Below, one piece after another: positions 1 through 64,000 of a DNA stretch of 64,000 nt (the stretch's first letter is position 1; each line of letters opens with the position of its first letter). The position numbers and the translations under genes were made by a program. Below the pieces are notes generated by a model, which made no database searches, had not been told where the DNA came from, and saw only the letters and a program-made list of their open reading frames with translations. Source of the DNA: Flavobacterium sp. CBA20B-1 (GTDB lineage: Bacteria > Bacteroidota > Bacteroidia > Flavobacteriales > Flavobacteriaceae); assembly GCF_028473145.1 (NCBI RefSeq), contig NZ_CP092370.1, positions 1,302,001-1,366,000 of the forward strand, read 5' to 3'.

Positions 1-110
1 TGGCCGTGCAAATTTTGGCAAGTCAAAATGCAACGTTGTTACAAAAAATGATGGATTACAAATTAGGTTTAAAAGAAGCGGTTATAAAAGCAGCTGAAGA
101 CTTAAAGTAA
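1..110 (+). CDS. purE: PurE, N5-carboxyaminoimidazole ribonucleotide mutase (C-terminal end only)
   Basis: The window opens inside this gene. The last 35 codons, read from base 3 and ending at TAA 108-110, begin AVQILA and continue with LLQKMMDYK and a lysine/glutamate-rich tail. This is the typical end of class I PurE, in which an alanine-rich helix is followed by an extended C-terminal helix. PurE converts N5-CAIR to CAIR in de novo purine synthesis in the cytosol. A strong hairpin terminator follows 8 bases after the stop. The call rests only on the C-terminal helix because the rest lies outside the window. Confidence 0.75.
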   Translation, partial: AVQILASQNATLLQKMMDYKLGLKEAVIKAAEDLK

Positions 111-117
111 AACAAAA

Positions 118-146
118 CTGCCTCAACGGTTGAGGCGGTTTTTCAT
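118..146 (+). terminator. Rho-independent terminator after purE, probably bidirectional
   Basis: GCCTCAAC and GTTGAGGC form a stem at 120-136, followed by a T-run on the plus strand. On the minus strand a T-rich stretch also follows. It separates purE from the convergent gene ending at 166. Confidence 0.8.
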
Positions 147-165
147 TTTTTTAAAGAAGAAATAA

Positions 166-1140
166 CTATTTTATCTGCACATTAGTCAAACTGTTCCACT
201 TTAAATTATTGAAAGATCCGACGGTTTGTTTTATTTTGTTCAAGTGATAGGTTTTACCATTATCTTTCACCACAATTTCATTTTCTGAAACGATATAGAT
301 AGTGTTTTTATTCTGAAACGATACCGTTTTATGGGCTTTGTTGTACGTAAAACCTTCGTCAATAAAAAGTTCCACCACATCTTCTGCATTGGTAAAAATA
401 TATGTCAAATGTTCGTCGCCATAAATACCCATTAAGTGCATTTTCTTGCCGTTTTCAAAAATCATGGTAAATTCAGGTTTGTTATCATAAGCAAATTCTT
501 GATGGGTACTGGTAACCATCTTACCATTTATGCGTTTTTGAACAGAATAATCTACCAAAAAACCCGAATATGATTCTTCGATGATTTCGATAGGAACCGC
601 CTTGTTATCTTCTACAATGTATGTAGAAAACTGATGCCAGCAGCAACCGCTTTTTGTCATGGTTTGCAACTGTTTCTTTTCATTGTCAACTGTAAACATT
701 CCGCAGTAATTTGATCCTAATTCGGTAAAACTTTCATTGTAAACAAAAGCGTTTTTATCAGCCAGATAAATCTCATACGCTGGTCCGCCATAGCAACTGT
801 AATTCCCGTTTCGCAAGGCAATATCTTCTTTTCCGTCGAAATTAAAATCTTCAAAAATTAAAATGCTTTGTTCGCCATAAGGAATTTCTTTTATATTTGA
901 TTTTACCTTAGATTCTTCCATATCGTATTCTGAATAAAAAGCAGGTTTAGAAAAAATCAACTTTCCATTTTTCTTTTGATAGATATTCAGCGTACAGTTT
1001 GTTTCAAGATCAGAATTTTCTTGATTGCCCTCAACAATAATTTTCCCGGAAAAATCGTCAGAAAAACCAATCAAATCAAACGATTTTTGTGCCGTTGCAA
1101 AAAAGGGCATCAATAGTATTAAAAACAACATTTTCTTCAT
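166..1140 (-). CDS. Secreted protein of unknown function with a DxNxDGxxD loop
   Basis: 324 residues. Residues 1-17 are a clear Sec signal peptide (MKKMLFLILL, cleavage after ATA-Q). A calcium-loop-like segment DFNFDGKED lies at about 98-106, followed by a cysteine-containing region with GCCWHQ at about 165. Proteins of the XAC2610-like type share the pattern of an FG-GAP-like loop followed by YGGPxYxxYLxD, and that is the closest resemblance I can name; the function is not known. It starts 6 bases after the stop of the upstream UbiA-like gene (1147-1980), so the two are probably co-transcribed. It is convergent with purE. Likely exported to the periplasm or surface. Confidence 0.7.
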   Translation of the reverse strand: MKKMLFLILLMPFFATAQKSFDLIGFSDDFSGKIIVEGNQENSDLETNCTLNIYQKKNGKLIFSKPAFYSEYDMEESKVKSNIKEIPYGEQSILIFEDFNFDGKEDIALRNGNYSCYGGPAYEIYLADKNAFVYNESFTELGSNYCGMFTVDNEKKQLQTMTKSGCCWHQFSTYIVEDNKAVPIEIIEESYSGFLVDYSVQKRINGKMVTSTHQEFAYDNKPEFTMIFENGKKMHLMGIYGDEHLTYIFTNAEDVVELFIDEGFTYNKAHKTVSFQNKNTIYIVSENEIVVKDNGKTYHLNKIKQTVGSFNNLKWNSLTNVQIK

Positions 1141-1146
1141 TTTTTC

Positions 1147-1980
1147 TTATATATAATTGAATAAAACAACCAGCAAAAACCACAATATCGGCACACTTTC
1201 TACCCAAAAAAGGGTGTAATATTTTGATCGGTTTGGGTTTGCATAATAGGTAAACAATGCAATTACCAAAACCAATATCAGGTTAATAAACCATTGGTTT
1301 CCGTAGTAATTCACTTTTAAAAATTCTAGAAAATAAAACGGAATCAGTAGCAAACCAATCAAATATTTGGTTTTTAAAACACCTATTGTTTGCGGAACGG
1401 TTTTTAGTCGGATATCATCGTACTTTAAATCGTTAATTTCAAAAATCAATATCAATATTAGTGTAAGAATAAAGCGCTGCGAAAACTTAAAAAACACATC
1501 GTTTTCTATAATTTGGTCAGCGTTTACAATGGGCAGCAACGTTGTTACACCCGCCCAACACAACGACACGATATAAATTTTGATACCCGCTAAATTTCGC
1601 AAATTAGTTTTCGACTTTGCCACCGGAATTACATATAGCACACATAAAAAAGCAAAGAAAACAGTGAGCATTTGGGCGTTAAAATTCAAATAGAAAAAGC
1701 TAATAGCTGCAATCAGCATACTTATTGTGCTTATTGCAAGCACACTTTTTAAAAAAGGTGTCAACCGTTTTCTTTTGACAATTATTGGTGCATATTTAAT
1801 AAAATTATAACTAAAAACAGTACCAAAAAAAACCAATGCAGTTACAGCAGCATTAAAAGAAAGGTAGCAAAAATAAAAAGTCATTTGCACCAAAGCAGTG
1901 GTTGCCAGCGCCACATGCAAACTAGCCTGCAAATACCAGTCAAAAAAACGCGTGAAATATATAGTACTCTGTTGCTGCAT
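1147..1980 (-). CDS. UbiA-like prenyltransferase family membrane protein
   Basis: 277 residues, almost entirely hydrophobic, with about 8-9 membrane segments. The segment EINDLKYDD at residues 181-189, followed by KTVPQTIG, matches the second aspartate-rich motif of UbiA-superfamily prenyltransferases. The first NDxxDxxxD motif is not recognisable: only FSYNFIKY lies at the expected place, near residue 57. The substrate is therefore unclear and the protein may be a divergent or inactive family member. It is first in a probable two-gene operon with the secreted protein at 166-1140 and is divergent from gcvP, with about 100 bases between the starts. Confidence 0.65.
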   Translation of the reverse strand: MQQQSTIYFTRFFDWYLQASLHVALATTALVQMTFYFCYLSFNAAVTALVFFGTVFSYNFIKYAPIIVKRKRLTPFLKSVLAISTISMLIAAISFFYLNFNAQMLTVFFAFLCVLYVIPVAKSKTNLRNLAGIKIYIVSLCWAGVTTLLPIVNADQIIENDVFFKFSQRFILTLILILIFEINDLKYDDIRLKTVPQTIGVLKTKYLIGLLLIPFYFLEFLKVNYYGNQWFINLILVLVIALFTYYANPNRSKYYTLFWVESVPILWFLLVVLFNYI

Positions 1981-2042
1981 AACTTGTTGCTGTTCACAAA
2001 CTTTATTTTTTATCTCCCGTAAAATTAATCAAATATTAGTTG

Positions 2043-2050
2043 TATTTTTG
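2043..2050 (+). promoter_or_regulatory. Candidate -7 element of the gcvP promoter
   Basis: TATTTTTG fits the Bacteroidota -7 consensus TAnnTTTG and lies 38 bases before the gcvP ATG. No good TTG is seen 19-23 bases upstream, so only half of the promoter is supported. Confidence 0.4.
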
Positions 2051-2087
2051 CTTTCTTTAAACACAACTCTAATTTTATTACTAGCAG

Positions 2088-4937
2088 ATGAAGACAAATG
2101 CTTTTGCTTTGAGACACATTGGCCCCAGAGCAACCGACTTACAACACATGTTTAGCACGGTGGGTGTGAAAGATATGGATCAATTGTTATACGAAACATT
2201 TCCAGACAAAATTCGCTTAGAAAAAGACCTGGTTTTAGATCCTGCCATGACCGAATATGATTATTTGGCACACGCAACCGCTTTAGGAGCTGAAAATAAA
2301 GTATTCAAATCGATGATTGGTTTGGGTTATAACGAATCAATTGTTCCGGCGGTAATTCAACGAAATATATTCGAAAACCCAGGCTGGTACACTGCTTACA
2401 CTCCTTATCAGGCAGAAATTGCACAAGGACGTTTAGAGGCTTTATTGAACTTTCAAACCACCGTAATTGAGTTAACGGGAATGGAAATTGCCAATGCTTC
2501 TTTATTAGACGAATCTACTGCGGTTGCCGAAGCTATGGCATTGTTGTTTGATGTTCGTACAAGAGATCAAAAGAAAAACAACGCAAACAAATTATTTGTT
2601 TCAGAAGAAATTTTACCTCAAACGTTATCGGTTTTGCAAACACGTTCTACCCCAATTGGTATTGAAGTTGTTGTTGGAAACCACGAAACATTTGAGTTTA
2701 CAGAAGATTTCTTCGCTGCAATTTTACAATATCCTGGTAAATACGGTCAGGTTCATGATTATGAAGAGTTCATCAACCAAGCACATTCAAAAGATATTAA
2801 AGTAGCGGTTGCTGCTGATATTTTATCATTAGCGCGTTTAAAATCTCCGGGCGAAATGGGTGCCGATGCAGTTGTTGGTACCACACAGCGTTTTGGTATT
2901 CCGTTAGGTTTTGGTGGACCACACGCTGGTTTCTTTGCTACTAAAGAAGAATATAAACGTTCTATGCCGGGTAGAATCATTGGTGTTTCTCAAGATACCA
3001 ACGGAAACCGTGCATTGCGTATGGCATTACAAACACGTGAGCAGCACATTAAACGCGAAAAAGCAACATCAAACATTTGTACTGCACAGGTTTTATTGGC
3101 AGTTATGGCGGGTATGTACGCGGTTTATCACGGACCAAAAGGTTTACGCCGCATTGCAAACGAAGCACACGCAAAAGCAGTTACTATTGAAACCGAATTA
3201 ACTAAGTTAGGTTTTGAGCAATTAAACGATGCGTATTTTGATACTATTCTGGTAAAAGCCGATGCTGCTAAAGTAAAAGCTGTTGCCGAAGCTAAAGAAT
3301 TCAATTTCTATTATGCTGATGCTAATACGGTTTCAATTTCTGTAAACGAAACGATTTCAATCAATGATATCAATACGGTAATTGGTATTTTTGCCGAAGT
3401 AGCCGGAAAATCATTTGATGCAGTTACCGAACTTTCTCAAGAAGCTTTGGTTCCTGTGAAATTAGAAAGAACATCAACCTTTTTAGAGCATGATGTTTTC
3501 AACACGTATCATTCAGAATCTCAATTGATGCGTTATATTAAAAAGTTAGAACGTAAAGACTTGGCATTAAACCATTCTATGATTTCTTTGGGTTCTTGTA
3601 CCATGAAGTTGAATGCAGCAGCAGAAATGTTGCCTTTAAGTAATCCTAGCTGGAACAATATCCACCCATTTGCTCCGGCAGATCAAACCAAAGGTTATTT
3701 AACCATGTTGCACAAATTAGAGCAGCAGTTAAACGTAATTACCGGTTTTGCTGGTACTACGTTACAACCAAACTCTGGTGCACAAGGCGAATACGCTGGT
3801 TTAATGGTTATTCGCGCGTATCATGAATCTCGTGGCGAAGGTCACAGAAACATCGCATTAATTCCTGCATCGGCTCACGGAACAAACCCTGCATCGGCTG
3901 CAATGGCTGGTATGAAAGTGGTTGTTACCAAAACCACCGCAGAAGGAAATATTGATGTGGAAGATTTAAGAGCAAAAGCAGAATTGCACAAAGACAATTT
4001 ATCTTGTGTAATGATTACCTACCCTTCTACTCACGGTGTTTATGAATCATCGATTATAGAAATTACAAGTTTGATCCACGAAAACGGCGGGCAAGTTTAT
4101 ATGGATGGTGCCAACATGAACGCACAAGTAGGTTTGACAAATCCTGCACGTATTGGTGCCGATGTTTGTCACTTAAACTTACACAAAACCTTTGCAATTC
4201 CTCACGGAGGTGGTGGTCCGGGTGTTGGTCCAATCTGTGTGGCGAAACATTTAGTACCGTTTTTACCAACCAACCCGGTTATTAAAGTAGGTGGTGATAA
4301 TGCTATTACGGCAATTTCGGCGGCTCCGTTTGGTTCGGCTTTAGTTTGTTTAATTTCTTATGGATACATTTGTATGTTGGGTGCTGATGGGCTGAAAGAA
4401 TCTACCATGACAGCTATCTTAAACGCGAACTATATGAAAGCACGTTTAAGCGAAGGTTACGAAGTATTGTATTCTGGAGAACGCGGACGTGCAGCGCACG
4501 AAATGATTATTGATTGCCGCATGTTTAAAGCAAAAGGTATTGAAGTAACCGATATTGCTAAACGTTTAATGGATTACGGTTTTCACGCACCAACGGTTTC
4601 GTTCCCTGTGGCTGGAACGTTGATGATCGAACCAACAGAATCTGAAGATTTAGCAGAGTTAGATCGTTTTTGTGATGCAATGCTATCAATCCGTAAAGAA
4701 ATTGAAGCAGTAACCGCTGAAGACACCAACAACGTATTGAAAAATGCACCGCATACTTTAGCTATGTTAACTGCCGAAACGTGGGAATTCCCTTATTCTC
4801 GTGAAAAAGCAGCTTATCCGTTGGAATATGTAGCAGAAAACAAATTCTGGCCAAGTGTTCGTAGAGTGGATGATGCTTACGGCGACAGAAACCTTGTTTG
4901 CTCGTGTGCACCTATTGAAGCTTATATGGAAGCGTAA
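2088..4937 (+). CDS. gcvP: Glycine dehydrogenase (aminomethyl-transferring), P-protein
   Basis: 949 residues, the usual length of the single-chain P-protein. This PLP enzyme decarboxylates glycine and passes the aminomethyl group to the lipoyl arm of GcvH in the glycine cleavage system. The N-terminal half carries RHIGP near the start and the GFGGPHAGF segment; the C-terminal half carries the PLP-binding site NLHKTFAIPHGGGGPG, with the Schiff-base lysine at about residue 700. SLGSCTMKLN near residue 505 is also characteristic. The ATG at 2088 gives MKTNAFALRHIGP, which fits family N-termini. No gcvT or gcvH is in the window. A hairpin terminator follows within 25 bases, so it is likely monocistronic. 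Confidence 0.97.
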   Translation: MKTNAFALRHIGPRATDLQHMFSTVGVKDMDQLLYETFPDKIRLEKDLVLDPAMTEYDYLAHATALGAENKVFKSMIGLGYNESIVPAVIQRNIFENPGWYTAYTPYQAEIAQGRLEALLNFQTTVIELTGMEIANASLLDESTAVAEAMALLFDVRTRDQKKNNANKLFVSEEILPQTLSVLQTRSTPIGIEVVVGNHETFEFTEDFFAAILQYPGKYGQVHDYEEFINQAHSKDIKVAVAADILSLARLKSPGEMGADAVVGTTQRFGIPLGFGGPHAGFFATKEEYKRSMPGRIIGVSQDTNGNRALRMALQTREQHIKREKATSNICTAQVLLAVMAGMYAVYHGPKGLRRIANEAHAKAVTIETELTKLGFEQLNDAYFDTILVKADAAKVKAVAEAKEFNFYYADANTVSISVNETISINDINTVIGIFAEVAGKSFDAVTELSQEALVPVKLERTSTFLEHDVFNTYHSESQLMRYIKKLERKDLALNHSMISLGSCTMKLNAAAEMLPLSNPSWNNIHPFAPADQTKGYLTMLHKLEQQLNVITGFAGTTLQPNSGAQGEYAGLMVIRAYHESRGEGHRNIALIPASAHGTNPASAAMAGMKVVVTKTTAEGNIDVEDLRAKAELHKDNLSCVMITYPSTHGVYESSIIEITSLIHENGGQVYMDGANMNAQVGLTNPARIGADVCHLNLHKTFAIPHGGGGPGVGPICVAKHLVPFLPTNPVIKVGGDNAITAISAAPFGSALVCLISYGYICMLGADGLKESTMTAILNANYMKARLSEGYEVLYSGERGRAAHEMIIDCRMFKAKGIEVTDIAKRLMDYGFHAPTVSFPVAGTLMIEPTESEDLAELDRFCDAMLSIRKEIEAVTAEDTNNVLKNAPHTLAMLTAETWEFPYSREKAAYPLEYVAENKFWPSVRRVDDAYGDRNLVCSCAPIEAYMEA

Positions 4938-4961
4938 TTGCTTTTTTATGATAAAACGAAA

Positions 4962-4993
4962 ACGCCCGACTGAAAAGTTGGGCGTTTTTTTTG
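4962..4993 (+). terminator. Terminator of gcvP
   Basis: ACGCCCGAC (4962-4970) pairs with GTTGGGCGT (4977-4985), one G-T wobble, followed directly by eight T residues. Confidence 0.85.
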
Positions 4994-5022
4994 TTTTGTA
5001 CGGATGGCTTCGAGTTTCAATT

Positions 5023-5192
5023 GTGGCTTCGAGAGCCTCAGCCACCATTCGAGAGCCTCAGCCACCATTCGAGAGCCTCAGCCACCATTCGAGAGCCTCA
5101 GCCACCATTCGAGAGCCTCAGCCACCATTCGAGAGCCTCAGCCACCATTCGAGAGCCTCAGCCACCACACGTACCCTGAGGCTCTCGAAGGG
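5023..5192. repeat. Tandem array of 20-bp units, bordered by hairpin repeats, left of the GIY-YIG gene
   Basis: The first element (5023-5045) is a 23-bp palindrome-like unit: arm GTGGCT, core TCGAGAGCCTC, arm AGCCAC. From 5031 a 20-bp unit containing the core plus the right arm repeats seven times without visible change (starts at 5031, 5051, 5071, 5091, 5111, 5131, 5151). The array ends with an inverted variant at 5174-5192 whose arms are CCCT and AGGG around the same core. A partial copy (TGGCTTCGAG) lies near 5006. The same core recurs right of the neighbouring gene. Confidence 0.9.
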
Positions 5193-5224
5193 AAAAGGAT
5201 TGAAAACCAATACAATCGATATAT

Positions 5225-5521
5225 CTACTGACTTTTTAAATCACGGTAGGCAATTGCTAATTCTGGCAGTAAAGTATGGTCTCCGTTTATTAACGCTTCT
5301 TTCTTTTTTCTATTCCATCCTTGTACTTGTTTTTCTCTGTAAAATGCGTCTTCTACTCTTTGATATTCTTCGTAATAAACTAATGTTACTGGTAAATATT
5401 TTTTGGTATGATTTGCTCCCTCTCCATTTTGGTGCTGTTTTAACCTTAATTCTAAGTTGTTGGTACTACCTGTGTAGTAACTTCCGTTTGAACAAAGTAA
5501 TATGTACATGTACCCTTTCAT
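5225..5521 (-). CDS. GIY-YIG family endonuclease (YhbQ/UPF0213-like), embedded in repeats
   Basis: 98 residues forming essentially one GIY-YIG nuclease domain. The GIY and YIG strands read MYILLCSNG and YYTGST at residues 5-20; the catalytic arginine is in LELRLKQH (about 27) and the catalytic glutamate in AFYREKQVQGW (about 63), followed by a basic RKKKEALI. All core residues are present, so it should be an active metal-dependent nuclease. The single-domain form usually has no known partner. Its surroundings are unusual: arrays and inverted copies of a hairpin repeat with core TCGAGAGCCTC lie within about 35 bases on either side (5023-5192 and 5552-5853). This suggests, but does not prove, that the enzyme acts on these repeats. 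Confidence 0.85.
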   Translation of the reverse strand: MKGYMYILLCSNGSYYTGSTNNLELRLKQHQNGEGANHTKKYLPVTLVYYEEYQRVEDAFYREKQVQGWNRKKKEALINGDHTLLPELAIAYRDLKSQ

Positions 5522-5551
5522 GATACTTTTTGCTTATTTAAAAAATTACAG

Positions 5552-5574
5552 GTGGCTGAGGTTCTCGAAGCCAC
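5552..5574. repeat. Hairpin repeat, inverted relative to the left array
   Basis: Arm GTGGCT, core GAGGTTCTCGA, arm AGCCAC. This is the reverse complement orientation of the 5023 element with one core change. It lies 31 bases upstream of the GIY-YIG start, so the gene sits between inverted copies. Confidence 0.85.
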
Positions 5575-5601
5575 GTTTCTTTCATTCTAGTGCTGATTTA
5601 T

Positions 5602-5743
5602 GTTCCCTTCGAGTGACAATATTCTGTTCCCTTCGAGTACTTATAATTGTTCCCTTCGAGTGACAATATTCTGTTCCATTCGAATACTCTATTCTGTTCC
5701 TTTCGAATACTCTATTCTGTTCCCTTCGAGTGCCTCAGGGAAC
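5602..5743. repeat. Tandem array of 23/24-bp units ending in a GTTCCC-armed palindrome
   Basis: Units beginning GTTCCCTTCGAGT (or GTTCCATTCGAAT, GTTCCTTTCGAAT) start at 5602, 5626, 5649, 5673, 5696 and 5719. Units 1 and 3 are identical. The last (5719-5743) is a complete palindrome: arm GTTCCCT, core TCGAGTGCCTC, arm AGGGAAC. The earlier units retain only the left arm and half of the core. Confidence 0.85.
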
Positions 5744-5754
5744 TACTATTGCTG

Positions 5755-5777
5755 GTGGCTGAGGCTCTCGAAGCCAC
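5755..5777. repeat. Hairpin repeat, GTGGCT-armed copy
   Basis: Arm GTGGCT, core GAGGCTCTCGA, arm AGCCAC. Same orientation as the 5552 copy and opposite to the 5023 copy. Confidence 0.85.
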
Positions 5778-5828
5778 ACCTCTTTCCTTCGATATTCTAA
5801 TTACTTTCCCTTCGGATGTCCATCATCT

Positions 5829-5853
5829 GTTCCCTTCGAGTGCCTCAGGGAAC
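5829..5853. repeat. Hairpin repeat, GTTCCC-armed copy
   Basis: Arm GTTCCCT, core TCGAGTGCCTC, arm AGGGAAC, identical to the copy at 5719-5743. It lies 32 bases beyond the lpxD stop codon. Confidence 0.85.
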
Positions 5854-5885
5854 TACAAAGTTTTAAAAACCTTGCGGGTTGTGTT

Positions 5886-6884
5886 TTACTTCTTACTCTC
5901 GTTTAACAAACGTTTCATAATAGCCCATTGTTTTAAGGTATCACGAGCTTCTAACGCCGGATAGCCCAACATGGTTTTGCCGGCTGCTACATCGCCTGTT
6001 ACACCAGAACCTGCACCAATAACAGCACGGTCGCCAATGGTGGTGTGGTCTTTAATAGAGGCGCTGCCGCCAATAATTACGCCGTTGCCTAGTTTAACCG
6101 ATCCTGCCAAACCGCTGTTACCCGCCATGATACAGAACATACCCAATTCGCTGTTATGTCCTATTTGCACCAAATTGTCTATTTTACAACCATCACCAAT
6201 AATGGTAGAACTGAATTTACCGCGATCTACACAGGCATTGGCTCCAATTTCTACCTGATTGCCAATGACAACATCGCCGATCTGGGGGATTTTTACCAAA
6301 CCACGTTCGGCACACGGGCGAAATCCAAAACCATCGGCACCAATGGTCGCATTTGGATGTATGATACACTGATGACCAATTTTACTGCGTTCACGAATAG
6401 CCACTCCCGACCAAATGGTGGTTTGTTTGCCAATAATACAATCGTCTAAAATGGTTACGTTTGGGTACAGAATAGTGCCATCGCCAATTTCGGTACGCGG
6501 ACCAACATAGCAACCTGCTCCTATTTTTACTCCGTTACCAATTTTTGCAGAATCGTCGATTACCGCGGTAGGATGAATATCAACAGTAAACTCGGGCATA
6601 GGCGAAGCAAATAATTCCAAAACCTGACTCATAGCCAAATCGGCATCGGGTACTTGAATGAACGCACGGTTTTCACCCGGTTCAATAGAAATATCTTTAT
6701 TTACCACAGCCACACTTGCAGCAGATTGTTCCCATAATTTTTCGTATTTTTTGTTGCCAATAAAAGAAATATGAGATTGTTTGGCACGGCTAAGTTCTTC
6801 GGTATAGGTGATATTTTCTGTGGTGGATCCAATTATGGTTCCCTTTAAAATATCGTTAATTTCAAAAATAGAATACGATTTCAT
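5886..6884 (-). CDS. lpxD: LpxD, UDP-3-O-acylglucosamine N-acyltransferase
   Basis: 332 residues, normal for LpxD. It adds the second 3-hydroxyacyl chain, to N2 of UDP-3-O-acylglucosamine, in lipid A synthesis. The N-terminal uridine-binding domain (1-100) is followed by a left-handed beta helix of hexapeptide repeats (110-300) with the catalytic-histidine segment NLVQIGHNSELG near 235-246, then a short helical tail (KQWAIMKRLL) as in other LpxD proteins. It stands alone, without lpxA, lpxC or fabZ, so it may be a second, standalone copy like those seen in some Bacteroidota. The hairpin-repeat cluster lies immediately downstream. Confidence 0.9.
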   Translation of the reverse strand: MKSYSIFEINDILKGTIIGSTTENITYTEELSRAKQSHISFIGNKKYEKLWEQSAASVAVVNKDISIEPGENRAFIQVPDADLAMSQVLELFASPMPEFTVDIHPTAVIDDSAKIGNGVKIGAGCYVGPRTEIGDGTILYPNVTILDDCIIGKQTTIWSGVAIRERSKIGHQCIIHPNATIGADGFGFRPCAERGLVKIPQIGDVVIGNQVEIGANACVDRGKFSSTIIGDGCKIDNLVQIGHNSELGMFCIMAGNSGLAGSVKLGNGVIIGGSASIKDHTTIGDRAVIGAGSGVTGDVAAGKTMLGYPALEARDTLKQWAIMKRLLNESKK

Positions 6885-7148
6885 TATAATTTGTTGGTTT
6901 ATTGCGTTTGTAGATCAAATAAAGCATAATAACTTTAAATTTCCTATTTTATTTTAAAAAACAATACAAATCTATGCAATCTATTTACCACAGATGCACG
7001 ACCGTTCGACAGGCTCACTGACCGGATGATCTTGACGATGAAAAAATGTTTTAATATGCGATGCTGCACTTAGAACGCTCAGTGACCGGTTTAATGAAAG
7101 TAACTACTGAAAAGAATTACTAAAAAACGACACTCAAAATCTAAAAAT
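6885..7148. other. Intergenic region with a second dispersed-repeat type
   Basis: 264 bases without a supported gene. It contains GACCGTTCGACAGGCTCACT at 7000-7019 followed by GACCGG, and a related inverted piece GCTCAGTGACCGGT at 7077-7090. Similar TTCGACAGGCTCA strings are common between genes in Bacteroidota, so these look like remnants of dispersed repeats. No promoter for lpxD was convincing. Confidence 0.5.
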
Positions 7149-7742
7149 TTACTCCAAATAAATCTTTCCTTCAATAATTTTAAGATACTCTTGTTTTTCC
7201 AAGTGTTTTATGGTTCTGATAACGGTTTCTACTCGCAAACCTGTTAAATCGGCTAATTGTTGTCGCGATAATTCCACCTGAAAAAGTTCAGATTTTATGG
7301 GGTTTTGCTGTTTAAGATAATGCAATAGTTTCAGTAAACGTTTTTCCGGACTTTGTGATGACAATTCAGGTGCCATAATGGATTTATAATACAGACGACG
7401 TGCAAGACTTCGGTTAATTTCAACAGAAACTTCGGGATATTTGTACAGCATTTCATCAAACAACGATTTCTTTATCTGCACAACAATGCCTTTTGAAATT
7501 GCAATGGCGTTTGCCGGATAAGGTTCGTTAATAAACAAAGGCGGTTCACCAAAACTGCGTCCTGCCGTAAAAATTTCCTGAATAAACTCTTTACCGTCGT
7601 CGCTATAATTGTTCATTTTCACCTTCCCTTCAACCACCTGATAATAGTACGACGGAAGATGTCCTGCCTTAAAAATCAGTTCGTTTTTAGAAACATCGCG
7701 CAACGTTCCGCCACAGCTCAATATTAAATCAACACGAATCAT
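7149..7742 (-). CDS. Crp/Fnr-family transcriptional regulator
   Basis: 197 residues. Residues about 15-120 form a cyclic-nucleotide-binding-like beta barrel (GKVKMNNYSDDGKEF, GRSFGEPPLFINEPYPANA). Residues about 145-190 carry the winged helix-turn-helix with recognition region LSRQQLADLTGLRVETVIRTI. No N-terminal cysteine cluster of the Fnr iron-sulfur type is present, so it is not a classical oxygen-sensing Fnr; the ligand is unknown. It is last in the inferred ancestral hmp-clc-crp order, 44 bases after clc. The candidate operator upstream of hmp (12131-12146) is of the Crp/Fnr class, so autoregulation of the cluster is plausible. Confidence 0.9.
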   Translation of the reverse strand: MIRVDLILSCGGTLRDVSKNELIFKAGHLPSYYYQVVEGKVKMNNYSDDGKEFIQEIFTAGRSFGEPPLFINEPYPANAIAISKGIVVQIKKSLFDEMLYKYPEVSVEINRSLARRLYYKSIMAPELSSQSPEKRLLKLLHYLKQQNPIKSELFQVELSRQQLADLTGLRVETVIRTIKHLEKQEYLKIIEGKIYLE

Positions 7743-7786
7743 AGTATTTTAAATGAAAAACAAAGATAATGAGTTCTTGCCATATT

Positions 7787-9055
7787 TTACTTTTTCAATG
7801 CCAAGGTATAAACCGTGTAGGGAAATATCTTTTTTGAAATAAAAAAACTAACGAAAATTAAAATTGCCATAGGCAGCCACAACGCATACGAATTAAAAAT
7901 ACCGAAGGTTAAAAACAATGCCGTAAATGGCGCGTGCAATGTTGCAGCTACGGTTAAAGCTACACCCAAAACCACAAAATTTATCAGTTGGGCATCGGCA
8001 AAAAAGTATTTTTGAACAATGAATCCAATCAATGCTCCCATAATGGCACCTGCAAAAATACTTGGGGCAAAAACACCGCCATCGCCACCCAATTTCAAGG
8101 TAAACCCGGTTGCAAAAGGTTTCAACAATAACGCGCCCACCAACATCCAAAAACTCAACGCAACAATGGTATTATGATGAATGATTGATTCGATTGCATG
8201 ATAACCATCGCCGTATAATTGCGGAAAAATGAACAAGGCGCTACCCAACAACAAGCCTCCCGCAACTAATTGCAAATACGGATTAAAATCGATAAAGTTT
8301 CTTTTCTTTACAAATGTTACGATCTTGGTCATGTAAACGCCGTAACAGCCCGCTAAAACGCTTAACGCAATAAAAAACGGAATTGCCTGATAATGAAAAA
8401 TTGTTTCGTTATTTCCTAAATTAAAAACCGGTGTAACGTTCATTAAAAGTATAATTAAAGTAGCAAAACCAACGCTTACCAAATGAGTTGTCCAAAAAAC
8501 TTTTGTTTTTTGCTTGCCAATGGTTTCATACGAAAAAAACAAACCTGCCAACGGACTGCAAAACAAAAGTGTAACACCGCATGCAATTGTCGAGCCTATA
8601 AATTCTTTGCGGTATTTTTTAAAGATGGGATCTTTTCTCGATGCCATATCGCCCAAAGCGGCTGTTGCCACAACGGTTGATACTTCGATACCGGTGCTTC
8701 CGCCAAAGATAACCGTTAAAAATCCATTGAAAAAATGCGATGGCACTTTATAGGGCGGTAGTTTTTTGGCTTCGCGCACGGCTTCCAACACTTCGGAAAT
8801 TCCTTTGTTCTTTTTGTTGCTGAAAACGTAGGTTCTTAAAAAATAAATAATCAGCAAACCGATCAACGGAAAAACGAAGAAAAAAAGTTTAAAATGCTGT
8901 GCTTTGTTAAAAAGCAAATGTTCGTATTCTTCGACTAGATTTTTAAACATTAAGGTTATTAACCCAACGATAATTCCCACTAATGCAGCACAATACACAA
9001 TGCGGCTCCACTTTACCCACACGATGTTTTTCTTTGTAACGATACTATTGTTCAT
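7787..9055 (-). CDS. ClC-family chloride channel/transporter
   Basis: 422 residues with about 10-12 membrane helices and no C-terminal CBS domains. The selectivity-filter motifs are GSTGIEVSTV (about 118-127; classical GSGIP is altered), GxFxP as GGVFAPSIFAG (about 330) and the downstream helix LHAPFTALFLTF. In the second motif the usual GKEGP is not exact, so transport versus channel behaviour cannot be judged. Its ATG lies only 11 bases inside the boundary of an IS1182-type element, so its native upstream region is gone. Without the insertion it would start 33 bases after the hmp stop, which suggests it once followed hmp in an operon. Confidence 0.88.
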   Translation of the reverse strand: MNNSIVTKKNIVWVKWSRIVYCAALVGIIVGLITLMFKNLVEEYEHLLFNKAQHFKLFFFVFPLIGLLIIYFLRTYVFSNKKNKGISEVLEAVREAKKLPPYKVPSHFFNGFLTVIFGGSTGIEVSTVVATAALGDMASRKDPIFKKYRKEFIGSTIACGVTLLFCSPLAGLFFSYETIGKQKTKVFWTTHLVSVGFATLIILLMNVTPVFNLGNNETIFHYQAIPFFIALSVLAGCYGVYMTKIVTFVKKRNFIDFNPYLQLVAGGLLLGSALFIFPQLYGDGYHAIESIIHHNTIVALSFWMLVGALLLKPFATGFTLKLGGDGGVFAPSIFAGAIMGALIGFIVQKYFFADAQLINFVVLGVALTVAATLHAPFTALFLTFGIFNSYALWLPMAILIFVSFFISKKIFPYTVYTLALKK

Positions 9056-9066
9056 ATACGCAAAAA

Positions 9067-10851
9067 GAGGCTGTCCAAAAAGGATAGCCTCTTTGTTATA
9101 CTACTAACTTTTCAACATCATCACTAAAGTTAATTTCTTGCTTTTTTTGAAATAAAGACCGCTGATAGCATCTAAATTCGACAAAAATGACAAGTTTAGA
9201 ACCAAAAATACGGCGTTTGAATACCGTTTTTCTTCCCGCAACTGCTACAGCCACCATTTTTCTAAAATTATGTCCAAGAGCCATCAGTAGAAATTCTAAT
9301 TCTACTTTCTCTAAGCCTTTGAATGTAAATCTATTAAAATCATTATTGTGCTTGAGTTGCCCAAAAACAGCCTCTACTTCTATAGGGCGTTTACTGCGAT
9401 GTTCCAGCCCTTTCTCGCTCGTTAATAAATTTCGAGCCTTTTCTTTAAGCTCATTCAACCGGTGATTGACTTCTATTCTGCGATTACCTTTTGCATTGAA
9501 GCATTGCTCTCGAAGCGGACAATTATTACAGTTTTTTGCCTGATAATAAGACACTTGCGATTCGTGTCCGTTGCTCGAAATTCGTTTTCCTTTGCCAACA
9601 TTTTCCATTCGTTGACCCATCGGACAAACGTAAAAATCTTGTTCTTTGTTGTAGAATAAATTCTGAACCAAAAACGGATTATTTTTCATCGTCCGTTTCG
9701 CTTCTTTGTGAAAATAATTGTACTTCACGTAGGCTTTAATGCTTTTATTTTCAAGCATTTCGTAATTTTCTTCGCTTCCATAACCTGCATCGGCAACCAC
9801 ATCTTTGCTTTGTTTTCCATAGAGATTTTCAAAACCATCAAGATGCGATTCCAAAGTCGTGGTATCCCCCGGTTTTTGATGGATGGAAACGTGGGTAATA
9901 AACTGATTTTCAGTTGAAATCTGCGTATTATAAGCCGGTTTAAGCTGTCCGTTTTTCATGTGATCTTCCTTCATCCGCATAAAAGTAGCGTCAGGGTCGG
10001 TTTTGCTGTAAGAATTCCTATCGCCTAAAGTTTCTAGGTCTTTTTCGTATTTTTCTAATTTTGGAAGATGCTCATCCTGAAGTTTTTGTAGCTCTTTTGC
10101 CTGTTTTTTAGTGGGTTCTTTCAGCTTTTTATTCAAGATCGATAGCTTCTCCCGAAGTTCTTCCGAATTGATGCTTTTAGGTAATTCTTCTTTGTTAATT
10201 TCTTGATTATCAGACTGAATAGCACTTTCGATATCTGAAAGAATCGTGTTGATTTTAACTTCTAATTTTTCCTTGTATTTTTCAATCGAACCTCTCCAAA
10301 CAAAAGTATAACGATTCGATTTGGCTTCGATTTTTGTTCCATCAATGTACTGAATATCAAGACTTACATAGCCCATTTCAACCAGCATTTTCACTACTTC
10401 GGCAAATAGTTGTTGAATATGATTTTTTAATATTTTCCCTCGAAAGTCGTTAATGGTTCGGAAATCAGGCGTAGAGTTGCCCGAAATGTACATGAAATAG
10501 ATGTTTTCGGTGAGTGCTTTAGCTATTTTCCGGCAAGAATAAACGTTTGACAAATAGCTGTAAAACAACACTTTAATCATCATTCTTGGATGATATGCAG
10601 AGGTACCACCTCCTTTGTACAACTTAATTATATTGCTAATATCCAACGAGTTAACGACCTCTTCGATTAATCGAACAGGGTGATTATTAGGGATTTTATC
10701 AAAAATATTAATCGGAAAAAGTTCAGGACTATTGCCTGTTTGATTTTTAAAAACTACCTTAGCCATTGTTGGTTTTTTGTGCAACTCTAAGATAATTATT
10801 TTGGAGAAAAAATACAACAAAAAAAAGCTGTCCGACTTTTCGGACAGCTTC
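9067..10851. mobile_element. IS1182-family insertion sequence
   Basis: About 1.79 kb, bounded by related terminal sequences: left GAGGCTGTCCAAAA, right (reverse complement) GAAGCTGTCCGAAAA. Each end also folds on itself (GGCTGTCC/GGATAGCC on the left; AGCTGTCCGA/TCGGACAGCT at 10826-10849 on the right), which may insulate the element as terminators. A single intact transposase gene lies inside. No clear target duplication is visible (flanks ...CAAAAA and TGATTT...). It separates hmp from clc. Confidence 0.85.
9096..10766 (-). CDS. IS1182-family DDE transposase
   Basis: 556 residues from the ATG at 10766 (MAKVVFKNQTG); a further in-frame ATG at 10820 would overlap the inverted-repeat end and is less likely. 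The N-terminal region YKGGGTSAYHPRMMIKVLFY is the typical helical DNA-binding part (DUF772-like). The catalytic triad is visible as YIDGTKIEA, VVADAGYGSEENYEML and a late glutamate in RPIEVEAVFGQLKHN. A coiled-coil insert (about 185-265) lies between the first and second aspartates, as usual for the family. A zinc-like cysteine cluster (NCNNCPLREQC) is also present. It appears intact and potentially active. Confidence 0.93.
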   Translation of the reverse strand: MAKVVFKNQTGNSPELFPINIFDKIPNNHPVRLIEEVVNSLDISNIIKLYKGGGTSAYHPRMMIKVLFYSYLSNVYSCRKIAKALTENIYFMYISGNSTPDFRTINDFRGKILKNHIQQLFAEVVKMLVEMGYVSLDIQYIDGTKIEAKSNRYTFVWRGSIEKYKEKLEVKINTILSDIESAIQSDNQEINKEELPKSINSEELREKLSILNKKLKEPTKKQAKELQKLQDEHLPKLEKYEKDLETLGDRNSYSKTDPDATFMRMKEDHMKNGQLKPAYNTQISTENQFITHVSIHQKPGDTTTLESHLDGFENLYGKQSKDVVADAGYGSEENYEMLENKSIKAYVKYNYFHKEAKRTMKNNPFLVQNLFYNKEQDFYVCPMGQRMENVGKGKRISSNGHESQVSYYQAKNCNNCPLREQCFNAKGNRRIEVNHRLNELKEKARNLLTSEKGLEHRSKRPIEVEAVFGQLKHNNDFNRFTFKGLEKVELEFLLMALGHNFRKMVAVAVAGRKTVFKRRIFGSKLVIFVEFRCYQRSLFQKKQEINFSDDVEKLVV

Positions 10852-10873
10852 TGATTTTAAATTATAAAATTTA

Positions 10874-12079
10874 TTAGATTGATTTGGAACCGAATTCCTC
10901 AAAGAAAATATGATTTTCACTGATTTTATTGTCGGTTAGTTCTTTAACTGCTTTTTCGATAAAAGGTTTTGGTCCGCAAATATAATACTCGGCTTCTGGA
11001 TCAAACTGCCATTTTTCAATTTTAGAAAAATCGAGCATGCCTTCGTAAACCTCTTTTCCTGCCAAGGTTTCATTCACCACTTCGTAAAACTGATGCTGTT
11101 TTACCTTTTGATCTTCTTTAGCGATCGATTCGATTTGGTCTGCAAATGCTCTAACTTCGGCATTTCTGCAAGCATGAATCCAGATTAATTCTTTATCATT
11201 TTCGGCAGTTCCGTTTAAATGTTCCAACATAGAAATCAATGGTGTTTGACCGATTCCGCCGCTGATGAATACTTTTTTAGGGAATAGATTCTGCAACGTA
11301 AAGTTTCCTGCCGGTGCACTGATTGACACAACGTTCCCTTCGTGAATCTCATCGTGCAGAAAATTACTGATCATTCCGTTAATATCCAGCTTTTTGTTAC
11401 GCTCACGTTTTACCGAAATTCGCAAATATTCCTTATTCGGCGCACATGAAATACTGTACTGTCTTATTTGGTTTAGATTGATGTTTGGAAGAAAAACCTG
11501 AACGCTTATGTACTGACCCGGAATGAAATTTGGAATCGCACTTCCGTCTTCTGCAACCAAATAGAACGACGTGATTTCTGTTGATTCTTTTTCTTTACGT
11601 TTAACAACAAAATTTTTCCAACCAACCCACTGTTCGTTTGTCTGCTTCTTGCTTTCATACATTTTCGCTTCATGACCAATCATCAGTTCGGCTAGTTGCC
11701 CGTAAGCCGCTTCCCAAGCATCCAGAACCTCATCTGTAGCCAAATCTTGTAAAACTTCTTTGATTGATGCCAATAAATGCGTACCAACAATATCATATTG
11801 TTCCGGCTGAATATTTAAACTTACATGTTTATGTCCGATTAAATCAACGGCAGGCATTAAAACCGCCGGATTCGATATATTTTCTGCATACGCCAAAACC
11901 GCCATTGCCAAAGCTGTCTGTTGCTTGCCCGACTGCTGGTTTCCCATATTAAACAGATTTTTTAATTCGGGATGATGCGTAAACATTCGGCTGTAAAAGT
12001 GTGTAGTTAAAGCAACTCCGCCCGTACGTAACAACGGAACGGTGCTAAATATAATTTCTTTTTGTTTATCTGAAAGCAT
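10874..12079 (-). CDS. hmp: Flavohaemoprotein, nitric oxide dioxygenase
   Basis: 401 residues from the ATG at 12079 (MLSDKQKEIIFSTVPLL), which aligns with family N-termini; a TTG 24 bases upstream would add a non-conserved extension. Residues 1-135 are a globin domain with YSRMF and the proximal-histidine segment GHKHVSLNIQPEQY. An FAD-binding ferredoxin-reductase-like domain (RQYSISCAP) and an NAD-binding domain (FISGGIGQTPLISML, YYICGPKPFIEKA) follow. The enzyme converts NO to nitrate using NAD(P)H and oxygen. A Crp/Fnr-type dyad and a TAnnTTTG promoter lie just upstream. Its stop is 22 bases from the IS1182 element that now separates it from clc. Confidence 0.95.
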   Translation of the reverse strand: MLSDKQKEIIFSTVPLLRTGGVALTTHFYSRMFTHHPELKNLFNMGNQQSGKQQTALAMAVLAYAENISNPAVLMPAVDLIGHKHVSLNIQPEQYDIVGTHLLASIKEVLQDLATDEVLDAWEAAYGQLAELMIGHEAKMYESKKQTNEQWVGWKNFVVKRKEKESTEITSFYLVAEDGSAIPNFIPGQYISVQVFLPNINLNQIRQYSISCAPNKEYLRISVKRERNKKLDINGMISNFLHDEIHEGNVVSISAPAGNFTLQNLFPKKVFISGGIGQTPLISMLEHLNGTAENDKELIWIHACRNAEVRAFADQIESIAKEDQKVKQHQFYEVVNETLAGKEVYEGMLDFSKIEKWQFDPEAEYYICGPKPFIEKAVKELTDNKISENHIFFEEFGSKSI

Positions 12080-12100
12080 TGCTGTAAATTTTATTTTAAG

Positions 12101-12108
12101 CAAAATTA
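12101..12108 (-). promoter_or_regulatory. -7 element of the hmp promoter
   Basis: Minus strand reads TAATTTTG, an exact TAnnTTTG. The expected start site is near 12095, about 15 bases before the ATG. No TTG is found at -33; that position is occupied by the dyad at 12131-12146, as expected for an activator-dependent promoter. Confidence 0.6.
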
Positions 12109-12130
12109 CCTCCGCTTAACCATCGATTCT

Positions 12131-12146
12131 TATGATTGTAATCATA
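12131..12146. promoter_or_regulatory. Crp/Fnr-type operator upstream of hmp
   Basis: TATGATT and AATCATA form a perfect 7-bp inverted repeat around GT. Read as ATGAT-N4-ATCAT it resembles the Fnr-type half-site TTGAT-N4-ATCAA. Its centre is about 42 bases upstream of the predicted start site, the class II activator position. Confidence 0.6.
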
Positions 12147-12171
12147 AAAACCACTTTTTAGTGAAAATTTG

Positions 12172-12208
12172 ATAAAAAAAGATCCACCAACCTATTTGAT
12201 TAGTGGAT
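12172..12208 (-). terminator. Terminator of the secreted-protein gene at 12239-12724
   Basis: On the minus strand ATCCAC (12208-12203) pairs with GTGGAT (12187-12182), followed by a run of seven T residues. Confidence 0.65.
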
Positions 12209-12238
12209 TATATTTTGAAGCGTTATTGAACTGTTGAA

Positions 12239-12724
12239 TTATTTTGCTGCTTTCAATACCAAATTATCAATGTAAACCGCTTGATGAATTCCGTTTAAAA
12301 GAACTTTAAAACCTAAATGTGCATCATTTTTCAGGTTGATCGTGTATGCTTTTTTAGTTCCTGAAATTGCCGATGGTTTTGAAATGGATACATACAATTT
12401 CTCATCAGACACAGAACCGATAGAGAACAATTCTAATGAAGCATCGCCTGAGTTTTTAGAAATATCAAGCGTTAATTTATAAGTTCCAGCTTTCATTTTT
12501 GGTGTAGATAAAATCATTCTTTCACCAGAACTCATCATAGAATAAAAAGTGATTTTACCTTCGCTGCTATAAAGCATTGATTTACCTGATTCTGCACTCC
12601 AGCATTTATCTATTTTTTTCCAAGAATCAAAATTTTCGTTAATACTAGCAACGGTGCTACATTGCGCATTTGATGCAAAAAAGGCTCCTAAAGCCATTAT
12701 CCCAGACAATAGTATTTTTTTCAT
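12239..12724 (-). CDS. Small secreted protein with a jelly-roll-like domain
   Basis: 161 residues from the ATG at 12724, which starts a clear signal peptide (MKKILLSGIMALGAFFASNA, cleaved before QC). A longer reading from 12787 would place untypical sequence before the signal peptide and start at the -33 element. The mature part reads INENFDSW, WSAESGKSMLYSS, KAGTYKLTLDIS and ends YIDNLVLKA. This matches the beta-sandwich modules often found in Bacteroidota surface proteins (choice-of-anchor/cleaved-adhesin type), here as a stand-alone domain without a T9SS sorting domain. Function unknown. It has its own promoter and terminator. Confidence 0.75.
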   Translation of the reverse strand: MKKILLSGIMALGAFFASNAQCSTVASINENFDSWKKIDKCWSAESGKSMLYSSEGKITFYSMMSSGERMILSTPKMKAGTYKLTLDISKNSGDASLELFSIGSVSDEKLYVSISKPSAISGTKKAYTINLKNDAHLGFKVLLNGIHQAVYIDNLVLKAAK

Positions 12725-12755
12725 ATTTTTAATTAGATTTAATATAAATTCACTG

Positions 12756-12787
12756 TAAAAATACCTAAAAAATGTTAGGGTACACAA
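12756..12787 (-). promoter_or_regulatory. Promoter of the secreted-protein gene
   Basis: Minus strand shows TTG (12787-12785), a 21-base spacer and TATTTTTA (12763-12756), close to TTG-N19-23-TAnnTTTG. The predicted start site is about 25 bases before the ATG at 12724. Confidence 0.55.
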
Positions 12788-13456
12788 TTGTTTTTTAGTT
12801 GCTTTACAAGTACTGCATTATTAGTAACCCAAACATTTCTCGCAAATATCTTTAAGCACTCAATTTACAGTACTTACATGGTGCCTAGTATCTGGGTAGA
12901 GGTACAACCGCACAGCTTGCTCTAAAAATTCAATGGTATCAAACAAAAAACATCGAAAATGAAAATGATGCTGAATAGTATTTTGTGGATTTTCGCATTT
13001 ATTACAGATGACAAAAAAACATACTGAAAAAAGGCATAAAAATGCGGCATTTAGATACGGATATAAATTGAAACACAACAGTTATATAATAAGTACCATT
13101 AAATTAAAAAAAATCAATAATTTAGAGTGCTATATAAATTAGAAAATGAACATTTATTTTTACAAAAAATTTGCATAAAGTTATGGTAAATAGAAAACCA
13201 AAGCAGAAATTTAATCACACAAGAGAATTTTTAATATGTCTGATTTTTTCTGGGGAAACACTATTTTAAAAAAGTTCAGATTACTTGAAATCTAAAAAAT
13301 TAACTAAAATCAAACTATGTAAATAATGAAGTGTTAAAAAATTCAAACTTTAAAAAAATTTGAATTTCATATCTTTATTCTAACAATGGAACGAAAAAGG
13401 AAAAGGATGAAACGTTGGGCTATTCACTAATAATCCACGCCAATAACAAAATAATT
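12788..13456. other. AT-rich intergenic region, no supported gene
   Basis: About 670 bases, strongly AT-rich. A 72-codon minus-strand reading at 12860-13078 has no family resemblance. A 14-codon reading of mostly basic residues at 13385-13429 (ATGGAACG...) precedes the HD-domain gene but cannot be supported as real. I see no RNA gene or clear promoter. This gap marks the beginning of the accessory stretch that runs to about 20 kb. Confidence 0.5.
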
Positions 13457-14071
13457 ATGGTAAAAGAAAAGTTTTTGGGTTTAATTGAAAAATATTCTGA
13501 TGACCTAAATTATAACCTAGATTGCTGGACGGAAATGGAAAGAAATTATTCTTCAAAATCCCGCTTTTATCACACCCTTGCGCATATTGAAAATATGGTT
13601 ACAGAACTAGAAGAAGTAGCCGATTTGGTAAAAAATTGGGACGGTTTGTTGTTTTCCATTTTTTATCACGACATCATCTACAACGCTACCAAAACCGATA
13701 ACGAACATCAAAGTGCATTGCTTTTTGAAAAAAGAATTTCCAAGACTTCGTTCCGCCATATCAACCCATGCAAAGCCCAAATTGAAGCGACAAAAGAACA
13801 TCAACACGCTGACGATGCAGACACCAATATTTTATTGGATATCGACTTGGCAATTTTAGGAAAAAACAAAAATAGATATCAGGAATATGCTCAAAATATA
13901 AGGAAAGAATATCAAATTTATCCTGATTTTCTATATCGAAAAGGAAGAAAAAAAGTGCTGAAAACCATGCTGGAAAAAGAAGCCATCTACCAAACGCATT
14001 ACTTCCGAGAACAGTACGAAAACCAAGCAAGAGCCAATATTTTATCGGAACTTAATCAACTATCTTTATGA
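13457..14071 (+). CDS. HD-domain metal-dependent phosphohydrolase-like protein
   Basis: 204 residues from the ATG at 13457 (MVKEKFLGL); a TTG at 13415 would add an unlikely extension. The metal-binding pattern is visible: YHTLAHIENM (about 40-50), FYHDIIYN (about 73-80) and DIDLAILG (about 128-135), as in stand-alone HD-superfamily hydrolases annotated as predicted metal-dependent phosphohydrolases. A Y-Q-E-YAQNIRKEY helix follows, as in relatives. The substrate is unknown. It opens a run of accessory genes on the plus strand; the next gene starts 120 bases later. Confidence 0.8.
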   Translation: MVKEKFLGLIEKYSDDLNYNLDCWTEMERNYSSKSRFYHTLAHIENMVTELEEVADLVKNWDGLLFSIFYHDIIYNATKTDNEHQSALLFEKRISKTSFRHINPCKAQIEATKEHQHADDADTNILLDIDLAILGKNKNRYQEYAQNIRKEYQIYPDFLYRKGRKKVLKTMLEKEAIYQTHYFREQYENQARANILSELNQLSL

Positions 14072-14191
14072 GATGCTGAATTAATATATCGTGTGCATCA
14101 ACAGCAAAAACTTCAGCCAACCCGCTTGCAAAAAAATACTAAACTACTTTTTATAATTTAGCCATTCATTAATTCAACTTAAAAAATTAGC

Positions 14192-14845
14192 ATGATACTG
14201 ATTGAACGATACGATGTTTTAGAAAAACCAATTCAACAACAATTTGATAAATGTGGCGATGCCGGAAGCACGTTATACATCACCAGGATAGATGTAGTTT
14301 CGTTTATTGCCGTTCGTGTGGCCCAAAAAAAAGCCGTGGTAAGGTGCAATGCTACCGGAAAAATAGTGGCTAAAAAACACTGGAACCAAGAAACACATAG
14401 AGAAGCTAAAGAACTATTGGCACAACATAAAACGCCAAAATTGGGTTATTACCTTTTATCTACTATACTTATTACTGCCATTGCGGGATGTATTTATCTA
14501 ATTTTAGCAGATAGAAATTCTACTAACTCATACAAAAACTCCTTTATGGCAAAAACTGATGCGGAAAAAACTGCGCTGTTGAAAACCCTGGGGCAAGGAG
14601 ATTTGTTGCTTATATCTAACCATATTTACCGCATCAAAAGCATCGATAATGAAACGGTAATTTTAGAAAAAAACACCTCGGAAATAGATGGCGAAAAAAT
14701 TAATAGTTTTAAACCTATTGATGAAAGTTTAATCCCAAACAACACCTATACAGGTTCTTACGAGATTAAAAAAGAAGATTTCCTAAAAAACAATATGGTG
14801 TTAGATAATACCGGCACCATGATTACCCAGTATCTGGATAAATAA
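14192..14845 (+). CDS. Single-pass membrane protein of unknown function
   Basis: 217 residues. The N-terminal 85 residues are soluble and basic (AQKKAVVRCNATGKIVAKKHW). One membrane segment lies at about 88-107 (YYLLSTILITAIAGCIYLIL). A soluble domain of about 105 residues follows, with alternating hydrophobic strands (DLLLISNHIYRIKSI). I do not recognise a family. It is in the same orientation as its neighbours with small gaps, possibly part of an accessory operon. Confidence 0.6.
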   Translation: MILIERYDVLEKPIQQQFDKCGDAGSTLYITRIDVVSFIAVRVAQKKAVVRCNATGKIVAKKHWNQETHREAKELLAQHKTPKLGYYLLSTILITAIAGCIYLILADRNSTNSYKNSFMAKTDAEKTALLKTLGQGDLLLISNHIYRIKSIDNETVILEKNTSEIDGEKINSFKPIDESLIPNNTYTGSYEIKKEDFLKNNMVLDNTGTMITQYLDK

Positions 14846-14927
14846 AAAGCGCGCAACCAAACACATTTTTTTCGGAATTGAAAGTCTCGGGAATGATTTT
14901 CAATCTAATTTTTGTGTTTGAATTGAT

Positions 14928-15593
14928 ATGATGAATCTACCGAAAGATAAAAGTGAATTAAAAAAAGAATATTTTTCTTGGCTGAATAAAAATCAAGAAA
15001 GCTTACGCACTGTGATTTCTGATGCTGTAGATGCTATTTATAATGTGTACAACAAAAAGTATGATGCAGCTGATGTAGAAAAAATTAAAAAAGGATTGGC
15101 GCTCAACCACACCTTTTGTTGGGCGTTGGGAGAATACGTTTTTAACTTTGCCAAAAGTGATAAAATCTTTGCTAACCTTATCGAAGAACTTTCAAATCAC
15201 GCTTCTTCAAAAGTTAGGTTGAATATCATTACCAATTGTTTGTACAATAATCCAGAAGATTTGGTCAATCAATTATTAAAAAATGCGTTAAATGATAAAA
15301 GTAAAAAAGTAAGAGAAAAAGTTGCAGATGTAATGCTTCGGTTAAACAAAGAAAATCTTACAAATCATTTATTAGAAAGAACCGCCATTGAAACTGATAG
15401 TAACCTGAAAAACAATTTATTATGGACTTATCAATTACTCACAAAAAAATGGGTGTACGAAGCCGAAAATAACACAGTGACTGTTCATTTAAAGGATGGC
15501 GGAATCACAAAATTCTTTGTAGAAGACGGAATAAACAGCAATGATACAGTGCAAATTGAAAAAAAAGTAGCCGAATTAAGAAACCAACATTAA
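14928..15593 (+). CDS. HEAT-repeat-like alpha-helical protein
   Basis: 221 residues, all-helical in appearance. Residues about 60-165 contain repeating helix pairs such as LIEELSNHASSKVRLNIITNC and LLKNALNDKSKKVREKVADVM, with the hydrophobic/arginine spacing of HEAT repeats (SSKVR, SKKVR). The C-terminal 55 residues switch to beta-like sequence (TVTVHLKDGGITKFF). The role is unknown; HEAT proteins usually bind other proteins. The double ATG at 14928/14931 leaves the exact start open. Neighbouring genes are equally uncharacterised. Confidence 0.6.
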   Translation: MMNLPKDKSELKKEYFSWLNKNQESLRTVISDAVDAIYNVYNKKYDAADVEKIKKGLALNHTFCWALGEYVFNFAKSDKIFANLIEELSNHASSKVRLNIITNCLYNNPEDLVNQLLKNALNDKSKKVREKVADVMLRLNKENLTNHLLERTAIETDSNLKNNLLWTYQLLTKKWVYEAENNTVTVHLKDGGITKFFVEDGINSNDTVQIEKKVAELRNQH

Positions 15594-15618
15594 CACAAAA
15601 AGCAAAAAATTAAATCCT

Positions 15619-16538
15619 ATGTTTTTCACCAAAAAATCAGAAAAAGCGAAAGAATTCATCGCATTATTAAAAGAATTAGGTTTAGGAAGTTTAGACTATA
15701 ATCACAACAAAAAGAAAGATATATTTGAATTTATACAACCAGGTTTCAAAGCCGGAAAAAATGTGAGTATCGACCTAATAAACAAAACAGTAGCTTACCA
15801 AAAAATCATGTAGATTTTGAGGAAGCGCTTCCTTTTAAGCTTAAAATTGCAGAAAACGGAAAGTATTTCATCACCACCAATTTTAATGGAGAATCATTAG
15901 AAATGATTGATTTTGACAACAAAAAAGGCAACGAACAATTGGCGCTTACATTAAAAAAAATCAATGAATTTTTGTTAGAACGCCCGTTAGAATCCACCAC
16001 CGAAATCGAAAATGAATTTAAATTTAGCGATAAACAATTGTGGATGCTCAGCATTACGGCCATTTATAGAACGTACGAAGAATCGTATGAATTTAATACA
16101 TTACAAGACAAACTTGCCACTTCACTCACCAGAGGCGTGAGCAAAGAAAAGCTTAAAAATCAATGGCATATCCATAACCTAGAAGATTTGATGGCAGAAG
16201 TTAAAGAGTTGGAAAAAAAAGAATCTGTAGAAGAATTTGGCGAAGCCTACATGATTTGGGATTATGCAAGAATTTTTATGTTGGTACGTTTAGCCTTTGA
16301 TTTAAAATGGATTAACGAGCAAGAATTTTGGCAATTGCTAGCAACCTATGCACCTGAAATTCAGCAAAGTTACAACGGTTGGAAAGAAATGGCTACTGCA
16401 TTTTTACAAGCCAGAAAATTGTGGGCGGGTTCTGAAATTACACAACAAAATCAGTTTGAAAAATTAATAGAAAAGTTGCTCAACAATCCAAGCAGTGTTT
16501 GGAATAATGTAAGCTGGAACACTGATTTAACAACTTAG
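15619..16538 (+). pseudogene. DUF1266-like gene interrupted by a frameshift at an A6 run
   Basis: The first 64 codons (15619-15813) end in VAYQKIM-stop. One base back, the frame stays open from ...NHVDFEEALPFKLKI through the ATG at 15903 to the stop at 16538. Adding a single A to the run CCAAAAAATC near 15800-15805 would give one continuous protein of about 306 residues. The C-terminal half has the pattern of DUF1266 proteins: LTRGVSKEKLKNQW, then a tryptophan-aspartate-alanine-arginine segment (MIWDYARIFMLVRLAF), then SYNGWKEMATAFLQARKLW. The function of that family is unknown. The break could be a true mutation, a sequencing error in a homopolymer, or slippage that still makes the full protein. 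Confidence 0.65.
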
Positions 16539-16559
16539 AATCCAAAAAAAAAAATAACG

Positions 16560-16931
16560 ATTAAAAATAAATTAAGAAATATTACCTTTCAAGACTCAAA
16601 GTATAAATATATTTTGAATGAAAAAGTTATTCAAGAAAATAACAGCCTATATTACTGGGAATCAAAACTTAGGGTATTTAAAGAGGGTTATAAAAACACA
16701 CCGCTAGAAATTCATTTTACAAGCAAAAACGAATATACTACCGGAAATTCGCTGACATCTCATCACGAAAACAACGTAAATTTAAACCGACCTTTTTTTG
16801 TTTGAAAATTGATAAAATATGCCATAAATATTGGCTGGAATGGCGAAATCAAAGGCTTAATTATTAAAGACGGAATATCGATACTAGAACAATTAGGATT
16901 TGATATGAGTGAAGTAAAACGTATTAAATAA
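16560..16931 (+). pseudogene. Decayed gene remnant of unknown family
   Basis: One frame is open from about 16560 to 16805 (contains QENNSLYYWESKLRVF and ends in NRPFFV-stop). A second frame from about 16815 reads KYAINIGWNGEIKGLIIKDG and stops at 16931. The two pieces read like parts of one protein separated by a frameshift and a short scrambled join. No start codon with convincing context is seen. It lies between the DUF1266-like gene and the next intact gene, consistent with local decay. Confidence 0.4.
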
Positions 16932-16972
16932 TTTTAATTCGCTGAAAATTAATTAAATACAATTTTAAAAAA

Positions 16973-18010
16973 ATGAAAAACAATTTTTGGGTAGAAGAAA
17001 AAAGTCCAACACAATTTTTTAAAGAATTTATCTTATCAGAAAATCCACAAGCTAGTTTTTGGGATGTGTTCACCCATTACGAACCTGAATATCTAAATGA
17101 TATTGCGAACAACAAATCTAATAAAGATTTACAAAATCAGCGTGAAATTGTGGATGAGATTATTCAAAAATATTTTTCTGAAACCAATATGAATCGACAA
17201 GAGATTGAGCTACTTGTAGATGCCATTGCCGAATTTTTATTGCCCGAAAAAGACCAAGAAACAGCTAATATTTACTCAAAAGTTAAAGATATTGCTCAAG
17301 AAATTGCCAAAAATCATCTTCAACCTTTAAAATTAAAACAAAGAGATTCAGACGATTTATTAGATGACCTACAGGATAAATTAGAAGAAATTAATCAAAC
17401 GTATATTAGAGAAAGTGACCAAGAAGCCATACGCCAATCAATTCGGTTAAAAGGCATTACTGGAGAATATAAACCCGAAGAAGTAGCAGATTATCTTTCG
17501 CGTTATGAAACCCATTGGGAAAACCAAGCTATATATCTTGCATCTGCACCAAAAGAAGAAGCAGAAGACATAGCATCTGACATAGACGATTTTATTTACC
17601 CGAGGCTCCCACTAGCCTGCTCTACAACGTTTTACGACTTTAACGGTGATGGCGGAAATTTATCTTATGAAGAACAAGAAACATTTGTAAATCAATTATT
17701 TGAACGCTATAAAAACGAAATTTCTGAATTGTTAAACCAACAGCCCGATGCTAGTTTGCAACCACACATAGACTACAAAAAACTAGACAAGCATGAACAT
17801 TTAGAAACATTGTATTGGGAAACCATAGAAACCAATCCTTTTATGTACGAATATGAAGTATTTTTTGCTGCTTGGAAAGGAAACGACAAAGTTATGTTTT
17901 TATCTGTAAATCATGAAGATAAAGAGCTTCCGTACGAAATAAATTTGGGTGGATTAAGCTTAGATAAATATGAAGAAATTCTAGCAAAATTTAATGCGAT
18001 AACAGCGTAA
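16973..18010 (+). CDS. Acidic soluble protein of unknown function
   Basis: 345 residues, rich in Glu and Asp, with no signal peptide or membrane segment. A central helical region (about 100-175) contains DSDDLLDDLQDKLEEI. A DFNGDGGNLSYEE segment near 215-230 resembles an EF-hand loop but is a single copy. The C-terminal region (YEYEVFFAAWKGNDKVMF) looks globular. I cannot assign a family. Clusters of such soluble orphan genes in Bacteroidota can be immunity proteins against toxins, but nothing here proves that. Confidence 0.6.
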   Translation: MKNNFWVEEKSPTQFFKEFILSENPQASFWDVFTHYEPEYLNDIANNKSNKDLQNQREIVDEIIQKYFSETNMNRQEIELLVDAIAEFLLPEKDQETANIYSKVKDIAQEIAKNHLQPLKLKQRDSDDLLDDLQDKLEEINQTYIRESDQEAIRQSIRLKGITGEYKPEEVADYLSRYETHWENQAIYLASAPKEEAEDIASDIDDFIYPRLPLACSTTFYDFNGDGGNLSYEEQETFVNQLFERYKNEISELLNQQPDASLQPHIDYKKLDKHEHLETLYWETIETNPFMYEYEVFFAAWKGNDKVMFLSVNHEDKELPYEINLGGLSLDKYEEILAKFNAITA

Positions 18011-18158
18011 ATTTGTAACCCTCATATTTTTCCAGTGATTTGAAAAATGCTTCTCTTTTAGCTCCAAATAAATCTGCAGTTTTTCCTTTTCGTTTGGAAA
18101 ATTCAATCAATTAAAAATCAATACAATATAAACAAGAAAACAAGTATTCAGAAAAAAA

Positions 18159-18293
18159 ATGAAACAAATCAATCAATATAATTTCGAAACCGAAACCCTG
18201 CCGGCAGTGCAACTTACCGAACAGACTGGCTACAATATCCGCTTTAAAACTACGGACGGTTTAACCGAGATTTATATCACAGATAAAAAGTAG
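18159..18293 (+). CDS. Possible 44-residue protein
   Basis: ATG at 18159 after an A-rich leader, TAG at 18291-18293, followed one base later by the ATG of the next gene. The peptide MKQINQYNFETETLPAVQL continues with NIRFKTTDGLTEIYITDKK, a balanced composition. Tight spacing to 18295-18852 favours a real two-gene unit. No family recognised; it could also be the truncated end of a larger lost gene. Confidence 0.45.
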   Translation: MKQINQYNFETETLPAVQLTEQTGYNIRFKTTDGLTEIYITDKK

Positions 18294-18294
18294 A

Positions 18295-18852
18295 ATGACA
18301 ACAAAAAGCATCGTGAAAATCGCAGCACTTGTAATAGGTCTTGGGGTAATTTTATTTGCTTTTATGCTTTTTGCCAGCATCAAAACAAAATCTAGCAGCC
18401 TCAACAACCACGAACCTTATAAAAATTGGGTGGGCAAAAACGTGACGCTCCAAAAGGAAACCGTTTTGTTTATCGACAGAATGTATGACGATAATGATGA
18501 CTACAAGTATACGCTGTTGGACAGTCTGCATCCACAATGGCAATCGGTGGACGAAAGGAAAAACCTACCGGCACCCGATCTGGAAGAAATTGTAAAATTC
18601 CCTGCCGGAACCCAATTTAAACTGGAGAAAGCGATACAATATACCAACGGTGTTTCAGGCTTTTCGACGCCCTATATTTTCGGCACCATTCTGCACAACG
18701 GAAAAACCTACAAAACCGGTTATCAGTGGGGAACTTTAGACCTTGCAAAAAGTATGGATAAGGAAAAAAAATCCTGGCATTTTCACCAGGCTCCGTGGCA
18801 GGATTCAAAAGATACTGCGTTTTATGAACTTCCAACAGCAAAACTTTGGTAG
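18295..18852 (+). CDS. Membrane-anchored protein of unknown function
   Basis: 185 residues. One N-terminal membrane segment (about 8-30, IAALVIGLGVILFAFMLFASI) with short cytoplasmic side, then an extracytoplasmic domain of about 155 residues. It contains WVGKNVTLQKETVLFIDRMY and FSTPYIFGTILHNGKTYKTGYQWG, a beta-rich pattern without a family I can name. It follows the 44-residue reading frame by one base. The DNA here is visibly less AT-rich than the genes at 14-18 kb, suggesting a different origin. Remnant genes follow directly downstream. Confidence 0.6.
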   Translation: MTTKSIVKIAALVIGLGVILFAFMLFASIKTKSSSLNNHEPYKNWVGKNVTLQKETVLFIDRMYDDNDDYKYTLLDSLHPQWQSVDERKNLPAPDLEEIVKFPAGTQFKLEKAIQYTNGVSGFSTPYIFGTILHNGKTYKTGYQWGTLDLAKSMDKEKKSWHFHQAPWQDSKDTAFYELPTAKLW

Positions 18853-18884
18853 TTGAAAAAAAGACTGTTTTTGGTAGGTTATAG

Positions 18885-19124
18885 AAGCAAGTTTATCTCA
18901 ACATCGGACAATTTCTTTTAGGAGACGCAGTATTGGGAATTGATGCCTGCCCGATGGAAGGCATTGATGTAAAAATTTTAGATAAAGAATTTGGTTTAAC
19001 AGAAAAAGGCTTGACAGCCGTTACTGCAGTATCTTTGGGCTATCGGACAGAAAGTGATTTTAACGATCCTGCCAAAACGCCAAAATCAAGACTTGCTTTT
19101 GAAGAAATATCTACATTGATTTAG
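18885..19124 (+). pseudogene. Remnant of an NAD(P)H nitroreductase (NfsB-like), C-terminal part
   Basis: An open frame after a stop at 18882-18884 reads [20 protein letters not shown], then ACPMEGID, ending in [13 protein letters not shown] before TAG at 19122. This is the characteristic last third of oxygen-insensitive nitroreductases (flavin-binding QxxLxxxxFLLxA and GIDxxPMEG). The first two thirds are missing and there is no proper start codon, so it is a 5'-truncated remnant. Confidence 0.75.
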
Positions 19125-19139
19125 TGCAATTATTAAGAT

Positions 19140-19322
19140 GCAATTACGGGTTTTATCAGCCCCAGCGGTGCGAACCGTCAATAGCCCCAGCGGGGCGACC
19201 TGTGAATAGCCTCGTAGGTGCGACCTGTTTGCGTGAGGGATAGGAGCGGCATCCTTTTGTGCAGCGGAGCGGAGCAAAAGATATAGCGGATAGCCCGACC
19301 CGCCGCGGCGGGGCACGACCAA
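19140..19322. repeat. GC-rich extragenic repeat element
   Basis: Far more GC-rich than its surroundings. It starts with three diverging 25-bp units (AGCCCCAGCGGTGCGA, AGCCCCAGCGGGGCGA, AGCCTCGTAGGTGCGA) and continues through GCGTGAGGGATAGGAGCGGC and AGATATAGCGGATAGC to a palindrome CCGCCGCGGCGG near 19302-19313. Strings like these occur as dispersed extragenic elements in Flavobacteriia. It lies between two pseudogenes. Confidence 0.7.
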
Positions 19323-19342
19323 ATAAATAAAAAAATGAATAT

Positions 19343-19567
19343 GTGACTAAGCGAAACTATACCTATCGATTGAATTTGCTGGCTTTGGAAGACTAATCAG
19401 GTACAAAACGGGCGGAAGAATTGCGTGTAGATTTTGAAAAATCACGATGATATTTCATTATCCCAGGAAAAGTACACACTGACTTGTACGATAAAATGGA
19501 TGTGATTCCGTTTGATAAATTGGAAGCGTTTTTTATGGCTAATTTGAAGTTAAAACAAAGAGGTTAA
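19343..19567 (+). pseudogene. Decayed small gene, DUF3861-like at its start
   Basis: From GTG 19343 the frame reads VTKRNYTYRLNLLALED, then an in-frame TAA, a further piece, a TGA, and a final piece ending KLKQRG-stop at 19567. A frame change near 19440 would give FENHDDI, a motif that I associate with DUF3861-type small proteins. With two stops and a probable frameshift it cannot be functional. Family assignment is tentative. Confidence 0.4.
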
Positions 19568-19575
19568 AAAAAGAG

Positions 19576-19616
19576 GCAGTTTCTTCCAAGCGTATGGGAA
19601 GAAACTGCTTTTTTTT
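19576..19616 (+). terminator. Strong terminator after the decayed small gene
   Basis: A perfect 12-bp stem, GCAGTTTCTTCC (19576-19587) with GGAAGAAACTGC (19597-19608), followed by eight T residues. It has outlived the gene it served. Confidence 0.85.
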
Positions 19617-19701
19617 GAATCTAAATTATAGAGGCAGCGTTAACGCTTTTTGAGGAATACGATTGCGTTGATCCGTTACCGTGATGATTTTTAGGAGCTT
19701 T

Positions 19702-19905
19702 CTATTTAACTTCAGGTAAATTTTTTAGTTCTACATAAAAATAAGAAATTGCATAGGCAAAGATCGCAGCACTAAGTCCGAAAACATTGGCATCCAATCC
19801 GTAGGGCAATTCTGCATTTATGATAATTAAAGCAATAGACACGGTACCACCCACAATCATTGAAATTAAAGCGGGTAAATGATGGGGTTTTTCAAAGCGA
19901 TATCT
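19702..19905 (-). pseudogene. Remnant of a sodium:solute symporter (SSS family), C-terminal end
   Basis: Minus-strand frame from after a TGA at 19906-19908 to TAG at 19702 reads RYRFEKPHHLPALISMIVGG, with TVSIALIIINAELPYG, LDANVFGLSAAIFAYAISY and FYVELKNLPEVK. This is the last membrane helices and tail of a sodium/solute symporter of the PutP type. The rest of the gene is absent. It is in the same orientation as alr, whose stop lies 70 bases away. Confidence 0.65.
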
Positions 19906-19975
19906 TCACATCACTTTTTCATTAAAACTTACCGGTCATTCAGAAAAATTTTTACGGTAGCGACAGGAAAACTCT

Positions 19976-21136
19976 TTACTCTACCACTTTTCTGGCAATA
20001 TCTAAAGGCAACCTCGTTAACAATTCATAGTTCAGCAGGCTGCTGTCTTCGCTGAACGATGCTACGGAAATATGCTGGTCGCCCTGGCTTCCTATAAGTA
20101 CCACTTCGTCACCGATTTCAACATCGGGCACATTGGTGATGTTTAAGGTCAGCATATTCATATTAACCGTTCCTACCACATCCACGCGGTACCCTTTCAC
20201 CAACACTTTACCCTGATTGCTTAGTTTTCTGCTGTAACCGTAAGCGTATCCAACCGGAACAATGGCAATTTTAGTCGTAATATTGGTATAATAAGACATC
20301 CCATACCCGATAAATTCACCTGCCTTTACCGTTTTAACCTCTACAATTCGGCTTTTCCACGAAATAATACGGGTAAGCGGGTTGGTTTCTGTAAGATTTT
20401 TCAGGTAATAATGTACGTAGGTTTCATTGTTAGGAAAATAGCCATATTGCAAAATACCAATTCGAACCATATCGAAAACGTATTTGGGATAACGCAAAAC
20501 TGCTGCCGAATTGGCAATATGAAATTGTGGTGAATGATTTTCCAGGCCTTCAAATTTCTTTTTTATTTTCAGAAATTTCTGAATCTGGTCTTTGATCCGT
20601 TTGTAATTAGCAATGCTTTCCGCACCGGCCAAATGGGTGCAAACCCCTTTTATTTCAATGAGGTAATTTTGATTTATTTTAGCAATGATTTCCTCAAAAT
20701 CTTTTAGCTCAAATCCGGTACGGTTCATCCCTGTTTCAAATTCGATATGTATTTTTGCGCGCAAATGTAATTGTTGTGTGATGGCAATTATTTCATCAAG
20801 TGAAGAAAAATTAGCCACATAAAATTCAACATTATTTTTAATTGCCCACGACAGGTCTTCTTTAGCCAGACTGCTCATAATCATCACATCAAAATCTCCG
20901 TTTACAGATTGTAAAACCTGATACGCTTCATTGGCACTGTAAACGCTAAAATGCCTGACGCCGCATTCATACGCCAGCGGACAATAATGTTGGATTGTAT
21001 GACCATAGGCATTGCCTTTTACTACGGCAGAAAGAAGGGTATTGTTAGGAAGTTTTTTTTGTATAAAATCTATATTGTGTTGTAAGGCTGATCTGGAAAT
21101 TTCTATCCAAGAGGTGGTTTCCGGTTTATAAAGCAT
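19976..21136 (-). CDS. alr: Alanine racemase (PLP-dependent)
   Basis: 386 residues. The PLP lysine is K40 in AVVKGNAYGH, the fold-type III racemase signature. The second catalytic tyrosine segment reads GYGMSYYT (about 282-289), followed by IVPVGYAYGY and a C-terminal beta domain with VGTVNMNML and GDEVVLIG. The enzyme interconverts L- and D-alanine for peptidoglycan, or related amino acids. It overlaps the 3' end of the M20 amidohydrolase by 11 bases, so the two are translationally coupled. The pair may process N-acyl or peptide-derived amino acids; this is an inference from the pairing. In many Flavobacteriia a different alr is fused to murF, so this may be a second racemase. Confidence 0.88.
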   Translation of the reverse strand: MLYKPETTSWIEISRSALQHNIDFIQKKLPNNTLLSAVVKGNAYGHTIQHYCPLAYECGVRHFSVYSANEAYQVLQSVNGDFDVMIMSSLAKEDLSWAIKNNVEFYVANFSSLDEIIAITQQLHLRAKIHIEFETGMNRTGFELKDFEEIIAKINQNYLIEIKGVCTHLAGAESIANYKRIKDQIQKFLKIKKKFEGLENHSPQFHIANSAAVLRYPKYVFDMVRIGILQYGYFPNNETYVHYYLKNLTETNPLTRIISWKSRIVEVKTVKAGEFIGYGMSYYTNITTKIAIVPVGYAYGYSRKLSNQGKVLVKGYRVDVVGTVNMNMLTLNITNVPDVEIGDEVVLIGSQGDQHISVASFSEDSSLLNYELLTRLPLDIARKVVE

Positions 21137-22262
21137 TTTCTAAAATTTTGTAAAACATCGTTGCGGCGGTTACCGTAATTTCATCGGGAAAATCATAATC
21201 GGGATTGTGTAGTGCCGGGCAATTTTCGCCAGATCCAATTCCGAACATAGCACCCGGAATCAATTGGGTAAAAAGTCCAAAATCTTCGCCCCACTTAAAA
21301 GGTTGGTTGATTTGTTGCTGCTCTAATTGTAAATCTTCTGCCGATTTTTTAATGATTTCTACTGCATTTTCATCATTTTGGTTAGATAAAAATTCTTGCG
21401 TCCAGGAAATGTCTACGTGCAGATTTTCGTTTGTACATATTTTTTTAGTTTCCTGTATTAGGTCATTGGTTAATTGGTTGAAAAGTGCAGGCGACCAGGC
21501 GCGAATCGTTAAATGCAGACTGCCTTTTCCGGCAGAAATTCCATAGTCTTTGGTTCCTAAATTGGCATACACAGGGGTGATGAGGAAAAAATGGTCATCT
21601 TCCGGTTTGTTGTGCGTCAGTTTTTTGCATTTTTCCAAAATCAACGCCATTGCAAAAGCTGGGTTAAAGCCGTGTTCTGGCTCGGCAGCATGAGCTGTTT
21701 TTCCTTTAAAATCAAAAATTAAACTTTTTACATTTGCTGTAAAGGCGTGCTTTTTATGTATGATTTTATGTAGTGGAAATCCCGGTAAATTGTGCAGTGC
21801 AAACACCATATCGGGTTTTAGCTCCTGAAATTTTTCATCGTCTAAGACCGCTTTCGCACCGAGTCCGTTTTCTTCGGCAGGCTGCCACAGCAAAATAATT
21901 TTTCCTTTGTCGATAGGGTTTTTATGAAGCATTTCCGCTACCCCAATCATAATGGTGGTATGCCCGTCGTGCCCGCATTTGTGAGACACTTGAGGGTTTA
22001 CCGATCGGTGTTCAAAATCATTAATCTCTTCAATAGGTAAAGCGTCTGTATCTGCACGCAGCATAATGGTTTTTCCATCTTCTTTACCTGTAAAAACTGC
22101 CACTACACCGGTTTTTCCCGCAGAGAATACCTTTGCACTACTGTAGGCTTTTAGGATTTCCTGGATTCGTTTGCAGGTTCTGAATTCCTGGGTAGAGAGT
22201 TCTGCGTAATTCTGATGAAAATCTCTTCGGATTTCCCTTAGTTTATCATCTAATTTTCTCAT
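21126..22262 (-). CDS. M20-family amidohydrolase (hippurate hydrolase/aminoacylase type)
   Basis: 378 residues from the ATG at 22262 (MRKLDDKLREIRRDFH); a start at 22304 would add a basic, hydrophobic stretch not seen in relatives. The metal-binding motifs are KCGHDGHTT (about 94-102), PAEENGLGAK (about 127), FALHNLPG, and KTAHAAEPEHG in the dimerisation domain. This places it with N-acyl-L-amino acid amidohydrolases such as hippurate hydrolase. It removes acyl groups from amino acids in the cytosol. It overlaps alr by 11 bases at its 3' end. Confidence 0.87.
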   Translation of the reverse strand: MRKLDDKLREIRRDFHQNYAELSTQEFRTCKRIQEILKAYSSAKVFSAGKTGVVAVFTGKEDGKTIMLRADTDALPIEEINDFEHRSVNPQVSHKCGHDGHTTIMIGVAEMLHKNPIDKGKIILLWQPAEENGLGAKAVLDDEKFQELKPDMVFALHNLPGFPLHKIIHKKHAFTANVKSLIFDFKGKTAHAAEPEHGFNPAFAMALILEKCKKLTHNKPEDDHFFLITPVYANLGTKDYGISAGKGSLHLTIRAWSPALFNQLTNDLIQETKKICTNENLHVDISWTQEFLSNQNDENAVEIIKKSAEDLQLEQQQINQPFKWGEDFGLFTQLIPGAMFGIGSGENCPALHNPDYDFPDEITVTAATMFYKILENAL

Positions 22263-22395
22263 TCCTCTCAAGATAATAAAAATTTTTACTACCCGCCTTA
22301 TCAAATAATAGATTTAATCTAATTTTAACGTAAAATTTGAATTAAAGTGTACCATTGCTGCGTAAGAAACCATTGATACAGATAATTTTAAAACA

Positions 22396-22560
22396 TTAGA
22401 ATTTTAATTTATTAAATGTCCAATTTTTGGTATCTATCAGTAATAATTGATTATACATCACTTCTAAATCGCATATAATTTGTAAGGTATGCATTGCCAT
22501 GATGCTGCCAATAATACCGGGCAAAGGACCTAAAACACCAAGGCTATCGCAATCCTTTAG
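22396..22560 (-). pseudogene. ThiF/MoeB/HesA-family remnant cut off at the CRISPR array
   Basis: The minus strand, read from the edge of the array to TAA at 22396, gives LKDCDSLGVLGPLPGIIGSI, with MAMHTLQIICDLEVMYNQLL and LIDTKNWTFNKLKF. GVLGPLPGIIGS followed by a helix, then a terminal strand, is the hallmark C-terminus of E1-like adenylyltransferases that activate ThiS/MoaD-type proteins. Everything upstream is missing: the reading frame runs straight into the first, degenerate CRISPR repeat at 22560. The remainder of the intergenic region to 22263 holds nothing else I can identify. Confidence 0.8.
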
Positions 22561-23500
22561 TTATGAATTCCTTTCAATTTTTTGTAGATTTACAGAACAG
22601 AATTACAACGTATGAAAATGAGTAACGTTAAACTACCTCGTTGTGAATTCCTTTCAAATTTTTTGTAGATTTACAGAACAGAATTACAACCCTGAGTAGC
22701 TTCTTTCGCTACAAAAACGCGTTGTGAATTCCTTTCAAATTTTTTGTAGATTTACAGAACAGAATTACAACTAATATTATTTAAAGATTTATCAATCACG
22801 CGTTGTGAATTCCTTTCAAATTTTTTGTAGATTTACAGAACAGAATTACAACTAAATGAAGCAAAAGCACGCATGGATGCGGGTTGTGAATTCCTTTCAA
22901 ATTTTTTGTAGATTTACAGAACAGAATTACAACTGATGCAATGATTTACAATAAACTTCGTAAGTTGTGAATTCCTTTCAAATTTTTTGTAGATTTACAG
23001 AACAGAATTACAACTGAAGCATTTTAAAAGTGTTGCTGCTGCATGTTGTGAATTCCTTTCAAATTTTTTGTAGATTTACAGAACAGAATTACAACTTATT
23101 GGTATGGAAATTAAAGTTCCTGGATGTTGTGAATTCCTTTCAAATTTTTTGTAGATTTACAGAACAGAATTACAACTTTATTGCAAATAATTCGTTTAAC
23201 TTTTCTGTTGTGAATTCCTTTCAAATTTTTTGTAGATTTACAGAACAGAATTACAACCACAAGCATTTATAAACCCTGGCGCATTTAGTTGTGAATTCCT
23301 TTCAAATTTTTTGTAGATTTACAGAACAGAATTACAACTGATATAAAATATTAAAATGTTTATATATTGTTGTGAATTCCTTTCAAATTTTTTGTAGATT
23401 TACAGAACAGAATTACAACAAAGACGGATTTTGCTGGGCAGAAAATAGCGTTGTGAATTCCTTTCAAATTTTTTGTAGATTTACAGAACAGAATTACAAC
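22560..23500 (+). CRISPR. Type II-C CRISPR array, 12 repeats of 51 bp and 11 spacers of 30 bp
   Basis: Repeats start at 22560, 22640, 22721, 22802, 22883, 22964, 23045, 23126, 23207, 23288, 23369 and 23450. Repeats 2-12 appear identical: 51 bp, beginning GTTGTGAATTCCTTTCAA and ending CAGAATTACAAC; all spacers are 30 bp (period 81). Repeat 1 (22560-22609) is degenerate: G4 is A and one A is lost. Repeat bases 2-18 are complementary to the tracrRNA anti-repeat at 28809-28825, which fixes transcription as plus strand, toward and convergent with cas2. Each repeat carries TTG (2-4) and TAGATTTA (27-34), spaced 22 bases apart, resembling a Bacteroidota promoter. Confidence 0.97.
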
Positions 23501-23559
23501 CTCATTTAAAACCCTTTAAAATCAAGGGTTTCAAGAGGGTAAACTACAACAAAAAAATC
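23501..23559. other. Flank between the last repeat and the terminator
   Basis: Contains an 8-bp inverted repeat, AAACCCTT (23509-23516) and AAGGGTTT (23524-23531), and ends at 23550 with CTACAAC, which resembles the last bases of the CRISPR repeat. It may be the integration-side flank of the array. Confidence 0.35.
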
Positions 23560-23604
23560 ATAAAAAATGCTTGATTTCATTTCTGAATCAAGCATTTTTT
23601 TATT
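23560..23604. terminator. Bidirectional terminator between the CRISPR array and cas2
   Basis: AAATGCTTGATT and AATCAAGCATTT form a long stem (23562-23600) with T-runs on both strands. It can end both the plus-strand array transcript and the minus-strand cas operon. Confidence 0.85.
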
Positions 23605-23608
23605 TCTG

Positions 23609-23947
<339 letters not shown>

Positions 23948-24835
23948 TTACATCATTGGATAGTGAATCACACGGCTTTCTCCCATAAAACATTTACAAA
24001 GCGAACTGGTAGTGATGCTTAAGGCAGTCATTAAGGGGCGTTGCAATCCATTTATAATTACATCTTTTGTTGCTAATTGCAACAAGTATGCTTTTGCTTC
24101 TTTGTCTAACACATGCGTAGCCTGCGGTTGCTGCATCCAATCAACTACCAACGCATCTACATACGGTCGATAAGGTTCCATCACATCATCTGCCAAACAA
24201 TAGGCATTGTATTTATTTCTGTGAAAAATACCAATGGTTGGATGCAAGCCACTAGAAACCAATGCCCGAGCCACCATACTGCGCAAAACCGCATATCCAA
24301 AATTTAAAAAATTGTTGGGAGCGTCGCCTTTTCGTTCTCTGGTAAAATCATCAAACAATTGCTTCCAGTAGTATTGTGCGGCAATGCCTTCCATATTGGT
24401 GCTGTCGCCCGACTTTACTTCGTTCATATATTTTAGTAACGATTCATGTGCTATGTTCCGTTTACGCAACACTTCTTTTTGCTGAAAAATTTTTGCTTCA
24501 ACGGTTTGTTTCCATAACTGTTTGCGTAAAGGTTCCGAACAATTGATTTGATGTTTTAATCGCTCCGAATGTTCTACGTGTCCGCTTATAGGAAGCATTA
24601 AACCCAATGGCAAATGACTTTCATCGCAACTAATGATGGCTACATTGTGTTGTTGCAGTAAAAGTATCACAGGGTGCGACAGGGTGATTTGCGGATGATC
24701 TAACACTAAAAAACCCATATCTTCTATTGGTACCGACCCTTTTAGCTCTTTGCTTTCGGGGTCAACAATTTGCAACTGGTTGTCTTTTAGTTTTAAATAC
24801 GCCGGATTGCCTATGTAAATGGTTCGTTTGAGCAT
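23948..24835 (-). CDS. cas1: Cas1, CRISPR integrase
   Basis: 295 residues, typical for type II Cas1. The metal ligands are apparent in NMEGIAAQYYW (Glu, about 148), GLHPTIGIFH (His, about 208) and DDVMEPYRPYVD (Asp/Glu, about 220-230). Cas1 with Cas2 inserts new spacers at the array. It starts two bases after the cas9 stop and ends directly at the cas2 start. The type II subclass is confirmed by the neighbouring cas9. Confidence 0.95.
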   Translation of the reverse strand: MLKRTIYIGNPAYLKLKDNQLQIVDPESKELKGSVPIEDMGFLVLDHPQITLSHPVILLLQQHNVAIISCDESHLPLGLMLPISGHVEHSERLKHQINCSEPLRKQLWKQTVEAKIFQQKEVLRKRNIAHESLLKYMNEVKSGDSTNMEGIAAQYYWKQLFDDFTRERKGDAPNNFLNFGYAVLRSMVARALVSSGLHPTIGIFHRNKYNAYCLADDVMEPYRPYVDALVVDWMQQPQATHVLDKEAKAYLLQLATKDVIINGLQRPLMTALSITTSSLCKCFMGESRVIHYPMM

Positions 24836-24837
24836 AA

Positions 24838-27800
24838 TTAATATTCGCCGATTTTTGTGATTTCTCCTAAATGGTTTAATCTAACTTTTATTGGATTTAA
24901 AGAAAATAAAGACCTCAAACTTCTAATATTATAGAGTCTTTTACTTTCTTTTACTCCTTCCGTTTTCTTTAAGTCAGAATTTTTGGTTTCTAAATGATGT
25001 CTGAACCAATAATTATTTTCAGAAATACTCCAAACTAAATACAAATGTTTACTCAGTAATGGTTTATCATTATTTTTGATTGCTTCGTCAAATTCTTCTT
25101 GCGATAATCCCAAAATAAACATTTCATTCTGTTGCATACTAAACTTTAAATTGAGATGATCAGCAGGTAGTTTGTTTAAAAATGATTCTGGAAGTTCTTT
25201 GTTTAATAAATCATTCCAAACTTCTGATGTATTTTTGATAACCGCAGGAATTTTGTACTTTTTCCTCTCTACTGCGTGCCAAAAGGTACAACTGTGTTGG
25301 ATAAGTTTTTGGTCTTTGTCTTCGTAGATGGCAATGTGATGATTATTCCCCATCACTACAAACCCGATTTCTTTGCCATTTTCATCTTTTTTTATGGCTT
25401 GTAAATTATTAGCATCAGGACGAGCAAATAAACGAACGGTTATGATTGGAATTTGTTTTTCTTCATTAAACCAAAGCGTATCTTTAAATGCTTCTTTTTC
25501 TTTATTATTAAATTGAGCTAATCTTTCTTTTACTAAAAACTTCACTTTATCATCAACAATATCATCAGCTTGATTGGCTTTTAAATTTTGTAATTTATAC
25601 TTCAAAACTGTTGCATAGTTGTAACAAGATGCTTTTTCAAGAATGTCTGACTTTTCTTCATTCAAATAGATTGGGGTTTTCTTTAGACTAGATAAAGCCA
25701 TTTTTGAACTATTTTCGTTTTCAGAAAGTATTGTTTCAACAAGATTTTTGATTTTTGGATGTACAATTTTATCTGAATTTTCGAATAAATATTTTAAAGG
25801 TTTATCTTTTTCAATCACTTTAATTTTGCCATAAACCGATTGTTCGTGCAAAGCTCCTCTCGGAACAATAACGCCTGTAATTTTATTTTTGCCCGTAGCT
25901 TTAAATTTTGTAATTGTAGCTACTTTTTTACCTGCTTTAAAAGAAATTAAAATTTTATCTGCTTCTTTTTCCACATATTTTGTATCGAATTTAATTGGTT
26001 TTTGAAGCCGCAAATAATCATCTAACTGTGATAATCTTTCTTTATGATTTTTCACAAGTTCATTATCTTGTTCTAATTCTTTTTCATTATAATTTTCACC
26101 TAAAAGTTGTTTTGCTTCTTTAATTTCCTTTTGCATTAAATCTTTAGTATCACCAGAATTAAGAGTATTAATTCGCTGAATGAACCCTTGTTTTGTACAA
26201 GCAACTACCAAAGCATCAATTGCGTGATGGCGATGGTCATCTCTTTTTGTCCAATTTTCAATTTCTTCTTTTTGGTGTTTCCTTTTTCCGTGTTCGCTTG
26301 TCCATTCTTTAGTCACCGTTTGTCCTAACTCTTTGTATTTAGGTATTTGTAGATTCATCAAAACATCGTCCCAACCCCAAAGATTACGAAGCTTTGCTGT
26401 AACTCCACCTTCGGTAGTTGTTACGTTATTGCATACTTTCTGCAAAATTTCACGTGCTTTTCTGGAGATATATTGGGTGTCTCTCAATTGTCTGTCGATG
26501 AAATTTTCCCAAAGTTTTTTATCGGTTTCGGTTTCTTTGCCTTGCTTTTTTCTTTCTAAGTATTCTTTATGCGAAACTTTCAACCTCTGCATTTTGCTGT
26601 AAGATATAATTCCTCTATTAAACCAATCATCCACTCTTTCAGCGTATATTCTTACTGCTTCATCGCCTTTTGTAGCAATATAATCATAAGCAGTTTGATT
26701 GGTTTTTGTGGAATTACATTTTCTATGAACCAAAACTTTATTGGTCTGCGAATCGTCAAATAACAATGCTTTTGGTACGATGTGATCTACATCAAAAGCA
26801 TCACCACTCAAAGCTTCAGTAAGATTAAAATTTTCACCACAATAGATACATTGATTGTTGACTTTAGCCTCTTTCAGATTTTTACTTAGTGACGGGAAAA
26901 TAAATTTATATTTCTGAATATACCGCTTCGTAGCAGGCAATCCCAACTCTGTCAATCTTTTCCCTATTTCTTCATTAAGTTTTTTGTTTTTCGAGTTTTG
27001 TAAATCTGCGTCATTTCGTTCGTCTTTGCTTTGTTTCAGCTCTCGCGCCAATTCCACTCTAATTTCAGAGGGCTTTCCATATTGTTCTATAATGGCATTA
27101 ACTACGTTAATCATTTGATTTATAATCTTTTCGACAATCGGCTGTCTCAAGCTATTTTTGGGAAGAAGCTCTAATTTATCTAAAGTAACTTGTTGCTCCC
27201 TTTCATCTTTTGTCAAAGAATTTGAGTGATTGTAACCCGCCAAACTACAAGATTGAGAATAATCGTAACCTTCCATTAGAAAAGGAAGAATTTTCCGCAT
27301 TGCTTTGTTGGATTTATTTCCAAAAGCTTGTTTGTTAAAATCAATTTTGGAAAGTTTCTCTGCAATTTCTTCCTCAAAACCAAATCGTTTAATTAAAGCA
27401 TTTTTACATTCATCTAAATCCTTCAAAGAATAAATGGTATGCCACAATTGATATAATGGTTCTTTTTCTAAACTCCCATCTAATTCCAAACCTGCTCTTT
27501 CTTCCAAAATCTCACCAGTCTGTTTGTCAACTAAAATTGAAGTTTTTTCTGTTGGAATAATGGAAACATCAAAATTTAAAAGATCATTATCTCCTAAAAT
27601 TTTATGAATACTCGCATAAGTTTCATTTCCTTTAATACCTTTTAAAATTTGTTTATTTACGTAAACATCATCTTTTTTGAGATCTAAAATTTCAAGAAGT
27701 TTTGTAAAACTTAAATTTTCATTTTTAAATAAATACTCTGCTATGAGTTCCTTTTCTTCTATGGTAGGTATCTTTTCACCCCATTTATATTTACTTCCTT

Positions 27801-28701
27801 CTGGATTTTTTATTTTCAAAGTAATGGTATTCACTACTTCCCAAATTCGGCAAAGTTGAAATAATGGCGAAGTTTTCGGAGCTACTTTTGGACCAACAAA
27901 AACAGTTTTATTTTTGTTTTTCTCTTTATCAAAAACAGTTTTCTCAAAGCCTTCAAATTCGCAGACACTCACCAATCCTTTTTGAGATTTAAGCTTTCTT
28001 TGATAATAAATAATTTCATTTCTTAATTGATGAATAATCTCATCTGTAAGAAAATCGTGTTTTCCTTTTTGAGCATTAATAATCGTATCAAATTCTTCTA
28101 TATAGGCTTCTCTTGGATAGACTTCTTCTTTTATTCTGAAATATGAATTATTAAGATTGGCGTTATTCAACCCATCATAAAAAAATTGCCCTATGGTTTG
28201 ATTTTTATCTTTCAATTGAGCATATCTTCCTTTTACAGCCTGAACATAATCTGTATCTTTTTTGTCTGCATTGGCTTCACTTCTTGCAGACTTGTATCCG
28301 CGTTTTTGGTTAAGCATATAAAAAATACGCCCCAATTGTTCAGCAGAAATATTTTCATTTGGATTTGCAGCATCATTTCTTAACTTCCATAAATCCATCA
28401 TAGGAAGTTTCAGCAATTCTTCGGAGGGAAAAATATTATATTTGATAAGAAGTTTTTTTAAATCACTTTTTTTCAGTTGCTTCCTATCATAACCCTTTCT
28501 TTGAGTTCTACTAACAGTTCTGCTTTGATTTTTTGTGATTGACAAACCTCTTTGAAATTCTTCTTTATCACTGGTTGTTAAAGGAATAATCCGTGATCCC
28601 ATTGCAATAATCCGAATTGGAACATTGTTTTCGTCAATTTCTATCAACGCCCACCCTATCGAGTTCGTTCCCAAATCTAATCCAAGTACCTTTTTCATCA
28701 T
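24838..28701 (-). CDS. cas9: Cas9 nuclease, type II-C
   Basis: 1287 residues, within the range for Cas9 but long for II-C. RuvC-I is at the very N-terminus (LGLDLGTNSIGWAL, Asp 9). An arginine-rich bridge helix follows (QSRTVSRTQRKGYDRKQLKK, about 58-78). RuvC-II is EIRVELARELKQS. The HNH domain has FDVDHIVPKALLFDD with catalytic His at about 640, framed by zinc-type cysteines (CIYCGENF and HRKCNSTK). RuvC-III is HRHHAIDALVVA at about 823-834. All nuclease residues are present. It heads the cas9-cas1-cas2 operon; tracrRNA is divergent upstream. Either of two tandem ATGs may be the start. The PAM cannot be read from the sequence. Confidence 0.97.
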   Translation of the reverse strand: MMKKVLGLDLGTNSIGWALIEIDENNVPIRIIAMGSRIIPLTTSDKEEFQRGLSITKNQSRTVSRTQRKGYDRKQLKKSDLKKLLIKYNIFPSEELLKLPMMDLWKLRNDAANPNENISAEQLGRIFYMLNQKRGYKSARSEANADKKDTDYVQAVKGRYAQLKDKNQTIGQFFYDGLNNANLNNSYFRIKEEVYPREAYIEEFDTIINAQKGKHDFLTDEIIHQLRNEIIYYQRKLKSQKGLVSVCEFEGFEKTVFDKEKNKNKTVFVGPKVAPKTSPLFQLCRIWEVVNTITLKIKNPEGSKYKWGEKIPTIEEKELIAEYLFKNENLSFTKLLEILDLKKDDVYVNKQILKGIKGNETYASIHKILGDNDLLNFDVSIIPTEKTSILVDKQTGEILEERAGLELDGSLEKEPLYQLWHTIYSLKDLDECKNALIKRFGFEEEIAEKLSKIDFNKQAFGNKSNKAMRKILPFLMEGYDYSQSCSLAGYNHSNSLTKDEREQQVTLDKLELLPKNSLRQPIVEKIINQMINVVNAIIEQYGKPSEIRVELARELKQSKDERNDADLQNSKNKKLNEEIGKRLTELGLPATKRYIQKYKFIFPSLSKNLKEAKVNNQCIYCGENFNLTEALSGDAFDVDHIVPKALLFDDSQTNKVLVHRKCNSTKTNQTAYDYIATKGDEAVRIYAERVDDWFNRGIISYSKMQRLKVSHKEYLERKKQGKETETDKKLWENFIDRQLRDTQYISRKAREILQKVCNNVTTTEGGVTAKLRNLWGWDDVLMNLQIPKYKELGQTVTKEWTSEHGKRKHQKEEIENWTKRDDHRHHAIDALVVACTKQGFIQRINTLNSGDTKDLMQKEIKEAKQLLGENYNEKELEQDNELVKNHKERLSQLDDYLRLQKPIKFDTKYVEKEADKILISFKAGKKVATITKFKATGKNKITGVIVPRGALHEQSVYGKIKVIEKDKPLKYLFENSDKIVHPKIKNLVETILSENENSSKMALSSLKKTPIYLNEEKSDILEKASCYNYATVLKYKLQNLKANQADDIVDDKVKFLVKERLAQFNNKEKEAFKDTLWFNEEKQIPIITVRLFARPDANNLQAIKKDENGKEIGFVVMGNNHHIAIYEDKDQKLIQHSCTFWHAVERKKYKIPAVIKNTSEVWNDLLNKELPESFLNKLPADHLNLKFSMQQNEMFILGLSQEEFDEAIKNNDKPLLSKHLYLVWSISENNYWFRHHLETKNSDLKKTEGVKESKRLYNIRSLRSLFSLNPIKVRLNHLGEITKIGEY

Positions 28702-28729
28702 AATCTTTTTGTGTATTTTATTAATTCCA

Positions 28730-28737
28730 TAAATATA
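28730..28737 (-). promoter_or_regulatory. Possible -7 element of the cas operon
   Basis: Minus strand reads TATATTTA, one base off TAnnTTTG, about 30 bases before the cas9 start. No TTG at the expected distance, so support is weak. Confidence 0.3.
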
Positions 28738-28773
28738 TTAAGAAAAAAATTATTCATTTTACGGGTTTCCACA

Positions 28774-28804
28774 TTGCGGAGATATTTTTTTATTATTATA
28801 TTTG
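28774..28804 (+). promoter_or_regulatory. tracrRNA promoter
   Basis: TTG at 28774-28776, a 20-base spacer, and TATATTTG at 28797-28804: an exact TTG-N20-TAnnTTTG promoter. The predicted start site is at about 28809-28811, exactly where the anti-repeat begins. Confidence 0.75.
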
Positions 28805-28808
28805 CTTA

Positions 28809-28888
28809 TTGAAAGGAATTCACAATAAGGATTATTCCGTTGTGAAAACATTTAGCGCCTCGACTATCTTCGGGGCTTTTTTTATGCC
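28809..28888 (+). ncRNA. tracrRNA for the type II-C Cas9
   Basis: The anti-repeat TTGAAAGGAATTCACAA (28809-28825) is perfectly complementary to bases 2-18 of the CRISPR repeat. It continues with TAAGGATTATTCCGTTGTG, a small GGA/TCC hairpin and nexus region, and ends with a hairpin GCCTCGA/TTCGGGGC (about 28857-28876) and seven T residues. It is about 75-80 nt, divergent from cas9. It pairs with crRNA precursors for processing and loading of Cas9. Confidence 0.9.
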
Positions 28889-28940
28889 CAAAAGTTTCGT
28901 GAATACCACTCATCAGTAAAAAATAATAAACAAAACATTC

Positions 28941-28964
28941 AAGGCGGGGCAACTCGCCTTTTTT
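28941..28964 (+). terminator. Second plus-strand terminator downstream of tracrRNA
   Basis: AAGGCG (28941-28946) pairs with CGCCTT (28955-28960), followed by T residues. No gene lies between it and the tracrRNA, so it probably catches read-through. Confidence 0.6.
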
Positions 28965-29007
28965 CATTTTAAAAGATTTGGAATAACTAACCTAAAGTGT
29001 AGTGTGG

Positions 29008-30480
29008 TTATTTAATTTTTAAAAACATTTTCTTTATTTTATCCACATTGGTATTAAATTCTTGCACCCAACCGGTTTGGTAAATCAACAGCATAAAGAC
29101 AAGAGCAAAAAAGCCGCAACGGGCTACAAAGGCGAACTTTCCTAAGAAATGGAAAGGTAAAAAATATGCTATCAGTAGTAAAACCAAACTACTTGCTATG
29201 GTTTTTATGTAATTGGCGTTTATGGGCAGCATTTTAAAGTGTTTGTAAATAAACGCCATTTTTAGCAGATTAAAAACGGTCATTGAAAAAAACGATGCCC
29301 ACGCCACACCGATGATTCCGTAATTGGTCTGTGTTAAAACGTAATAGTTTAAGCCTACGTTTAAAACTGCTAAAATTAAAATCGCTATTAAATTAAAGCG
29401 GTAATATTTTGAATAGGCAATGATTTCGGTGTTAAATCCGGTTGCCATGTTCAGCACCACATTGCCACCCAAAATGTACAACACGGGCAAAACAGGGATT
29501 AATTGATTGGCCGTTGGCAGCAGCTCAAAAAAATCGTTCATGCCCAAAAGCACACAGCCGTACAGTAAAATACCTATAAAAAACAGGTTTTTGGAAACAT
29601 CGGCATATTTGATTTTTAAAACCGATAAATCGTTTTTCTTTAATGCTTCGGAAATAAACGGACTGTACAATGCAAAAACGCCGGTTGCAGGAATCATGAG
29701 TGTATTTGCTAAATTTACGCCTAATTTAAAATCGCCATTGGCTGCGTTCGACAAAAACTCGGGAATCATTAAAGAATCTATTCGAAAAGCAAAAAACGAT
29801 CCTAAACTTGCCGAAAAGGCGTACAAACTATATTGGTAATATTGCTTTTTGGGGATTTCTTGAAAAAGATCTTTATAGTTGAATGTACCTACGGGTTTAA
29901 AATATTTGAAGAGATAAAATCCTATTGCAAACAGCATGACAGCAAAAGAAGCGGTGTAAAAAATCAACCCTTTTGTTGCTGTAAAACCGAAATATAAAAT
30001 CAAGGCAAAAGCAAACGGCAAACTGATTTTAGGGATGATTTTTTCATAAAAAGTTGGTACAGAAAGCTTTTGTAAATTGGTAGCTTGCCTTTTAAAGAGA
30101 TCTACAAACGCTAAACAAATGGCAATTGCAAATCCGTAAATAAAATACTGCTTGTTTTCCAGCCAATTGAACCAATAAATCAATAACACGGATAGGGCAC
30201 AGAAAAAAATCATTCCGATTATAGAAATCATGCTGTATGAAAACAATTTTCGTTGCAAGTATTCGTTTAATTTGGGTTGAAAATTCAGCAAGGCAGTCGA
30301 TGCACCCAAAACCATAACAGGATATAAAACTTGTGCAAAACCATCAATAAAACCAATAATTCCCAGCAATTCCTTATCGTTTGGATATATAAACAATGTG
30401 GAAACCGTGCCAATGAGCACACCGAAATAATTGATCAGTGTGAACCATAAAGCTTGTTTGCTGGAGAAGCGATTGTTCAT
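29008..30480 (-). CDS. Oligosaccharide flippase/polysaccharide biosynthesis membrane protein (MOP superfamily)
   Basis: 490 residues with about 13-14 hydrophobic segments spread over the full length and short loops, the layout of Wzx-like flippases in the MOP superfamily. The N-terminal NRFSSKQALWFTLINYFGVLIG and the cytoplasmic basic loop after the fourth helix pair (FVDLFKRQATNLQKL) fit that family. It is expected to move lipid-linked sugar units across the inner membrane. It stands divergent from a methyltransferase and glycosyltransferase pair, which suggests a shared surface-polysaccharide role. Confidence 0.85.
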   Translation of the reverse strand: MNNRFSSKQALWFTLINYFGVLIGTVSTLFIYPNDKELLGIIGFIDGFAQVLYPVMVLGASTALLNFQPKLNEYLQRKLFSYSMISIIGMIFFCALSVLLIYWFNWLENKQYFIYGFAIAICLAFVDLFKRQATNLQKLSVPTFYEKIIPKISLPFAFALILYFGFTATKGLIFYTASFAVMLFAIGFYLFKYFKPVGTFNYKDLFQEIPKKQYYQYSLYAFSASLGSFFAFRIDSLMIPEFLSNAANGDFKLGVNLANTLMIPATGVFALYSPFISEALKKNDLSVLKIKYADVSKNLFFIGILLYGCVLLGMNDFFELLPTANQLIPVLPVLYILGGNVVLNMATGFNTEIIAYSKYYRFNLIAILILAVLNVGLNYYVLTQTNYGIIGVAWASFFSMTVFNLLKMAFIYKHFKMLPINANYIKTIASSLVLLLIAYFLPFHFLGKFAFVARCGFFALVFMLLIYQTGWVQEFNTNVDKIKKMFLKIK

Positions 30481-30555
30481 TGTAGTTTTTTTACAAATAT
30501 AATCGTTAATCTTTAAATTGATTTTAATTACTTTTACGAATCTAAATTTTCAATT

Positions 30556-31077
30556 ATGTACGAAAAAACCTATCCCAAAGAACGTTTTCAAATCACCATG
30601 GATTTTTTGAAGCAACATGTTTCAAAAGATGCCAAAATTTTAGATTTGGGTGTGGAAAATCCGCTGTCTGTGTTGATGAAGAAAGAAGGTTTTAAGGTGC
30701 AAAACACAACCGGAGAAGATTTGGATGACAACCAAGAAGCATTGCAACAAACAGATTATGACGTGCTAACGGCTTTTGAAATTTTTGAACATCTGTTGAA
30801 TCCCTACACGGTTTTAAAAAGCTGCAAGGCGCAGAAAATTGTTATTACGGTTCCGTTGCGTTTGTGGTTTTCACCGGCTTATCGCAGTAAAACAGATCCG
30901 CGCGACCGCCATTACCACGAGTTTGAAGATTGGCAACTGGATTGGCTGATTGAAAAATGTGGCTATAAAATTACGGCTCGAAAAAAATGGGCACATGCGG
31001 TGAAAAAGATAGGTATTCGTCCGTTGTTGCGAAAGTTTACACCGCGTTATTACATGATTTTAGCAGAAAAAATTTAA
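30556..31077 (+). CDS. Class I SAM-dependent methyltransferase
   Basis: 173 residues. Motif I reads AKILDLGVENPLSVLM (about 25-40, Rossmann glycine loop), and motif IV/post region reads YDVLTAFEIFEHLLNPY (about 67-83), as in the type 11/12 small-molecule methyltransferases. The segment DPRDRHYHEFEDWQLDWLIEK is common in related proteins encoded near glycosyltransferases. It ends one base before the following glycosyltransferase start, so the two form an operon. The substrate, probably a sugar or lipid-linked sugar, is not known. Confidence 0.8.
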   Translation: MYEKTYPKERFQITMDFLKQHVSKDAKILDLGVENPLSVLMKKEGFKVQNTTGEDLDDNQEALQQTDYDVLTAFEIFEHLLNPYTVLKSCKAQKIVITVPLRLWFSPAYRSKTDPRDRHYHEFEDWQLDWLIEKCGYKITARKKWAHAVKKIGIRPLLRKFTPRYYMILAEKI

Positions 31078-31078
31078 C

Positions 31079-31930
31079 ATGAAGGTTTATTGTGTTATCC
31101 CAACATATAATGAAGAAGCTTTTATTGCCCAAACCTTGCAATCGCTAGTGCAGCAGACTGTTGTGCCCGATAAAATGGTGGTGGTAAACGATCATTCTAC
31201 CGATAATACTTCTGAAATCATTGCCGATTTTGAAAAAAAATACGCAAATATTTCATCAGTCTTTAATGCCTCTGAAAACAAACATTTACCGGGAAGCAAA
31301 GTAGTTCGTGCATTTCAGAAAGGTTTTGAAACATTGGACGATTCCTTTGATATTATTGTGAAATTAGATGCCGATTTGATTCTTCCGCATAATTATTTTG
31401 AACGAATTATCGAAACATTTCGTCGAGATCCCCGAATTGGAATGGTGGGTGGTTTTGCCTATATCGAAAAAAACAACGAATGGGTTTTAGAAAGTTTAAC
31501 CGATAAAGACCATATTCGTGGTGCTTTTAAAGCCTACCGCAAAGAGTGCTTTTTAGAAATTGGTGGTTTAAAACCTGCTATGGGTTGGGATACGGTTGAT
31601 GAATTGCTGTGTCGTTTTTACAATTGGCAAATAATTACTTTAGCAGATTTAAAAGTGAAACACCTGAAACCAACTGGTGCCATTTACGATCAATCGGCAC
31701 GATACAAACAAGGCGAAGCTTTTTACAGATTGGGTTACGGTTTTTGGATTACGGCGATTGCGGGCTTAAAACTGGCTTTGCGCAAACAAAAACCATTGCT
31801 TTTTATAGATTATTTAAAAGGATTTTTTAAAGCCAAAAGCAATAAAACTCCTTTGTTGGTTACAAAAGAACAAGCTGAATTCATTAGAAAATATCGCTGG
31901 AAAAAGATGAAAGAAAAGGTGTTTGGATAA
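31079..31930 (+). CDS. Family 2 glycosyltransferase
   Basis: 283 residues. The GT-A fold starts at residue 2 with VYCVIPTYNEEAFIAQTL, continues with VVVNDHSTDNTSEII (about 33-47) and the DxD-type metal site KLDADLILP (about 95-103). GMVGGFAYIE and the acceptor-side GWDTVDELLCRFY follow. There is no membrane segment at the C-terminus. The acceptor sugar cannot be predicted. It is the second gene of the methyltransferase operon and terminates at a hairpin shared with the convergent gene. Confidence 0.88.
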   Translation: MKVYCVIPTYNEEAFIAQTLQSLVQQTVVPDKMVVVNDHSTDNTSEIIADFEKKYANISSVFNASENKHLPGSKVVRAFQKGFETLDDSFDIIVKLDADLILPHNYFERIIETFRRDPRIGMVGGFAYIEKNNEWVLESLTDKDHIRGAFKAYRKECFLEIGGLKPAMGWDTVDELLCRFYNWQIITLADLKVKHLKPTGAIYDQSARYKQGEAFYRLGYGFWITAIAGLKLALRKQKPLLFIDYLKGFFKAKSNKTPLLVTKEQAEFIRKYRWKKMKEKVFG

Positions 31931-31935
31931 TCAAA

Positions 31936-31972
31936 TAAAAAAAAAGGAAAACATGATGGTTTTCCTTTTCTT
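31936..31972. terminator. Bidirectional terminator between convergent genes
   Basis: AAAGGAAAAC (31943-31952) pairs with GTTTTCCTTT (31959-31968), flanked by an A-run upstream and T residues downstream. Confidence 0.75.
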
Positions 31973-31975
31973 GAT

Positions 31976-32419
31976 TTATAATTTTATTTCTGCTTTTAAA
32001 TCTTCTTGCAACTGCTTTGTATAAGCAACATGTCCAACCTTATCAGTAATTTTTTTAATAAGAGGTAATATCTCTTTTCTGCTTTCGATTGATTCTTGCT
32101 CAAAGGCATTCATTTTTGCCAACAGCGTATTTGCTTCTTCAATGGATTTAAAATTTGTTTTCTTTATATTTTTTTCCAACCATTTATCCATTGATAAACC
32201 AGAAGTACTCATTTGCTTAAAATTATCCCTTCCAAGTTTATCTAAAAATTGTTTACGAACTTGTTCCGCGTCTTCTAATTTACCCGACAAAACCATATTT
32301 AGGTAATACTTTTTTATTTGTTGATATTCTTCGGTTTGATAGATGGCGTTTTCGCTTTTTTCTTGTGCCACACTCATAGTGCTTACTGCAAGCATCAATA
32401 GCACAATTATTTTTTTCAT
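31976..32419 (-). CDS. Small secreted helical protein of unknown function
   Basis: 147 residues from the ATG at 32419, which begins a good signal peptide (MKKIIVLLMLAVSTMSVAQ). Upstream in-frame codons to 32473 do not look coding. The mature part is charged and helical (YQQIKKYYLNMVLSGKLEDAEQVRKQFLDKL, shown here only to describe its nature by the first residues), with no cysteines and no recognised family. It is probably periplasmic. It is convergent with the glycosyltransferase operon and lies downstream of the GtrII-like gene with a 100-base gap. Confidence 0.65.
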   Translation of the reverse strand: MKKIIVLLMLAVSTMSVAQEKSENAIYQTEEYQQIKKYYLNMVLSGKLEDAEQVRKQFLDKLGRDNFKQMSTSGLSMDKWLEKNIKKTNFKSIEEANTLLAKMNAFEQESIESRKEILPLIKKITDKVGHVAYTKQLQEDLKAEIKL

Positions 32420-32519
32420 AATCATAAACGATTCTTTATTAAATAGTCTTTCTAATAGCTTTAAATTAAACATTTTAAAAATAAATTTTAAAAATAATTA
32501 ACTTTTTTTTAACACAAAC

Positions 32520-34079
32520 CTAATTATTTATCTCTGAATCTTCATTGTCAAAATCTAAAATGGCTACATCGTGTTTCAAACGCAAGGTGTAGTAAATATT
32601 TCGGTCTATAATGGGATAATCGTTTATATTTATTAGAATTTCCTCGCGTCTCTCTCCTCCAATATATTCGCTTGCGATGTTATTAAACTTGTTTACCCGA
32701 ATAATTCCCCAGCCCCAATCTTTGTTTTCGTACGCAGGTGCCAGTTTATTTACAAACGGCAAGGTGGTGTTGTTTACACTATGGTTGCGATGGGCTCTTT
32801 TAATGGTTCCTTTTATAACCAGTTTTATACGTTGATGTTCGGTTACTTTTACACGTTCGTAGGCGATTAATTGAGGCGACACCAAATTGATAATAAAATC
32901 TGAAAATTCGTCTTGGTTTTTTAAATAAATACCTAATTGTGAGGAAATAACAAAGGAATAATACATAATGGGCAGAAAAGCAACCACTAAACGAACGTTC
33001 TTCCAAAAAGTTTCTTTATTGATAATCAACACAAAATAAAAAGCATACATAGCAAATCCCCAGCCAATCATACCTCTGGGCACCCATCGCGGTTCATAGA
33101 CCACCATGTTTATACCGGCAACAAATGCAATTATACAAATGGCTAAAAACAACACAGCCAATAGTTTAAATGGCAAATATTTATTCCAGTGGGCTTTTAT
33201 GTTCGTTGCTACATACATAATCGCTGCAACCGCCGTAAAAAAAAATAAAAAATAAAGAGTGTATTTATACGACGAATCAATTAAAGATGCTATCAGGTCT
33301 TTTAATCCGGCAAGGTGGTTTTCAAACACCATTCGCAAATTTTCATCTTTAAAAACAAATGCTCCTCTGCCGTCTTGCAGCATTTGCATATCGAGTAAAT
33401 TCACCACAAGCTGGTATCCTGCAAAGCCTAAAATAAAAGCAAAAAAGGCTATGAAGCCACTTATAAGTGCGGTTTTAAAAAGGTTGTTCCATATATCTTT
33501 AATAAGGAAAAAACACAGAATGATGCAGTACGAAAGTGCTGTTGTTTGGTAAAAACCTAAACTCAGAAGAATACCAACTAGCGATATCAAGAAGAAGATT
33601 TTTTTGTTTTGGTAAAAAAGAAAGGGAACAGTGATGCACAAAAACGATAAACTGATGGGAATACAATCAAACCGATAAACTAAAATTTCTAATATAAACG
33701 GACAAGTTGTTAAAAGTAAACTTCCAATGAACAATTGTATTTTGTTGCGAACACCTATTGCATAGCAAAAGATAAAGCCCGAAAGCGATATAATCAATAC
33801 ACTTGCAATATTTGAAAACGGAAATAAACTAAAAACCACTGTTCGCTGAAAAGACAGTAAGTGCATAATGAACGAACTGCTAAACCTGCCGTCGTGTTCC
33901 CAATCGTAACCTTCAACCATACGGTTGAGGTCATCTACGTATAAGGTGTTGGTTAAAAGTATCGGCAAAATATAAAGTATAGAAACAGCCGCTACTAAAA
34001 AAATAAAAGTTTTGTTCTTTTTAATGGTTTTTAGAAAATCATCAAACTTTTTTATGAGAAAACTATTTTCAGGCGTCAT
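32520..34079 (-). CDS. GtrII-family membrane glucosyltransferase-like protein
   Basis: 519 residues with about 10-11 membrane helices. After the first helix comes LYVDDLNRMVEGYDW with an Asp-Asp pair (D49-D50) facing the periplasm and an arginine-containing WEHDGRFSSSF, as in GT-C type GtrII proteins that transfer a glucosyl residue from undecaprenyl phosphate onto O-antigen. The C-terminal 120 residues are soluble. Its start overlaps the upstream GtrB-like gene by 4 bases (ATGA), so they act together. No GtrA flippase gene is adjacent. The sugar transferred is unknown. Confidence 0.75.
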   Translation of the reverse strand: MTPENSFLIKKFDDFLKTIKKNKTFIFLVAAVSILYILPILLTNTLYVDDLNRMVEGYDWEHDGRFSSSFIMHLLSFQRTVVFSLFPFSNIASVLIISLSGFIFCYAIGVRNKIQLFIGSLLLTTCPFILEILVYRFDCIPISLSFLCITVPFLFYQNKKIFFLISLVGILLSLGFYQTTALSYCIILCFFLIKDIWNNLFKTALISGFIAFFAFILGFAGYQLVVNLLDMQMLQDGRGAFVFKDENLRMVFENHLAGLKDLIASLIDSSYKYTLYFLFFFTAVAAIMYVATNIKAHWNKYLPFKLLAVLFLAICIIAFVAGINMVVYEPRWVPRGMIGWGFAMYAFYFVLIINKETFWKNVRLVVAFLPIMYYSFVISSQLGIYLKNQDEFSDFIINLVSPQLIAYERVKVTEHQRIKLVIKGTIKRAHRNHSVNNTTLPFVNKLAPAYENKDWGWGIIRVNKFNNIASEYIGGERREEILININDYPIIDRNIYYTLRLKHDVAILDFDNEDSEINN

Positions 34080-35020
34080 TTATTGTTGTTTTTTAATTGA
34101 TTTTTAAGAATGTATCGTGGGCGGCGTTTGGTTTCCAAATAAGTTCTTCCTAAATATTCTCCCAACACACCAATACCGATTAATTGCACACCTCCAAAAA
34201 ACAGAACAGCCACCATTAGCGATGCATAACCCGACGCCGCAATTCCAAAAAACAATTTTTCTATAATGATTTTTAATCCATATAAAAAGGATATCAAAGC
34301 GATAAAAGTGCCGAAATAGGTCCACACCTTTAAAGGCAATGTAGAAAAAGATGTGATGCCATCTAAAGCCAAATTCCATAGCTTTCTGTAGTTGAATTTG
34401 GTGGTTCCTTTTAATCTTGCTGGGCGTGCGTAATGAATTGTGGTGGTTTTAAAACCTACCCAACTCATCAAACCTTTCATAAACAATTGATTTTCTTGCA
34501 ATTGAACAATTTCTTGCACCACTTGTTGGGTCATTAATCTAAAATCACCTACATTTTCCTGTAGTTTTAATGCCGACATTTTATTGTTCAACTTGTAAAA
34601 CCATTGAGCAGAAAAACGTTTAAAAAAGCTGTCTGTATCGCGGTTACTACGCTGTGCCAACACCACATCGGCGCCTTTTTCATAAGCGGAAAGCATATCT
34701 AAAATCAAATAAAACGGATCTTGTAAATCAACATCCATCGGCACTACCAAGTCCCCTTTTGCATGTTCCAATCCTGCGAAAAGTGCAGCTTCTTTTCCAA
34801 AATTACGAGAAAAAAACAAAGCTTCGCAATGGGGCGTGGTTTTGATTAATTCTGTTAAAATTTCTTCTGTTCCATCGGTACTGCCATCGTTCACAAACAA
34901 AACATTTGCGGAGTAATTACGGGCAAGCAATGACTTTCTAAACTTTAAAAACTCGTTTAAAAAAGCAGGTATATTCAGCTCTTCATTGTAAACAGGAACA
35001 ATTATAGCGATTTTTTTCAT
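34076..35020 (-). CDS. GtrB-like polyprenyl-phosphate glycosyltransferase
   Basis: 314 residues. An N-terminal GT2 domain (IAIIVPVYNEELNIPAFL, FVNDGSTDGTEEIL, and the metal site VPMDVDLQDP at about 92-101) is followed by two membrane helices (about 232-255 and 265-292) and a cytoplasmic tail. This is the layout of GtrB/DPM1-like enzymes that charge undecaprenyl phosphate with a sugar from UDP-glucose. The next gene (GtrII-like) overlaps it by 4 bases. The pair should modify LPS or another glycan on the periplasmic side. Confidence 0.88.
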   Translation of the reverse strand: MKKIAIIVPVYNEELNIPAFLNEFLKFRKSLLARNYSANVLFVNDGSTDGTEEILTELIKTTPHCEALFFSRNFGKEAALFAGLEHAKGDLVVPMDVDLQDPFYLILDMLSAYEKGADVVLAQRSNRDTDSFFKRFSAQWFYKLNNKMSALKLQENVGDFRLMTQQVVQEIVQLQENQLFMKGLMSWVGFKTTTIHYARPARLKGTTKFNYRKLWNLALDGITSFSTLPLKVWTYFGTFIALISFLYGLKIIIEKLFFGIAASGYASLMVAVLFFGGVQLIGIGVLGEYLGRTYLETKRRPRYILKNQLKNNNK

Positions 35021-35130
35021 AAGCTCTTATTAAAGCACGTTCAAAAATACGTTTTTTAAAATATATCTTTTAGTTTTAGCTCCGCAAAATACCATTTTAT
35101 TTTAGTAATTTAGCAGATTAAAAATGTGTT

Positions 35131-35871
35131 ATGATTAAAATGTTAAGCAACATTGGTAAGTACTTCATTATGTTGGGCGAAATCTTTCGGCGACCAACCA
35201 AATGGCGTCTTATGAAAAACTTGATCTTTAAAGAGATCGATGAGCTCATCATAGGCTCATTGGGTATTGTAGCTTTTTTGTCATTCTTTATTGGCGCAGT
35301 TGTTACCATACAAACTGCATTAAACTTAAACAACCCAATTATCCCTAAATATTTAATAGGATTTACAGCAAGACAATCTATTATTTTAGAGTTTTCGCCC
35401 ACGTTTATCTCCATTATCATGGCCGGACGTATGGGTTCTTATATCACATCGAGTATCGGAACCATGCGTGTTACCGAACAAATAGATGCCTTGGAAGTAA
35501 TGGGAATTAATCCTTTAAACTACTTGGTTTTCCCTAAATTAGTTGCTTCTATCACCTACCCTTTTGTGATTGCTTTAAGTATGTTTATTGGTATTTTGGG
35601 CGGGTATGTGGCAGGTTCTTTAGGCGGATATTTAGCTCCAGAAGAATTTATAAAAGGTTTGCAAGACGATTTTATACCTTTTCACATTGTATATGCCTTT
35701 ATTAAAACGGCCGTATTTGGTTTTATATTGGCAACAGTTCCTTCTTTTTACGGATACTACATGGAAGGCGGCGCTTTGGAAGTTGGTAAAGCCTCAACCA
35801 AAGCATTCGTATGGACATCAATTGCCATTATTATTTGTAACTATGTGTTAACCCAAATGTTATTAACCTAA
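35131..35871 (+). CDS. mlaE: MlaE-type ABC transporter permease
   Basis: 246 residues with the MlaE permease signature: an N-terminal amphipathic region, then five membrane helices. IIGSLGIVAFLSFFIGAVVT, ARQSIILEFSPTFISIIMAG and MRVTEQIDALEVMGINPL are typical conserved stretches. The Mla system moves phospholipids between the inner and outer membranes. The stop overlaps the start of the ATPase gene by one base. The MlaD-like substrate-binding gene is not in this cluster. Confidence 0.93.
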   Translation: MIKMLSNIGKYFIMLGEIFRRPTKWRLMKNLIFKEIDELIIGSLGIVAFLSFFIGAVVTIQTALNLNNPIIPKYLIGFTARQSIILEFSPTFISIIMAGRMGSYITSSIGTMRVTEQIDALEVMGINPLNYLVFPKLVASITYPFVIALSMFIGILGGYVAGSLGGYLAPEEFIKGLQDDFIPFHIVYAFIKTAVFGFILATVPSFYGYYMEGGALEVGKASTKAFVWTSIAIIICNYVLTQMLLT

Positions 35872-36635
35872 TGATTGAAGTAAAAAACTTAAAAAAATCG
35901 TTCGACGAAAAAGAGGTTTTAAAAGGAATTACCACTACCTACGAACCCGGAAAAACCAATTTGATTATTGGACAATCAGGGTCGGGAAAAACGGTGATGC
36001 TAAAAACATTATTGGGTGTGCATTTGCCAGATAGCGGAACTATTTTTTTTGATGGCAGAGATTTTTCTAAATTGGATCCGAACGAAAAACGCACATTGAG
36101 AACCGAGATGGGAATGGTTTTTCAAGGCAGTGCTTTGTTTGATTCCATGACTGTGGAAGAAAATATTGGTTTTCCGCTAAAAATGTTTACCAACAAAACC
36201 AATGCAGAAATTCGCGACCGTGTGCAGGAAGTAATTGATCGCGTGAAACTGATTGATGCCAACACCAAAATGCCTTCTGAAATTTCGGGTGGTATGCAGA
36301 AACGTGTTGCCATTGCTCGTGCCATTGTAAACAATCCTAAATATCTGTTTTGCGATGAACCAAACTCAGGTTTAGACCCAAAAACATCGATTGTTATTGA
36401 TGAATTAATTCAGGAAATTACCCACGAATACAATATTACAACCGTTATTAATACCCACGATATGAACTCGGTTCTGCAAATTGGGGAACATATTTGTTTT
36501 TTGAAAGATGGAAAATTAGTTTGGGAAGGAAACAGTACCGAAATCATGAAAACCGATAATGAAGACATCGTTGATTTTGTTTATTCATCTGAATTATTAA
36601 AAGAAATTCGTCGTTTTCATACGGGTAAAAAATAA
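35871..36635 (+). CDS. mlaF: MlaF-type ABC transporter ATPase
   Basis: 254 residues. Walker A is GQSGSGKTVM (about 34-43), the signature is SGGMQKRVAIARAI (about 139-152), and Walker B is YLFCDEPNSGLDP (about 159-171), followed by the H-loop INTHDM. Powers the MlaE permease for phospholipid transport at the inner membrane. Overlaps mlaE by one base, so the subunits are co-translated. The next gene, 45 bases downstream, may be part of the same transcript. Confidence 0.93.
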   Translation: MIEVKNLKKSFDEKEVLKGITTTYEPGKTNLIIGQSGSGKTVMLKTLLGVHLPDSGTIFFDGRDFSKLDPNEKRTLRTEMGMVFQGSALFDSMTVEENIGFPLKMFTNKTNAEIRDRVQEVIDRVKLIDANTKMPSEISGGMQKRVAIARAIVNNPKYLFCDEPNSGLDPKTSIVIDELIQEITHEYNITTVINTHDMNSVLQIGEHICFLKDGKLVWEGNSTEIMKTDNEDIVDFVYSSELLKEIRRFHTGKK

Positions 36636-36680
36636 TCGGTATTTTTTGTTGATTTTTTGTTGGATTTAAATTGATAAAAT

Positions 36681-37202
36681 ATGTTTTCGTTTTTTAAAAG
36701 CGCAATAGAAAAAGACCTGATTCAATTGGGATTTGGCGAATTGGTTCGGCAATACAAACAAAAATTAAAGAACAAAGAATTTACCAAACAACAGTTTTAT
36801 GCGGCTTTAAAAGAATTGCACAACAAGCACCAATCCAAACTTTCTAATATCAAGAATGTGAATGTGGCTACCCGGCAAACATTTGATGATGATGAAATTT
36901 TGGTTCCTTTAAATCTGCAAAATATTCAACAAGAATTTATAGATTATGACTATCTATACAGCACACTGCTTTTTGAATTTAATAACAACAATCGAATTCA
37001 TACCAAAGCTTTACAGCAATTAGACAAATTATTGCACGAAAATTATCCCGATGCTGTTATTGAACCTACAGACAAAGAAAAAGTAAACCAACTTTCGTTA
37101 AAAGAGCTCATAAACGATGCTACTTTACCTTTTAGCCAAGCGCATAAAAATTATTTAAAAGCAGTTTTTCACCAACTCATGATGCACCATTCAACAATTT
37201 AA
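36681..37202 (+). CDS. Soluble protein of unknown function downstream of mlaF
   Basis: 173 residues, helical and charged, with no signal peptide. It contains KEFTKQQFYAALKELHNKHQ and LKELINDATLPFSQAHKNYL. I recognise no family. The 45-base gap from mlaF suggests read-through transcription, but nothing in the protein shows a transport role. It is convergent with the secreted protein at 37243-37812. Confidence 0.6.
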   Translation: MFSFFKSAIEKDLIQLGFGELVRQYKQKLKNKEFTKQQFYAALKELHNKHQSKLSNIKNVNVATRQTFDDDEILVPLNLQNIQQEFIDYDYLYSTLLFEFNNNNRIHTKALQQLDKLLHENYPDAVIEPTDKEKVNQLSLKELINDATLPFSQAHKNYLKAVFHQLMMHHSTI

Positions 37203-37242
37203 TTGATAATAGATAGCACCTTATTATAATTACTTTTTGCAA

Positions 37243-37812
37243 TTAATTTTTATCTAAATTGTTCCAATAATCTTTAAATTCTTTGAAAACAGTTGCTGGT
37301 AAATCTTCCGGATTAAAATCGGAGGTATCAAACATAGGTTCGTAATTGTTTTGTGCCGAACTTTCCATTCGGTAGAACTTATTTTTGTAGATCAACAGCA
37401 AAACTACACTCAACTGTTCATCCATATTTTCTTTTGGATGTTTAGAATAAACAAACAACACATCTGCTTGCCCGTCTTTATCGGCATCGAAAAAAGCTTT
37501 GCGGGCATTCCAAACCGATGTGATAATTCCCGCCTCGGCAACTATATCTTCGGCTACAACTTTCCATTCGTTATTCACCTTTTTAAACTGCTGTATGTAC
37601 AACTCGTCTTGCAAACTCCCTCTTTCGTTTTTAGAAAACACATAATAGTTTTTTTCTTTTGGTGTAGCAATTTTTTCGACCTGCAAAACATGCGTACCCA
37701 AAAACGGAAAGCCCGATGCTTCAAAATGTTCTTTCTTAACAACAGTGTTTGTTATTTGAGAAAATCCTAAACTAAAACACAATAAGGTTAGTGCTAAAAT
37801 AATTTTTTTCAT
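37243..37812 (-). CDS. Small secreted protein with an EF-hand-like DxDxDGxxD loop
   Basis: 189 residues with signal peptide MKKIILALTLLCFSLGFSQ. A single calcium-loop-like DADKDGQAD lies at residues 109-117, followed by VLFVYS, the same arrangement as in the secreted protein at 166-1140 (loop followed by a hydrophobic strand), so both may belong to an FG-GAP/XAC2610-like class. Function unknown; probably periplasmic or outer-membrane exposed. Monocistronic. Confidence 0.65.
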   Translation of the reverse strand: MKKIILALTLLCFSLGFSQITNTVVKKEHFEASGFPFLGTHVLQVEKIATPKEKNYYVFSKNERGSLQDELYIQQFKKVNNEWKVVAEDIVAEAGIITSVWNARKAFFDADKDGQADVLFVYSKHPKENMDEQLSVVLLLIYKNKFYRMESSAQNNYEPMFDTSDFNPEDLPATVFKEFKDYWNNLDKN

Positions 37813-37842
37813 TTGGAAATATGATGTATTTGAAATCTCGTT

Positions 37843-37877
37843 AAAAGAAAAAGCGAGAAACCTAAATGATTTCTCGC
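37843..37877 (-). terminator. Minus-strand terminator without an obvious gene
   Basis: GCGAGAAA (37853-37860) pairs with TTTCTCGC (37870-37877); on the minus strand it is followed by TTTTTCTTTT. It sits upstream of the 37243-37812 gene, so whatever it ends must originate between 37880 and the curli promoter. Confidence 0.5.
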
Positions 37878-38027
37878 GATAACTACAAACAATAATTATT
37901 CTTCTTTTTCAATTCCCTAACATTTTTTTTGTAAAATATCTTTTTTTGAACAACAGCATTTGCCCAAACTGCCGTTCTATGATTTTATTTACATGACAAA
38001 TTTACGCCGCTGCGCAATAAACGCTCG

Positions 38028-38066
38028 TAGAACGTTTCTATCAATTTATGTAGAATTTGTTCTACA
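38028..38066. promoter_or_regulatory. Two related dyads upstream of the curli operon
   Basis: TAGAA-CGT-TTCTA (38028-38040) and TGTAGAA-TTTG-TTCTACA (38049-38066) share TAGAA/TTCTA half-sites; their centres lie about 23-24 bases apart, near two helical turns. A further lone TTCTA is at 37974-37978. They are 125-160 bases upstream of the predicted curlin transcription start and are likely regulator binding sites. Confidence 0.5.
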
Positions 38067-38153
38067 ACAATAAATTAGTATCTGCATGTTTGTGCCAAGA
38101 TAACTTCTTCTAATGGTTTTTGAGTATTTTAAAAATATGGCGGAAACCAGCGA

Positions 38154-38184
38154 TTGATTGGCTTTTACAAAGACCATAACTTTG
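38154..38184 (+). promoter_or_regulatory. Curli operon promoter
   Basis: TTG at 38154-38156, 20-base spacer, TAACTTTG at 38177-38184: an exact TTG-N20-TAnnTTTG promoter. The start site should be about 38190, giving a leader of roughly 22 bases before the ATG at 38212. Confidence 0.75.
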
Positions 38185-38211
38185 AAATACAAACATTTAA
38201 TTATTTATCAT

Positions 38212-39519
38212 ATGAAAAAATTAGTACTAAGTGCTGCAGTAGCTTTCTTTGTAACAGCGGCAGCATCAGCGCAAACAAATGTAGATTACTCTTCACAAAC
38301 AGGAAGCGGAAATACAGGTACTACTACTCAAACAGGTAGTGCAAACTTTAATGAATTAACCCAAAACGGAAACGGAAACGGTTCTATTGTTTCACAGTCA
38401 GGCGAAGGAAACGAAGCTACAACTTCACAAACAGGTAACGGAAACCAAAGCGAAGCAAATCAATCTGGTGACTACAACTTTGCAAGTGTAATGCAAGATG
38501 GTACAACTAACGAAAGTGAATTGGTACAAGATGGTGACGACAACACAGCAATGGTTTCTTCAACAGGTACTAGCAACACTTCTTGGATCGATCAAGATGG
38601 CGATGACAACAGTGCTACTTTAACTCAGTGGGGCGAAGGAAACGCATCTACTTTGGCACAAGATGGTGATGCAAACACTGCTAGTATCACGCAATCTACC
38701 GGCACTCGTGTATCCGACTTCAACACTTCAACTGCTGAACAAGACGGTGACCGTAATGCTTTAACTGTTTTACAAGTAAACACTGGATACAACTCTTCTG
38801 AAACTTCACAAGATGGTGATGACAACTTTATCCGCGTGCGCCAAAACGGTGTGAGTAATGACGCAGAAGTTGCACAAGTGGGTAACGATAACTGGGCAGA
38901 TACTTATCAAAGAGGTAGAGACAATGAAGTTTCTGTAAGTCAGGTAGGTAACGACAATTCTGCAAAAGAATACACCATTGGTAGTGACAACAGTACAGAA
39001 ATTACACAGTTTTTTGGAAACAACAACTCTGCTGATGTAAACAGAAATGGAGACGACAACAGCGCAACCATTACACAAATGTTTGGAAGCAACAACATGG
39101 CAGATGTGGATCAATTTGGTGATGAAAACGAAGCAGACATCATGTCTATGGGCTCTTCAAACGAAGCAGTTGCATACCAAGATGGAAATATGAACATTGC
39201 TGGAATTACACAAGCAGGAAACAGCAACTGGGCAGATATCATGCAAGAAGGCGATTCTAATGATGCGATGGCTTTACAAACTGGAAGTAATAACAATGCA
39301 GAATTTGACCAAATTGGAAACAACAACGAAGGTTCTGCAATGCAAATTGGTAATGGAAACATGGTTGATTTAATGCAATCAGGCGATGGCAATATGTCTT
39401 CTAGCTTGCAAATGGGTTCTGCTCATTCAGCTACGATTTCGCAATCAGGTATGGATCACTTCCACCAAGGTACACAAATGGGTTCTGGAAACACACTTTC
39501 TATAACACAAAGCAACTAA
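38212..39519 (+). CDS. Curlin-repeat major amyloid subunit (CsgA-like)
   Basis: 435 residues from the ATG at 38212, which starts a signal peptide (MKKLVLSAAVAFFVTAAASA, cleaved before Q); an upstream in-frame ATG at 38158 precedes the promoter and is rejected. The mature protein is built almost wholly from about 37 strand units of the form xxQxGxxN, often QDGDDN, at about 11-residue spacing. E. coli CsgA has five paired repeats, so this is several times longer. Such units stack into a beta-solenoid amyloid fibre outside the cell. It is first in the operon, followed by CsgB-like, CsgE, CsgF and CsgG genes. An intercistronic hairpin (39553-39614) may set its excess over the rest. Confidence 0.92.
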   Translation: MKKLVLSAAVAFFVTAAASAQTNVDYSSQTGSGNTGTTTQTGSANFNELTQNGNGNGSIVSQSGEGNEATTSQTGNGNQSEANQSGDYNFASVMQDGTTNESELVQDGDDNTAMVSSTGTSNTSWIDQDGDDNSATLTQWGEGNASTLAQDGDANTASITQSTGTRVSDFNTSTAEQDGDRNALTVLQVNTGYNSSETSQDGDDNFIRVRQNGVSNDAEVAQVGNDNWADTYQRGRDNEVSVSQVGNDNSAKEYTIGSDNSTEITQFFGNNNSADVNRNGDDNSATITQMFGSNNMADVDQFGDENEADIMSMGSSNEAVAYQDGNMNIAGITQAGNSNWADIMQEGDSNDAMALQTGSNNNAEFDQIGNNNEGSAMQIGNGNMVDLMQSGDGNMSSSLQMGSAHSATISQSGMDHFHQGTQMGSGNTLSITQSN

Positions 39520-39552
39520 ACTATTTGATCACAATTTATATTGTTTAATTGT

Positions 39553-39614
39553 AAAAAACTGCTCATAATCAATTTCAAGTTCACTTAAAATTTATTATTG
39601 GGCAGTTTTCTTTT
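39553..39614 (+). terminator. Intercistronic attenuator between curlin and the minor subunit
   Basis: AAAAACTGC near 39553-39562 pairs with GCAGTTTT at 39603-39609 across a long loop, followed by a T-rich stretch. It lies between the major curlin gene and the minor subunit, so partial termination would favour the major subunit. Confidence 0.4.
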
Positions 39615-39644
39615 AAAAATCTATTAATCTTAACACCAATCCGT

Positions 39645-40058
39645 ATGAAAAATAGACTGGCTGTATATTTTTCGCTTTTTGGATGTATCACATTAAGTGC
39701 ACAGCAAACCCAACAATCCTCTATTTCTTCTGATATAAAAGAAATACAAAACCGGCAAATGTTTACTGAAAGCATGCTGCTAAACAGTATGAATCAAACC
39801 GTGGGTACACAAATCACCCAAATTGGCAACAACAATATTGCGCAACTAGAAACCCAGCAAATGCAGGTAAACCAAACAGGCGACCAACAATTGCTTTTTT
39901 ATACCGAGACATCAAAACTACAACCTTCTAACATGAACATTCAAATGCAAGGTACCAACAATTACATGGAAATTTATGGTAACAACAGCATTATGGAAAA
40001 CATGTCGGTGAAAGTTTCAGGAAACGACAGAAGTATCATTATAAGAAATTACCAATGA
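39645..40058 (+). CDS. Minor curlin-like protein (CsgB-like candidate)
   Basis: 137 residues with signal peptide MKNRLAVYFSLFGCITLSAQ. It retains only a few curlin-type units (TQITQIGNNNIAQLE, MQVNQTGDQQ, MNIQMQGTNNYMEIYGNN, MSVKVSGNDRSI). Fewer, more diverged repeats and its place beside the major curlin suggest a nucleator such as CsgB, but this is inferred from context. Its stop overlaps the start of the csgE-like gene by 4 bases (ATGA). Confidence 0.75.
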   Translation: MKNRLAVYFSLFGCITLSAQQTQQSSISSDIKEIQNRQMFTESMLLNSMNQTVGTQITQIGNNNIAQLETQQMQVNQTGDQQLLFYTETSKLQPSNMNIQMQGTNNYMEIYGNNSIMENMSVKVSGNDRSIIIRNYQ

Positions 40059-40774
40059 AAAAAATCTACCCTATTTTAGTTTTTATCTACTGCTTTGTTA
40101 CTGCTTCTTATGCACAAGAATTCAGAGACAGCTTAATTGTGGCTAAAATAGATGTGGTGCAATCAGAAAACACTTTAACATTTAGACCAACGGTTCAAAA
40201 CAATGGCAGTTATCATTATGAATTGGATTATTTGCTTTTGATAAAAAAAACCGATGCCAACAAAAATTTATCTGTAAATCAACAAAAAGGAAAGTTTACC
40301 TTAAAGCCCAACCAAATTGAAAGCTTATCATCAACAACTATTAATCAAACATCAAAACAAAAAATAACGGCTATTCTTTTTATCAGAGATGAAGTGGAAA
40401 ACCGTTTAATTACAAAAGATTCGGTGCAGTTTATCACCAAAGAACTAATCCCAATAAAAGAAACCGCACTGATTGGTGTGCAAGGAATTGTGGTAGATGA
40501 CTCTAAAACCAAAATTGGCAGAGATTACTACGATTTTTTCTATGCCGCTTATACGCAATATCCCACAAAATTTGATTTCATCATCAATATTTCCGAATTG
40601 CCTTACCGCGGTTTATCTAGTATTGTGCAAGTAAAAGTGGATCAAGACCTCATCATTGAATTTTTCACCAATCCCGATGAAGAATACCTAAAAGAACAAG
40701 TTGCTGCAACTTTTAAAAGATTGGTAGCTTATTCTAACAATCGGGGTAAGTTAAAAAACGAATTCACTTATTAA
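40055..40774 (+). CDS. csgE: CsgE with an N-terminal CsgH-like domain
   Basis: 239 residues, nearly twice E. coli CsgE (about 129). After a signal peptide (MKKIYPILVFIYCFVTASYA), residues about 22-120 form a beta-sandwich-like domain with YHYELDYLLLIKKT, NQQKGKFTLKPNQ and LSSTTINQT, a pattern resembling CsgH, the curlin-aggregation inhibitor. Residues about 135-239 match CsgE: GIVVDDSKTKIGRDYYDFFY, PYRGLSSIVQVKVDQDLI, and PDEEYLKEQVAATFKRL. CsgE caps the CsgG secretion channel in the periplasm. A fusion would couple chaperoning to export. Confidence 0.85.
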   Translation: MKKIYPILVFIYCFVTASYAQEFRDSLIVAKIDVVQSENTLTFRPTVQNNGSYHYELDYLLLIKKTDANKNLSVNQQKGKFTLKPNQIESLSSTTINQTSKQKITAILFIRDEVENRLITKDSVQFITKELIPIKETALIGVQGIVVDDSKTKIGRDYYDFFYAAYTQYPTKFDFIINISELPYRGLSSIVQVKVDQDLIIEFFTNPDEEYLKEQVAATFKRLVAYSNNRGKLKNEFTY

Positions 40775-40786
40775 AATATAGTAAAA

Positions 40787-41179
40787 ATGAAAAAATTAGT
40801 ACCAACCATATTGCTTTTAATTGTTTGTGCTGTTAGCAACGCACAGCAATTGGTTTACACACCCGTAAACCCCAACTTTGGCGGAAATCCGCTTAATTAC
40901 AATGGCTTGCTGGCTTCTGCCAACGCCCAAAACCAATTCGATGACAATAAAAATTCAAACAAAACAAGTTTATTAGATAGCTTTTCAGAAACTGTAAAAC
41001 GGCAAATTTTATCGCAATTATCGCGCGGATTATTTGAAGAAAATGAAGATTTAGGAAGTTTAGAAGAGGGCACATTTGAAATTGGTGATTTAATTATTTC
41101 TATTGATGAAACCCGTACAGGCACCGTGATTAGAATTATTGACAACCAAACCGGAGAAGTTACCGAAATTATTTTATAA
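40787..41179 (+). CDS. csgF: CsgF, curli assembly factor
   Basis: 130 residues with signal peptide MKKLVPTILLLIVCAVSNAQ. The mature N-terminus reads LVYTPVNPNFGGNPLNYNGL, the conserved NPxFGGNP segment that in E. coli inserts into the CsgG channel. A helical LLDSFSETVKRQILSQL and a C-terminal beta region (GDLIISIDETRTGTVIRI) complete the family layout. CsgF tethers the nucleator and sits on the CsgG pore at the cell surface. Spaced 12 bases from csgE and 18 from csgG. Confidence 0.92.
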   Translation: MKKLVPTILLLIVCAVSNAQQLVYTPVNPNFGGNPLNYNGLLASANAQNQFDDNKNSNKTSLLDSFSETVKRQILSQLSRGLFEENEDLGSLEEGTFEIGDLIISIDETRTGTVIRIIDNQTGEVTEIIL

Positions 41180-41197
41180 AAATTTGCCTTTACAGTT

Positions 41198-42568
41198 ATG
41201 AAATTATCTACAAAAAATATACTGTTGCTGCTTTGCCTTGGTGGTCTTTTTCAGGCTTGTGGGGTATTTTTCTCGCCGCCCGCCGGTGTGGAATACCAAT
41301 CGGTAATTGGTGAGGTTACAGCAACCGAAAAAGATTTTAAAAAACTACCCAAACCACAAGAACCAATTGTGGTGGGGGTTTACAAGTTTAGAGATCAAAC
41401 CGGGCAGTATAAAGCATCGGCCACCGGAGCCAACTGGAGCACAGCTGTTCCGCAGGGTTTAACCACTATCCTCATAAAATCGTTAGAAGACAGCAAATGG
41501 TTTGCCCCAATTGAACGCGAAAACATTGGCAACCTTTTAAACGAACGCCAAATTATTAGAACCACCCGCCAGGAATATACCAACGGGCAAGCCAAAGAAA
41601 CATTGGCCCCACTACTCTTTGCAGGCATTTTGCTAGAAGGCGGTGTGATTTCGTATGACACCAACATTTTAACAGGTGGTGCAGGTGCGCGGTATTTTGG
41701 TATAGGCGGATCTACCGAGTACCGCCAAGACCGTATCACGGTTTATTTGCGTGCGGTTTCAACCAATTCGGGTAAAATTCTAAAAACCATTTATACTTCT
41801 AAAACCATTCTTTCGCAATCGGTTAATGCCAGCATGTTTCGATATGTGGATACCGAGCGTTTAATGGAAGCAGAAGTGGGCGTTACCAACAACGAACCCG
41901 TGCAAATGGCTGTGAGCGAAGCCATAAACAAAGCCGTTTATTTATTGATTTTAGAAGGAATTAAAAACAATGTTTGGAACACCACCAACCAAGACAAATC
42001 GAAAGCAGATGCTTTGTTGGCAGAATATACCAAAGAAGTGGCAGAAAGCACTAAAAGAATACCAGGAAAAGGAGATTGGGACACCAACCGCCGTGCAAAA
42101 TTTTCGATAGGCGCATCGGTTACGGCAAACTCTTTGCGGGGTGATTATGCACCATCTACTTCCCAGTTTGGTGCTAGCGGGAATTTTAAATATCTTTTTT
42201 CGGATCATTTTAGTTTAAACGCAGCTTATGGCTATCAAACCTTAAATTCAGACCGCTATTTCAAGGCGCAATTCACTTCTCTGGAACTTGATTTGGAATA
42301 TTTAATGTTGCCTTTCAACAATTTTACACCTTACTTTTCTGCCGGTTTGGGTTCTTTTGAAAATATCACATCCAAGAAAGGGAAATTACAATTAAAATCC
42401 CAATTTGGCGCAGGTTTGGAATATATGGTTTCGCCATCGGTTGGTATTCGCGGCTTTGGAAAATACCATGTGGGCTTTACTGATGATTGGGACGAAGTAA
42501 TTTCGGGCAAAAGAAACGATCATTTTTTACAATTTGGAATGGGCGTGCAGGTTTATCTTGGAAAATAA
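41198..42568 (+). CDS. csgG: CsgG curli secretion channel with a C-terminal beta-barrel-like extension
   Basis: 456 residues versus about 277 in E. coli. The lipobox FQACGVF puts the lipidated cysteine at about residue 21. The CsgG core runs to about 285: VVGVYKFRDQTGQYK, WFAPIERENIGNLLNERQI, LLFAGILLEGGVISYDTN and YRQDRITVYLRAV. From about 300 the sequence changes to alternating strands (KFSIGASVTANSLRG, GNFKYLFSDHFSLNAAYGYQ, ending FLQFGMGVQVYLGK), resembling a small OmpA/OmpW-like outer-membrane barrel with a terminal aromatic-containing strand. CsgG forms the nonameric export pore; the extension is unexplained. Confidence 0.92.
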   Translation: MKLSTKNILLLLCLGGLFQACGVFFSPPAGVEYQSVIGEVTATEKDFKKLPKPQEPIVVGVYKFRDQTGQYKASATGANWSTAVPQGLTTILIKSLEDSKWFAPIERENIGNLLNERQIIRTTRQEYTNGQAKETLAPLLFAGILLEGGVISYDTNILTGGAGARYFGIGGSTEYRQDRITVYLRAVSTNSGKILKTIYTSKTILSQSVNASMFRYVDTERLMEAEVGVTNNEPVQMAVSEAINKAVYLLILEGIKNNVWNTTNQDKSKADALLAEYTKEVAESTKRIPGKGDWDTNRRAKFSIGASVTANSLRGDYAPSTSQFGASGNFKYLFSDHFSLNAAYGYQTLNSDRYFKAQFTSLELDLEYLMLPFNNFTPYFSAGLGSFENITSKKGKLQLKSQFGAGLEYMVSPSVGIRGFGKYHVGFTDDWDEVISGKRNDHFLQFGMGVQVYLGK

Positions 42569-42585
42569 CTATTAGCATTTAAAAT

Positions 42586-44076
42586 ATGAAATCTATCTAC
42601 TACTACATAATTATCGCTTTTTCACTCGTCTTTGCAAGTTGTAGCGAAGATACCATCGATGGAAATGCACAAGCAACATTAACGGGAAGTGTTCGTTTAG
42701 AAGCCTCTAATGAACCTTTAAAGAATGTAAAAATATCCACAACACCCGCTTCTACAACGGTGTTTACGGATGAAGACGGAAACTTTGCTATTGAAGGAAC
42801 TTTGCCAATGGGAACTTTCTCGGTTCGTGCAGAATTAAAAGGATATGTTACCGAATATCAATCGATTACAATTAGTGAATTTGAACAAAAAGTGCACCTT
42901 GTTTTTGAAATGGTGACCGATGAATCACTGAACAATCCTCCTACTGTTCCCGTGCTTGTATCGCCTAAAAATTTGGCTACCAATTTAACCAATAATGTGG
43001 AATTGGAATGGGAATGTTCGGATCCTGATTTGGATACGTTGACTTATAAATTGATTTTTACCAACAACCGAACCAACAACCGTGTTGAAATTCCGAATAT
43101 AAGTACCAAAAAAATCACTATGACCCAATTAGATTTTGGAACAACTTATACCTGGCAAGTGGTGGCTTCAGACAGTATTAACAGCGATGTTTTCAGCGAG
43201 GCTTATCAATTTACCGTGCGAAAAAACCCAGAATACCGCTATCATTTTGTGCGAAAAAATTTAGGCAGTTTCTCTATATTTGCTACCGATTTGCAAGAAG
43301 AAATATCGATTACCGCTTGGAACAATGCTACTTGGAAACCCAGAAAAAACAATGTGGCAAACAAATTAGCTTATCTGCAAACCTATAACGGACAAACCCA
43401 TTTATTTACAGCAGATTTAGACGGGCAAAACGAGCTGAAAATAAGTCAAACCCCTTTAAACGGTTTTAGAAGCGATCAATTATCTTTTGCATGGAAAGCC
43501 GATGGCAGCCAATTTATCTTTCCAAGTTTTGACAAACTGTATCAAGTGAACAGTAATGGCACTGGGCAAACCCAAATATATCAAACACCCAACGGACATT
43601 TTATTACAAAGTGTGCATGGAGCAACGATGGTTCAAAAATAGCTATTACTACCAACGATATAAATGGCTATCAGGCAAAAATAATAATCTTAGACAGCAA
43701 TGGAAATGTGGTGCATACGGTTTTAGAAAACGTATCTGGTGCCATGGGCGGACTTGATTTTGATGTAACCGGCAATCAATTGCTTTATACACACGATGTT
43801 TCTGGAAACGAAGATTGGCAATACAAACAGCTTGACACGCGCATGTATATTTACAACATTACCAACAACACCCACACCGATATTTCAGCCGTGAGCTTTA
43901 AACCAATGGGGTCTGTTGATATTGACCCAATATTTTCACCAAATAGTTCGGAAATTATTTTCACGAATACCTCTAACGATATGATTTCGCAACGCAACAT
44001 TTATAAAATTGATTTGAATGATAATGATGTGCGCACATTGATCATCGCAAATGCAGAAATGGCTGATTATGAATAA
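42586..44076 (+). CDS. Lipoprotein with carboxypeptidase-regulatory-like, Fn3-like and beta-propeller domains
   Basis: 496 residues. Lipobox VFASCSED (Cys 19). Residues about 30-112 resemble a carboxypeptidase regulatory-like domain (LTGSVRLEASNEPLKNVKI, TDEDGNFAIEG). Residues about 118-213 are Fn3-like (LEWECSDPDLDTLTYKL, TYTWQVVASDS). Residues about 225-490 contain WD40-like/PD40 propeller strands (LSFAWKADGSQFIF, CAWSNDGSKIAITT, DPIFSPNSSEIIFTN). It is the last gene of the curli operon, 17 bases after csgG, followed by a terminator. The architecture suggests a surface or periplasmic scaffold; its role in curli assembly is an inference. Confidence 0.8.
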   Translation: MKSIYYYIIIAFSLVFASCSEDTIDGNAQATLTGSVRLEASNEPLKNVKISTTPASTTVFTDEDGNFAIEGTLPMGTFSVRAELKGYVTEYQSITISEFEQKVHLVFEMVTDESLNNPPTVPVLVSPKNLATNLTNNVELEWECSDPDLDTLTYKLIFTNNRTNNRVEIPNISTKKITMTQLDFGTTYTWQVVASDSINSDVFSEAYQFTVRKNPEYRYHFVRKNLGSFSIFATDLQEEISITAWNNATWKPRKNNVANKLAYLQTYNGQTHLFTADLDGQNELKISQTPLNGFRSDQLSFAWKADGSQFIFPSFDKLYQVNSNGTGQTQIYQTPNGHFITKCAWSNDGSKIAITTNDINGYQAKIIILDSNGNVVHTVLENVSGAMGGLDFDVTGNQLLYTHDVSGNEDWQYKQLDTRMYIYNITNNTHTDISAVSFKPMGSVDIDPIFSPNSSEIIFTNTSNDMISQRNIYKIDLNDNDVRTLIIANAEMADYE

Positions 44077-44112
44077 GGAAAAATGGAGATTACCATTCCC
44101 CATTTTTTCCAT

Positions 44113-44146
44113 AAAAAAAAACCGCTACAAAGCGGTTTTTGTTTTT
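44113..44146. terminator. Terminator ending the curli operon, also serving the opposing gene
   Basis: AAACCGCT (44119-44126) pairs with AGCGGTTT (44131-44138), with an A-run before and T-run after, so it can act on both strands. Confidence 0.85.
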
Positions 44147-44851
44147 CTATAAAGCATATAAATTACACTTTATGGCCATTTTTACCATAGAGGCGGTGTT
44201 TTTCACACCCATTTTATGCAGTATTTTTCGTCGATGGGTTTCCACTGTGTGCAAACTCAAAAATAAATCTTCAGATATTTCGCGGGTGCTTTTGCCGTCG
44301 CAAATGTATCCTAAAATTTCTTTCTCTCGCGAAGTTAATTCTGCCAATAGCAAAACATCGTTGTTGTTGTCACTTGTTTTTTTTTCATTAATTAAACTCA
44401 AATTCTCTACCGAATGAAAGAAATAATCTACAATTAAATCCCAATATTCGCGAGAAAGTACTTTTTTACCGTTGATTACTTTGGTAAGATTTTCTACAAA
44501 TTGATCGGGCTGAACATTATTATTTATAATTCCCATCACACCAATTTCAAATAGTAACTTCACATCGCTTATGTTGATATTTGATGTGATGATAAGCACC
44601 TTAAAATGGGCATTTAAAGACATTAATTGCAGTATTTGATTAAAATCTTTATTTGAAAACTTAGTTACATCATAAATAAGCAACTCGGTGGTTTTATCAT
44701 TCTTTTTTAATTCGGTATAATTTGATAAAGGTAAACTGTCTTGATGATTGATAATTGCATTAGTAGCAATTTTAGTTTTTATTAAATTTTCTATTCCTTC
44801 TAAAAAAATAGGATTGTTAATAATTGTATAAACATGTAATTTTCCACTCAT
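44147..44851 (-). CDS. LuxR/FixJ-type regulator with a degenerate receiver domain (CsgD-like candidate)
   Basis: 234 residues. The C-terminal HTH is canonical: LTSREKEILGYICDGKSTRE, then ISEDLFLSLHTVETHRRKIL. The N-terminal receiver-like domain keeps LLIYDVTKF (Asp) and LIITSN, but the acidic pair after the first strand is replaced (VYTIINNPIF) and the lysine of the K-loop is missing (GIINNNVQPDQF). It should not be phosphorylated in the usual way. Located directly beside the curli operon and convergent with it, it recalls E. coli CsgD, also a LuxR-type protein with an atypical receiver. A role in curli control is an inference from position. Confidence 0.8.
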   Translation of the reverse strand: MSGKLHVYTIINNPIFLEGIENLIKTKIATNAIINHQDSLPLSNYTELKKNDKTTELLIYDVTKFSNKDFNQILQLMSLNAHFKVLIITSNINISDVKLLFEIGVMGIINNNVQPDQFVENLTKVINGKKVLSREYWDLIVDYFFHSVENLSLINEKKTSDNNNDVLLLAELTSREKEILGYICDGKSTREISEDLFLSLHTVETHRRKILHKMGVKNTASMVKMAIKCNLYAL

Positions 44852-44990
44852 AACTTTCCGTTTTTAGTTGATTTTTAGTTGTTTACAAACCTTCAACATT
44901 ACATACTTTTTTGAGTTATTATGCCGAAGCTTGTTCTTAAAAAAATTAAATTTCTTTTATCAAAAATGTTAAAATAAACTAAAAAAATCA

Positions 44991-45035
44991 AGGTAGAAAT
45001 TACCTGAAATCAAAAAATAGGTAATATTACCTATT
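44991..45035. promoter_or_regulatory. Two GGTA/TACC dyads between regulators
   Basis: A perfect 20-bp palindrome (45016-45035, centre GGTAATATTACC) and a related AGGTA-GAAAT-TACCT at 44991-45005. The first is 9 bases beyond the response regulator stop and is followed on the minus strand by six T residues, so it may be its terminator. The shared GGTA/TACC half-sites also fit an operator for the gene at 44147-44851. Confidence 0.45.
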
Positions 45036-45044
45036 AGTGTATAT

Positions 45045-45728
45045 TTAGTGAAGTGCCAATTCTTCAAGGGTTACAATTTGTTTTTGCAAAGCATATATAA
45101 TTAAACCGGCTACATTACGCACACCTATTTTAGAAAAAATATTGGTCTTATGACCTTCCACCGTGCGTTGGGTAATAAAAAGCAGTTCGCCAATTTCTTT
45201 GGCCGTTTTTTGATGGCAAAGCAGTTTCACGATTTCAATTTCGCGCTCTGTAAGTGCATCCTCTGATTCAAGGCAAGGTTTTGAAACTTTGGGTGAAATT
45301 TGTTCGCGCAGAATTTCCATTTGGTCTTTGTTTAAATAAAAACCATTTTTGTGTACATGCTGAATAATTTCTGTTAATTCAAACGGGGATATTCCTTTTG
45401 GTAAAAATCCCGCCACTCCTTCTTTGGTCATAAAACCAATGGAATGATCTTGATAATGTGATGATACCACTACAACTTTTATATCGGGGCAATGCGTTTT
45501 CACATGTTTTAAAACTTCTAAACCATCAATAGTTTTCATTTTTAAATCGAGCAGCAATACATCAATCGCTGCAGGAGATTTTTCTAAAAAAGTAAACAAT
45601 TCGTAGCCATCGGTTGTATCAAACACTACCTGCAAACGTGGATGTTGTTCAAAAAAACTTTTCAGTAAGGTTACAATTAAGTAATCATCATCTAATAATG
45701 CTAGTTTTATCTTCTCCATGGGTGACAA
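45045..45728 (-). CDS. NarL/LuxR-family response regulator
   Basis: 227 residues (224 if translated from the second Met, MEKIKLALLDDD). The receiver domain is complete: acidic pair at 13-15 (DDD), phosphoacceptor D61 in LLLDLKMK, SSHY, and lysine K111 in FLPKGISP. The C-terminal LuxR HTH reads LTEREIEIVKLLCHQKTAKE, then IGELLFITQRTVEGHKTNI. Its start overlaps the histidine kinase gene by 32-41 bases, so the two form a classical pair. It is the last gene of the lipoprotein-7TM-kinase operon. Targets are unknown; the curli region next door is a candidate. Confidence 0.92.
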   Translation of the reverse strand: MSPMEKIKLALLDDDYLIVTLLKSFFEQHPRLQVVFDTTDGYELFTFLEKSPAAIDVLLLDLKMKTIDGLEVLKHVKTHCPDIKVVVVSSHYQDHSIGFMTKEGVAGFLPKGISPFELTEIIQHVHKNGFYLNKDQMEILREQISPKVSKPCLESEDALTEREIEIVKLLCHQKTAKEIGELLFITQRTVEGHKTNIFSKIGVRNVAGLIIYALQKQIVTLEELALH

Positions 45729-46467
45729 ATAAAATAAATCGTGTTCCTTTTTCTTTAACGCTTTTGTATTTGTATTGGGCGTGTAGGTTTTCCGCTCTTG
45801 AATCTATATTTTTTAAGCCGATGCCTTTTCTGATACAATTGATATCAAAGCCCATACCGTTGTCTTTTACAAGCATTACCACGCAATAGTCTGTAATGCG
45901 AAGCATTAAATGGATATGTGTAGCTTTGGCATGCTTGTGAATGTTGTTAAGCAGTTCTTGCAAAATACGCACGGTTTGCAGTTTGATGGATTTATCTATC
46001 AATTTCTCCGTGCGCACATCGATGGTGTGCTTGATGTTGTACACATTTCTCCAACTTTTAAATACTGTGAGAAGGATATCGTCTAACGATTTTTCTTCAT
46101 ACAATGGGGGTAATAACTCGTGGGATATACGCCGTGATTCATCAATGGCTGTTCCCAGCAATTGATCTAATTCTTGCAAACGAGACCCCATAACAGCCTT
46201 TAAGCGAATGATGGTAAGCTTGCTGATGATGTTGTCGTGTAAATCGGCGGCGATACGCATACGTTCGTTTTCTTGTGCTTCTAAACTTACTTTTAAAAGT
46301 GAACGCTGGTATTCCATTTTTGCTTTTAGTTCTTCGTCTTTTGACCGAAGTACTCTCTTATATGATATGTAAAAAACCCCAATTAGTGTTCCTACCAGCA
46401 GTATCATTACCCCAATAATGATAACTACCCAAATAAGCAGCGTGTCTGAATTCTGCCATTTTTCCAT
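45688..46467 (-). CDS. Histidine kinase of the HisKA_3/HATPase_c type
   Basis: 259 residues. One membrane helix at about 10-33, with almost no extracytoplasmic part, so it cannot sense outside signals by itself. A short coiled coil (35-65) leads to the HisKA_3 dimerisation domain with the phospho-accepting H77 in ADLHDNIISKLT. The ATPase domain has ELLNNIHKHAKATHI (N box), VKDNGMGFDI (G1) and KGIGLKNIDSRAE (G2). It phosphorylates the overlapping response regulator. The 7-TM protein encoded 31 bases upstream could supply the sensing function. Confidence 0.92.
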   Translation of the reverse strand: MEKWQNSDTLLIWVVIIIGVMILLVGTLIGVFYISYKRVLRSKDEELKAKMEYQRSLLKVSLEAQENERMRIAADLHDNIISKLTIIRLKAVMGSRLQELDQLLGTAIDESRRISHELLPPLYEEKSLDDILLTVFKSWRNVYNIKHTIDVRTEKLIDKSIKLQTVRILQELLNNIHKHAKATHIHLMLRITDYCVVMLVKDNGMGFDINCIRKGIGLKNIDSRAENLHAQYKYKSVKEKGTRFILFVTHGEDKTSIIR

Positions 46468-46498
46468 AAAAAGTGCCCATTAAAATATTTCGTAAATT

Positions 46499-47176
46499 TT
46501 ACTTGTGTTTTTTAAGGTTTTTAAATAGTATAAACGCTAACGCGAAATAGTAAGCAATGTGCAATACCACATAGCTGGAATAGAACAACACAAAACTTTT
46601 ATCACTGAACGACTGGTTGATGATAAAATTTTGAATGACCGTGTAAATAAGGTGTATGGAAAAATAAGCCAGAAACACCATGCTAAGCATTTGATTGGTA
46701 ACTGTAAATGTTTGATTTGACCGCAGCTGCTTTAATAAGTTTACTGCAATTAAAATCATTAGTAACAAGTTGGCTACTGTTTGGGCATTGGCTTCGTAAT
46801 TTAAAATACCATTTGCCTTGTAGGTGCATAAATCATAGAGTAAATAAACACTGCTGCCGGCTATTAAATACCAAACAACAGTGCTTTGTAACCAATATTT
46901 GTTAATGAGATAGCCAATGATGAGTAATTCTATTAATCGGTAAGTAATTTTTATAGTTATAAACAAAGAATTAGGTAAAACATCTATTTCGTATAGAAAT
47001 TGTATAACACCTGAAACTATATCAAAACCAAAGCTGAGAATTAAATAAATTGCTATTAATCTTAGAAGTTTATTCTTACTATTCATTAAAAACTTTATCC
47101 CTAAAAAAAAGTATATTAGAAGAAAAAAAGAATTCAAATATGCAAGAATATCAAAAATAATAAAATAGCCTTTCAT
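46499..47176 (-). CDS. Seven-transmembrane protein of unknown function, putative sensor
   Basis: 225 residues with seven hydrophobic helices at about 8-30, 38-62, 70-92, 100-116, 133-150, 163-187 and 196-218, with short loops and a basic C-terminus (FKNLKKHK). No enzyme motif is recognised. It is encoded between the lipoprotein genes and a histidine kinase with nearly no sensor domain of its own. This suggests a membrane sensing component for the kinase; that is inferred from operon order. Gaps are 7 bases upstream and 31 bases downstream. Confidence 0.65.
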   Translation of the reverse strand: MKGYFIIFDILAYLNSFFLLIYFFLGIKFLMNSKNKLLRLIAIYLILSFGFDIVSGVIQFLYEIDVLPNSLFITIKITYRLIELLIIGYLINKYWLQSTVVWYLIAGSSVYLLYDLCTYKANGILNYEANAQTVANLLLMILIAVNLLKQLRSNQTFTVTNQMLSMVFLAYFSIHLIYTVIQNFIINQSFSDKSFVLFYSSYVVLHIAYYFALAFILFKNLKKHK

Positions 47177-47183
47177 CTTTAAT

Positions 47184-47912
47184 TTACATTAAGTCTAACA
47201 AATAATTCTTAGACCTATTAAGATAGGGCGGTTGTAATCTAACCGTATCATAAAATGAATCACTGCTTTTTAATACCAAATCGGCTACTTTAATATCAGG
47301 TTGGCTCTCACTATCTTTCAAACCTAAATAAACCGTATAGTTTTGGGGTGCTAAACTATGGGTGGGTATATAAAACAATTGATACATAGGCAAACTGGTA
47401 CCAATCCATGATGGATAATTTGTGTTCCAAGTTGTAATTCTGTTTAATGCATCGGTTGCCTGGATATACTGTGAAGGCAATGAATGGGTATAAACAGGAT
47501 AGGTTTCTTGATTTATATTTGAAACATCGGAATATACCACATCAAACACATGAATGTACTTGCTTAAACTATCGGCATACGAAACATTGTCATACACTTC
47601 GGAAATTACTGCAAATTTTAATTGTCCCTCTAAAACACAGGCATACGCATGTAAGGCATTACCCTCTGGAAACAATTGCATATTTACATTTAAACTATTT
47701 GCATTATTAAACAAAGTTAAGAGCTGGTCGGTATTATTTCGTAAGGTATCCCATACTCGCATCCCATTTATCACTTCTTCCAAAGTATAACCATTGCTTG
47801 ATCGTTGCTGTGTCGTTAATTCAGGTTTGGCAGAACCTTCATTTCCGTTATCTGATGTGCATCCAAAAAAAGCAACACTAAAAGTTAATAAGGCAAGTTT
47901 AAAAATTTTCAT
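47184..47912 (-). CDS. Lipoprotein paralogue 1 of an uncharacterised family
   Basis: 242 residues with lipobox FFGC (Cys 18) after MKIFKLALLTFSVAFF. It shares with its two upstream neighbours the blocks YTLEEVINGMRVW, LFPEGNALHAYACV, FAVISEVYDN, ATDALNRITTWNTNYPSWI, YIPTHSLAPQNYTVYLGLK, KVADLVLKSS, and the end PPYLNRSKNYLLDLM. I cannot name a known family. Predicted to be anchored in the inner or outer membrane. It precedes the 7-TM gene by 7 bases and follows paralogue 2 by 12, so all belong to one transcript. Confidence 0.65.
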   Translation of the reverse strand: MKIFKLALLTFSVAFFGCTSDNGNEGSAKPELTTQQRSSNGYTLEEVINGMRVWDTLRNNTDQLLTLFNNANSLNVNMQLFPEGNALHAYACVLEGQLKFAVISEVYDNVSYADSLSKYIHVFDVVYSDVSNINQETYPVYTHSLPSQYIQATDALNRITTWNTNYPSWIGTSLPMYQLFYIPTHSLAPQNYTVYLGLKDSESQPDIKVADLVLKSSDSFYDTVRLQPPYLNRSKNYLLDLM

Positions 47913-47924
47913 AGCATCAATAAT

Positions 47925-48659
47925 TTACAATAAATCTAAAATATAATAGTTGGAACGATCTCTGTAAGGTGGTTCTCTCCTAACCGTATCATAATATACA
48001 CCTGCGCCGTTGTTTAAAATAAGGTCGGCTACTTTCACACTCGGGTTATCATCGGAATTTTTTAACCCCATATATACTGTATAGGGTTGTGGTGATAAGC
48101 TATAGGTTGGTATATTGAACGATTGATACATTGGTAAGCTTGTCGTTATCCAAGCTGTGTAGTGGGTATTCCAATCTTGAATTCGATTCACAGCTTCAGT
48201 TGCCTGTATATATTGTGTTGGTAATGGAAAATTGTGCTCTTGATAATTCTGATTTCCAAGTTCAGAAACATCATGATAATTTAAATCTACTATTTTTATA
48301 TAGTCTATTAAGTTATTGTGGTAACTTTCATTATCATACACTTCTGAAATTATAGCAAACTTTAATTGACCATCTAAAATGCATGCATACGCATGTAAAG
48401 AACTATTTTGAGGAAAAAATGCTAAATCGATTTCTAAACCGTTATGATTGTTAAAAACATTCAATAATTCTGTTTCATTACCACGTATATTTTGCCATGC
48501 ACGCATACCGTTCAATACATCTTCTAAACTATATTCTGCATTTGTTTTTTGTATAGCATTATTGATGCTTTCATCACGATTTTGATCGACTGTTTGATCC
48601 ATATTGCATGCTGTTAGCACTAATAGCGTTGTTAGAAAAGTAAGTTTTACAATTTTCAT
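47925..48659 (-). CDS. Lipoprotein paralogue 2 of the same family
   Basis: 244 residues with lipobox LTAC (Cys 18). Blocks: YSLEDVLNGMRAWQNI, FFPQNSSLHAYACILDG, FAIISEVYDNESY, ATEAVNRIQDWNTHYTAWI, NIPTYSLSPQPYTVYMGLK, KVADLILNNGAGVYYDT, end PPYRDRSNYYILDLL. It resembles paralogue 1 along its length and is nearly identical in DNA to paralogue 3 over the last 90 or so bases. Function unknown. Middle gene of the trio. Confidence 0.65.
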   Translation of the reverse strand: MKIVKLTFLTTLLVLTACNMDQTVDQNRDESINNAIQKTNAEYSLEDVLNGMRAWQNIRGNETELLNVFNNHNGLEIDLAFFPQNSSLHAYACILDGQLKFAIISEVYDNESYHNNLIDYIKIVDLNYHDVSELGNQNYQEHNFPLPTQYIQATEAVNRIQDWNTHYTAWITTSLPMYQSFNIPTYSLSPQPYTVYMGLKNSDDNPSVKVADLILNNGAGVYYDTVRREPPYRDRSNYYILDLL

Positions 48660-48680
48660 AATTTAATCATTTAAAATAAT

Positions 48681-49247
48681 TTACAATAAATCTAAAATAT
48701 AATAGTTGGAACGATTTCTGTAGGGAGGTTCTCCATGGATAGTATCATAATATACACCTGCGCCGTTGTTTAAAATAAGGTCGGCTACTTTCCCACTCGG
48801 ATTGACTGCGTCGGCTTTTAAAGCAAAAGACACACTATATGTTTGTGGCTGTAAATCTTCTGTAGGTATAAAAAATGTTTCATAAATACCAAAAGGTGTA
48901 GTCACAACCTCAGGAATCCATTCCGGGTAATCGGTTTGCCATAAATCAATACGTGCTAAAGCAACTGCTTCGGTTATTTCCTGACTCTTCAACCCCTCAC
49001 AACCACACCAAAAACAATTGGCGCTTAACACTTCATCTGGTGAATTTACATCGTTTACTTGAGAAATCACATAAAAACCAAATGCTCCATTGTCTTTCAC
49101 CGCTGCATATGCGTGCAAGGGCTGGTGTTGGGGAAATAGGCTCATGTCTAGTTCAAACCCTGATGAATGATTAAACAATTCTACTAATTGGTCTGGTTGC
49201 GACCGCAAAGCCATCCAATTTTGTATAGATGTAATAATTTCTTGCAT
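48681..49247 (-). CDS. Paralogue 3, cytoplasmic form without signal peptide
   Basis: 188 residues. It begins directly with MQEIITSIQNWMALRSQPDQ, corresponding to about residue 45 of the other two, and lacks any signal peptide or lipobox. The predicted promoter 30-65 bases upstream leaves no room for a longer product. Distinct insert NCFWCGCEG near residue 78-86 has three cysteines. The C-terminal quarter (KVADLILNNGAGVYYDT, PPYRNRSNYYILDLL) is almost the same as paralogue 2. First gene of the operon. Confidence 0.65.
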   Translation of the reverse strand: MQEIITSIQNWMALRSQPDQLVELFNHSSGFELDMSLFPQHQPLHAYAAVKDNGAFGFYVISQVNDVNSPDEVLSANCFWCGCEGLKSQEITEAVALARIDLWQTDYPEWIPEVVTTPFGIYETFFIPTEDLQPQTYSVSFALKADAVNPSGKVADLILNNGAGVYYDTIHGEPPYRNRSNYYILDLL

Positions 49248-49278
49248 ATTTGTGTAGTTTTTTAAAATGTTAGTAACA

Positions 49279-49312
49279 CAAATATAGTATTTTGATGTAA
49301 ATAATTTCTAAA
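49279..49312 (-). promoter_or_regulatory. Promoter of the paralogue-7TM-kinase operon
   Basis: Minus strand TATATTTG (49286-49279) is an exact TAnnTTTG; TTTAG at 49312-49308 is one base from a TTTG -33 element at 21-base spacing. The start site is about 25 bases before the ATG at 49247. Confidence 0.55.
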
Positions 49313-49391
49313 TTTTACATAAATAAATCATCTTTTTTCTATAATAGAAGGTATATCGTTAAGTATCAGCAACCACAATTCACATTTTTAA

Positions 49392-49420
49392 CAAATAAAA
49401 AAACGGACTAAGTGTCCGCT
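49392..49420 (-). terminator. Terminator overlapping the manC stop codon
   Basis: On the minus strand CGGAC pairs with GTCCG (49404-49418) and seven T residues follow. The TAG stop (49410-49408) lies in the loop and stem. Confidence 0.65.
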
Positions 49421-50481
49421 TTGTTTTCGTTTATTTTTGCTACTATTTGTTTTATTTCTTGTTCTTTCTTTTTAGGATAAATCAGCAAAACATCATCTTT
49501 ATCTACAATAATAAAATCGTCTAAACCACCTATTACCACCAATTTGTTTGAATTGGTCCGTACGATATTATTGGTAGCGTTTTCCACAAACAAATTTCCG
49601 TTTACCACTGCGTTATCACAGGTATCCTTTGGCAACTTGTCGTATAAAGAACCCCATGTGCCTAAATCGTTCCAATCAAAAGTGGCAGGTAATACAAAAA
49701 CATTATCTGCTTTTTCCATCACGGCATAATCGATAGAAATGTTTGCCGCCTTGTGGTAATTTTCTATAATGAATTCTTGCTCGTTGGAGTTGTTGAACTG
49801 TTCAAACCCCGATTGAAACAACTGCACCATTTCGGGTTGAAATTTCTCAAAAGCAGTTAAAATAGCTTGCACATTCCAAACGAAAATTCCCGAATTCCAC
49901 AGAAAATTCCTGCGTTGTATAAACGTTTTAGCCGTTTGATAATCGGGCTTCTCACGAAATTGCACCACTTTTTTTACTTGGCGGGTATCTAATTTATTGT
50001 ATTCAATATAACCATAACCGGTATTTGGAAACGTTGGAATAATTCCTAAAGTCATTAACACCTGATCGGCTTCGCACGCATCAAACGCACGCTGCAAATT
50101 GGCTGCAAACTGCACTTCGTCTTCAATCCAATGGTCAGACGGAGCCACAATCATCAAAGCATTGGGGTTTTTCTTTTTAATTTTTAGCGAAGCATATAAA
50201 ATACACGGTGCGGTATTGCGCATTTCGGGTTCTAAAACAATTTGCTCGTTGGTAATCATGGGCAATTGTTCTTTTAAAATGTCGCAATATTTATCGTTGG
50301 TTAATATTAAAATATTTTCTTTTGGTATTAAACGGCTTAAACGGGTAAATGTTTTCTGCACCAAGGTTTCGCCTGTTCCCAACATATCGTGGAACTGTTT
50401 AGGAAATTCGGGGGTACTTACAGGCCAAAAACGCGATCCCACGCCACCTGCCATTAATACGGCGTAATAATTTTTATTCAT
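49408..50481 (-). CDS. Mannose-1-phosphate guanylyltransferase
   Basis: 357 residues. The nucleotidyltransferase signature is MAGGVGSRFWPVSTPEFPKQF at the N-terminus (here GG-x-GSRFWP, lysine in PKQF). ILTNDKYCDILK, IVAPSDHWI and FREKPDYQTAKTFI follow, then NSGIFVWN and WNDLGTW, all typical of ManC-type enzymes making GDP-mannose. It has only the transferase half, without the isomerase domain of bifunctional ManC. Last in an operon with an SDR gene and a SprT-like gene. Confidence 0.92.
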   Translation of the reverse strand: MNKNYYAVLMAGGVGSRFWPVSTPEFPKQFHDMLGTGETLVQKTFTRLSRLIPKENILILTNDKYCDILKEQLPMITNEQIVLEPEMRNTAPCILYASLKIKKKNPNALMIVAPSDHWIEDEVQFAANLQRAFDACEADQVLMTLGIIPTFPNTGYGYIEYNKLDTRQVKKVVQFREKPDYQTAKTFIQRRNFLWNSGIFVWNVQAILTAFEKFQPEMVQLFQSGFEQFNNSNEQEFIIENYHKAANISIDYAVMEKADNVFVLPATFDWNDLGTWGSLYDKLPKDTCDNAVVNGNLFVENATNNIVRTNSNKLVVIGGLDDFIIVDKDDVLLIYPKKKEQEIKQIVAKINENKADT

Positions 50482-50484
50482 TGA

Positions 50485-51084
50485 TTAGCTATTCAAAAGT
50501 TCAACCTGCATATTCGGTTTAAACAAATATACTTTGTTATTTTCTAAATCGGTACATTCAAACAGTTTTACACGCAATTTTCCTTTTTTAAACACACGTC
50601 CGTTTTCAATTTGAAACACACTTCCCAAAGGCAATTCATCTACAAAAACTTTGTTCGTAGGCGCATCGTACTTTTTCAATTGCATAGACAAAAGCGCATC
50701 TGTGTCGCTACTTGCCGATGGATTTTTAAAATGATTTACCAAAAAAGGCAATACTTCAACAGGAAAAACCAATGGATTGATAAAAGGCATCATTAGCAAA
50801 CGAAAAGTGTGTTTCCATTCTAAACCGTGTGGTTTAATGAATCGTCCGTATTTTTGAAATGCAACTAAATGGGCAATTTCGTGTATGGTTGTTATTAAAA
50901 AACGATACTTATTCAGCGTTGCATTTACCGTAATTTGGTGCGATCCATCGGGATTTTTTCTATAATCTCCATGACGGGTAACGCGCTCATTTACAATTTT
51001 AAAATGCACACGATAGGTTTTTATTAATTCATATACCGCATCAACGGCATTTTCGGGGATATATTTCGTTAAGACTTCTTTCAA
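50485..51084 (-). CDS. SprT-like zinc metalloprotease-fold protein
   Basis: 199 residues. The zinc motif HEIAH lies at residues 68-72 (TTIHEIAHLVAFQKYG), with GLEWKHTF supplying the third region, as in SprT-like domains. The C-terminal part (LPLGSVFQIENGRVFKKGKLR) is beta-rich. The cellular target is unknown. The start codon is TTG: the SDR stop TAA is followed immediately by TTGAAAGAAGTC, and no ATG is available near; related proteins also begin M-x-EVLxKYIPE. Four bases separate its stop from the manC start. Confidence 0.88.
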   Translation of the reverse strand: MKEVLTKYIPENAVDAVYELIKTYRVHFKIVNERVTRHGDYRKNPDGSHQITVNATLNKYRFLITTIHEIAHLVAFQKYGRFIKPHGLEWKHTFRLLMMPFINPLVFPVEVLPFLVNHFKNPSASSDTDALLSMQLKKYDAPTNKVFVDELPLGSVFQIENGRVFKKGKLRVKLFECTDLENNKVYLFKPNMQVELLNS

Positions 51085-51762
51085 TTATGGGGTAGTTGAT
51101 GAAACTTCTAAAACTTTTCCATTAAAAAAGCGATTTCCGTTTAAGGCAAAATCTTTAATGTAAAGCGCCATTTCATTCGGATAAACATTTGCCTGATATC
51201 CCGGGAATGCCTCTTGAAGCATCTCGGTTTGTACGGCGCCCAACGCTAAAACATTAAACGCAACACCTTGCTCTTTGTATTCCTCTGCCAATAATTCGCT
51301 TAAGGTAATTACTGCTCCTTTGCTGGAACTATATGCCGCCAAACCAGGAAATTTAGAGCTGCCTTGCACACCGCCCATGCTGCTAATGGTAACTACATGG
51401 CTGCCTTTGTTCATTAAAGGTAAAACGGCACGGTTTAACGCTGCAACACCAAAAACATTTACTTTGTAAACATATTCAAAATCGGCAGAAGAAATTTCAG
51501 CGAATGGTTTGTTGATAATGGCACCTGCATTGTGAATTAAAATATCGATGTTTTTAAACTGATTTTTCAATGCTATTGCAAATGTAGCTACAGAAGCATC
51601 GTTACTTAAATCGACCGATTGGTAGTGTACATTCGGCAGGTTTTCAAGTTCCGGATTACTGTTTCGTGAAAGGGAAATAACCGTATGCCCTTCGGCAGCG
51701 AATTGTTTCACTAACTCTGCTCCTATTCCACGACTTGTTCCTGTTATTATGATAGTTTTCAT
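51085..51762 (-). CDS. Short-chain dehydrogenase/reductase
   Basis: 225 residues. Cofactor loop TGTSRGIG at 7-14, NAG at about 78-80, and the catalytic set Ser at about 127-128, Tyr 144 and Lys 148 (YSSSK). The Rossmann fold is complete but the protein is short; the substrate is unknown. First gene of the SDR-SprT-ManC operon, abutting the SprT-like gene without a gap. The 139 bases upstream hold AGATTCCTCACTTCGTTTGG, which resembles a dispersed repeat, and short TTTGACTTTACGAC-like duplications. Confidence 0.9.
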   Translation of the reverse strand: MKTIIITGTSRGIGAELVKQFAAEGHTVISLSRNSNPELENLPNVHYQSVDLSNDASVATFAIALKNQFKNIDILIHNAGAIINKPFAEISSADFEYVYKVNVFGVAALNRAVLPLMNKGSHVVTISSMGGVQGSSKFPGLAAYSSSKGAVITLSELLAEEYKEQGVAFNVLALGAVQTEMLQEAFPGYQANVYPNEMALYIKDFALNGNRFFNGKVLEVSSTTP

Positions 51763-51901
51763 TTTTTTGTTCGATTGTTAATGTGTTTAATCGTTTATTT
51801 GTTTAGATTCCTCACTTCGTTTGGAATGACAACTACTATATATTTTCATTATAAAGTTTTGACTTTACGACTTTTGACATTTAACTTTATGACTTATCAG
51901 C

Positions 51902-52846
51902 CTAATTCATTTTTATTTCTTTGGTTTCTGCGTTGATCATTTTTGATACCACCGGAAGCATATCTTGCGCAATGGCGGTCATAAATGCGGTATCCATCGC
52001 TTGAAATTCATCTTTTGGATGGTGGTAGTAATTGAAGTTTGAAAAATCAAATGCAGAAACGGTATGCGCAGGAATTTTAAATTCTTCATAGAACGGATAA
52101 TTGTCTGATGCTGCAAACAAATTGTATTGCTCTGCCCCGTCTGACATTCCCACAATCATGCTGCTTGCGTATTCATTTAACTTTGCCGCCATGTTTGATT
52201 TGGTATATCCTGTTAAAAACAATTTAAAATCATAACTCATTGGAACACCTACCATTTCAAAATTCAACATGCTGTAAATATTCATGTTTTGTTTTTTTAA
52301 CTTTTTAGCCAAATGTTTCGATCCCAACAAACCTTTTTCTTCGGCAGAAAAGAACACAATCAACACACTGCGTTTACAGTTTTTTGATGCAGCCAGATAT
52401 TTTGCCACTTCCGATAAAACAGTAGTTCCCGAAGCATTGTCATTAGCACCGTTGTTGATATAATCACCTTCAAAACCTTTTTCTGTAATGCCAATATGAT
52501 CATAATGTGCTCCCAAAATCACAAACTCATTTTTCAGTTTTGGATCGTTTCCTTCGATGTATCCTACCACATTAAACGAATTGTCATAGTTGGAAAGTGT
52601 ATCTTTATAAGTAGAAAAATACGGTTTAACATTGGATTTTTTAAGGATTTCTTCTAAATAATTTGCTGCTTTTAAAATTCCTTCAGAGTTTGAATCTCTT
52701 CCTTCTAATTCATCAGAAGTTAAATATTTTAAAGTGGCAGCCACATCTGCTTCTTTCACTTGATAGGCTGAAACTTGGGCATTTTGATTCGATTTACAGG
52801 CAACTAACGATAAAGACAAAGCTGTAAACAAAAGAATTTTTCTCAT
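51902..52846 (-). CDS. M28-family aminopeptidase lipoprotein
   Basis: 314 residues from the ATG at 52846 (MRKILLFTALSLSLVACK, lipobox LVAC); a start at 52873 would lie upstream of the predicted -7 element. Metal ligands of the M28 fold: GAHYDHIG (about 131), NGANDNASGTT (about 148), SAEEKGLLGS (about 182), LNFEMVG (about 208) and the late HHP. It is predicted to trim N-terminal residues from peptides in the periplasm or at the outer membrane. The promoter lies in copy 1 of the 57-bp duplicated element at 52868-52924. Confidence 0.88.
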   Translation of the reverse strand: MRKILLFTALSLSLVACKSNQNAQVSAYQVKEADVAATLKYLTSDELEGRDSNSEGILKAANYLEEILKKSNVKPYFSTYKDTLSNYDNSFNVVGYIEGNDPKLKNEFVILGAHYDHIGITEKGFEGDYINNGANDNASGTTVLSEVAKYLAASKNCKRSVLIVFFSAEEKGLLGSKHLAKKLKKQNMNIYSMLNFEMVGVPMSYDFKLFLTGYTKSNMAAKLNEYASSMIVGMSDGAEQYNLFAASDNYPFYEEFKIPAHTVSAFDFSNFNYYHHPKDEFQAMDTAFMTAIAQDMLPVVSKMINAETKEIKMN

Positions 52847-52867
52847 TTTTGTATGTTTTAAACAAAA

Positions 52868-52924
52868 ATACAAAAAAACCCGTTCTGAAAAATCAAAACG
52901 GGTTTATATAAATACTATTCTATG
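52868..52924. repeat. 57-bp direct repeat, copy 1 (terminator plus promoter)
   Basis: Identical to 53490-53546 over 57 bp. It holds the hairpin AACCCGTT/AACGGGTT with T-run on the minus strand, and on the same strand TTG followed 23 bases later by TATTTTTG (52870-52863), the likely promoter of the M28 gene. Confidence 0.9.
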
Positions 52925-52954
52925 AAGAATGTTTTTTAAGTTTTTTTGTATTTG

Positions 52955-53227
52955 TTATCCAGCTTTCGTGCAAACTATATTAAGAATATAAACGACTCCT
53001 ACCTTTTCTTTGTACAAAATTTTATAATCTCTTATGATAATTCTTCGATATTCAGAAAAAATTTCATCTTGCTGATATTTTTCAGAAAACACCATATTTT
53101 TAGAGGCACTTATAATTTCTTTTCTAACTATTTCATAAGCTGAAGGTATACTAGAATATCTATAATCTAAAATTTCAGAAAGAGCTTCTTTTGCTTGCCT
53201 AACCCAAACAATTCGCTTAACTTTTAC
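52955..53227 (-). CDS. RelE/ParE-family toxin without a standard start codon
   Basis: The minus-strand frame directly after the antitoxin stop is open to TAA at 52955. It reads VKVKRIVWVRQAKEALSEIL, then SEYRRIIIRDYKILYKEKVG and VVYILNIVCTKAG: the pattern of RelE/ParE toxins (basic first strand, paired helices, RRIIIRDYKILY strands). Between the antitoxin TAA (53237-53239) and this conserved start no in-frame ATG, GTG or TTG exists; the first codons are ACA AGG ACA GTA AAA. AAGGA sits just upstream of GTA. The first in-frame ATG would lose half of the protein. Either a rare start codon is used or the start has mutated. Confidence 0.65.
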   Translation of the reverse strand, partial: VKVKRIVWVRQAKEALSEILDYRYSSIPSAYEIVRKEIISASKNMVFSEKYQQDEIFSEYRRIIIRDYKILYKEKVGVVYILNIVCTKAG

Positions 53228-53236
53228 TGTCCTTGT

Positions 53237-53464
53237 TTATTCCATTTCTTCAACATCAATAAAATCTCCTTCGGAAATCTGTTTTTCAGCATTTAAAAGG
53301 GCTTCTTTATATTCTTCTCTTGTCATTGGCTTTCCATCTGGATGATAAGCAACAATTTCTTTATTGTAATAGTTTTCAAAAACACTGTTTACAATAGACA
53401 AAATTCGTTCATCTGCTTTTTCTACAAAAGAATGTATTCTATTTTTTAAAACAATTGTGTCCAT
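53237..53464 (-). CDS. Antitoxin partner of the RelE/ParE-type toxin
   Basis: 75 residues from the ATG at 53464 (MDTIVLKNRIHSFVEKADER); a longer frame to 53518 runs back through the promoter. Small, acidic at the C-terminus (EGDFIDVEEME), with PDGKPMTREEYKEALLNAE typical for a family of proteins paired with RelE-like toxins in Flavobacteriia. No ribbon-helix-helix is apparent. It precedes the toxin in the same frame. The module lies between pdhC and the M28 gene, flanked by 57-bp direct repeats. Confidence 0.7.
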   Translation of the reverse strand: MDTIVLKNRIHSFVEKADERILSIVNSVFENYYNKEIVAYHPDGKPMTREEYKEALLNAEKQISEGDFIDVEEME

Positions 53465-53484
53465 AAATATAACTTTTACTATAA

Positions 53485-53518
53485 CAAATATACAAAAAAA
53501 CCCGTTCTGAAAAATCAA
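53485..53518 (-). promoter_or_regulatory. Promoter of the toxin-antitoxin module
   Basis: Minus strand TTG (53518-53516), 23-base spacer, TATATTTG (53492-53485). The spacer is the terminator hairpin of copy 2, so the pdhC terminator and this promoter overlap. Confidence 0.55.
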
Positions 53519-53546
53519 AACGGGTTTATATAAATACTATTCTATG
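53490..53546. repeat. 57-bp direct repeat, copy 2 (terminator of pdhC plus promoter)
   Basis: Same 57 bp as 52868-52924, starting 2 bases beyond the pdhC stop. The AACCCGTT/AACGGGTT hairpin plus minus-strand T-run ends the pdh transcript. The duplication spans 622 bp and brackets the toxin-antitoxin genes. Confidence 0.9.
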
Positions 53547-53548
53547 GA

Positions 53549-55246
53549 TTAAGCCAGCATGGTAACCGGATTTTCAATAAAATGTTTCAATGTTTGTAAA
53601 AATTCTGCTCCTGTAGCACCATCAACCGTTCTGTGGTCGCATGCCAAAGTAACTTTCATAGTATTACCCACTACAATTTGACCGTTCTTCACAACAGGTT
53701 TTTCAATAATTGCACCTACCGATAAAATTGCAGAATTTGGTTGATTGATAATCGATGTAAATTCTTCGATACCAAACATTCCTAAATTAGAAACGGTAAA
53801 AGTTGACCCTTCCATTTCTTTAGGTTGCAATTTTTTGCTACGTGCTTTGCCTGCCAAATCTTTAATTGAACTACCAATTTGGGTTAAGCTCAACAAATCG
53901 GTATGGTTTACAACCGGCACTACCAATCCATCTTCCACAGCAACTGCAACGCCAATATTCACATGGTGGTTAACGATTGTTGCCGCTTCTGTCCACTGTG
54001 AATTTACTTTTGGATGCTTTTTCAGCGCCATTGCACAAGCCTTCACAACCATATCGTTGAACGAAACTTTGGTATCTGGCAATGAATTAATCAGGGTACG
54101 TGATTCCATTGCATTGTCCATATTTACTTCAATTGTTAAATAGTAATGCGGTGCCGTAAATTTAGATTCAGCCAAACGACGTGCGATGGTCTTACGCATT
54201 TGAGAGTTTTTAACTTCTTCTGCAAAAACTTCACCTGTTGGAACTGCTTTTGGAGCTGAAGTTGACGAAACTTTTTCTTCTGATTTTGTTTCTGTTGATG
54301 CAGTTTTAGCAGATGGAGTAAAGTTTTCTACATCGCTTTTAACGATGCGTCCGTTTTCTCCAGAACCCTTCACTTCTGAAAGATTAATGCCTTTATCTTG
54401 AGCAATTTTTTTAGCCAAGGGCGAAGCAAAAATACGGTTTGAATCATTTGTTGCCGATGAAGTTTCTGTTTTAGCCGATTCTTCTTTTATTTCAGCTGAA
54501 TTTGATTCTTTTTTACTTCCTGATTTATCTTCTGATGATTCTTCTTTTTTAGATTCGGATTTTGCTTTTGGTTTTGATCCTCCAGACAAAATACCAGAAA
54601 CATCGGTTCCTGCAGGACCAATAATGGCTAACACACTGTCAACAGGTGCCGATTCGCCTTCTTGAATACCAATGTGCAACAAAGTTCCTGCATAAAAAGA
54701 TTCAAATTCCATTGTGGCTTTATCTGTTTCGATTTCAGCCAAAATATCTCCTTCTTTTACTTCATCACCTACTTTTTTCAACCATGATGCAACGGTACCT
54801 TCTGTCATTGTATCACTTAAACGAGGCATAGTTACAACGCTCACATTGTCTGGAACTTCTGAAGCAGTTTCCTCTTCTTTTACTTCCTCTTTATCAGATG
54901 TATCAGCTTTTGAATCAGATTCTCCTGACTTTTCTTCTTTAGTATCAGATGGTTCATTTTTTTTCCCCTCAGAAGTAGATCCTTCTAATAAAGATTTGTA
55001 ATCTTCACCTTCTTTCCCGATAATTGCCAACACACTATCAACAGCAGCAGTTTCGCCTTCTTGAACACCAATATACAAAAGGGTTCCTTGGTGAAACGAC
55101 TCAAATTCCATTGTAGCTTTATCGGTTTCAATCTCTGCTAAAATATCACCTTCAGAAATTTTATCTCCCACTTTTTTTAACCAAGATGCCACGGTACCTT
55201 CTGTCATGGTATCGCTTAAACGAGGCATTGTAATAATTTCAGCCAT
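53549..55246 (-). CDS. Pyruvate dehydrogenase E2, dihydrolipoamide acetyltransferase
   Basis: 565 residues. Two N-terminal lipoyl domains (1-80 and about 137-215), each with the lipoylated lysine in ETDKATMEFES. They are joined by long Glu/Ser/Lys linkers. A peripheral subunit-binding domain (FASPLAKKIAQDKGINL, about 277-310) and the catalytic domain with the active-site DHRTVDGATGAEFL near residue 540 follow. The enzyme transfers acetyl groups to CoA. It starts 3 bases after the E1-alpha stop. E1-beta is not adjacent and must be elsewhere. Confidence 0.96.
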   Translation of the reverse strand: MAEIITMPRLSDTMTEGTVASWLKKVGDKISEGDILAEIETDKATMEFESFHQGTLLYIGVQEGETAAVDSVLAIIGKEGEDYKSLLEGSTSEGKKNEPSDTKEEKSGESDSKADTSDKEEVKEEETASEVPDNVSVVTMPRLSDTMTEGTVASWLKKVGDEVKEGDILAEIETDKATMEFESFYAGTLLHIGIQEGESAPVDSVLAIIGPAGTDVSGILSGGSKPKAKSESKKEESSEDKSGSKKESNSAEIKEESAKTETSSATNDSNRIFASPLAKKIAQDKGINLSEVKGSGENGRIVKSDVENFTPSAKTASTETKSEEKVSSTSAPKAVPTGEVFAEEVKNSQMRKTIARRLAESKFTAPHYYLTIEVNMDNAMESRTLINSLPDTKVSFNDMVVKACAMALKKHPKVNSQWTEAATIVNHHVNIGVAVAVEDGLVVPVVNHTDLLSLTQIGSSIKDLAGKARSKKLQPKEMEGSTFTVSNLGMFGIEEFTSIINQPNSAILSVGAIIEKPVVKNGQIVVGNTMKVTLACDHRTVDGATGAEFLQTLKHFIENPVTMLA

Positions 55247-55249
55247 TTT

Positions 55250-56248
55250 TTATAATTTATGAGGAATGAACGGATAATTTTCTTGATCGTAAACTACATC
55301 ATACATTACGTTTGTTTCAGGATATGGAGATTCTTCTGCAAATTTTTCACATTCTGAAACTAAATCACGTACGCGATTGTCTATTGTTTCGATTTCTTCG
55401 TCGGTTGCCCAATTATTCTCTTTAATAACGTTTAAAACTTGAGTAATTGGATCTATTTTTTTGTATTCTTCTACTTCTTCTTTTGTGCGGTAATGTTGCG
55501 CGTCACTCATTGAGTGTCCGCGGTAGCGATACGTTTTCATTTCTAAGAAAGTTGGTCCTTCGCCTCTACGTGCTCTTTCCATAGCATCGAACATTGCTTC
55601 GGCTACTTTTACAGGGTTCATACCGTCCACTGCATAAGAAGGCATTTCGTATCCTAAACCTAATTTCCAAACATCGGTATGGTTTGCAGTACGCTCAACC
55701 GATGTTCCCATTGCATAACCATTATTCTCACAAATAAAAACTACTGGAAGTTTCCACAGCATTGCCATATTAAATGCTTCGTGCAATGATCCTTGACGTG
55801 CGGCACCATCTCCAAAATAAGTTAATGATACACCGCCGGTTTCTAGATATTTTTCGGCAAACGCCATACCTGCCCCAACGGGAATCTGTGCCCCTACAAT
55901 TCCGTGACCACCGTAAAAACCATGCTCTTTTGAAAAAATGTGCATAGAACCACCTAAACCTTGAGAGGTTCCGGTTGCTTTTCCTAATAGTTCGGCCATT
56001 ACTCTGCGAGGATCAACTCCCATACCAATTGGTTGCACGTGGTTGCGGTATGCAGTTATCATTTTATCTTTTGATAAATCCATTGCGTGTAAGGCACCAG
56101 CCAAAACTGCTTCCTGTCCATTGTATAGGTGCAAAAAACCGCGTACTTTTTGCTGAATGTATAAAGCTGCTAATTTATCTTCGAACTTGCGCCAAAACTG
56201 CATGTCTTCATACCACTTTAAATATACTTCTTTAGTAATTTCTTTCAT
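55250..56248 (-). CDS. pdhA: Pyruvate dehydrogenase E1 component, alpha subunit
   Basis: 332 residues, full length. The thiamine diphosphate motif is GDGAARQGSLHEAFNMAML through FICENN (about 145-176). RYRGHSMSDAQHYRTKEE is the phosphorylation-loop region conserved in E1-alpha. It decarboxylates pyruvate together with E1-beta. Co-transcribed with the E2 gene, 3-base gap. Promoter candidate lies 52-59 bases upstream of the ATG. Confidence 0.96.
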   Translation of the reverse strand: MKEITKEVYLKWYEDMQFWRKFEDKLAALYIQQKVRGFLHLYNGQEAVLAGALHAMDLSKDKMITAYRNHVQPIGMGVDPRRVMAELLGKATGTSQGLGGSMHIFSKEHGFYGGHGIVGAQIPVGAGMAFAEKYLETGGVSLTYFGDGAARQGSLHEAFNMAMLWKLPVVFICENNGYAMGTSVERTANHTDVWKLGLGYEMPSYAVDGMNPVKVAEAMFDAMERARRGEGPTFLEMKTYRYRGHSMSDAQHYRTKEEVEEYKKIDPITQVLNVIKENNWATDEEIETIDNRVRDLVSECEKFAEESPYPETNVMYDVVYDQENYPFIPHKL

Positions 56249-56299
56249 AACGTTAGATAATTAATTACCAATTGCTGATTTTGTTAATTTGGCAATAAG

Positions 56300-56307
56300 C
56301 AAAAATA
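56300..56307 (-). promoter_or_regulatory. -7 element of the pdh operon promoter
   Basis: Minus strand TATTTTTG matches TAnnTTTG, about 52 bases before the pdhA start. The -33 side has no exact TTG at normal spacing. Confidence 0.45.
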
Positions 56308-56369
56308 AGACAACAAACGTATATCTGAAAATAAATTGAGTTATTTTTAGTTAAAGTCTAAAAATTATT

Positions 56370-56437
56370 AAACCCCAAAACAGAACAATGTCCTATTTTG
56401 GGGTTTAAAAAAAACGAGGAGCAATTGCTCCTCGTTT
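56370..56437 (-). terminator. Two consecutive terminators after the T9SS surface protein
   Basis: First, the perfect palindrome at 56412-56437 (AAACGAGGAGCA and its complement) with a minus-strand T-run at 56407-56414. Second, AAACCCCAAAA/TTTTGGGGTTT at 56370-56406. Together they isolate the pdh operon. Confidence 0.8.
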
Positions 56438-56444
56438 AGAAAAT

Positions 56445-59400
56445 TTATTTTTTGATGATTTTAATAAATTGTGAACCGGTGTTTGTATGAACTTTTATCA
56501 TATAGGTTCCGGCTGAAAGATTAGATACATCTATCTTCACATCGTTTGCATCAAATTTTTGTGTTTTGATTTGTTTACCTAACAAATCGTAAACCTCTAC
56601 TGACTGAATTGCCTCTTTGTAAGATATATTCAACTCTGAATCTACAGGGTTTGGATAGTATCTCAATGAAGCTAAGTCTAGATCGTTTAATCCTAAACTA
56701 ATCTTCACGGTTACAGGAAGTGGTAAACTTGGACAGTTAGCTGGACCAACAAGCACTCCGTAATACGTTTTGTTATCTACTAATGGTTGATAAGTTGGTA
56801 AAGGATTTGTAAAATTGATTGCATCATTATACGAATCAAACCAAACCACATTCGGCTCATTTGCTTTTAAATCTTTTACTTCCGCATAATTAGGGAATGT
56901 TTGATTGATGTTACCAGTTGGAGCATTAGGTCGAGCATTTACAGTTATATATACTGTTGCTTTAGCTGATTCACAACCATTATCGATTTTAGAAATGTAA
57001 TAAGTACCTGTTGTGATTACATCATTTTGCCCCATTTCTGTAGTTGCAAATGCATTATCAAATACTTTATAACTGATTCCAGTACCAGAACTTAAAGGTA
57101 AAGATGAAACAGTAGCATCCCCACAAATAGTAATTGGGTTGATAACCGGTGCATTAACACTTAAAATCTTAACACTTACAGCACGTTTAGGAGAGTCACA
57201 GTCACCAACTGATTGACCCACGTAGTAAGTACCTGTTACCAATGGTGTGGTATTAGATAATGGTGTATCTGATGTACTAAAGCCATACCAGTATACATTT
57301 GCTCCCACTGTTGTTGGTGAAGCCATTAAACTTCCAACAGTAGCGTTTCCACAAAATGTTTGTGTTGTATTTGCTGTTGGCATGGTCAGGTTTTGCACGG
57401 TTGACACCACTACCGCAGATCTAGAAGACTCACAGTTTCCTATTTTTTGTGCGATGTAATACGTACCAGTTGTCAATACTGTTGAGTTTGCCAACGGTGT
57501 AACATCATTTACATTTTGGTACCAATTTACCGTTGCTCCTGGTGAAGATGTAACAGCAATGCTAGATATTGTTGAAGTACCGCATATATATACATTACTT
57601 AAAGAAATAGCCGAAGGAGTAACTCCCACTGTTACATTTACAGCTACACGAGCTGATGATGTACAAGAACCATTTGTAAACTCACCGTAGTAAATACCAT
57701 TATTAATTGGTGTTGTACTTGCTAATGGAGTTCCTCCTACTTGAGTAGTATACCATTGGATATTTAAGCCACTAATTGAGTTGAATGTTAAATTACTAAC
57801 AGTAGCTGATCCGCAGAACGCTTGATTTGCAGGCGCTACAGGTACAGTTGCTGGTGGATTAATAACCACAGTAAACGGTACTCTTGCTGATTTACAACCA
57901 GAAATTTCTTGTTCTACATAATAGATACCTGAATTTGTAATCTGTGTAATAGGTGTACTAGATGTTTGACTACTGTAATATGTCAATACGCCGTTTGGAT
58001 TTTTACCAAAATTTGTATTAGCAACATTAACAGGACCACAACTTGTAATATTATTTACTACTGGAGCTTCTTTCAAACCAATACTAACTGTAAAGTTTTT
58101 CTCAACAGTACATCCATACTGATTTTCAATTTCCACCTTATATGGCACATTTAAACTATTAGATGTACCTTTCAAATAAAGTGTTCCAGTATTAATTAAA
58201 CCATCATAAGGAACTGTTGCGTTTTGATCATAATATAAATTAGCAATTGGTGTCCATGTTACTTGGTAGTTACTAATAGGTGTAATTCTTACATTATCAA
58301 TATACCATCCTGCAAATTGCGTATTACCGTCTGCTCCCATTCTAAAGCGAACTTGGAATGTTCCCGCTCCTGTAAAATCAGCTGCAGGAACAGTAAACTT
58401 CTCAGATTTCCATGCCGAATTAGTAGGGATTGTTGCTTGTTGGAAACTTACCCAATCAGCGTAAGATGTTTTGGTAAAGAACATAGCTTGCAAACTAGTG
58501 TTACCAACAGGTTTTGGAAGAGTTGTACTAGCAGAACCAGTATAATGCTCCGGTAAAAACGGTTTCCAAGTTGCTCCATTATCAGTTGTATATTCTAAAT
58601 ACGCATAATCTTGAACATTTATTGTACCAGCTTGTAAAGCAGCAATATGATCAAACTCAACCGTGATAGATTTAAGGTTATTCATATTCACTGATGAAGC
58701 TAAGTTAACAATTGCATTTGTTTGTGCTGCATGTGTAATTTTCAAACTACCTGTACCTTCAGAAAAAAGTGCTGTTTCGTTAGAAATAGCGTCTCCTGAT
58801 ACGGTATTGCTAATAGTCACCCCGTTAATGTTTCCATTAAACAAATGTCTTACAGGAGTTTCATTAACTAAATTATCTACTTTTAATTCTTGAATATCGT
58901 CAAAACATAAACTGTAACTATTCAGTAATTGCAACATTTGAGGAGAAGGATTGTTCTCTACAGAAATAGTCTTTTCGATTACACATCTATCCCCACCTGT
59001 ATTAGAAGCTCTTAACACATAGGTCATATTCATAGTTGTATTGAAAGTCCAACCTACATTCTCATCACCAAGAATTGCGTTTGCGGGGTTATTTGGATCA
59101 TTCGGATCATTTGCTGGATCGTTTGGATCGTTTGGATCAACTGTAGTCCATTCATAGGTATCATAATCACTAACACCAGTCAAAATATACAATTTTGTTA
59201 AAGGGCTACCAGCACAATTATTAACAATATCTGCTGAAAGATTTAGAGTTGGTGCATCAGAGAAATTCAGTTCATAAGTTCTCATCGCTCCAAAACAACC
59301 ATCTATAATTTTAAAATAGCCATTCATGCGAATTGTGTTTCTAGTACCAGATACTTCGGCATACATTTGCGCTAAAGATAATGTAGCATTTCCGCTATAC

Positions 59401-60941
59401 AAACTTCTTTGCTCGTTTAGAGGTGAACAAACAACTGGTGTTGCGCTAGGAGCGGGTCCGGCTATATCACTATATGTGAATTGGACTACAATATTAGAAT
59501 ATCCATCCCAAATAAACGGCTCATCAAGCTTAAACCAATTTATCTGGTCAGCTACAAGTGTTTCATTGGCTTCATACTTCACAATTTTTAATTCATTATT
59601 AGGTATAAAATCATTAGATGGAAATTCTTCTAATTTTGTATGCCCCATATGAATAGCCAGATTATTGCGTAATAAAGTACCAGCTGTTAAACCTGTTCTA
59701 AAACCAAAATTTTTAATTACGCCTTTATTAAAGCCTGCAGCTTTCAACTCACTAGCTAGGTAAATATATTGCGCTTTATTTGCTTTGGATCCTGTAAGAG
59801 GCGTTACAGTAGTACTTGTTGCAACTCCATTTCCAATCAATAGCTCTTGTTGATCAGTAGCTGTTGTTTGTGTACCTGAAAAAACAACATACTTTCTAGA
59901 TTCAGTTATTTCAGGAGTTGTAAATGTATTTACACCTTGCTCTACAAGATTATCATCCTCATCAAACCAAAATTTAGTTCCTGGTACATTATAATCCAAA
60001 TCTACTTCTTGAATTCCACATACATTAACTTGCTGTGTATCCATATCGAATGAATTACAGAAAGTAATATCATCTATTCCGATCCAAGAACTTGCATTTG
60101 TTGCGCTACAACTTGTTTTCAAATAGATTTTATAAACTGTTTCAGGTAATAGATTTGCAGCAGGTACATCAATATTAACCGAAGTTGATGTACCAGGCTC
60201 TGAACCACTTCCTACTAAACCATTAGGTCCAGAACCAGGTAAACCTGAAATTCGAACCTCCCAATCAATAGATGTAGCACTTTGTCCTGTTGGGTTTTCC
60301 CAACGCACCTCAAAACTTGAATCTGTTTTATCTATAACCCGAACATTTAAAGGCATATAGCAAGTTGGCGGAACTAAATCTTCGGTTGCATTTATATTAT
60401 CAATATACAAGTAATTGTTTCCATTTGCTGATTTATTTGTTATACTTACTCTTAAATATAAATCTTTACCAGAATATCCAGAAAAAGTGACTGTCCTTGT
60501 CGTACAAAAAGCCGAGACAGTATGATTATTACTATCAACAACATCAAAGGTGTACCAAGGACCACCTTGATTACTTGCCCACTGCCATTCTAGGTTTATA
60601 CTATTTAGTGTAGCCCCAATGGGATTACCGCTTATATTTCCATTATCAGCCAACCATTTATAGTCGTACGAAAATGTTATAAGTGCTCCTGAAGTTATTC
60701 CCAAACTAGGGGATCTTAAAACAGCTTTACTCAAAGTACCGACACCTTGTACTTTTGCTCTTATCGAATTTAACCCTTGACAAGGTGCTTCTGGTGTCAC
60801 ATTGAAAGCGCCCACAACTTGTGTCCAACCAAGTTGGGTAGTATTTTCCCAATCTTTTACATAAGGATTTGGAGAAATTGGTTGGGCCCAATTCATGAAA
60901 GGCAACAACAATGTTAGAATTATTAAATACTTTCTCATCAT
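56445..60941 (-). CDS. Giant T9SS-secreted surface protein with Ig-like repeats
   Basis: 1498 residues. Signal peptide at 1-19 (MMRKYLIILTLLLPFMNWAQ). Residues about 25-190 are a jelly-roll module ending YLYIDNINAT; about 195-300 is Fn3-like (FEVRWENPTGQSA, YLKTSC). A PKD-like region near 590-680 contains a low-complexity (D/N)PND run. A second jelly-roll follows to about 930 (GWYIDNVRITP). About six Ig-like repeats (about 960-1410) each have CG, VxWY, TPL, TGTYYV and CxSxR. The end is a type A T9SS sorting domain (YYPNPVDSELNISY to SAGTYMIKV, KIIKK). Expected on the cell surface as an adhesin-like protein; ligand unknown. Confidence 0.9.
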   Translation of the reverse strand: MMRKYLIILTLLLPFMNWAQPISPNPYVKDWENTTQLGWTQVVGAFNVTPEAPCQGLNSIRAKVQGVGTLSKAVLRSPSLGITSGALITFSYDYKWLADNGNISGNPIGATLNSINLEWQWASNQGGPWYTFDVVDSNNHTVSAFCTTRTVTFSGYSGKDLYLRVSITNKSANGNNYLYIDNINATEDLVPPTCYMPLNVRVIDKTDSSFEVRWENPTGQSATSIDWEVRISGLPGSGPNGLVGSGSEPGTSTSVNIDVPAANLLPETVYKIYLKTSCSATNASSWIGIDDITFCNSFDMDTQQVNVCGIQEVDLDYNVPGTKFWFDEDDNLVEQGVNTFTTPEITESRKYVVFSGTQTTATDQQELLIGNGVATSTTVTPLTGSKANKAQYIYLASELKAAGFNKGVIKNFGFRTGLTAGTLLRNNLAIHMGHTKLEEFPSNDFIPNNELKIVKYEANETLVADQINWFKLDEPFIWDGYSNIVVQFTYSDIAGPAPSATPVVCSPLNEQRSLYSGNATLSLAQMYAEVSGTRNTIRMNGYFKIIDGCFGAMRTYELNFSDAPTLNLSADIVNNCAGSPLTKLYILTGVSDYDTYEWTTVDPNDPNDPANDPNDPNNPANAILGDENVGWTFNTTMNMTYVLRASNTGGDRCVIEKTISVENNPSPQMLQLLNSYSLCFDDIQELKVDNLVNETPVRHLFNGNINGVTISNTVSGDAISNETALFSEGTGSLKITHAAQTNAIVNLASSVNMNNLKSITVEFDHIAALQAGTINVQDYAYLEYTTDNGATWKPFLPEHYTGSASTTLPKPVGNTSLQAMFFTKTSYADWVSFQQATIPTNSAWKSEKFTVPAADFTGAGTFQVRFRMGADGNTQFAGWYIDNVRITPISNYQVTWTPIANLYYDQNATVPYDGLINTGTLYLKGTSNSLNVPYKVEIENQYGCTVEKNFTVSIGLKEAPVVNNITSCGPVNVANTNFGKNPNGVLTYYSSQTSSTPITQITNSGIYYVEQEISGCKSARVPFTVVINPPATVPVAPANQAFCGSATVSNLTFNSISGLNIQWYTTQVGGTPLASTTPINNGIYYGEFTNGSCTSSARVAVNVTVGVTPSAISLSNVYICGTSTISSIAVTSSPGATVNWYQNVNDVTPLANSTVLTTGTYYIAQKIGNCESSRSAVVVSTVQNLTMPTANTTQTFCGNATVGSLMASPTTVGANVYWYGFSTSDTPLSNTTPLVTGTYYVGQSVGDCDSPKRAVSVKILSVNAPVINPITICGDATVSSLPLSSGTGISYKVFDNAFATTEMGQNDVITTGTYYISKIDNGCESAKATVYITVNARPNAPTGNINQTFPNYAEVKDLKANEPNVVWFDSYNDAINFTNPLPTYQPLVDNKTYYGVLVGPANCPSLPLPVTVKISLGLNDLDLASLRYYPNPVDSELNISYKEAIQSVEVYDLLGKQIKTQKFDANDVKIDVSNLSAGTYMIKVHTNTGSQFIKIIKK

Positions 60942-60960
60942 ATTATTCTATTTTAATGAT

Positions 60961-60999
60961 AAATTTAGCCAAGGGCAGAAATTGCCCTTTGGCTAATTT
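60961..60999 (-). terminator. Terminator between the two giant surface-protein genes
   Basis: AAATTTAGCCAAGGGCA (60961-60977) pairs with TGCCCTTTGGCTAATTT (60983-60999), one mismatch. It lies 4 bases beyond the stop of the upstream gene. Few T residues follow on the minus strand, so termination may be partial and the downstream gene may be co-transcribed. Confidence 0.6.
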
Positions 61000-61003
61000 A
61001 AAA

Positions 61004-64000
61004 CTATTTTTTTACAATTTTAATAAATTGGCTGTTTTCCTTAGTTTTAACATTCAACATATAAGTTCCTGAACTTAATCTACTAAAATCTAATTGAACC
61101 GTTTCTTTATCAAAACTATTTTTCATTACCAATCGTCCATTCAAATCAAATACTTCCACATTGGTGATTACTTCACTGTAAGTGATGGTTAATTGATCGT
61201 TTACTGGGTTTGGATAGTAATTTAATTTACTTAAATCAAAATCGTTTACTCCTAATAAAATACGAACTTCTATAGGGGTTGGTAAACTTGGACATCCGTT
61301 CGAACCGATAATTACTGCGTAATAAGTTGTTTGATCAACCAATGGCATATTTTGGTTCAATGGATTCAATCCTTTCATAGCATCATCGTAGGTTGCATAC
61401 CAAACCACATTTGGTTGGGTCATGATCAAACTGCTTATTTGTGCATTGTCTGTATCGTTAAATGTTTGAGGCGATGCACCTGTTGGGCTGTTTGGTCTGC
61501 TATTGATGGTGATTTGAACTTGTGTACGTGCTGACTCACATCCGTTTTCAACGCGTGTCACAAAGTAATACCCCGATTGTAAAACATCTGTTGATGGTAA
61601 AACTACTGTTGAAGTACTGTTTACATACCATCTGTATGATACTCCTGATGGTGTTGGTAAGGTGATACTTCCTACTGTAGAGCCCGCACATAATGTTATT
61701 GGAGCTACTGCCGGAGCAGCTGTGCTTATTAAACGAACTGCTACTGGCACTTTTACCGATACGCAGTTGCCTACTCTTTGAGAAACATAGTAAGTTCCAT
61801 TTGTTAATGGCGTGTTGGCTGCCAATGGTGTTACCGCTGTTGCATTACTATACCACTCTGCTGTTGCGTTTGGTAAAATTTGTGCATTTAATTGCGCCAC
61901 TGTACCTGCTCCACAAATATTCTGGATTGTTGCAGTTGGTGCCGGAACACTACCTTGGGCAGTTGCAATAACCTGAACACGTAATGATTCACATCCGTTT
62001 ACTTTCTGAGAAACATAATAAGTTCCGTTTACTATTTGTCCATTGTTTGGTATTGGTGTTGTAGAAGTAGCTGATGGATACCATACTAATTCCGCACCCG
62101 GTATCTGATTTAAATTAACGTTACCGTAATTTAACGTACCACATATTGAAATGGTTTGTGGTGTTAATGATGCTGGTGCTGCGTTAATATCAACCAATAC
62201 AGCTATTCTACCTGACTCACATGCTCCTAACGTTTGCGAAGCATAATAAGTGGTGTTATCAACCAACGGAGTGGTAGATGCCAATGGAGTAGTAGATGTT
62301 GCTGAACTATACCATCTGATTTGAGATCCGCTTACACCTGAAGCCATTAAGGCTGATACTGTTCCTCCGCCACAAACTACTTGTGTGAATTGCGCAGTTG
62401 GCAGTGCCAATGGTGTTACCGTTGCTGTAAATGGCACACGTACCGATTTACAATTACCTTGGGTTGCTTCTACATAGTACGTACCTGTTTGGGTAATGTT
62501 GGTGATAGGTGTTGTTGCTGTTGCTGAACTATAAAATTCAAAAGTTGCATTTGTACCACCTGTTACAACTACATTACTTACCGGTGTTGCCTGACAAAAA
62601 GTTTGGCTTTGTACCACTGGTGTTACCACGTCTGCTACGTTGATGGTAACTGCTTTTGTGGTTTCACAACCCGATGGTGCTGTTAACAATGCATTATACA
62701 CTTGATTCATGGCTACACCCGATGTGGTGTAAACCGTTAAAGCATTTGTACCTGCTGTGTAGGGAACAGTTGCTGCCGCATCCACATATAAATTGTTTAT
62801 TGGCGACCACGTTACGCTTGATTGTTCTAAACCAAATTGAACATCTAAACGATCGGTTGTACGTGTTCCTGCAGTAGGGTTTGGATCAGTAGCACTTGTT
62901 GCATACATACCTACGTTAGAACCTGGTACTGAAGTAAAATAGGTTTGGGCATTATTGCCTGAACCCATACCTTCTTGGGTGATTTCTACCAATATGTTTG
63001 ATTGTCCATCCCAATAGAAAGGACTGTCAAACTGTATGGTTTGCATACCTTGGAAGGTGTGTGTGTGATTCACTTCCGAATATACGGTTGATAAATTACC
63101 CGTAGCAAAGTTTGTTGTACCAAACGTAGCGTTTGGTGTCAACATCATTTTCACCGTGTACATTGGGTTGCTTAAACTTGCTCCTGAATTAATAGTTTCA
63201 AATGACAAGCTGTTAATGTATCCTGATGTATTTACACCTTGTGCAATCAATTCTGCAGCTGTATAAATATATTGTTGTTTAGAGTACATTGCACTTTGTA
63301 CAAATGCAGATATTTCGCTTGTTGCAGCTGTGGTAGTTAATTTACTACCTATTGATGCCATAGCAGGTATGCTTTCTAAAGCTTCTAACTCTTGAATTTC
63401 GTTTTTACAAATGTCGTAAGAACTAGCCAATGTGGTTAATGCTTCCGGTTTTTTACCTGCATATACGCGAACTGTTTTAATGTGTTCACAAATACCGTTT
63501 GATTGTGTAGCAGATAATACATATTCTTGTTCTACGTTGGTAGCGAAAGTCCAACCATTTACTGCGTCACCGCTTACTCCTGCACTTGGTGTCCATACAA
63601 ATGTATCGTAGTTACCCAAGTTGGTGGTAATGGTTACAGGATCTGATACACCACCTTCACATGAGGTGATGCTCGCTGTGGAAAGTTCAAATGCCGGTTT
63701 TAAGGAAACCGTTACCGGAATTTCTATCGCTGGTGATATACAACCTGCATTACCTACAAATACAATGTTTGCACGTACATTTGTAGCAGTTCCTGTTGGT
63801 TGTGCTAAAATACCCGAAATACCTGCGCCATCTGTATAATAATAAGTGGTTTTAGCGCTAGATGTAGTGTGTCCTTTAACACTACCACTAGGACTTGTCC
63901 AAGCACCATTATCATTTGCAACCTGCACCACTATACTACTTGCACCATCCCAAATAAATGGGGTACTTAAAGTAAAGGTCATTACCCCGGTATTAAGCGG
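61004..64000 (-). CDS. Giant T9SS-secreted surface protein, paralogue, 5' end beyond the window
   Basis: At least 998 residues; the frame stays open to base 64000, so the N-terminus is missing. It repeats the plan of its neighbour: an adhesin module FIWDGASSIVVQVAND, a PKD-like segment (DTFVWTPSAGVSG), another FYWDGQSNILVEI module, six or so Ig-like repeats with CG, WYxSATxTTPL, NGTYYVSQ and CES, and a C-terminal sorting domain (NYYPNPVNDQLTITY, SSGTYMLNV, KIVKK). Tandem duplication of the two genes is likely. Surface-located, probably adhesive; ligand unknown. Confidence 0.9.
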   Translation of the reverse strand, partial: PLNTGVMTFTLSTPFIWDGASSIVVQVANDNGAWTSPSGSVKGHTTSSAKTTYYYTDGAGISGILAQPTGTATNVRANIVFVGNAGCISPAIEIPVTVSLKPAFELSTASITSCEGGVSDPVTITTNLGNYDTFVWTPSAGVSGDAVNGWTFATNVEQEYVLSATQSNGICEHIKTVRVYAGKKPEALTTLASSYDICKNEIQELEALESIPAMASIGSKLTTTAATSEISAFVQSAMYSKQQYIYTAAELIAQGVNTSGYINSLSFETINSGASLSNPMYTVKMMLTPNATFGTTNFATGNLSTVYSEVNHTHTFQGMQTIQFDSPFYWDGQSNILVEITQEGMGSGNNAQTYFTSVPGSNVGMYATSATDPNPTAGTRTTDRLDVQFGLEQSSVTWSPINNLYVDAAATVPYTAGTNALTVYTTSGVAMNQVYNALLTAPSGCETTKAVTINVADVVTPVVQSQTFCQATPVSNVVVTGGTNATFEFYSSATATTPITNITQTGTYYVEATQGNCKSVRVPFTATVTPLALPTAQFTQVVCGGGTVSALMASGVSGSQIRWYSSATSTTPLASTTPLVDNTTYYASQTLGACESGRIAVLVDINAAPASLTPQTISICGTLNYGNVNLNQIPGAELVWYPSATSTTPIPNNGQIVNGTYYVSQKVNGCESLRVQVIATAQGSVPAPTATIQNICGAGTVAQLNAQILPNATAEWYSNATAVTPLAANTPLTNGTYYVSQRVGNCVSVKVPVAVRLISTAAPAVAPITLCAGSTVGSITLPTPSGVSYRWYVNSTSTVVLPSTDVLQSGYYFVTRVENGCESARTQVQITINSRPNSPTGASPQTFNDTDNAQISSLIMTQPNVVWYATYDDAMKGLNPLNQNMPLVDQTTYYAVIIGSNGCPSLPTPIEVRILLGVNDFDLSKLNYYPNPVNDQLTITYSEVITNVEVFDLNGRLVMKNSFDKETVQLDFSRLSSGTYMLNVKTKENSQFIKIVKK

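Follow-up and report, generated by a model that had tools for sequence, protein, structure and literature searches.

Small GIY-YIG nuclease genes recurrently flanked by REP-type palindromes: a candidate enzyme for a class of dispersed repeats

A gene for a small GIY-YIG nuclease in Flavobacterium sp. CBA20B-1 lies within a cluster of short palindromes that share a core and differ in their arms, and comparable palindromes adjoin related genes in the same genus and family and in other phyla. The gene and the palindromes probably form one system, in which a small Slx1-like nuclease is paired with cognate REP-type hairpins that would spread by cut-and-repair. The results support the interpretation given in an earlier note on the same 64-kb stretch of DNA (hereafter, the window), which had suggested, by analogy with RAYT transposases and REP palindromes, that the nuclease could recognize, cut or spread the repeats.

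The nuclease gene (5225..5521, minus strand, 98 aa) matches PF01541 (E 1.7e-18), and its frame is intact, as the earlier note had read it; gcvP (2088-4937) lies on one side of the locus and an lpxD-type gene (5886-6884, minus strand, PF04613) on the other. That note had also described six copies with a shared core and differing, complementary arms, and all six were confirmed by a detector that looks for complementary arms of at least 4 bp around GAG-N4..6-CGA. They fall into three arm pairs: GTGGCT/AGCCAC in three copies (5023..5045, minus strand, and 5755..5777, plus strand, both around GAGGCTCTCGA; 5552..5574, plus strand, around GAGGTTCTCGA), CCCT/AGGG in one (5174..5192, plus strand, around GAGGCTCTCGA) and GTTCCCT/AGGGAAC in two (5719..5743 and 5829..5853, both minus strand, around GAGGCACTCGA). 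The arms are complementary in every copy, the cores are bulged and 11 nt long, and the assignment rests on detector and fold for the first two pairs and on the detector for the third. All six copies are contained within 5023-5853, and the detector marks nothing else in the window. With arms of at least 5 bp, there are five copies in 0.8 kb at the locus against six in 400 kb of control sequence, composed of 20 stretches of 20 kb from related genomes, one of which holds four of the six matches. The idea that copies lie in opposite orientation across the gene proved only partly right at this locus: both orientations occur on each side, and the two nearest copies point in the same direction. Incomplete repeats are present as well. 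Six 20-bp tandem units (5048..5167), seen in the sequence and as repeat families, consist of the core with a single arm; they are not palindromes. In addition, half copies (GTTCCCTTCGAGT or a variant of it), some five in number at about 5602..5718, read from the sequence and represented in repeat families D2 and D4, retain the opposite half. A reading of the palindromes as terminators was rejected because they have no T-run and occur on both sides of the gene. Elsewhere in the window, a DDE transposase ORF (PF13751, PF05598, PF01609) is located at 9096-10820.

The 3.04-Mb genome contains 16 copies of the core with at most one mismatch, 12 of them at the nuclease gene, three in a group roughly 1 Mb from it and a single one at another place; the nuclease gene is the sole close copy in the genome, two others matching at E about 2e-4. 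No clean empty site was found for the window locus. In the nearest relative seen (G022, L262; LpxD 97% identical), two ORFs of 178 and 191 aa with no Pfam match replace the nuclease and the repeats between gcvP and lpxD, and, judged by this comparison, the gcvP-lpxD intergenic gap is a variable site. At G000:C1:293982-294095 (L047:1483-1595), a pair of oppositely oriented core palindromes, with a one-mismatch core between them, lies inside an ORF that has a type I restriction specificity domain (PF01420), so that these repeats are read as protein.

The lowest-energy fold common to all six window copies combines a loop of 3 nt with an upper stem of 3 bp and a two-base GA bulge, and the variable arms form its lower stem. 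Compared with shuffled sequences, a clearly better fold is seen only for the GTGGCT copies (z -2.4 to -3.2); the values are -0.33 for the GTTCCCT copies, which were folded minus their outermost bases, and -1.31 for the CCCT copy. Covariation of the arms was assessed in 66 distinct contexts picked by the core alone, not by complementarity, which are not independent, many being from one genome. At arm positions 1, 2 and 4, the two sides pair in 55, 64 and 56 of these contexts, against shuffle maxima of 36, 54 and 43; position 3 (54 of 66) stays below its shuffle maximum of 56, and positions 5-8 have no excess. The fixed core with covarying arms that the earlier note proposed to look for in related genomes is thus supported at three arm positions. 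A general hairpin-energy scan was too unspecific to count palindromes. At three related loci (L121, L122 and L126), the core itself was seen by eye to contain a second, variable hairpin.

Among the nearest homologues, palindromes of the same make adjoin the gene, and the commonest core depends on which homologue is considered: it is GAGGCTCTCGA or a variant at 81% and 77% protein identity, GAGC[CT]TG[TC]CGA at 71% and GAGCGGAG[TC]CGA at 70%. In the close clade, which comprises the window gene and 14 homologues (59-81%), the strict detector marks 10 of the 15 loci, and palindromes are present at the other five (L121, L122, L126, L128 and L129) when read by eye, not blind. Across the family, a palindrome lies within 500 bp of the gene at 25 of 56 usable GIY-YIG loci, compared to 2 of 29 lpxD loci and none of 20 Y1 transposase loci, as counted with a GAG-N-CGA detector devised after the first loci had been read. 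The 56 loci were drawn from 59; two of those left out (L125 and L138, at contig ends) had detector matches, so that their omission lowers the linkage count, and in the third (L039) the frame was unclear. TGTC is carried by some GAG..CGA copies elsewhere in the family, but not by the window copies. A different GIY-YIG subfamily of the genus is flanked, in G012, G013 and G044 (L022, L026 and L030), by long palindromes that are AT-rich, vary in their arms and keep the ends GAGTG / TGTAT fixed. Small GIY-YIG frames of another subfamily occur in runs, about 350 bp apart, in three genomes (G022:C1:181327-182921, G000:C1:2791962-2792507 and G007:C24:34520-36124, with five, two and four listed matches, respectively).

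Repeat abundance is associated with the presence of the gene, a correlation for which the earlier note had proposed a test. In 61 same-genus genomes, a homologue of at least 70% identity is found in 4 of the 8 genomes with at least five core copies, the window genome among them, versus 1 of the 53 others (Fisher p 6e-4), the five-copy cut-off having been chosen after the counts were seen; the single carrier among the 53 (G056) uses another core. In the genus Neisseria, counts of dRS3-type repeats are higher in genomes with the gene (n=18) than in those without it (n=28; one-sided Mann-Whitney p 0.0076). Equal abundance without the gene, which would have spoken against the link, is therefore not the overall pattern, but gene-less genomes rich in repeats do occur: 4 of the 8 repeat-rich same-genus genomes have no homologue at that identity, and 8 of the 28 gene-less Neisseria-genus genomes have ten or more copies. 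Accordingly, the gene is not needed for the repeats to persist. The gene itself is patchy in distribution, sometimes in several copies, some of them broken. A search for GIY-YIG remnants at 15 repeat regions (E 1e-3) returned only the known gene in L080 and none in the 14 distal regions.

A more distant GIY-YIG gene in the same genus (L041) has, when read by eye, CGTC-tagged palindromes on both sides, which the strict detector misses. A CGTC detector was devised after this locus and PMC3733652 had been seen. A plasmid collection yielded 33 records of L041 relatives, and CGTC/TGTC palindromes lie near the gene at 10 of the 12 loci examined (Shinella, Neisseria, Planktothrix, Azospirillum, Novosphingobium, Aeromonas, Photobacterium, Spirosoma, Rhizobium and Sphingobium); at the Sinorhizobium meliloti and Rhizobium tumorigenes loci, no tagged palindromes were found near the gene. 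On the Planktothrix agardhii plasmid (L151), the GIY-YIG gene and its palindromes are situated between an MmeI-type restriction gene and the DISARM gene drmA.

The linkage extends across phyla. For a scan based on one genome per species and an alignment of 12 proteins, with the arm threshold of the CGTC detector raised from 6 to 7, we took the best 80 of 581 relatives, ranked by protein similarity and not by repeats. A palindrome lies within 250 bp of the gene on both sides at 41 of these 80 loci, on one side at 19 and on neither at 20, so that the prediction that homologues elsewhere would sit among such elements was borne out at 60 of the 80. By comparison, among 213 control ORFs of at least 200 codons at the same loci, one has palindromes on both sides and 24 on any side, and 10,735 random windows give 0.28% and 7.0%, respectively. 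Palindrome density in this set of the best 80 of 581 is 3.71 per kb near the gene (146 in 39,379 bp) and 0.143 per kb beyond 1 kb (76 in 531,217 bp), a 26-fold excess. The nearest upstream copy is plus-oriented in 36 of 51 cases and the nearest downstream copy minus-oriented in 38 of 50; the commoner arrangement across loci is therefore inverted. The 60 positive loci, many of them metagenome bins, comprise 39 from Pseudomonadota, 8 from Bacteroidota, one from each of eight further phyla or candidate groups, one from a Deltaproteobacterium and four that are unplaced; with Planktothrix, the groups showing the linkage number eleven, nine of which are represented by one locus. The 20 loci negative under the strict detector are mostly Pseudomonadota (18), and at 19 of them other palindromes or inverted repeats were seen by eye, not blind, L181 having none. 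Three of these 19 are Bradyrhizobium loci (L200, L231 and L232), at which a long inverted repeat of about 50 bp, again read by eye, flanks the gene in place of short tagged palindromes.

The repeats at the related loci have a CGTC/TGTC tag, mostly 8-9 bp stems starting with AT, 4-5 nt loops and CCA tails, and thus the tag, the stem (8-9 bp, starting with AT) and the loop (4-5 nt) by which CGTC REPs are recognized. The window copies have an 11-nt bulged core and neither CGTC nor TGTC, and because the tag is absent, we do not file them as CGTC REPs. According to the accessible part of a 2013 survey (PMC3733652), CGTC REPs include the Neisseria dRS3 and the Rickettsia RPE-4 and RPE-6 repeats and apparently lack a dedicated transposase; within that part, the survey also states that none of the tyrosine transposase genes of CGTC-positive species had CGTC repeats at its flanks, and the listing of REPs inside genes omits hypothetical proteins shorter than 120 aa. 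The portion available of a 2025 REP survey (PMC12306157) contains no match for GIY, nuclease or transposase. A search of the open-access literature gave no report of the pairing among the matches listed; subscription journals and preprints were outside its scope, and an earlier report is possible.

The palindrome class largely follows the nuclease, with exceptions, to judge from a FastTree phylogeny of 148 GIY-YIG proteins that has few columns and many open forks. Six classes at 83 loci require 15 changes on this tree, the lowest of 300 shuffles being 34, with each locus assigned its commonest class (19 of 94 labelled loci are mixed), with 11 unusual-loop loci (nine C_other and two G_other) left out, and with host relatedness adding to the clustering. 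The two CGTC loop classes alone, at 61 named loci, require 7 changes against a shuffled minimum of 15; the four GAG-type classes alone, at 20 loci, cluster weakly (7 changes, shuffled minimum 8). The genus Neisseria offers a closer look: 46 genomes contain 23 matches, of which two (L309 and L316) are pieces of one broken gene, and palindromes occur on both sides of 17 and on one side of two. The ten matches at 73-100% identity, L309 and L316 included, have ATTCCCGC stems. Among the nine at 60-66%, five (L302-L306) have ATACTCGGG, L307 and L314 have other stems, and the fragments L308 and L311 have none; the two at 55% (L310 and L315) have ATTCCCGC stems again, so that protein identity alone does not decide the class. 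The remaining two matches, L312 and L317, are short and broken and have no palindromes.

Units with and without the gene can be compared in Rhizobium bangladeshense. One contig has two gene copies, each inside an inverted REP pair with a 343-bp interior, along with gene-less REP pairs with interiors of 70-71 bp, and gene-less pairs on other contigs have interiors of 75-78 bp. The gene-less interiors start with CCACA[AG]CC and mostly end with GCCAGCCGCATGG, as does the first gene-carrying copy; the second shares the left inner end and has a different right one. In nearly all compared copies, similar sequence continues for 15-20 bp beyond the REPs on either side. The REP, allowing at most one mismatch, occurs 20 times in the genome, 11 of them on the contig of the gene. 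The two gene copies have diverged at 34% of their synonymous sites and at 2.5% of the non-synonymous ones, which indicates that the protein is under selection. No target-site duplication was seen by eye, and no exact element end was found.

Presence and absence at one site are seen in Azospirillum. In A. lipoferum 4B, the gene separates sufB from sufC and is bordered by one REP pair to its left and another to its right; in three close species (A. ramasamyi, A. oryzae and Azospirillum sp. B510), the sufB-sufC gap has no annotated gene and no CGTC REP could be read in it, and the gap of A. brasilense is short too. Among 12 records that cover at least 80% of the region, several of them unannotated, a GIY-YIG gene is listed only in A. 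lipoferum. The boundaries of the Azospirillum unit are blurred. In both Azospirillum and Neisseria, the gene is found between two whole REP pairs.

An alignment of 37 nuclease sequences, including that of the window, has invariant Tyr6, Tyr16, Arg26, His30 and Glu63, which we take to be the catalytic residues. The window protein matches PF01541 only, with no further domain in its 98 aa. In NCBIfam, three of four proteins have matches, all of them sub-threshold, to a group I intron endonuclease model, and a sequence search at E 0.01 returned only two UPF0213 entries. For the window protein as modelled (mean pLDDT 80.6, pTM 0.73), the nearest Foldseek matches are the UPF0213 NMR structures 1zg2 and 1ywl (E 1.1e-6 and 1.7e-4, TM about 0.54-0.58), followed by Slx1 of Slx1-Slx4 (from E 6.5e-3), in entries whose titles mention branched DNA and 5' flaps; I-TevI (1ln0) is a weak match at rank 42. 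The predicted fold is that of a structure-specific nuclease of the UPF0213/Slx1 type. Prokaryotic Slx1 orthologues have been described (PMC1564403), and the section of that paper on prokaryotic Slx1-like proteins, as available, describes no role in repeat biology. Purifying selection on the nuclease gene is indicated by dN/dS of 0.03-0.19 in 11 of 16 gene pairs, those with unsaturated synonymous sites; the pairs of the window clade are saturated.

Linkage, arm covariation, class clustering and unit structure, combined with the predicted structure-specific fold, make it natural to infer that the nuclease acts on the hairpin. Under the model we favour, the nuclease would recognize a hairpin or cruciform by its fixed core, that is, by the loop, the bulge and, in the relatives, the CGTC/TGTC tag, while the arms would need only to pair, and it would nick or cut at the hairpin. 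Repair or replication of the cut site could then copy the repeats to new places, at times together with the gene that lies between two of them. Units that carry the gene would in this case be autonomous, and gene-less repeat pairs non-autonomous. GIY-YIG enzymes hydrolyse DNA. Spread of the repeats through the nuclease is less sure than its action on the hairpin, because the movement of DNA by a hydrolase depends on host repair and because homing and a protective role are live rivals.

Homing is the rival that survives best, although we regard it as unlikely. Here, an endonuclease would cut gene-less REP pairs, gene conversion would then copy its gene into them, and the repeats would be landing sites that spread by other means. 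Such a course would account for a gene inside a REP pair, or between two whole pairs as in Azospirillum and Neisseria, and for the existence of gene-less pairs, and, according to the available text of PMC1564403, GIY-YIG domains were first found in homing enzymes. However, homing leaves both the dispersal of the repeats and the clustering of their classes with the nuclease unexplained, and the 98-aa protein has only the GIY-YIG domain, in a fold nearer to UPF0213/Slx1 than to I-TevI.

A domesticated resolver of hairpins or cruciforms, guarding replication through REP-rich DNA, is a quite doubtful alternative, in which the linkage would reflect self-regulation or a local origin of the repeats and not mobility. 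It agrees with the Slx1-like fold, with purifying selection and with the concentration of REPs near the gene (12 of 16 cores in the window genome, 11 of 20 on the R. bangladeshense gene contig), but not with a gene that is patchy, multi-copy, in part broken and present or absent together with its repeats at one site, like a mobile element.

It is very unlikely, and we reject the view, that a RAYT or another IS200-like tyrosine transposase elsewhere moves the repeats, with the GIY-YIG gene as a passenger. REPs with a GTAG tag are the substrates of TnpA-REP enzymes, as stated in the accessible part of PMC8266576, and a Y1_Tnp match is present in 41 of the 61 same-genus genomes, among them that of the window; yet the genome with the most core copies of the 61 (G038, with 41) has no match to the Y1 transposase domain (PF01797), nor have G011, G012 and G039, none of the 20 Y1_Tnp loci has a palindrome within 500 bp, the 2013 survey, in the part cited above, states that no tyrosine transposase gene in CGTC-positive species is CGTC-flanked (PMC3733652), and the clustering of palindrome classes on the GIY-YIG tree speaks against RAYT-driven spread. 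Chance or composition, with terminators or common intergenic repeats beside a small gene, is scarcely credible: REPs do prefer intergenic DNA (PMC3733652, in part), and the flanks of a short gene are richer in intergenic sequence, for which the controls have no length matching, but the 26-fold density excess, the both-sided occurrence at 41 of 80 loci versus 1 of 213, the lpxD and Y1 controls and the clustering of classes with the nuclease all argue otherwise.

With the rivals weighed, cut-and-repair spread by the nuclease remains our preferred reading, and the GIY-YIG nuclease is possibly the missing partner of a repeat class hitherto without an enzyme. We lean, by a small degree, towards a broader proposal, namely that small Slx1-like GIY-YIG nucleases are the dedicated, unrecognized enzymes of CGTC-type REPs and of their Bacteroidota cousins, and thus a second, hydrolytic class of REP-spreading enzymes beside the RAYTs, found in at least ten phyla, with nuclease and hairpin core co-evolving. 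If so, two unrelated kinds of enzyme would each have adopted tagged palindromes, which would bear on the origin of well-known repeats such as Neisseria dRS3. The linkage names a candidate enzyme for these repeats, and the question can be put to the test with the purified 98-aa protein and hairpin oligonucleotides.

Among known systems, insertion sequences and MITEs have defined ends and target-site duplications; in the present units, no duplication was seen by eye, the similarity in Rhizobium runs 15-20 bp past the REPs, and the Azospirillum boundaries are blurred. Homing endonucleases of the I-TevI type share the GIY-YIG motif and, as a possibility, selfish spread, but the window protein has no further domain and its structural match to them is weak. 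UPF0213 and Slx1-like proteins (1zg2, 1ywl; Slx1-Slx4) are similar in single-domain size and, by the model, in fold. The CGTC REPs of Di Nocera (2013; PMC3733652, available in part) share their tag with the repeats that flank GIY-YIG genes in Pseudomonadota and other phyla; the difference is that a GIY-YIG gene is a recurrent neighbour here. A parallel in organization is the REPtron, composed of RAYT (TnpA-REP) and GTAG REPs: there, as in the present units, a single small gene for the enzyme stands between short palindromes of its own, the repeats are dispersed and gene-less pairs occur; the E. coli TnpA-REP, too, needs a tag and a bulge, as given in the accessible part of PMC8266576. The enzyme here, however, is a GIY-YIG protein (PF01541 only) and not an HUH Y1 tyrosine transposase (PF01797), no GTAG is in place at the window copies, and the relatives' tag is CGTC/TGTC, of which the window has neither. 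Because the nuclease is unrelated to RAYTs, the likeness lies in the working arrangement and not in descent: the arrangement works like a RAYT REPtron without being a member of that family.
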